From positions 1 through 20,720 of IMG/VR virus record IMGVR_UViG_3300025881_000108: DNA of 20,720 nt; one strand, given 5' to 3'. The position numbers were made by a program, and so were the translations under genes. Shown piece after piece: positions 1-20,720 of the stretch. Origin of the DNA: a virus. The notes beneath the pieces were generated by a model. It saw only the letters and a list, made by a program, of their open reading frames with translations. It searched no databases and was not told where the DNA came from. Every line of letters begins with the position of its first letter. Position 1 is the first letter of the stretch.

Positions 1-1
1 A

Positions 2-1009
2 TATTACACTTTGCAATGGTATGATTTAGACGCCTATGATAGGAAATTCGCCATCATCGATGTCAATCATGGCAACGCCAGAGTAGCGGACAACAAAGAA
101 TTTAATGAAGAATTACAGCGTAGATTAGACTTACTAAAGAGTCAAGGATTTGTTTTCATAGCGGCCAGCCCTTGGGAGTCAATAGAAAATATTCAAAGCA
201 CAGATCAAGAGGAAAAAGTCTGGCCCAAATTTACAACAGAGCACGTCAAATGGACTGGAGGTACCAGTTGGTTTTGGTATTACATGTATAAAAAACACAA
301 GGGCAACACATTTAATTTCACCCATAATCACAATGGCAGTTATTGGCACAAGAAACATGACTTTCTCTATCTAAATAAAGCGGCCAGGCCCCACAGAGTA
401 GAACTTTATGATCATTTGTTAGCAAAAGGTTTGCTTACTAACAGTATACACACATTCCATTTGCATAAATCAAAAAAAAGTGTTATGCCTGACGGGTACG
501 AATTACCCAATGTCGATGCAGACAAGTATCCACGTTTTGGATTAGATCAAGATATCTATGAATTACCTTACATCGATACAGTGTGTAGTTTGGTATCAGA
601 AACCAACGATAATGATTACGACGTGTTCATGACTGAGAAGATATGGAAACCAATAATTGCACAACATGTTTTTGTAGTGCATGGCAACTACTTGTATCTA
701 CAGAAATTAAGAGAGATAGGGTTCAAGACATTTGGAAATTATTTTAATGAGAGTTATGATCTCGAACGGGATCCTAGAAAACGAAGAGACAAGTTAGTTT
801 CTCTCTTGCAAGATCTTAAGGCAAAGTGTAGCGAAGGGAGTGTGGTGGAAAGCGGCAACAAGAAATGGCAAGACATATACCTGCAGACACAAGCACTGAG
901 GAAACACAACTATGATACCTTCTTTGATGAGAAAAAATTGAGTGTCCAGATCAACAAGACATTAGAACTATTTCTTGAATTTGCTGATAGCCGTCAAATT
1001 CCTTCTTGA
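2..1009 (+). CDS. glycosyltransferase-like protein, 5' partial
   Basis: The frame is open to the window edge, so the true start lies upstream; the first in-frame TTG is at 11 and no ATG start is convincing. Numbering from that TTG, residues 126-142 resemble the 'HR..LYD.LL..GLL' segment, and residues 208-250 carry TEK, then GFKTFG, then ESYD. This C-terminal pattern recurs at identical spacing (39 residues from TEK to ESYD) in the gene at 11500-12687, so the two are paralogs. The arrangement is like the C-terminal half of GT10 (fucosyltransferase-like) enzymes, whose TEK segment contributes to nucleotide-sugar binding; the assignment to GT10 is inference. The likely role is sugar transfer to a phage or host glycan. 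Its 3' end overlaps the convergent gene at 968-2182 by 42 bases. Confidence 0.6.
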   Translation, partial: YYTLQWYDLDAYDRKFAIIDVNHGNARVADNKEFNEELQRRLDLLKSQGFVFIAASPWESIENIQSTDQEEKVWPKFTTEHVKWTGGTSWFWYYMYKKHKGNTFNFTHNHNGSYWHKKHDFLYLNKAARPHRVELYDHLLAKGLLTNSIHTFHLHKSKKSVMPDGYELPNVDADKYPRFGLDQDIYELPYIDTVCSLVSETNDNDYDVFMTEKIWKPIIAQHVFVVHGNYLYLQKLREIGFKTFGNYFNESYDLERDPRKRRDKLVSLLQDLKAKCSEGSVVESGNKKWQDIYLQTQALRKHNYDTFFDEKKLSVQINKTLELFLEFADSRQIPS

Positions 1010-2182
1010 GAATCCCAACCTATCTACCAACTTAACAGCATTACCTGACTTGTCAACAGCAACAAAACCCTCTGGTTCAGTCACCTCTAGGCCGCCATCC
1101 GTCTGTTGGAACGAACCTATGGCCTGTGCTTGGTTCATCTTCTTAAGCACAAATCCTTTCATGGTCTGCACTGCTTTGTAGAACATGAGCATGGCCTGTA
1201 ATGGTTTCTTGGCCCTGTTAAGGAACACTGGCATCTGCTTCATCTTGTCCTGTCTTAACTGCAATGCCTTTTGTGCTTTGAGTCCTGACATCTGTTGTTG
1301 CATTCTATCTGAATAGAACTTCTTGAATCCTAGTAGGAATTTATTGACATCGCTTGGTAACTGTCCTTGCTTGACCATTGCGTTGATGTACATCTGGAAC
1401 ATAGGTATAAAGTCTGCGTTCTGTCCTAGTACACTTGCAAGGTTACGTGGAACACTGTTCAACAGTGTTTCTAATTTCTCTATACCGTTGTAGAATTGTT
1501 TTGTTTCATCATCAGTAAATTTAGCACTGCCAGAAACGTCTTTGTAAGTGGCATTGTCAAAGAACACATCATTGCTTTTAGCAAATGAACTAACATCTGC
1601 TCCACCTTGTGCGTTCATGTCTGCTAAAGAATCACCCACATATGTGGTATGGAATATGATTCCTACTTTAGCACGGTCTATCTGTTTGCCCAATTCACTT
1701 GCTTCTGGTACTGCATATGTGATTGTGTTAGGTGTGAACGTGAGGTTAGGCTTGCCATCTATATTCTTACGTGTGATGTCCTCATCAGTGAACAACAGGT
1801 CACCTTGCACCACTCCCTGTATGTTAAGTTTCTTTAGATGTACCAGGCATTTTAATAACTTCTGTCCTAGGTCGTCTGTACCGTGATTGTTTGCTATGTC
1901 TTTTTTTGTGTAATTTACTTTGGCCGCTTTTGCAAACACTGACTTTGTGCCCACAAAGAATTTACCATTGTCTGGATTGGTTCCACACACCACAGCGGGT
2001 GCACCGTCCCACTTCACAGACACACTCATGGCCTCAGAACTTGATCCTTTCAATGTTAATAATAATCCTCTGAAGTATTCCAAGACTGCCTTGCCACCCT
2101 CGTAGCCGTCGGTGATCACTATGTCCTCGATGTGTTCAAGGTGTGTCCTCTTGAACTCTGTTAGGACATCTTCTATCAACAT
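968..2182 (-). CDS. predicted nucleotidyltransferase / ligase-like protein (KWDG family)
   Basis: This 404-residue protein has no product name I can assign securely; similar uncharacterised proteins occur, I believe, in T4-like cyanophages. It shows the motif order of the covalent nucleotidyltransferase superfamily (DNA/RNA ligases, capping enzymes): KWDGAP at 57-62 (motif I, KxDG, K57 the candidate AMP/GMP-accepting lysine), FFVGTKS at 75-81 (motif III region), QGDLLF at 126-131 (motif IV region), an IIFHT segment at 175-179 (IIIa/IV region), and EGFV plus KLV at 371-386 (motif V). A helical insert of about 150 residues separates the last two, which is unusual. Start ATG follows the previous stop by 3 bases, so it is translated with the 99-residue gene. 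It could be an RNA or DNA ligase, or a degenerate non-catalytic relative. Confidence 0.6.
   Translation of the reverse strand: MLIEDVLTEFKRTHLEHIEDIVITDGYEGGKAVLEYFRGLLLTLKGSSSEAMSVSVKWDGAPAVVCGTNPDNGKFFVGTKSVFAKAAKVNYTKKDIANNHGTDDLGQKLLKCLVHLKKLNIQGVVQGDLLFTDEDITRKNIDGKPNLTFTPNTITYAVPEASELGKQIDRAKVGIIFHTTYVGDSLADMNAQGGADVSSFAKSNDVFFDNATYKDVSGSAKFTDDETKQFYNGIEKLETLLNSVPRNLASVLGQNADFIPMFQMYINAMVKQGQLPSDVNKFLLGFKKFYSDRMQQQMSGLKAQKALQLRQDKMKQMPVFLNRAKKPLQAMLMFYKAVQTMKGFVLKKMNQAQAIGSFQQTDGGLEVTEPEGFVAVDKSGNAVKLVDRLGFSRRNLTAISKFKK
977..1001. other. stem-loop in the convergent overlap
   Basis: A perfect 7-bp inverted repeat, GAATTTG at 977-983 and CAAATTC at 995-1001, with an 11-base loop, lies inside the 42-base overlap of two convergent reading frames. 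There is no T-run on either side, so it is not a classical intrinsic terminator. It could pause transcription from both directions, or simply be a by-product of overlapping coding. Confidence 0.35.
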
Positions 2183-2185
2183 TGA

Positions 2186-2485
2186 TTAGTCCTCTCGGTA
2201 TTCGCCGTCTTTGATTTTAAGCACGTTCTCTTTTACGTCTCGATTCTCTTTAATCCGTGCGACTCCTTTGCTGAACTTGGAAGCGTCCATGTTCTTAAGT
2301 GCGGAGTTGAATTTCTTTTCTAGTTTGAATGCTGTGTCTTGATCGAAGTTCTCCCTGATATATGTCATAAGTCTGATGGCACTTTCAAGGATGTGTGAGG
2401 CTCTACTCTCTACAACCTCTTCCTTGTCCCTTTTTAAAGGCATTGAGCTCAATTCTTCTAATAAACTTCTAGTATGTTTTTGCAT
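2186..2485 (-). CDS. small conserved phage protein of unknown function
   Basis: 99 residues, charged and predicted mostly helical, beginning MQKHTRSLLEEL. I do not recognise a domain with known function; the look is that of a conserved hypothetical of marine T4-like phages. The ATG has no Shine-Dalgarno but is preceded by a TAAATAC box ending 5 bases upstream. The next gene (ligase-like) begins 3 bases after this stop, so the two probably form a late transcription unit. Partnership with the ligase-like protein is inferred from proximity only. Confidence 0.65.
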   Translation of the reverse strand: MQKHTRSLLEELSSMPLKRDKEEVVESRASHILESAIRLMTYIRENFDQDTAFKLEKKFNSALKNMDASKFSKGVARIKENRDVKENVLKIKDGEYRED

Positions 2486-2490
2486 TGTAG

Positions 2491-2497
2491 GTATTTA
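2491..2497 (-). promoter_or_regulatory. late-promoter-like TAAATAC box
   Basis: On the minus strand TAAATAC lies 5 bases before the ATG at 2485. It matches the 3' part of the T4 late promoter core TATAAATA. A start 6-7 bases after the box would fall on the ATG. A sigma-70-like TAGACT-N16-TACAAT pair just upstream, on the same strand, is an alternative. Confidence 0.4.
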
Positions 2498-2528
2498 CTT
2501 CTTATTGTAGCACAATTCTAGCATAAGT

Positions 2529-3188
2529 CTACTTGGTTTTACGGTAAATGAAGTATTTTCGTTGATTTGTGTCATCTCTGATGTCTAAAATCTTCAATTG
2601 AAACATCTCAGCCAGTTCTATAATAAAAGGCACGTTCCAAGCATAGAATTCTATCCAATCTGCCTCTGGCTTGTCGTGTTGCACTCCAGGATTTACCCGA
2701 AAGAACATTGTGCCACCGTCTGCCAGTAAACTCACACATCTAGAAACTTCTGCTATTATCTTATCCTTGTTACCGAAGTTCACTGATCCTAGACATAGAA
2801 TTACATCAAATTTCTGGTCTGTTCTATATTCTAATGTGCCCACTTCGTGATCAGCAAGGTTATTGTATGGATCTATACCGATAAGATTATGTATTTTGCC
2901 TTTGAATTCGTTGTAACCACACCCGACATCTAGCACCGCCCTTGGTTTTAAAGAATTTACCTCGTCTATCAAAGCAAGACCAGAATACTTCCACTTTTTC
3001 ATGTCGTTTTGCCAATATTTTGAGAAATACTTGTTCAAGCAGGCATCGTCTATTGCCTCCACGTACTGTTCGATGGTGTCACATCTCTGCACTTGGACAC
3101 CAAATGTTTCCTGAATATAAGGTTGTGTGATCTTGTCCAGATTGTTTTGACTGTGTGCGAGAAGTTTCGCAAATATCTTTTTGTTCAT
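2529..3188 (-). CDS. class I SAM-dependent methyltransferase
   Basis: 219 residues with a Rossmann methyltransferase core. Motif I is VLDVGCGYNEF at 85-95 (SAM binding), the acidic end of strand 2 is GIDPYN at 104-109, and FDVILCLGSVNFG at 127-139 supplies the motif IV region. FFRVNPG near 162-168 fits strand 5. An N-terminal helical region of about 70 residues precedes the core. The substrate cannot be told; small-molecule or sugar methylation would fit its neighbours (oxygenase, sulfotransferase-like), but that is inference. A near-consensus promoter TTGACA-N16-TATACT lies immediately upstream, so this gene can be transcribed apart from the cassette before it. Confidence 0.8.
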   Translation of the reverse strand: MNKKIFAKLLAHSQNNLDKITQPYIQETFGVQVQRCDTIEQYVEAIDDACLNKYFSKYWQNDMKKWKYSGLALIDEVNSLKPRAVLDVGCGYNEFKGKIHNLIGIDPYNNLADHEVGTLEYRTDQKFDVILCLGSVNFGNKDKIIAEVSRCVSLLADGGTMFFRVNPGVQHDKPEADWIEFYAWNVPFIIELAEMFQLKILDIRDDTNQRKYFIYRKTK

Positions 3189-3196
3189 GTAATGAC

Positions 3197-3224
3197 AGTA
3201 TATATTAAATGCTTATGCTGTCAA
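3197..3224 (-). promoter_or_regulatory. sigma-70-like promoter before the methyltransferase gene
   Basis: On the minus strand, TTGACA (3219-3224) and TATACT (3197-3202) are separated by 16 bases, the same spacing and -10 sequence as the three right-hand operon promoters. The -35 overlaps the stop of the upstream oxygenase gene. The expected start site, near 3190, is about 2 bases before the ATG, so the message would be nearly leaderless. Confidence 0.6.
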
Positions 3225-3877
3225 ACCTTTTTATTGATCGGCTTTGCTAGTATCTCTCTGGTCTTCTCTGTCATTACACCTGTGATTACCAACATGGGTC
3301 TTGGTTTGTTACTTGCGTTTGCTGTTGCGTGTGGAATATTGGGCCAGTCAAATTTGTGAATGTCTCCTGCTCGCCATCGGTCAAACTGTTGGTTACCATA
3401 CATTATGAATTGGCCGGGCTCCCAATCCTGTAGCATGATCATGATCCTTATCACGTTGTTGGGATTTGCGTCGAGGTCATACAATTTGTCTACGTGCATG
3501 TTTAGAACCTCACCTGTGAACTGCACGTGTAGTTTTGATTTGGTAGATGACAATTCAAAGAAGTCTGTTATCTTTTGTAGTGTTGGGCACTTTGTGAAGT
3601 CCTTGAGTCCTCTGTAAATTGTCATCTTGGGATCAGCACCTGCTGTCTTTAGGTCATTCTCTTCTGCCTCGACATCAACATTGACATTTTCTCTGCCCGT
3701 GCCTTCCCTACGGTTACCCCAGTTAAGTGGCTTGGCATCCTCTATCACAGATTGTAATTCCGTCTGCCACCCGCCCGTGAACTTGCCCAGGTGTTGCACA
3801 CAGTCCGTGTCCTTGTGCCACTTATTAAAGTGATAGTTGCTTCTTGCTTTTGCGTCTTCCCAATTACTTGTAGACAT
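3221..3877 (-). CDS. 2OG-Fe(II) oxygenase-like protein (aspartyl/asparaginyl hydroxylase-like fold)
   Basis: 218 residues. The C-terminal half has the facial triad of 2-oxoglutarate/Fe(II) dioxygenases: H128-x-D130 in NMHVDK, distal H183 in IPHATAN, and R193 in KPRPMLVITG as the expected 2OG carboxylate ligand. The strands between (IRIMIMLQDWEPGQF, then the WRAGDIHKFDW segment) fit a double-stranded beta-helix. Such enzymes hydroxylate proteins or small molecules using O2 and 2-oxoglutarate. Its start overlaps the sulfotransferase-like gene by 14 bases, so the two are translationally linked. The presence of a carboxylate transporter upstream in the same gene train is suggestive, because 2OG is a dicarboxylate, but no substrate is shown. 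Confidence 0.75.
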   Translation of the reverse strand: MSTSNWEDAKARSNYHFNKWHKDTDCVQHLGKFTGGWQTELQSVIEDAKPLNWGNRREGTGRENVNVDVEAEENDLKTAGADPKMTIYRGLKDFTKCPTLQKITDFFELSSTKSKLHVQFTGEVLNMHVDKLYDLDANPNNVIRIMIMLQDWEPGQFIMYGNQQFDRWRAGDIHKFDWPNIPHATANASNKPRPMLVITGVMTEKTREILAKPINKKV

Positions 3878-4454
3878 AAACTTGTATTCCTTTGTCTGCG
3901 TAATTATGTATCCTTCCCTTCGTATTTGGGAAACTTATTTCTAGCAACCTGCAAAGGTCTACATTGTCTCTGGGTTTGTGAATTTTATCTTTGTTATCTT
4001 TGATGAACTGCATTATATCTTTATTTTCTGCTTGAATGTGTTCCCACATCAAATCGAGATTAACAAAATGCTGGTAGTTTGGATATGTTATGTTGAACTC
4101 GCCACACAGTTTCCACCACTCCAAACATTCAAAATCATTCCTGTACACCATAACAATGGGATGGTGAAAGTCTTTCAGATGTACAAGTTCATGTGCGAAC
4201 GTGTGAGACTTTATAATCCTTTTGCCTTTGCCGGAGAAGGGCAGATCCCAATTATCTCTTGTTGTGCTGAACTCCATGCCCGGATCAAAATAGGCACCCG
4301 TGTGCATGAGATGTTTGCGTCCAGGGGTATCGGCATCGTGGTAGTAGGTTCTCTCTTCTGTATAGTCTGTGTGATCTATATCATCACTCCAGTAGATATT
4401 CTTGACAACACTACTCCACTTTGATCCCGGTGCCCCTGTAAACAAAATATACAT
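3864..4454 (-). CDS. sulfotransferase-like P-loop protein
   Basis: 196 residues. FTGAPGSKWSS at 5-15 sits right at the N-terminus where sulfotransferases carry the 5'-phosphosulfate loop of PAPS binding. RIIKSH at 79-84 matches the usual 'KSH' strand, and IVMVYRND at 100-107 fits the 3'-phosphate binding strand with R105. This order and spacing are those of PAPS-dependent sulfotransferases, though the protein is shorter than typical cellular enzymes (250-300 residues). It would transfer sulfate to a glycan or small molecule. The ATG directly follows the TctC-like stop (TAG-ATG), and its 3' end overlaps the oxygenase. A generic P-loop kinase is the alternative. Confidence 0.6.
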   Translation of the reverse strand: MYILFTGAPGSKWSSVVKNIYWSDDIDHTDYTEERTYYHDADTPGRKHLMHTGAYFDPGMEFSTTRDNWDLPFSGKGKRIIKSHTFAHELVHLKDFHHPIVMVYRNDFECLEWWKLCGEFNITYPNYQHFVNLDLMWEHIQAENKDIMQFIKDNKDKIHKPRDNVDLCRLLEISFPNTKGRIHNYADKGIQVYVYK

Positions 4455-5501
4455 CTATTTGGTCAACTCTTCCTTGTAGATAGCATTGTAACCCAATTGA
4501 TTCTTTCCAAAATCAGATAGTGTTTTCAACGCACCCGGTGTGATGAATGACTTCAGTGTTCTTACTGCGGCGTCACCCTCTGCACCTGTTCTCCATTCGT
4601 ACTTGCCCACTTTCTTTTCGATAGCGGCCACTGACTCTGGATCATTGATCATCTTGTCCAATGCGGCAACAAGTTTGGCCTTGTTTGGATTGCCCTTGTT
4701 CACCCAGAATGCTTTCTGTAAAGCATCTCTCCAACTCTTGACAAGTTTGTACGCATCATAGAAGTCACCACTCGGTGCCACTCCGTATGTTGATTCGTAC
4801 AGTGCCTCAAATGTTGGTTCTGTGAAGTTTGGATCCTTGTCGTGCTCGCCCGTTTTCACATTTAGTAGTCCATGATGGAACCAAGTGTATGCATCACCTT
4901 TTCCTATCACTGGCATCACGTGTTTCTTGTATGCGGCAGGATTTTCCCTTGTCGCGTTCAAATCACCTCTGATGAATGCAAGTCTTCTCTCAGAACCTTT
5001 CATTCCTTTTACCCATACAATCTTGTTCTCAAATGTTTTTACTGGATCACCGTTGGGTCCTGTAAGCAACATGACGATTGCCATGATCTCTGGAGTCATT
5101 CCAGATCCTGACGGAAACTGTATAGGTCCGTTCTTTGTGTCTGCCTTGTTCCTAGCACCCACAATGATGTTTAGGTTCATATGTCCAACTGATTCCCAAT
5201 CAAAGTAATTGTATTCTACAGGTTCCACGAGATATGATATACCGTTACCACCATGTGATACTAATATAGTCTTGTCATCAAACCTTAATTGATTTTGGAA
5301 CTCGTTTGGTCCCAGTTGGTCTCTTGCACCTGGCTTGTAGATAAGATTGATCTTCTCACCCAGGTGTTTCTCCCATTCCGCTACAACTATCTGTGCCCAC
5401 ACAGAAGTTCCACCAGATGGTTTTTGTGGCACGATCAAGTTGTAATCTGCCAGCGCCGTTGTTGTCATCAACACCAACGCCATTATTGTTTTCTTAAGCA
5501 T
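4455..5501 (-). CDS. tctC: tripartite tricarboxylate transporter receptor (TctC/Bug-like)
   Basis: 348 residues with a Sec signal peptide: MLKK, a hydrophobic stretch to about residue 18, and a likely cut after ALA. The mature protein begins with the TctC/Bug pattern: a strand (NLIVPQ), then PSGGTSVWAQIV, then YKPGARDQLG, equivalent to 'PGGGTD..AR' and 'NrPGAgG..G' in periplasmic Bug receptors. These receptors bind carboxylates such as citrate and hand them to the TctAB membrane part. The gene overlaps the permease gene by 8 bases (ATGCTTAA), so expression is coupled. The receptor is divergent (Q-K-P for F-P-P) and somewhat longer than usual. The ligand cannot be told. Confidence 0.8.
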   Translation of the reverse strand: MLKKTIMALVLMTTTALADYNLIVPQKPSGGTSVWAQIVVAEWEKHLGEKINLIYKPGARDQLGPNEFQNQLRFDDKTILVSHGGNGISYLVEPVEYNYFDWESVGHMNLNIIVGARNKADTKNGPIQFPSGSGMTPEIMAIVMLLTGPNGDPVKTFENKIVWVKGMKGSERRLAFIRGDLNATRENPAAYKKHVMPVIGKGDAYTWFHHGLLNVKTGEHDKDPNFTEPTFEALYESTYGVAPSGDFYDAYKLVKSWRDALQKAFWVNKGNPNKAKLVAALDKMINDPESVAAIEKKVGKYEWRTGAEGDAAVRTLKSFITPGALKTLSDFGKNQLGYNAIYKEELTK

Positions 5502-6930
5502 AGTCTAATCGACTCCTCTTTGTTATTCCCCAATACATTAGCAGGATAACACATGCCATCAAGAAAATAAAGATAGGCCTTGTGATTAAATCATTTACCG
5601 TATGTAAGGATGTTAGTTGATAAGTGAGGTTGTATATCCTGTCACTTAATATGAACCCAATCAGCAGTGCTGGCCTGCTGACTTGGAATTTTTTACATAG
5701 CACTCCAAATACTGAGAATACTAATAGTACCGCTAGGTCTTCCCACCCTCCCGTGTACTGCAAGGTTGCCCAAACAATCACAGCAAGTATGCAAGGAAAG
5801 TAGTACACGTATGGAATACGTGTCATCCACCCCGCGAAATATGCCAGTCCATAACACAAGACAGCAGTGATAATTGTTCCAAGTAGGAACGCATAGGTCA
5901 TGCTGTCAAATAATTTGTCGTCGTAGAATGTATCAGGTGATCCCAGGTCAATGCCCAGGTACAAAAATAGTCCCATCAGTATCGCGGCGAAACTTGCACC
6001 AGGTATACCAAACAAGACTGTTGGAATGAATGACGAGGCCTTCTGTGCGTTGTTGGCCCCCTCGGCGCCTACGACTCCCTTTACATTGCCAACGCCAAAC
6101 TTTTCTTTTGGATTAGCGGCAACTGTGGCACCGTATGCCAACCAGTCTGCCATTGCACCACCCAGTCCAGGTAGCAGTCCTATGAAAGAACCTATGGCTC
6201 CTCCCCTGGCACTGTCCTTCCAACATCGTATGGTATCTTTTACTCCTTGTTTGAGATCTTGCCAACTGCCGTGTTCTGCTTTTATCGTTGTGGTCTTCTT
6301 CCTGTTGAACCATCCGTCCCAGAGTTCTGGTATCGCAAAAAGTCCTGCCATGTAAGGTAATATCTGTACACCATCTTCGAGGTATCTCCAACCCATTGTA
6401 AATCTTGGTACGTTGTTGACATCCACTCCAATCAGACCTACGGTCACACCTAACACGATTGCGAGCACACTCCTGACATATCGCCTAGTGGATACGAATC
6501 CCACAGTTACAAATGCCAATAGCACCAATGCCCACAGTTCGGGTATGCCCATGTACATCACAACTTTGGTGTACCATGGCAAAAATAAAAATGTAAGTGA
6601 TCCCCAGAATAGACCATTGCAAGTAGACGAAGTGATCGCGGCACTCAATGCCCTAGTGGCCTCTCCATTCTTGGCCATGGGAAAACCATCCACCATGGTG
6701 GCCGCCGCAGAGTTGGCTCCAGGTATGCCTAACAGCACACCTGCAAATGAATCACCGGTTGTTGAGGATGCCACAACTGCCACGCAGAATATCACACCCA
6801 GGTAAGGGTCTCCTACAAAGTAGGGCATGACTCCAAATAGTGTGATAAGACCTGTTGTTGCTCCCGCGGCTGGTATTAGGCCAATGATTAAGCCGTAAAC
6901 AATACCCGCCATTAATATAGCAAGTTCCAT
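5494..6930 (-). CDS. tctA: tripartite tricarboxylate transporter large permease (TctA-like)
   Basis: 478 residues, very hydrophobic, about 10-12 membrane segments. It shows the two-fold repeat of TctA: GLIPAAG (17-23) with LGIPGAN (67-73) and DGFPMAKNGEATRAL (81-95), and again LLPGLGG (252-258), EGANNA (290-295) with FGIPGAS (307-313). EGANNA and the twin GIPG loops are family hallmarks. Length is near normal (about 500), so it looks intact. The ATG is the first possible start, because a TAA lies 5 codons upstream in frame, but no Shine-Dalgarno precedes it. TctA works with the small subunit TctB and receptor TctC; no tctB is seen here, and the order (A before C) is reversed from the usual bacterial operon. 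The role is probably carboxylate uptake by the infected host. Confidence 0.88.
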   Translation of the reverse strand: MELAILMAGIVYGLIIGLIPAAGATTGLITLFGVMPYFVGDPYLGVIFCVAVVASSTTGDSFAGVLLGIPGANSAAATMVDGFPMAKNGEATRALSAAITSSTCNGLFWGSLTFLFLPWYTKVVMYMGIPELWALVLLAFVTVGFVSTRRYVRSVLAIVLGVTVGLIGVDVNNVPRFTMGWRYLEDGVQILPYMAGLFAIPELWDGWFNRKKTTTIKAEHGSWQDLKQGVKDTIRCWKDSARGGAIGSFIGLLPGLGGAMADWLAYGATVAANPKEKFGVGNVKGVVGAEGANNAQKASSFIPTVLFGIPGASFAAILMGLFLYLGIDLGSPDTFYDDKLFDSMTYAFLLGTIITAVLCYGLAYFAGWMTRIPYVYYFPCILAVIVWATLQYTGGWEDLAVLLVFSVFGVLCKKFQVSRPALLIGFILSDRIYNLTYQLTSLHTVNDLITRPIFIFLMACVILLMYWGITKRSRLDYA

Positions 6931-7022
6931 ATATCGATTTTAGGGGTTGATGTTGTGAACTTCCATGAGAGCGTTACAACAAGTTATGTGTTTGTAATTA
7001 TATCCTATACTATATACTTTAT

Positions 7023-7460
7023 ATGAAACTGAGTCAACAACAAAAGATCCGGATGTATTCTCATCACGATAACGACTTAGACTTTGAGGACGAGTTCTGG
7101 CCCATAATAGGCATACTACTGGCCATACTGGGTGCGTGGACAGGATTCATACATCTCATAGATTATCTTACCATAGACGCCATCCCATGGTGGGTGGAGC
7201 CGTTCACTATAACACCCGTCATATTCCTGCTGATAATGAAGGAACACTACGACTCACTGAATCCCTTACACTGGTGGCCCATGTTCTGGGGTTACGAAGC
7301 GAAGTTGCCTGACGAGGACAGGATCACAATCCGACCATTAGACACGGAAAGGATAATGGATGAACACGGTGGTAGGTTGAACGTGTACATCGTCGACTAC
7401 GAACACATCAAGTTCCGTAGGAAGAAGGATGCTGTTATTTTTGGTCTGAGGTATTTCTAG
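7023..7460 (+). CDS. two-helix membrane protein of unknown function
   Basis: 145 residues. An acidic N-terminus (DNDLDFEDEF) is followed by two likely membrane helices at about 26-49 and 57-72 and a soluble C-terminal domain of about 70 residues. No family recognised. It is divergent from the tctA-like gene, 92 bases away. It has too few helices to be a normal TctB (4-5 helices), but being the closest membrane protein it deserves a check. No good Shine-Dalgarno is seen. Two TATACT-like -10 sequences (7006-7011 and 7013-7018) lie just upstream, without a good -35. Confidence 0.65.
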   Translation: MKLSQQQKIRMYSHHDNDLDFEDEFWPIIGILLAILGAWTGFIHLIDYLTIDAIPWWVEPFTITPVIFLLIMKEHYDSLNPLHWWPMFWGYEAKLPDEDRITIRPLDTERIMDEHGGRLNVYIVDYEHIKFRRKKDAVIFGLRYF

Positions 7461-7614
7461 AAGACACAAACACTGTGCCGTATTTCTTTTCGTAGACGCT
7501 GAGCTTGTCGGAGAGTTCTTTTACGATCTGCTGGTAGTCCGCAACCTGCACTTCTAGGTTGCCTATCTGAGCCATCAGTAATCTGACTTCGTCCTTACTT
7601 GCCTTGTCCTGCAT
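7435..7614 (-). CDS. small coiled-coil protein
   Basis: 59 residues, beginning MQDKASKDEV. Leucine, isoleucine and valine recur in heptad fashion from about 11 to 40 (RLLMAQIGNLEV, then IVKELSDKLSV), which suggests a short coiled coil. Its ATG lies 20 bases inside the end of the preceding basic gene, in another frame, and its 3' end overlaps the convergent membrane-protein gene by 26 bases. Function unknown. The overlap on both sides and the regular heptads favour a real gene over a chance frame. Confidence 0.5.
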   Translation of the reverse strand: MQDKASKDEVRLLMAQIGNLEVQVADYQQIVKELSDKLSVYEKKYGTVFVSSRNTSDQK

Positions 7615-7741
7615 ACGCCTTGTAACTTCTCTTCTTGGCTTTGTTCATAGAGCTCATCTTGATTCTACTCTTGTTCTTGCCTTGGGAAGTCTTCTTGGGT
7701 TTGCCTTTTGTGTATCCTGAAACATTTATTGCCATACTCAT
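7595..7741 (-). CDS. very small basic protein
   Basis: 48 residues, rich in Lys, Arg, Ser and Gly, with the segment GYTKGKPKKTSQGKNK near the N-terminus. I recall similar tiny basic proteins as conserved unknowns of T4-like cyanophages; this cannot be verified here. Two ATGs are possible (7741, and 7735 giving MAINVSG); neither has a Shine-Dalgarno. A TATAAT (7744-7749) placed just upstream would start transcription at about 7737, so 7735 may be the true, nearly leaderless start. Nucleic-acid binding is plausible from charge alone. Confidence 0.55.
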   Translation of the reverse strand: MSMAINVSGYTKGKPKKTSQGKNKSRIKMSSMNKAKKRSYKAYAGQGK

Positions 7742-7743
7742 AT

Positions 7744-7770
7744 ATTATAGTAGACACTTCTTCAAGTCAA
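7744..7770 (-). promoter_or_regulatory. minus-strand sigma-70-like promoter
   Basis: TTGACT (7765-7770) and TATAAT (7744-7749) on the minus strand with a 15-base spacer, a little short. It overlaps the divergent plus-strand promoter at 7751-7779, so the two would compete for polymerase. Confidence 0.4.
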
Positions 7771-7779
7771 GTATATAAT
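7751..7779 (+). promoter_or_regulatory. plus-strand sigma-70-like promoter for the DUF1178 gene
   Basis: TAGACA (7751-7756) and TATAAT (7774-7779) are separated by 17 bases. The expected start near 7786 is only about 6 bases before the ATG at 7792. A TAAATAA box (7781-7787) also precedes the ATG and resembles the late boxes seen elsewhere in the window. Confidence 0.55.
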
Positions 7780-7791
7780 GTAAATAATATT

Positions 7792-8208
7792 ATGATAAAA
7801 TATCAAATGAGATGCAGATGCGAACACGAGTTCGAGGGTTGGTTCCCAGACCTCAATGAATACAAGAGACAGAAGAACAAGGGACTTATCAACTGTCCCA
7901 TGTGCGACAGCACGGCAGTAGACAAAGCACTAGCCACCATTTCGGTGAAACTGCCCAAGAAGAAGAAAACTATTCCGGATGACTACTTCGTCATGGGCGA
8001 GACTGCGGAACAGATACTACAGAAGTTGAATAAGAAAATCAAGAAAGATTACCAGGACGTTGGCAAGAACTTCGCCCGTGAGGCCAGGAAGGCACACAAG
8101 GGCAAACGTGACCAGAAGTTCTATGGTAAGCCAACTAAGGAAGAGACCAACAAGTTGTTGGATGAGGGCATAGACCTGTTCGCGGTACCGGACTACAAGG
8201 AAAAATAG
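7792..8208 (+). CDS. DUF1178 family zinc-ribbon protein
   Basis: 138 residues. The N-terminus matches DUF1178: MIKYQMRC.C.H.FEGWF at 1-17, then CPMCDS at 35-40 and KAL at 45-47. Two cysteine pairs (C8/C10 and C35/C38) would bind zinc. The rest is a charged helical tail with a KLPKKKKTIP segment. DUF1178 is widespread in Alphaproteobacteria and other bacteria, function unknown; phage copies are less common, which hints at host origin. An upstream GTG or ATG is possible, but 7792 fits the family's start and the promoter. Confidence 0.8.
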   Translation: MIKYQMRCRCEHEFEGWFPDLNEYKRQKNKGLINCPMCDSTAVDKALATISVKLPKKKKTIPDDYFVMGETAEQILQKLNKKIKKDYQDVGKNFAREARKAHKGKRDQKFYGKPTKEETNKLLDEGIDLFAVPDYKEK

Positions 8209-8210
8209 TC

Positions 8211-8232
8211 GCATAAAAGTTGATCTTTATGC
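8211..8232. other. stem-loop just upstream of the strong promoter
   Basis: GCATAAA (8211-8217) and TTTATGC (8226-8232) form a perfect 7-bp inverted repeat with an 8-base loop, 5 bases before the -35 at 8238. It follows the DUF1178 stop by 2 bases but has no T-run, so it is at best a weak terminator. It could be an operator. Confidence 0.35.
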
Positions 8233-8237
8233 CAAGG

Positions 8238-8266
8238 TTGACACAATACACTTTCTAGTATATAAT
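8238..8266 (+). promoter_or_regulatory. consensus sigma-70 promoter
   Basis: TTGACA (8238-8243), a 17-base spacer, and TATAAT (8261-8266): a perfect match to the bacterial housekeeping consensus and the strongest promoter seen in the window. The start is expected near 8273, giving a leader of about 77 bases before the ATG at 8350. It is probably read by the unmodified host polymerase early in infection. Confidence 0.85.
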
Positions 8267-8349
8267 TGTATTATGGAACGTAGGATAACAGAGATTGAAA
8301 CTCCAGAGTTACGTAACCATATAATAACAATAAAGGAAAAGGAAACAAT

Positions 8350-8721
8350 ATGCTAAAAGGTATGTTTAATACACTTTTTCCATCTACTAAGAAGGAAACA
8401 AAAACCATGGCAAACTCAACACAATACGTTGTATACACAAGAAACTTCAAATCAAGAGCGAAGCAAATTGGTGTATTTGCGGAACCGGCTTCAACTTACA
8501 AAGTGAATGGTGAAGTACACGGTGGTAAAATCAAGTTCAAAAACCTAGCAGTAAAAAACACTGCAAGAAAAACAGCGACTAACAAGTTGTTATCAAAAGG
8601 TTTGGACTTTACTGTAGAAGTTTTAGGTGTTGCACCTAAGAACTCTGCTTTGACTATGAAGTCAAACATCATTTCTTTATTAAAGAAATCAGGAAGAAAA
8701 GTAATTAATTACTCTGCGTAA
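8350..8721 (+). CDS. small basic protein from a strong single-gene unit
   Basis: 123 residues, or 104 if translation starts at the ATG at 8407 (MANSTQYVVYTRN). Both have purine-rich sites: AAGGA 6 bases before 8350, and AAGGA 10 bases before 8407. The protein is strongly basic and lysine-rich with no recognisable domain; the body looks like a small beta fold (YVVYTRNF, then KIKFKNL, then FTVEVLGV). It stands alone between a perfect sigma-70 promoter and a strong intrinsic terminator, an arrangement expected for a highly expressed early protein. Nucleic-acid binding or host take-over is inference from charge and context. Confidence 0.7.
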   Translation: MLKGMFNTLFPSTKKETKTMANSTQYVVYTRNFKSRAKQIGVFAEPASTYKVNGEVHGGKIKFKNLAVKNTARKTATNKLLSKGLDFTVEVLGVAPKNSALTMKSNIISLLKKSGRKVINYSA

Positions 8722-8736
8722 TTAAACTAATTCTAA

Positions 8737-8768
8737 GGGGCGGTGCTTAACTGTATCGCCCTTTTTTT
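8737..8768 (+). terminator. rho-independent terminator
   Basis: GGGCGGT (8738-8744) pairs with ATCGCCC (8755-8761), 7 bp with one G-U, a 10-base loop, followed by seven T (8762-8768). It ends the unit begun at the consensus promoter and sits 16 bases after the stop codon. It also shields the convergent gene ending at 8773. Confidence 0.9.
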
Positions 8769-8772
8769 GTGG

Positions 8773-9120
8773 TTAGTCCTTAGATCTTATATCGCCCCAG
8801 GCTTTGTAATGGGATTTGTCATCTTCTCTGTAAGACTCAAAAAGATGTGAATCACTAGCGTATGTCAACTTCCATGTGTCTCCTTTGACGGCGTTATGGA
8901 CAGCCAATTGATCATCTGCTTGAGAATCTGTGAAAACCCAAGTCAAAACCAATCTAGTGTTGCTTTCGGCAAGGCTCCAAGATGGGCTACCTTTTGTGAA
9001 ATCCCAATCACTGCTAAACCCTATGCAGGCCTTGGCATTGTCAACACTGGAGTATGTGACTACATTATCTGTTTCTCTATCCTTAGAATAGAAAGTGTAT
9101 TTTAGTTCTCTTTCAGCCAT
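8773..9120 (-). CDS. hypothetical protein
   Basis: 115 residues, mixed charge, rich in aromatic residues and Ser/Asp; no signal peptide, membrane helix or family recognised. The composition (YTFYSKDRET, TWVFTDSQADD) suggests a small beta-rich soluble domain. A GAGG lies 10 bases before the ATG, a weak Shine-Dalgarno. It is the last gene of the minus-strand block that starts at 12687, though 21 bases separate it from the previous gene. Confidence 0.6.
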   Translation of the reverse strand: MAERELKYTFYSKDRETDNVVTYSSVDNAKACIGFSSDWDFTKGSPSWSLAESNTRLVLTWVFTDSQADDQLAVHNAVKGDTWKLTYASDSHLFESYREDDKSHYKAWGDIRSKD

Positions 9121-9141
9121 TTTTTATATCCTCGTTTGTAC

Positions 9142-9612
9142 TTACTTACCATAATAGTGTTGTTCCATATCATAAAAAGCACCTAATTTACAACGTTCAA
9201 AACCATGACCGATTGACTCGTTTTCACATATTCTATTGAATTGCTCTAAATCCTCGTTATTAACAAAATCCAGTCTGATCTTTAAACCTTTGTTGTTGTC
9301 CACTAGTTCGTATGTTGTTTTGGAGATGAATGGTTTGACGTGTTCATGCCACTTTATCGCAAATTGCTCGACAGCATCATCTAAGTGTAAAAAAGTTTTA
9401 AAATCAAAAGCCTGTCTCAGATCACAGTCACTACCCTTAAGAAAACCAAGGAATGACGATTGATCTTCACGCAAGAACTGGTCTAGAGACTTAGTGACAA
9501 TCTTTTCATTTTTAGAATTCACAAAACAGTATCTGCCACCCGTGCTTTCTTTGTTATAAGTGCCTTTGAAGGTGTTCAGATCCACAAGATAAAATATTTT
9601 AACCGTCTGCAT
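9142..9612 (-). CDS. hypothetical protein
   Basis: 156 residues, predicted soluble, mixed alpha/beta; no family recognised. It overlaps the upstream gene by 14 bases and so is probably translated with it. Together with that gene it forms a noticeably more AT-rich stretch than its neighbours, which may mean a separate origin. Position at the end of a sugar-enzyme block suggests a linked role, but nothing in the sequence shows it. Confidence 0.6.
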   Translation of the reverse strand: MQTVKIFYLVDLNTFKGTYNKESTGGRYCFVNSKNEKIVTKSLDQFLREDQSSFLGFLKGSDCDLRQAFDFKTFLHLDDAVEQFAIKWHEHVKPFISKTTYELVDNNKGLKIRLDFVNNEDLEQFNRICENESIGHGFERCKLGAFYDMEQHYYGK

Positions 9613-10366
9613 GTATAAAATTGTGTATCTGCATGGTATTCTTCAATTCTTCGTTATTGTAGTTTCGTAAAAATCGAGAGGTTAGATCCCAGTTACCTTG
9701 CACATAGGTTGATACTATTAGGAGTTTTTCATAATCGTGCAGTGACCCTATGTCTTTGGCCTCCTGCCTTGCAATACAATCAACACTGGCTACTACTTTG
9801 TTTTTGAAATCATCAAGGTGGGACAGATTGTTTAGGCGTTTGTTTTCCAGGAAATCAAAAGTCTTTTGCTTTATTTTCTGACCAACAAATTCTTCAAAGT
9901 TTTTAACAAAGAGTTCGAAGTTATCAAAAAAATTATCCATTTTAATGTCAAAACATTTTTGCGACTCACTGTTGTCAGGAACATGCCAATATATGTTAGT
10001 AAGAAGTCCCTTATAAAAGTTTTCTCCTTCGGTGATATTGTAATACTCGTGCATGGTATCGCCGTCAGGAAAAAAGCCAAAAAATTTACAGTAATGTAGA
10101 TATTTTGGAAAATATGAAAGTTGTTTTGAAGCAAAGTATGGTCTAACTACTTTCATTCCTTCTGGAATAATATTGTCATCGTGTGGATGAAACGATTTAA
10201 TTTCTTGTACCGAAGGTTTTTTGTCTTCAAGGTGAGAATCACTTTTATCGTTGAGATCAATTTCTACGTTGTACAACTGTATGGCAATTGCACACCTAAG
10301 CATGTGTCCCATGTTACCTGGATTCCAACTGACACCCCACACATCATTTTCCATAATAAATGACAT
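9599..10366 (-). CDS. hypothetical protein, AT-rich
   Basis: 255 residues from the ATG at 10366 (MSFIMENDV), preferred because AAGG lies 6 bases upstream and the overlap with the dehydrogenase gene is then only 23 bases; 10399 and 10354 are alternatives. The N-terminus VSWNPGNMGHMLRCAI faintly recalls the glycine-rich first loop of phage sulfotransferase-like P-loop proteins, but the lysine and serine/threonine of a true P-loop are absent. The rest is helical, with many Phe, Asn and Lys. Context: between a UDP-sugar dehydrogenase and another unknown. No function is assigned. Confidence 0.6.
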   Translation of the reverse strand: MSFIMENDVWGVSWNPGNMGHMLRCAIAIQLYNVEIDLNDKSDSHLEDKKPSVQEIKSFHPHDDNIIPEGMKVVRPYFASKQLSYFPKYLHYCKFFGFFPDGDTMHEYYNITEGENFYKGLLTNIYWHVPDNSESQKCFDIKMDNFFDNFELFVKNFEEFVGQKIKQKTFDFLENKRLNNLSHLDDFKNKVVASVDCIARQEAKDIGSLHDYEKLLIVSTYVQGNWDLTSRFLRNYNNEELKNTMQIHNFIHADG

Positions 10367-11498
10367 TCTCCGCCTTTGGATATGATCTCCATGGATCAAA
10401 TATTATTGTGTTTTCATCACATGTGAAATGGTCTGACTCATGCACCCTGACAATCACTTCAACGGGTGTGTCTATGCCATTGGCCAACGTTCCACCGTGC
10501 TTCCTAACATAGTGTTGCAACAACAATGAATATGATCCGTCCACCAATTGAGTTCCTGGTTTGTATGAATCTGATGAGAACCACACACTGTTTCCGTGTT
10601 CTAGTATGGCTTTTGCCATCGACTCTGCCTGCTGTTCACGTGCTGTCATTATACTTTCGAACATGTCATACCCTAGATCCAAATCTTTTGCAAGCCATCG
10701 CAGTGCAATATTATCCCTTGGATGACACGCACCACCATCTCCCATGCCTGCTTTCATGTAGGCCGGACTCACTATCCTCTTTGTGCTTTTGGCAAGTGCC
10801 TGCGTGACCTTGTCCACATCCATGTTGCCAAGTTTTTGTGCAACATCCTGTATCATATTGACCAGTGCGATCTTGTTGCTGATGAACGTGTTATAGAATA
10901 TCTTCATTGCTTCAATTTCTTCCCATGTGCCAAACTCTACACGAGGGAAGTTGTCACAGAACTGATTGTAAAATGCCTCGAGTTGCTGTGCCTTATAGGC
11001 AGTTTTGTACACGCCCTTCTTAGTGCCTATCATGATCATCTCAGGATTGATCATATCCTCCGCCACTGTACCCATTGCTATCAAATAAGGATTGTATAGT
11101 AGTTTCACATTGGTCACCAAAGGTGCCAACTCTCTCCGGATTGTTCCAGGCAACACAGTTGATATCAGCACGAGGCTCTGTGTCACTCCCATATGCTTGT
11201 TGCACTTGGTCAACACTTTCTTGACAGCGTCATAGTTGAAATCCTTTACAGGTAAGTGACTGGTGGGCTCCCTCCCGTCGTAGCCTTCCTCGTGTGGGGT
11301 CGGTGTTGCCACAAACACAATGTCCCTGTCTCGACACACATCTTCTATGGAGTCTCTGATCTCAACAAGATCACTTGATTTGTGTGCGATGTCATATCCT
11401 GCAACATCGAATCCTTTTTTACGTATTGCTTCTGCACATGGCATTCCAAGTTTGCCCAGTCCTATAAATCCGATCTTGATTCCGTAGATGATGTTCAT
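10344..11498 (-). CDS. UDP-glucose/GDP-mannose dehydrogenase family protein
   Basis: 384 residues, somewhat shorter than the usual 390-450. The N-terminal NAD domain has GFIGLGKLGMP (10-20). The active-site parts are present: E195/K199/N203 in the EAMKIFYNTF segment and the catalytic cysteine C258 in GGACHPRD, the counterpart of GGSCFPKD. A shortened C-terminal UDP-binding domain carries YKPGTQLVDGSYS. The family oxidises a sugar nucleotide CH2OH to a carboxylate in two NAD-dependent steps, for example UDP-glucose to UDP-glucuronate. Which sugar is used cannot be told. It starts 2 bases after the stop of the glycosyltransferase-like gene, so the pair probably makes and transfers an acidic sugar. 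Confidence 0.85.
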   Translation of the reverse strand: MNIIYGIKIGFIGLGKLGMPCAEAIRKKGFDVAGYDIAHKSSDLVEIRDSIEDVCRDRDIVFVATPTPHEEGYDGREPTSHLPVKDFNYDAVKKVLTKCNKHMGVTQSLVLISTVLPGTIRRELAPLVTNVKLLYNPYLIAMGTVAEDMINPEMIMIGTKKGVYKTAYKAQQLEAFYNQFCDNFPRVEFGTWEEIEAMKIFYNTFISNKIALVNMIQDVAQKLGNMDVDKVTQALAKSTKRIVSPAYMKAGMGDGGACHPRDNIALRWLAKDLDLGYDMFESIMTAREQQAESMAKAILEHGNSVWFSSDSYKPGTQLVDGSYSLLLQHYVRKHGGTLANGIDTPVEVIVRVHESDHFTCDENTIIFDPWRSYPKAENVIYYGK

Positions 11499-11499
11499 A

Positions 11500-12687
11500 T
11501 TAATTCAATTGATTCCATTGTTTGTAGTTCTTCAACAAATTGTAATTATGCTCAAGCACTGGCTTCATTTCCTTATATTGGGCCAGTAATTCAGCGTTGC
11601 TCGTTCCAGAAATTTTTTTCAGGATCGCTGTGATTTTTGAGATCCTTGCTTGATCGGTTTTTTCATCATCGTAGGACTCGTCCCAAAAACTTCCAAAGGT
11701 CTGGAAACCCATTTCCTTAAGGTAGCCAAGTGATCCCCTGTCACCGTTTATCAAGAAAGGTCGGCAGTAATTAATGCACCGGTAAGTTTTCTCAGTAATA
11801 AAGACAGTGTCATCTGGATGATGTGTCTCATTAGAAATCATGAGAAACACTTTTTCGAATAAATGTCCTTCATCCCATCTTCTCTGATGCATGTTCTCCT
11901 TTCCGTCTATCTTGGTTGGTAATGTGTTCTTCCATCTTTCAAACACTTGGCTGTCAAACGTTGACAATTTACTCATGTAATCGTTGGTAAGTTCAAATCT
12001 TTTTGCATTTACGTAACTGAAATTTTCATATTCTGGACAAGAGCTGAGCCCATGTTGTAATAAGTTCTCTTTGTAAAGGTTGTAGGACATCGCGTACCTG
12101 TGGTGTCTGTGTATTCCTTGTGCCATGCTGATGAACCTGTGCTCTATCTTTTCGAGTGTGTTGAATTCATTTTGTAAGACTTTTTGTTGCTCTAGGAAAT
12201 AATCGAAATGCAGAAATCGGGCCTTGATCCTCGGATCCTTTGGTATATACCTGTCGCAGGTCAGCCATACCACATCCTGCTCCTTGATCCCGTGCTTCTC
12301 CAATTTTTTTATCACGTGGAAATATGGACTGTTGCGAAATATCCTGTTAGGTTCAAGGTTGAATAGTACCCAGAGCTCTGAGGTCATCACAACCAATGGG
12401 ACGACTTTTTTTTCCTGCATCATTTTGAGATGTTGCGGTTCAATGAATTCACAGAAGTCTATGTTTTCTAAACTGAATGGTTCTCTCAAAAAGAAAGGGT
12501 AATAGCATTTGCCACCTTCCTGCTTGGGCAGTGTCCTAAAAACGGAGATAGTGGCATCCGTCTTGGGGATTATCTCCATGTTGCAGGTCATTGTCAGGTG
12601 ATGCAACACAGCCTGTGACACGTTTTCCAGTTTGGTGTGGAAATCCTTGTTGTCTATGAATGTGAATTTGATTTGTGATTTTTCCAT
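11500..12687 (-). CDS. glycosyltransferase-like protein (paralog of the gene at the left edge)
   Basis: 395 residues. The C-terminal domain carries FITEK (296-300), RPFLINGD (309-316), GFQTFG (327-332) and DESYD (336-340), the same motif series and spacing as the gene at 2-1009. HHRYAMSYNLYKENLLQHGL (195-214) matches the paralog's 'HR..LYD.LL..GLL' segment. GT10-like sugar transfer is the best guess, at family level only. It leads the transcript that continues into the UDP-sugar dehydrogenase. There is no Shine-Dalgarno; a TAAATAC box ends 7 bases before the ATG. Confidence 0.6.
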   Translation of the reverse strand: MEKSQIKFTFIDNKDFHTKLENVSQAVLHHLTMTCNMEIIPKTDATISVFRTLPKQEGGKCYYPFFLREPFSLENIDFCEFIEPQHLKMMQEKKVVPLVVMTSELWVLFNLEPNRIFRNSPYFHVIKKLEKHGIKEQDVVWLTCDRYIPKDPRIKARFLHFDYFLEQQKVLQNEFNTLEKIEHRFISMAQGIHRHHRYAMSYNLYKENLLQHGLSSCPEYENFSYVNAKRFELTNDYMSKLSTFDSQVFERWKNTLPTKIDGKENMHQRRWDEGHLFEKVFLMISNETHHPDDTVFITEKTYRCINYCRPFLINGDRGSLGYLKEMGFQTFGSFWDESYDDEKTDQARISKITAILKKISGTSNAELLAQYKEMKPVLEHNYNLLKNYKQWNQLN

Positions 12688-12694
12688 TATGTAA

Positions 12695-12701
12695 GTATTT
12701 A
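12695..12701 (-). promoter_or_regulatory. late-promoter-like TAAATAC box
   Basis: TAAATAC on the minus strand, 7 bases before the ATG at 12687, with no Shine-Dalgarno between. It likely drives the glycosyltransferase-dehydrogenase block. Confidence 0.4.
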
Positions 12702-12721
12702 ATATACCAACTATTCTACAA

Positions 12722-12743
12722 TGGCTCGCTATTGGCTCGCTAT
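12722..12743. repeat. tandem 11-bp direct repeat, two copies
   Basis: TGGCTCGCTAT occurs twice in a row in the 76-base gap between two minus-strand genes. It is GC-richer than its surroundings. It may be a protein-binding site or a slippage product. Confidence 0.7.
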
Positions 12744-12763
12744 TAGGTCTTTGATTTCAGAGA

Positions 12764-13000
12764 TTATTTTGAATAGTCTGGTGTTGGCCCACCGTACTTA
12801 CGGCCTTTGATCCGCTTGCCACTGACTTTCATTGTCTTGCCGCCGATCTTCTCACTTCTATTACCGGTACGTTTTCGCTTGCCCTGTGACTTGCATGACG
12901 ATATCCATGACGCAGGTAGATCCTTTGCTGGCCTGCTACAGGCACTGGTCGGTGCTGGTCCTATGTTCTCGTCTGTGTTGTATATCTCGAATATTTTCAT
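12764..13000 (-). CDS. small, very basic phage protein starting MKIFEI
   Basis: 78 residues from the ATG at 13000; a longer frame reaches 13033, but the TAAATAC box 7 bases upstream and the shared MKI-x-EI start support 13000. Residues 36-70 are dominated by Lys/Arg/Gly/Ser (SCKSQGKRKRTGNRSEK, then KRIKGRKYGG), and the end is GPTPDYSK. Cysteines at 21 and 36 are the only ones. The family is unknown to me, though the tail resembles conserved cyanophage unknowns. It is divergent from another basic protein (13165-13677) with a matching start. Nucleic-acid binding in the virion is a hypothesis. Confidence 0.6.
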   Translation of the reverse strand: MKIFEIYNTDENIGPAPTSACSRPAKDLPASWISSCKSQGKRKRTGNRSEKIGGKTMKVSGKRIKGRKYGGPTPDYSK

Positions 13001-13007
13001 TGCATGT

Positions 13008-13014
13008 GTATTTA
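13008..13014 (-). promoter_or_regulatory. late-promoter-like TAAATAC box
   Basis: TAAATAC on the minus strand, 7 bases before the ATG at 13000. It lies inside the longer possible reading frame, which argues that the gene starts at 13000. Confidence 0.4.
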
Positions 13015-13085
13015 ACACATCCGTCCATGTCAAGTTGATCTTGTGCAGATTGTAGCACCCGTAACAAAATGTTATCAGTTCTTAG

Positions 13086-13121
13086 GTTTAAGCATCAGTT
13101 TAAGCATCAGTTTAAGCATCA
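13086..13121. repeat. tandem 12-bp direct repeat, three copies
   Basis: GTTTAAGCATCA is repeated three times exactly (13086-13097, 13098-13109, 13110-13121) between two divergent late-type genes. It could be an iteron-like protein-binding site, a regulator of both genes, or replication slippage. The rest of the 164-base divergent region (13001-13164) holds only the two TAAATAC boxes. Confidence 0.9.
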
Positions 13122-13153
13122 GTAAGGTTTAGTAGAGTTAGGTGTAAGGTCAA

Positions 13154-13160
13154 TAAATAC
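13154..13160 (+). promoter_or_regulatory. late-promoter-like TAAATAC box
   Basis: AATAAATAC ends 4 bases before the ATG at 13165; no Shine-Dalgarno lies in range. It is the closest of the set to the T4 late core TATAAATA. Confidence 0.5.
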
Positions 13161-13164
13161 TTGT

Positions 13165-13677
13165 ATGAAGATATCGGAAATCACTTTAGCGTCAAAAGAA
13201 TCAAAAGATACAAAATCTAGTGCCACAATATCCAGTGCCATCAAAGGCGATCAGACACAAGATATAGTGCCACAGGATACAGTATCAGAAAATATCTCGG
13301 CACTAGAGGTTGACAGCATTGAAACCCACCCGGATCATTCGGCCATTGCGGAGGGCGTGAGCCAGATCCTGAGGCGTACCAAAGGCAAGGCACCCAAGCA
13401 AGGATTCAGATGCTCATCCGGACCCAGGAAAGGCCGTATTGTGGCCAAACCCAGCACCTGTTTCCAGAAGACGGATCCACAGAAGTCTGCCAAGATCAGG
13501 AAGAAGCGTCAGGCCAAGGCCGGCATAGCAGGCAAGAAACTGGCCATGACCAAAAGGTCTGGAGCAGGATCAAAGAGGTTGCAAGGTGTACAGATCAAGA
13601 AGGCCAAGAACAAGGGCAAGTCGGTGGCCAAAAGAATAGGTGCCAAGGCACCAATCAAATCCAAAATTGTGAAATAG
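13165..13677 (+). CDS. basic phage protein with acidic N-terminal part, starting MKISEI
   Basis: 170 residues of two unlike halves. Residues 1-62 are Ser/Thr/Asp/Glu-rich and low-complexity; residues 66-170 are extremely rich in Lys, Arg, Ala and Gly. GFRCSSGPRKGRIVAKPSTC (80-99) is a short conserved-looking block with a cysteine at each end, a form I associate with unknown proteins of T4-like cyanophages. The start MKI-x-EI is shared with the divergent basic protein at 12764-13000. It could be an internal head (DNA-associated) protein: T4 internal proteins are basic and carry an N-terminal MKTYQEFI-type leader. That is an analogy, not shown. The stop is 2 bases from the convergent stop at 13680. 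Confidence 0.65.
   Translation: MKISEITLASKESKDTKSSATISSAIKGDQTQDIVPQDTVSENISALEVDSIETHPDHSAIAEGVSQILRRTKGKAPKQGFRCSSGPRKGRIVAKPSTCFQKTDPQKSAKIRKKRQAKAGIAGKKLAMTKRSGAGSKRLQGVQIKKAKNKGKSVAKRIGAKAPIKSKIVK
13256..13272 (+). repeat. dispersed 17-mer, copy 1 (inside a CDS)
   Basis: CACAAGATATAGTGCCA is identical to positions 18645-18661, though the two lie in different reading frames of unrelated genes. The core ATATAGTGCCA also occurs at 14581-14591 and 18682-18692. Confidence 0.75.
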
Positions 13678-13694
13678 AACTAGTCCTCTAGTTC
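13677..13694. terminator. stem-loop between convergent genes
   Basis: GAACTAG (13677-13683) and CTAGTTC (13688-13694) form a perfect 7-bp stem with a TCCT loop exactly at the two facing stop codons. There is no T-run on either side, so termination would be weak. A two-way pause or 3'-end stabiliser is likelier. Confidence 0.45.
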
Positions 13695-13913
13695 GATACC
13701 GTCGGCCTTCAAAGCCTCTTCTACCACCACTCTGGGTGAGTAGGTCCAAACGGTGAATGAAGCATTGTTCATCTCGTCTCCGTCCACCACTCCCTCTATG
13801 CCCTGTCGCTTTAGGGCGGAATGGATGCTTGGTACTATACTTCTGTCTTGGTCCAAGTCCCAACCGCCTATGTCAGCAACCTGGAAATGGTGCTTATGTG
13901 TTTCATTGGTCAT
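13680..13913 (-). CDS. hypothetical protein
   Basis: 77 residues, acidic, soluble, no known family. It is the third member of a tight minus-strand set; its ATG overlaps the previous stop by 4 bases (ATGA), so it is translationally coupled. The stop lies within a stem-loop shared with the convergent gene. Confidence 0.6.
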   Translation of the reverse strand: MTNETHKHHFQVADIGGWDLDQDRSIVPSIHSALKRQGIEGVVDGDEMNNASFTVWTYSPRVVVEEALKADGIELED

Positions 13914-14167
13914 CTGAACTTACTTTCTAGATGTGTCAGATGCTCTTGACACCACTCTTCGATCTCCATCTTTGCGGGTATGATCTCTGACTCCCTGTAT
14001 CCGAACCCTAGGCAGATGCTATGGAATCGCTCTCCGAACTTCTTAGGTCCCATCAATGCGTCATCGCCATCCTGGGTGTATCCATCAAGGTAGTCTCCCT
14101 TGGTATAGGCCTCTGTCATGTCGTCGACTATTTCCTCAATCGATTTCAACTGTAATCCTTCGATCAT
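13910..14167 (-). CDS. hypothetical protein
   Basis: 85 residues, acidic, predicted helical at the N-terminus (IEEIVDDMTEAYTKGDYLDG) with a C-terminal segment holding two cysteines. No family recognised. Overlaps the upstream gene by one base (TAATG) and the downstream gene by four, so it is read as part of one operon. Confidence 0.6.
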   Translation of the reverse strand: MIEGLQLKSIEEIVDDMTEAYTKGDYLDGYTQDGDDALMGPKKFGERFHSICLGFGYRESEIIPAKMEIEEWCQEHLTHLESKFR

Positions 14168-14409
14168 TATCTAACTATGCCTTTCTGCATGATCTCATGG
14201 TGATCCAATGCGTCTGTGAACTTTGTGGGTTCTGTAGGCACTCTGTCTGTGATATCGTAGTTGTGGATTTTTAGAACCTTCTTCATGTTCTCCACAGCCT
14301 CTAATCTATTTGTTCTTGTTGGAAAACTTGAATCAGATAAGTCTAATTTAATCTTATTGAACAGGTCCATCAACTGGTCTATTTCTTTTTTGTTTAAGTG
14401 TTCTGACAT
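14167..14409 (-). CDS. hypothetical helical protein
   Basis: 80 residues, charged and largely helical, beginning MSEHLNKKEIDQLMDLFNKI; no family recognised. A very strong Shine-Dalgarno (AAAGGGAGGA) lies 6 bases before the ATG, so this is the best-supported start of the minus-strand set. It is transcribed from the promoter at 14519-14546. Confidence 0.65.
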   Translation of the reverse strand: MSEHLNKKEIDQLMDLFNKIKLDLSDSSFPTRTNRLEAVENMKKVLKIHNYDITDRVPTEPTKFTDALDHHEIMQKGIVR

Positions 14410-14513
14410 TATATTTCCTCCCTTTGGTTGTTAATGATTACCGCAAGTGCCTTCTTCAATGCCTCTGACGAGGACTGATATGAGATCTTCAGCACCTGCA
14501 ACCTTGTAATCAT
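14409..14513 (-). CDS. possible 34-residue leader ORF
   Basis: A short frame beginning MITRLQVLKI ends in TAATG, sharing one base with the strong start at 14409, as real phage genes often do. Its ATG falls at the expected transcription start (about 14512), so it could only be translated without a leader. The other genes here with near-leaderless starts keep this possible; chance is equally likely. Confidence 0.3.
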   Translation of the reverse strand: MITRLQVLKISYQSSSEALKKALAVIINNQREEI

Positions 14514-14518
14514 AATTC

Positions 14519-14546
14519 ATTTTAGCACGGATACCTATACCGTCAA
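14519..14546 (-). promoter_or_regulatory. sigma-70-like promoter of the three-gene minus-strand operon
   Basis: TTGACG (14541-14546) and TAAAAT (14519-14524) on the minus strand with a 16-base spacer: the same -35 and spacer length as the three plus-strand operon promoters. It is divergent from the promoter at 14663. Confidence 0.6.
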
Positions 14547-14580
14547 CCAGGTGAATATATATAATAATAATGTAGACATC

Positions 14581-14591
14581 ATATAGTGCCA
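14581..14591 (+). repeat. dispersed repeat, core copy (ATATAGTGCCA)
   Basis: The 11-base core of the dispersed 17-mer, in the divergent intergenic region. A related 13-mer, TACTAGATATAGT, lies 16 bases downstream at 14607-14619 and recurs at 18676-18688. Apart from these and the two promoters, nothing else is seen in the 14514-14723 gap. Confidence 0.6.
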
Positions 14592-14662
14592 CTCAGTGAG
14601 ACCAACTACTAGATATAGTCTTTGGCAAAAAAACTTCCATTCTATGCGACTTCTAGAGGAGG

Positions 14663-14690
14663 TTGACGCATTACCAATCCATTATATACT
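14663..14690 (+). promoter_or_regulatory. operon promoter 1 (TTGACG-N16-TATACT)
   Basis: -35 at 14663-14668, -10 at 14685-14690. TGCGACTTCTAG at 14645-14656 just upstream is repeated before promoter 2. The -10 region contains a short inverted repeat (TATAT, 5 bases, ATATA). The leader ends in AAGGAGTTGAA with AAGGAG 8 bases before the ATG at 14724. Confidence 0.85.
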
Positions 14691-14723
14691 GAATATACAT
14701 TAACCAAATAAGGAGTTGAAAAA

Positions 14724-15014
14724 ATGTATATGAAGTTGAACAAAATGATCCAAGACATCGGTGTATTGAACAACGATGAATTGAACAAAGTTGTAGAGGC
14801 AGTGAAGTTGAGAAGAAATCAATTACACTTCCAAGATGCTCACAGTTTGAAATTCAGAGATAGAGTATCGTTCCAAGGCAGACACGGTAGAACAGAAACT
14901 GGTACCGTTGAAAAAGTTAAGATCAAATATGTGTTGGTAAGAACAGATGCAGGCCAGAGATGGAATGTACCTGGTTCTCACTTAACATTGATCAAGGAGG
15001 CAGTTGATGCCTAA
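14724..15014 (+). CDS. small phage protein with KOW/SH3-like segment
   Basis: 96 residues. The N-terminal 35 residues are helical; residues 41-91 (SLKFRDRVSF, then TGTVEKVKIKYVLVRTD, then RWNVPGSHLTLI) have the strand-turn pattern of a small SH3/KOW-like barrel, suggesting nucleic-acid or ribosome contact. It is similar in feel to a conserved unknown of marine T4-like phages. First gene after operon promoter 1. Its 3' end overlaps the next gene by 8 bases. Confidence 0.65.
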   Translation: MYMKLNKMIQDIGVLNNDELNKVVEAVKLRRNQLHFQDAHSLKFRDRVSFQGRHGRTETGTVEKVKIKYVLVRTDAGQRWNVPGSHLTLIKEAVDA

Positions 15015-15654
15015 TTGGTGCGATAATCAAATTACTATCACAGGGCCAAACTCTGTGATAGACAAGATAGAGAAGATTGTAAAAGAAGAAAAGGATGGTG
15101 ATGGACTTCTTAATTTTATGAGTCCGATGCCCAAAGAACTAGACGGAACAATGGCACCCAGTTCAGCATCAGACAAGCCACAGCCGATGATAGAAGGCTT
15201 TGATAACTGGTACGACTGGAGATGTGAGAATTGGAGCACCAAGTGGGACGTCAATGAGTTCTACGGTGTGGACAGACAGCACCTAAATGATTCATTAGAC
15301 GAATCTACAATCTCATTTGGGTTCAGTTCAGCCTGGTCACCACCAATAAATGCCTACCAAACATTCATAATGAATATGTCAGAGAAGAATTTGGATGTGT
15401 CCGTGAAGGCGTACTACTACGAAGGTGGATGTGATTTCATGGGGTGTTGGGACAATGGAGATGACGACTGTTATGCTCCAAGCGATTACAAATCAACAGA
15501 TGACTTTTGGCAAGACGGCGTAGGTTCTACCCTGGATGATGTTTTCAACATCACGGAGTCCATGGCGGAGTACGAAGCAGAACAAGAAGCAGAAAAAGAA
15601 GATGTCCATGAGTATGTTAAAGGTCAAGCGATGAACATAGGGGAGGAGGCATAA
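15007..15654 (+). CDS. Api92/YubB-like protein
   Basis: 215 residues from the ATG at 15007; GGAGG lies 7 bases upstream. The N-terminus MPNWCDNQITITGP is the signature of the Api92-like (DUF1281/YubB) group found on phages and plasmids, and FSSAWSPPINAY near residue 100 is the second conserved element (aromatic 'W.PP' loop). The fold is ferredoxin-like; the biochemical role is unknown. A Glu-rich tail of about 30 residues follows. It is linked to its neighbours by overlapping start and stop codons. Confidence 0.8.
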   Translation: MPNWCDNQITITGPNSVIDKIEKIVKEEKDGDGLLNFMSPMPKELDGTMAPSSASDKPQPMIEGFDNWYDWRCENWSTKWDVNEFYGVDRQHLNDSLDESTISFGFSSAWSPPINAYQTFIMNMSEKNLDVSVKAYYYEGGCDFMGCWDNGDDDCYAPSDYKSTDDFWQDGVGSTLDDVFNITESMAEYEAEQEAEKEDVHEYVKGQAMNIGEEA

Positions 15655-15833
15655 TGCCAAAGAAACTTTATAGAGTCCATGCAACCAAAGAGGTTTGGAT
15701 GGAGGCAGACATAGAGGCCAACAGTGAAGATGAAGCATTAAAACTGGCCGAGGAACATCACGGAGAACAGGAGTGGGATGAAAATCACTCTCAAGGTGGT
15801 GACTGGTCATATGACGAAGTGGAGGAACTATAA
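15654..15833 (+). CDS. small acidic protein, possibly DpnD/PcfM-like
   Basis: 59 residues. The ATG shares one base with the previous stop (TAATG) and the site GGGGAGGAGG lies close upstream. The pattern RVHATKEVWMEADIEANSED followed by EALKLAEE resembles the small domain 'y.V.......v.v.A.s.eEA...A' found in phage and plasmid proteins such as DpnD/PcfM; the match is short and tentative. Function unknown. Confidence 0.6.
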   Translation: MPKKLYRVHATKEVWMEADIEANSEDEALKLAEEHHGEQEWDENHSQGGDWSYDEVEEL

Positions 15834-16009
15834 TGACAAGACAAGCGACTGACAAGATATTGGAGATGGTTGAAGAAGGCGTCCTGGACAAGGATACTGT
15901 GATAATGTCGTGCCTGAAGTATATGTCGGAAGACGATGTGGCAGACATGGCTCACTCCAATGAGTTTTTTATCAACGAGGAAGAGTACGATGAGGAGGAT
16001 GAAGAGTAA
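15833..16009 (+). CDS. small acidic conserved phage protein
   Basis: 58 residues. It begins MTRQATDKILEMVEEGVLDK, continues with CLKYMSEDDVADMAHSNEF, and ends in an almost purely Asp/Glu tail. I recall a 'KYMSEDDVADM' motif in small conserved cyanophage proteins of unknown role. Start and stop codons overlap those of both neighbours (TAATG). Strong negative charge could suit a DNA mimic or a binding partner of a basic protein, but this is speculation. Confidence 0.65.
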   Translation: MTRQATDKILEMVEEGVLDKDTVIMSCLKYMSEDDVADMAHSNEFFINEEEYDEEDEE

Positions 16010-16260
16010 TGTGGGAAGATGAATTATTTGACGAGATACAAAAGGGTGACAAGGTCTGGTACTGTGGAGACGAGAACGACGACACGGTGTACGGACCAGC
16101 CAAAGCAATGATGATAGGACCTATGGGTTGGGTCTGTGACAAGGGTGACGGACAACCTATAGTGGTCAACGAAGGCGCCAACTATCTAGGCCATACTCCT
16201 GCTGAGGACAGGGAGCCAGATCACTTTGGTCACTTCATGAACACACACGGAGCAGACTAG
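16009..16260 (+). CDS. hypothetical protein
   Basis: 83 residues, acidic, rich in Trp, Gly and His, probably a small beta domain (KGDKVWYCGDEND, then GPMGWVCDKGDG). No family recognised. It overlaps the previous stop by one base, with a GAGGA site 6-10 bases upstream, and abuts the next gene directly (TAG-ATG). Confidence 0.6.
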   Translation: MWEDELFDEIQKGDKVWYCGDENDDTVYGPAKAMMIGPMGWVCDKGDGQPIVVNEGANYLGHTPAEDREPDHFGHFMNTHGAD

Positions 16261-16944
16261 ATGGCGACCATAGAACAGAAGAAGAAACTGATCAAGACGA
16301 TCAAGAACCCATTCAGGTACTTCAGACTGAACTTCAGTCGATATGGCGGTGAGGTCGCGATGGGCACCATAACCAAGGACCAGTTCGAGTATTGGTACGA
16401 CAACGACGGCTTCGAGGAGTACATGGCCGCGGTGGATTTCGATGCCGATGACGCCAACAAGGAGATACCCAAACGAGCACAGTTCACACACCCGTTCTAC
16501 GAGTACAGTGACATCTGTCACCTGTCAGGACCAGAATGGGCGGGAGGACAGACACTCTATATCGAAGAGGTGAACAAGGACGGCAATCCGATGGACGACG
16601 GTGATGGTGGTTATGTGAAAGACATCCAGCACGACTTCGATGACTTCACGTCACTGGGGGCCACCGTTGAATGTGAGGAGACGCATAACTCCGGTTCCAA
16701 GAGTTGTCAGGACCATTATTATGTGTTCGGACAGTATTTCAACAAGGGTGGTTGGCACACGCCAGACATCATCAAGACAGATGTAGACGGAATACTGATG
16801 GACAAACTCAAGATCCGATACACGGATGCGGACGGATTCAAGGTTTTCAATGAGGTGGAGTATGATGGCGAGATGTACTATCTGGAAGAGGATAGCACCG
16901 GAAAATCGTCAAGTTTCTATGTGATGGAAGGAGATAATCTTTAA
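16261..16944 (+). CDS. conserved-looking phage protein of unknown function
   Basis: 227 residues, acidic, soluble. The segment NFSRYGGEVAMGTITKDQFEYW near residues 24-45 recalls a block seen in unknown proteins of T4-like cyanophages. No catalytic motif identified. It is the last gene of operon 1; 32 bases separate it from promoter 2, with no terminator between, so read-through into operon 2 is likely. Confidence 0.65.
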   Translation: MATIEQKKKLIKTIKNPFRYFRLNFSRYGGEVAMGTITKDQFEYWYDNDGFEEYMAAVDFDADDANKEIPKRAQFTHPFYEYSDICHLSGPEWAGGQTLYIEEVNKDGNPMDDGDGGYVKDIQHDFDDFTSLGATVECEETHNSGSKSCQDHYYVFGQYFNKGGWHTPDIIKTDVDGILMDKLKIRYTDADGFKVFNEVEYDGEMYYLEEDSTGKSSSFYVMEGDNL

Positions 16945-16976
16945 GAAAGTCAATGATCTTGCGACTTCTAGCACGG

Positions 16977-17004
16977 TTGACGCTATTACCAGCCATGTTA
17001 TACT
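16977..17004 (+). promoter_or_regulatory. operon promoter 2 (TTGACG-N16-TATACT)
   Basis: -35 at 16977-16982, -10 at 16999-17004. GCGACTTCTAG (16961-16971) precedes it as in promoter 1. The leader contains AAAGGAG 8 bases before the ATG at 17030. Confidence 0.88.
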
Positions 17005-17014
17005 GAATTATAAC
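16997..17014. promoter_or_regulatory. inverted repeat over the -10, candidate operator
   Basis: GTTATA (16997-17002) and TATAAC (17009-17014) with the 6-base loop CTGAAT. The same 18 bases recur exactly at promoter 3. Position over the -10 and start site suits a repressor site or a 5' hairpin. Confidence 0.6.
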
Positions 17015-17029
17015 AAAGGAGTTGAAAAT

Positions 17030-17422
17030 ATGTATAAAAGAGACCAACACTATAACGAGAAGATTTCTACAGAAGATCTTTACAAAGAATTAGACACTCA
17101 TTACAATGGTGAAACAGACCTAGTTAGGAATTTGATGTCTTATGCAATCACAGACGAACTAATAGAAACAAGACACGAATTATCTTGTGCCAATGAAGAA
17201 CTTTGGTGCCTAAATGATTGGCCCGAAGGTGAAGGATTTGGCAGTTCAGATAGATCAGAATATTTGAGAAGAATCAAAGAGACTGTCGCTTTTGAAAGAT
17301 CATTCCTACAGGCAGAGAATGAGTTGGTGCAGATCAACAAGTTGGAGGAGTCTCCAAAGAATGATACTGTTAGAGCATATATGAAAATGAACGACAAACT
17401 AAAAGAAGGGATGGTGGCATAA
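17030..17422 (+). CDS. hypothetical helical protein
   Basis: 130 residues, acidic, mostly helical (for example LVRNLMSYAITDELIETRHE near 30-50, and a helix around 90-110). No family recognised. First gene after promoter 2 with a strong Shine-Dalgarno; its stop overlaps the next start by one base (TAATG). Confidence 0.65.
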   Translation: MYKRDQHYNEKISTEDLYKELDTHYNGETDLVRNLMSYAITDELIETRHELSCANEELWCLNDWPEGEGFGSSDRSEYLRRIKETVAFERSFLQAENELVQINKLEESPKNDTVRAYMKMNDKLKEGMVA

Positions 17423-17964
17423 TGGCGACTAGAGCGAGGATAGGTATAAAACAGAAGAGCGGAAGAATAATAGCATCGTACCAACATTGGGACGGATACC
17501 CAGGAGGACTAGGATACAACCTATGTGAAAATTGGGAGAACTCAAAGAAGGTCACTGATGCGATCAAGTTAGGTGACAGTAGCAAGTGGGGAGTGATCAT
17601 AGGTGAGAAGCACGACTTCGATGCTGACAGACACGGTTCGGACTTCGAACATATGAATTGCTATTACAACCGAGACAGAGGCGAGAAGGATTGTGGATAC
17701 AAGGTCTACAAGGATGAAGCCGAATACATTGAGAACGGTTTCAGATCAGGAGAACAGTATGTGTACCTTATGAAGGACACAGGCGACAAGGATTACCTTG
17801 GCAATCCGAAGTTCACTTGGTACTATGTGGAGAGCAGATACACTTCAGAAGGCAAGGAAGTGATCGACACTGAATTCAAACCTTTGGAGAGATATGCAAT
17901 TTTAGAACACATCGACATCCTGAAGAGAACATTGGAACAGATGGATGAAAGGAAGGTGGCCTAG
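17422..17964 (+). CDS. phage protein with HWDGYP motif
   Basis: 180 residues. MATRARIGI at the start and YQHWDGYPGGLG at 20-31 define a family of unknown phage proteins that I recognise by this N-terminus. The rest is a mixed domain with many aromatic and acidic residues; no catalytic assignment. Translationally coupled to both neighbours (TAATG before, TAG-ATG after). Confidence 0.7.
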   Translation: MATRARIGIKQKSGRIIASYQHWDGYPGGLGYNLCENWENSKKVTDAIKLGDSSKWGVIIGEKHDFDADRHGSDFEHMNCYYNRDRGEKDCGYKVYKDEAEYIENGFRSGEQYVYLMKDTGDKDYLGNPKFTWYYVESRYTSEGKEVIDTEFKPLERYAILEHIDILKRTLEQMDERKVA

Positions 17965-18153
17965 ATGGTCAGGATTGATTGGAGATACCTCAAGGAGAGA
18001 GGCGACTACAAGGTGGACGAATCCAAGAACAGAGGGTTCAGCCTTGTGGAAGTCGATCAAGAATACGATGTGAAGACGGTGCTGGAATCTTTCTATGAGA
18101 GCATGAAGGAGCCAGTGAAAATTATCAACATAAGAAGAGAGGAAATAATATAG
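17965..18153 (+). CDS. hypothetical small protein
   Basis: 62 residues, charged, probably alpha/beta; no family recognised. The ATG follows the previous stop with no gap, and its TAG shares a base with the GTG of the next frame. The site AAGGAAGGTGG lies just upstream, which supports translation. Confidence 0.6.
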   Translation: MVRIDWRYLKERGDYKVDESKNRGFSLVEVDQEYDVKTVLESFYESMKEPVKIINIRREEII

Positions 18154-18272
18154 TGAGCAAGGTGAAGAAGGTTGCATTATCATTTGGTGATGGAATGTTA
18201 TTCGCTTCGTACACAGTTCTACCAGTGATTGGTATTATGTGGGCGACGGGTATAGTAAGTTTGAACGTATAA
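18153..18272 (+). CDS. 39-residue membrane protein (GTG start)
   Basis: GTG overlaps the previous stop by one base (TAGTG). The protein starts MSKVKK and then has a hydrophobic segment (LFASYTVLPVIGIMWATGIV) long enough to cross the membrane once, with a basic, probably cytoplasmic N-terminus. No family recognised. The good fit between neighbours and the basic-hydrophobic plan favour a real gene. Small phage membrane proteins of this type often modify host envelope functions, but none is shown here. Confidence 0.55.
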   Translation: MSKVKKVALSFGDGMLFASYTVLPVIGIMWATGIVSLNV

Positions 18273-18282
18273 GGAGGGGCAG

Positions 18283-18681
18283 ATGCCCAAGAAAGAAAAG
18301 ATATGGACAATGGGGAACAAGGGTCCGACAGGACCTTGGGTTTGGCACGCCTGGATCAAAGGTGGCAAGAAACCTGTTAGGGTCGTGGCGTTTGATTTAG
18401 AACATATCAAGTGTCAGTTAGAAGGCAAGACGGTGATCAAGGCCGTGAAGCAACCGGAGGAGAAGGATGAGTTCTCATCTGTACCGTTAGGACCAAAGGG
18501 TTCTAAAGTGAACAGACCAGCGGACTATGACAAAGGATTTAAGATATTGAGGGAATGGGTAGACCTAAATGGTGGACCACCGGAGGAGATCAGGGTGAAA
18601 CTTCGTGAACTCTACATAGATTATGAAGTGATAAAGAGAAAAACCACAAGATATAGTGCCAGAAAAAAGAAAAGATACTAG
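18283..18681 (+). CDS. hypothetical basic protein
   Basis: 132 residues with many Lys/Arg and a basic C-terminal tail (TRYSARKKKRY). The first part (GPTGPWVWHAWIKGGKKP, then VVAFDLEHIKC) has Trp-rich strands; no family known. AAGGAGG lies 7 bases before the ATG. The last codons contain a copy of the dispersed 17-mer. The last gene before promoter 3, with no terminator. Confidence 0.6.
   Translation: MPKKEKIWTMGNKGPTGPWVWHAWIKGGKKPVRVVAFDLEHIKCQLEGKTVIKAVKQPEEKDEFSSVPLGPKGSKVNRPADYDKGFKILREWVDLNGGPPEEIRVKLRELYIDYEVIKRKTTRYSARKKKRY
18645..18661 (+). repeat. dispersed 17-mer, copy 2 (inside the end of a CDS)
   Basis: CACAAGATATAGTGCCA, identical to 13256-13272. Here it encodes part of T-R-Y-S-A, whereas in the other gene it encodes part of Q-D-I-V-P, so conservation is at DNA level. 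Confidence 0.75.
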
Positions 18682-18692
18682 ATATAGTGCCA
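18682..18692 (+). repeat. dispersed repeat, core copy next to promoter 3
   Basis: ATATAGTGCCA, 21 bases after the end of the copy in the preceding CDS and 8 bases before the -35. TACTAGATATAGT (18676-18688) overlaps it and also occurs at 14607-14619 before promoter 1. Confidence 0.65.
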
Positions 18693-18700
18693 TTTAGAGG

Positions 18701-18728
18701 TTGACGCTATCCGTTGCCATGTTATACT
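18701..18728 (+). promoter_or_regulatory. operon promoter 3 (TTGACG-N16-TATACT)
   Basis: -35 at 18701-18706, -10 at 18723-18728. It is followed by a leader ending AAGGAGTTGAA and the ATG at 18758. It drives the lysis-ligase operon. Confidence 0.88.
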
Positions 18729-18738
18729 GAATTATAAC
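18721..18738. promoter_or_regulatory. inverted repeat over the -10, candidate operator
   Basis: GTTATA, CTGAAT, TATAAC: identical 18 bases to 16997-17014, in the same place relative to the promoter. Confidence 0.6.
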
Positions 18739-18757
18739 CAAACAAGGAGTTGAACAT

Positions 18758-19144
18758 ATGAATACAATAGAAGAAAACAAAGACCTTTTAAAATTCAATG
18801 CAGAAGGCATACATCCTACAGATATGTTTATCAATGCGAGAGCAAAGGCAGTAGAAGCCGTTGATAAGTTCATGGAAGGCAGAGAGGAACCAATGTACTG
18901 TGGTTTCGCCAATATTTCGATACATCCTGCAAGGGGTAGATTTGTTTCTATCATGAAGAAGGCAGGCATAGGCGATAGCGGTTTCAGAGGCGGATACAGA
19001 ATATCTTATTATGATATTATGCCACAGGATCACCAATATGCTAGAACACAGTCGTTGGACATCAAAGAAATAGCCACAGAGGCTTTCAGAGATGAACTTA
19101 GAAAATATGGTTTGACTGTATATGCAGAAAGCAGAGCAGACTAG
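18758..19144 (+). CDS. conserved-looking phage protein of unknown function
   Basis: 128 residues. A helical N-terminus is followed by a block rich in Gly, Arg and aromatic residues (CGFANISIHPARGRF at 48-62, then SGFRGGYRISYYD at 74-86). Similar 'cGfa.i.i.pa.g.f' proteins are, as I recall, common unknowns in large phages. First gene after promoter 3; its TAG shares one base with the GTG of the hydrolase. Confidence 0.65.
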   Translation: MNTIEENKDLLKFNAEGIHPTDMFINARAKAVEAVDKFMEGREEPMYCGFANISIHPARGRFVSIMKKAGIGDSGFRGGYRISYYDIMPQDHQYARTQSLDIKEIATEAFRDELRKYGLTVYAESRAD

Positions 19145-19731
19145 TGTCAGGAACATTAGAATTCGTTTTACAATCAGCGAGGGCCGTTATGGCCTCGCTG
19201 GCTATGTCCTATGAGGTTGAGACAGGAGTGAGTGTGAACGAACACGAATTGAAGTGTATGGCACAGAACATCTACTTCGAAGGTAGAGCGGAACCCATGA
19301 TGGGCAAGATTGCGATAGGTCATGTGGTAATGAACAGAATTGACGACAAAAGATTTCCAAATACGATTTGTGATGTGGTGCATCAAGGTCCTGTAAGGGA
19401 GTCATGGAAGACAAAGAAAGATCCTACTCTGGCAAAGAAGGACAGAATTTATTATCCAATCAAGCACAGATGCCAATTCAGTTGGTGGTGTGATGGACAG
19501 AAGGACATAATTTGGGCAACATACATGAACGGTGAGGTCATAGAATCAAACATGACAGCCTGGAGAGACAGCATCCATGTCGCATTATTCATCATGAACG
19601 GTGATTATGCGAAGGATCCTACTCACGGTGCGGTGTTCTACTACAACCCCCACATCGCGAATCCAAATTGGGGTAAGATTTACAATGAAACCGCTATGAT
19701 AGGTAATCATAGATTTATGAAGGACAATTAA
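19144..19731 (+). CDS. SleB/CwlJ-type cell wall hydrolase (endolysin)
   Basis: 195 residues. The Hydrolase_2 (SleB) domain runs from about 38 to the end: QNIYFEGRAEP (41-51) with the catalytic glutamate E46, GHVVMNR (59-65), CQFSWWCDG (110-118) and the closing HGAVFYYNPHIANPNW (161-176). Such enzymes cleave the peptidoglycan glycan strand and in phages act as lysis enzymes. The first 23 residues are moderately hydrophobic and might be a signal anchor, but this is weak. The GTG at 19144 overlaps the previous stop; ATGs at 19189 and 19204 are alternatives. A strong hairpin (19175-19200) lies over this region. A small membrane protein follows by one base, forming a likely lysis pair. Confidence 0.85.
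   Translation: MSGTLEFVLQSARAVMASLAMSYEVETGVSVNEHELKCMAQNIYFEGRAEPMMGKIAIGHVVMNRIDDKRFPNTICDVVHQGPVRESWKTKKDPTLAKKDRIYYPIKHRCQFSWWCDGQKDIIWATYMNGEVIESNMTAWRDSIHVALFIMNGDYAKDPTHGAVFYYNPHIANPNWGKIYNETAMIGNHRFMKDN
19175..19200 (+). promoter_or_regulatory. strong RNA hairpin in the 5' part of the hydrolase gene
   Basis: CAGCGAGG (19175-19182) and CC (19184-19185) pair with GG (19191-19192) and CCTCGCTG (19193-19200): 10 bp, one bulged G, a GTTAT loop. It is GC-rich against its surroundings and buries the internal ATG at 19189. No T-run follows, so it is not an intrinsic terminator. Confidence 0.6.
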
Positions 19732-19732
19732 T

Positions 19733-19861
19733 ATGAAAAAGAAAAGAAACAAACTAGAAAGAAAATTAGACGAATACAATCACACAATGGAATTGGTAAG
19801 AACAATCCTACCGATTGCGATATTGGTGATTCAAGTTATAATTTTAATGAAGGTGATATAA
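19733..19861 (+). CDS. 42-residue single-helix membrane protein, holin/spanin candidate
   Basis: It starts MKKKRNKLERKLDEYNHTMEL: a strongly charged, basic, helical N-terminus. Residues 22-42 are a continuous hydrophobic segment (VRTILPIAILVIQVIILMKV). The gene sits one base after the hydrolase stop and ends one base before the ligase start. Size, topology and position beside the lysis enzyme fit a small holin or membrane lysis helper, but no homology is recognised, and other membrane roles are possible. Confidence 0.6.
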   Translation: MKKKRNKLERKLDEYNHTMELVRTILPIAILVIQVIILMKVI

Positions 19862-19862
19862 T

Positions 19863-20720
19863 ATGCAACCATGGAAAGTGATACAAGAACTTGAATCGGA
19901 TAACAGCCGATTGAAGAAAGAGGCAATCATTAAAAGGGAGAGCGATGCGGATAACATCAGATTCTTCAACGGCATAGGAGCGGCCTTGGACGGCTTTAGA
20001 ACATTTGGAGTCCAGAAGGTGCCAGTTGCTAAAAAAGATGGCACAGGAATCACACAGACAGAATTCGATGATGTTTTGAGACAGTTGGAGGATAGAACCC
20101 TAACAGGCAATGCCATGAAGGATGTGATCCAAGACCTATGTGATAGGTCAAACATGGAACAATGGAATGATTGGTATCGTAGGATCCTGATCAAGGACCT
20201 TAGATGTGGGATGACCCACAAGACCGTGAACAAGTTTAGCACAATGAAGGTACCTGTTTTTGAATGTATGTTGGCCACAGACTCTGCCAAGCATGAGAAG
20301 AAAATGGTGGGAGAGATGCTGATAGAACCCAAACTAGACGGGGTCAGGGTGATCGTGATATGTGATGTGGACAAGGACGAGGTGAAACTGTTCTCAAGGA
20401 ACGGTAAGGAGTTGTCTAACTTTCCAGAAATCAATAAGCAGTTTGACGAGATGTTGGATCAGATGTCGGAGAGCATGGTGTTCGATGGTGAGGTCATGAG
20501 CGATGACTTCCAGACATTGATGAGAGAGATACACAGAAAGGGCGGAGCAAAGACAAAGGATGCCAAACTTAATCTGTTTGATTGTATGCCACTCCATAAT
20601 TTCATGGACGGCAGTTGTGTTGATCCTATCACGGAGAGAAAGAAATGGTTAGACAAGTACGAGTTCGGCCCAAATGTTAATGTGGTCGAGTCTGTGAGGA
20701 TCAATTTGAGTGACGCAGAT
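19863..20720 (+). CDS. 30: ATP-dependent DNA ligase, T4 gp30-like, 3' partial
   Basis: 286 residues are seen; the frame is open at the window end. An N-terminal helical domain includes TLTGNAMKDVIQDL (79-92) and RRILIKDLRCGMT (106-118), closely resembling the T4 gp30 segments 'KLTGNA' and 'RRVMMRDLECG'. The adenylation domain follows: EPKLDGVR at 155-162 with K157 as the AMP-accepting lysine (motif I), LFSRNG at 176-181 (motif III), FDGE at 207-210 (motif IV). Motifs V and VI and the OB domain lie beyond the edge. It seals nicks in phage DNA replication and repair. Codes from the ATG at 19863, overlapping nothing; the neighbour's stop ends at 19861. Confidence 0.9.
   Translation, partial: MQPWKVIQELESDNSRLKKEAIIKRESDADNIRFFNGIGAALDGFRTFGVQKVPVAKKDGTGITQTEFDDVLRQLEDRTLTGNAMKDVIQDLCDRSNMEQWNDWYRRILIKDLRCGMTHKTVNKFSTMKVPVFECMLATDSAKHEKKMVGEMLIEPKLDGVRVIVICDVDKDEVKLFSRNGKELSNFPEINKQFDEMLDQMSESMVFDGEVMSDDFQTLMREIHRKGGAKTKDAKLNLFDCMPLHNFMDGSCVDPITERKKWLDKYEFGPNVNVVESVRINLSDAD

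Follow-up and report, generated by a model that had tools for sequence, protein, structure and literature searches.

Predicted NrdR boxes away from RNR genes suggest that a marine virus reads or disturbs the DNA-supply sensor of its host

A short element that recurs in the DNA of a marine virus is, judged by its sequence, likely to be best read as a set of predicted NrdR boxes; given its position at genes unrelated to RNR, the virus may be reading or disturbing the DNA-supply sensor of its host. NrdR is a bacterial protein which senses the supply of DNA building blocks and shuts off their synthesis, and is a known repressor. The supply of dNTPs limits phage DNA replication, and it is known that some phages carry an RNR of their own and that some break down the DNA of the host. 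If host NrdR binds the viral sites, phage operons would respond to the dATP level, or phage DNA would lift the repression of host RNR. A search of open PMC text turned up no earlier account of NrdR boxes in phages at a distance from RNR genes, nor of phage sites for the host RNR repressor; the novelty is provisional because the literature search covered this text only. The window analysed here is an entire IMG/VR virus record of 20,720 bases, and the wider genome can be viewed only through relatives.

In the window, ATATAGTGCCA occurs exactly at 13262, 14581, 18651 and 18682, every copy being on the + strand, and a 17-mer occurs exactly at 13256 and 18645. These copies had been reported in the first-pass annotation and all are present where it placed them, as is TACTAGATATAGT at 14607 and 18676. 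With up to one mismatch ATATAGTGCCA has five matches, far above the 0.32 expected, and five were reached in 0 of 100 shuffles. Further copies of the 17-mer, with up to three mismatches, lie at 13209, 13224, 14575 and 18676. Relatives reveal that the full unit is a near-palindrome, CACWAnATnTWGTG, of 14–16 bp, with ATATAGTGCCA as its right part. The copies fall into three sites, namely an array at 13209–13284, a pair at 14575/14607 and a pair at 18645/18676, and the distances within pairs are 32 bp (array boxes 2 and 3), 32 bp and 31 bp, respectively. Pairs 31–32 bp apart arose by chance only twice in total over 200 shuffles of the window. The earlier description of the element was therefore right about the copies, but missed the near-palindrome, the pairs and arrays at fixed spacing, and the further copies. 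Likewise, the cores do all lie on the + strand as it said, but because the unit is a near-palindrome of 14–16 bp, a shared orientation marks merely the CCA side.

Chance, codon usage or recent duplication can be given next to no weight as the origin of these repeats. The pair at 18633–18692 does also score as a tandem repeat of period 31, as a recent duplication might, but the boxes are conserved in diverged relatives, which refutes this reading, and the excess over shuffles argues against chance. Codon usage had already been doubted, rightly, as the same motif stands in different reading frames and between genes; the two 17-mers read as (T)QDIVP in gene 13165–13677 and as TRYSA in ORF 18283–18681.

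Known NrdR boxes are 16-bp palindromes, which occur in pairs with 15–16 bp between them and in which two GC pairs, 9 bp apart, are highly conserved (PMC9110341, PMC12176259). The S. coelicolor box has these pairs at positions 9 and 18, where they contact NrdR (PMC9110341). NrdR binds best with spacers of 14–17 bp and next best with 24–27 bp, others being about 100-fold worse (PMC12051234). The viral element has the same architecture. Pairs 31/32 bp apart correspond to a 15–16 bp spacer between 16-bp boxes, or three turns of DNA, which matches the requirement of the NrdR tetramer, and the spacers of the window pairs, 15 and 16 bp, lie within the lengths bound well (14–17 or 24–27 bp). Across the clade to which the window belongs, the count matrix of the 145 distinct boxes (16-mers) is palindromic, as in the NrdR type, with an invariant C (position 4) and an invariant G (position 13) in 145/145, 9 bp apart as in the S. 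coelicolor box. All distances of up to 120 bp between these boxes are 15, 31, 32, 46, 47 or 62 bp. The contiguous 15-bp spacing seen in the array was not found described for NrdR in the open PMC literature.

The same pair pattern was scanned for in bacterial genomes, where it mostly adjoins RNR genes. Counts from the collection scans, bacterial and viral, should be read as minimum values, and the loci sampled do not represent a random selection. Loci of many phyla are among the matches listed. At 80 bacterial loci among these matches, the 121 flanking ORFs include NRDD (20), Ribonuc_red_lgN (15), the class II N-terminal domain (12), Ribonuc_red_sm (4) and the ATP-cone (32), in a Pfam tally that counts ORFs rather than loci and in which some loci are cut or have no suitable ORF. 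Of 27 bacterial genomes with the pair pattern among the matches listed, 25 encode NrdR. A point against the reading is that the exact pattern was rare in two classes, being present in 1 of 289 sampled Alphaproteobacteria, this being the query genome, and in 3 of 114 sampled Gammaproteobacteria, two of them known carriers beforehand.

A phage-encoded regulator or replication protein could instead bind these sites, as operators or iterons that have the NrdR sequence by coincidence. The regular 15/32/15 spacing of the array is iteron-like, incomplete phage genomes could hide the gene for such a protein, and many phage proteins have no assigned function. However, the sequence, the palindrome, the invariant positions and the preference for three and then four turns all equal those of NrdR, and the pair is associated with RNR genes in bacteria. 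We therefore consider a phage-encoded binder unlikely, and keep to the reading as NrdR boxes.

The first site of predicted NrdR boxes is an array that lies in the 5′ portion of gene 13165–13677 (+ strand), which encodes a basic protein of 170 aa. The product had no Pfam or PHROG match, and no match by protein similarity among the phage isolates of INPHARED. The array consists of box 1 at 13209–13222 (TACAAAATCTAGTG, one mismatch), box 2 at 13224–13237 (CACAATATCCAGTG, one mismatch; 32 bp from box 3), box 3 at 13256–13269 (CACAAGATATAGTG, perfect), which is the first 17-mer of the first-pass annotation, and box 4 at 13271–13284 (CACAGGATACAGTA), which is degenerate in the window and better in homologs. 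Box 1 starts at +44 nt from the ATG, an offset unchanged in nearly all homologs of the gene, and the four-box array of the homologs lies at +44, +59, +91 and +106 from the ATG, with variants of three boxes (L101–L103) or a 3-nt shift (L100). Boxes 1–2 translate as TxSSA and boxes 3–4 as QDIVP, that is, in two different frames. Conservation at synonymous sites in the homologs is 0.80 in box codons vs 0.60 in the rest (permutation p 0.0003).

The gene is preceded by AATAAATAC, which resembles a T4 late promoter by consensus match only and is replaced by CTATAAATAC in most homologs, with the array directly behind it. Gene 13165–13677 is probably a late gene. The AATAAATAC element lies at 13150–13167 and ends about 4 nt before the ATG, so that an mRNA started by a T4-like late promoter at this place would have no leader, unless the start codon is misplaced. 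Further upstream of the gene, at 13086–13123, there is a tandem 12-mer, GTTTAAGCATCA, in 3.2 copies, and similar repeats, TTAAGCATCAG/TATAAGCATCAG, occupy the same place in most homologs.

The array could also act as RNA, with the late mRNA forming a long hairpin at its 5′ end, and the array does fold far better than shuffles (z −4.8). Near-palindromic repeats fold anyway, however, and neither promoter site shows such folding (z 0.05 and −0.34). Covarying base pairs were looked for and none was found beyond shuffles, and at several box positions the pairing is absent from 18–20 of 20 sequences. An RNA structural element was therefore rejected, and is very improbable. The RNA-processing site once offered as an explanation of the repeats is not supported on the same grounds, and nothing in the analysis points to the recombination site offered alongside. 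The third option, a protein-binding site, fits the palindrome, the fixed 31/32 bp pairs, the fixed phase to promoters and the DNA-level conservation across frames.

The two other sites of predicted NrdR boxes are pairs at promoters. The pair at promoter 1 is degenerate, with four mismatches over both boxes, and is formed by an upstream box at 14575–14588 (GACATCATATAGTG, two mismatches) and a downstream box at 14607–14620 (TACTAGATATAGTC, two mismatches), 32 bp from the first. Promoter 1 itself (14663–14690, + strand; TTGACG-16-TATACT, consensus match only) has its −35 element 56 bp from the start of the downstream box. On the other side of the pair lies a divergent promoter (14519–14546, − strand; TTGACG-16-TAAAAT, likewise a consensus match only), and the pair between divergent promoters is kept in L032, L085, L090 and L092. 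Promoters 1 and 2 have TGCGACTTCTAG in common upstream of −35 (14640–14665 and 16960–16980), and promoter 2 is without boxes.

The pair at promoter 3 begins with a perfect box at 18645–18658 (CACAAGATATAGTG), which is the second 17-mer of the earlier description and sits within the end of ORF 18283–18681. The stop codon of that ORF falls within the downstream box at 18676–18689 (TACTAGATATAGTG, one mismatch), which is 31 bp from the first. The −35 of promoter 3 (18701–18728, + strand; TTGACG-16-TATACT, consensus match only) starts 25 bp past the start of this second box. The first gene behind it, at 18758–19144 on the + strand, encodes 128 aa assigned to phrog_22149, with no function assigned, and has one weak match by protein similarity in the INPHARED phage isolates. 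The site is kept in L017, L031, L032 and L035, each of which carries a second such TTGAC-type promoter. In the window and its relatives, the distance from the start of the second box to −35 recurs at 25/26 bp, at 35 bp in other relatives, and at 56–58 bp at promoter 1. The second and third values exceed the first by about one and three helical turns, which keeps roughly one helical phase. The first-pass annotation had made its case hang on an excess of the element and a positional preference. Both were found, as there is a clear preference in position relative to promoters in the window and in relatives, and most relatives have more boxes than the reversed-pattern control.

Such an excess is seen in the clade members G074, G075 and G391, with 10, 8 and 6 boxes vs 0 in the reversed-pattern control. 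The window itself has no nucleotide match and no close relative in INPHARED. On its − strand, at 4455–6930, two ORFs resemble, judging by their translations, the TctC- and TctA-type components of a tripartite tricarboxylate transporter. Its DUF6267 protein is 40–43% identical to proteins of HTVC008M (a Pelagibacter phage), of cyanomyoviruses and of the Methylophilales phage Melnitz, relatives classed as Kyanoviridae where looked up. By this protein, the clade appears to be related to marine Kyanoviridae. The boxes are not general to this family, since the classified isolates HTVC008M and S-PRM1 have box counts no higher than control and Melnitz has scattered box matches with no pairs. Matches to the 17-mer (L005–L037) include unrelated contigs, such as a near-identical soil/wetland group (L005, L010 and L012), which have it through chance or other descent.

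Genes for an RNR large subunit are found in 12 of the 26 clade and outgroup records. The listed boxes lie kilobases away from the phage RNR, for example in G015 with RNR at 4228–5739 and boxes at 28491–35197. Control of the phage's own RNR was therefore rejected as a role for the boxes, which are not near RNR in records with both positions, among the matches listed. The listed clade boxes thus do not stand upstream of RNR or nrdR genes, as they do in the usual NrdR regulon. No phage-encoded NrdR was found in the 26 clade and outgroup records, and none scored over the cut-off in 50 further box-bearing viral records; the search of phage records gave three weak partial matches, below cut-off.

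As the phage apparently lacks an NrdR gene, we take host NrdR as the ligand of the window boxes; this is quite probable, although the binding is something we infer from sequence. The boxes would most likely serve as operators at phage promoters. Each near-palindromic box would accommodate two NrdR zinc-ribbon domains as a pair, and two boxes 31–32 bp apart would form one site for the NrdR tetramer loaded with dATP/ATP. These sites lie at non-RNR phage genes: two are in the promoter regions of operons for small proteins, and the third is at the 5′ end of what is probably a late gene. At high dATP, host NrdR would bind and kink the DNA, and once bound would change, and most likely lower, the output of promoters 1 and 3 as well as transcription across the beginning of the late gene. 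Since host NrdR acts when dATP is high, phage expression would then follow the dNTP state of the cell. We infer both the sign of this effect and its benefit to the phage. Because the boxes do not cover the core promoter but stand upstream of −35, repression is not self-evident. It is taken as the default because NrdR is a known repressor and because there are known promoters in which both core elements follow box 2 (PMC12051234).

One such promoter is that of S. pneumoniae nrdHEF, which has three NrdR boxes with −35 and −10 both downstream of box 2 (PMC12051234). It is like the phage sites in having more than two boxes and downstream core elements, but its spacers are 24–26 bp rather than 15–16 bp and it controls RNR genes (PMC12051234). 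Boxes of bacterial RNR operons (nrdAB, nrdHIEF, nrdDG and nrdRJ) share with those of the phage the 16-bp palindrome, the invariant C/G 9 bp apart, the pairs with 15–16 bp spacers and the proximity to sigma70-type promoters. Unlike them, the phage boxes are phage-borne, away from RNR genes and without nrdR; they lie upstream of −35, and one phage site is a four-box array in coding sequence.

Box pairs also occur in unrelated viruses, and the spacing preference across IMG/VR suggests that they are not confined to one clade. Viral contigs gave at least 120 stretches with pairs at three turns, as against 24 at four turns, 10 with an out-of-phase spacing and 1 for the reversed pattern. This preference mirrors the biochemistry of NrdR, with three turns ahead of four and out-of-phase spacings rarer. 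Terminase, portal, repressor and partition genes neighbour the viral pairs among the matches listed, and RNR families are absent from the 25 commonest Pfam families beside them, again among the matches listed. An RNR large subunit is encoded in 6 of 50 box-bearing viral records, two of the 50 being clade members. By a rough ORF caller, 28 of 61 pairs in unrelated viruses lie between genes, although ORFs make up 87% of the sequence.

The predicted NrdR boxes might mainly be decoys, in that hundreds of phage genome copies with 3–4 sites each would soak up host NrdR and keep host RNR on. Several sites per genome, one of them within coding sequence and conserved at the DNA level, would suit this role, as would the apparent lack of a phage NrdR. 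The RNR large subunit is missing in 44 of the 50 other box-bearing viral records, which are therefore dependent on host RNR. Synthetic transcription factor decoy sites (PMC7826281) offer a parallel, as many site copies could titrate a host regulator, but the phage sites are natural and fixed relative to promoters, and titration is a candidate role only. Pure decoys would have no need of the fixed position and phase that the pairs hold to promoters, the clade of the window has its own RNR, and pairs in unrelated viruses look enriched between genes by the rough ORF caller. A mainly decoy role is thus possible but doubtful. Operators are favoured because box position and phase are conserved, and both uses could hold. 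More broadly, there is an even chance that many unrelated phages take their timing from the host dATP sensor, or else titrate it, through NrdR box pairs at non-RNR genes, which would constitute a general and so far undescribed layer of DNA-precursor control.

Among the viral loci L223–L295, which have predicted NrdR box pairs, several lie beside terminase large subunit genes (phrog_38, 4758, 30251 and 9). At L345–L347, L351 and L352, box pairs are 35–36 bp apart, a spacing that departs from the helical phase usual for NrdR, and recur about 80 bp on. In G068, the record of L283, the RNR large subunit at 87005–89480 is in two pieces separated by about 970 bases, with a stop codon in the first, which possibly reflects an intron or a broken gene.
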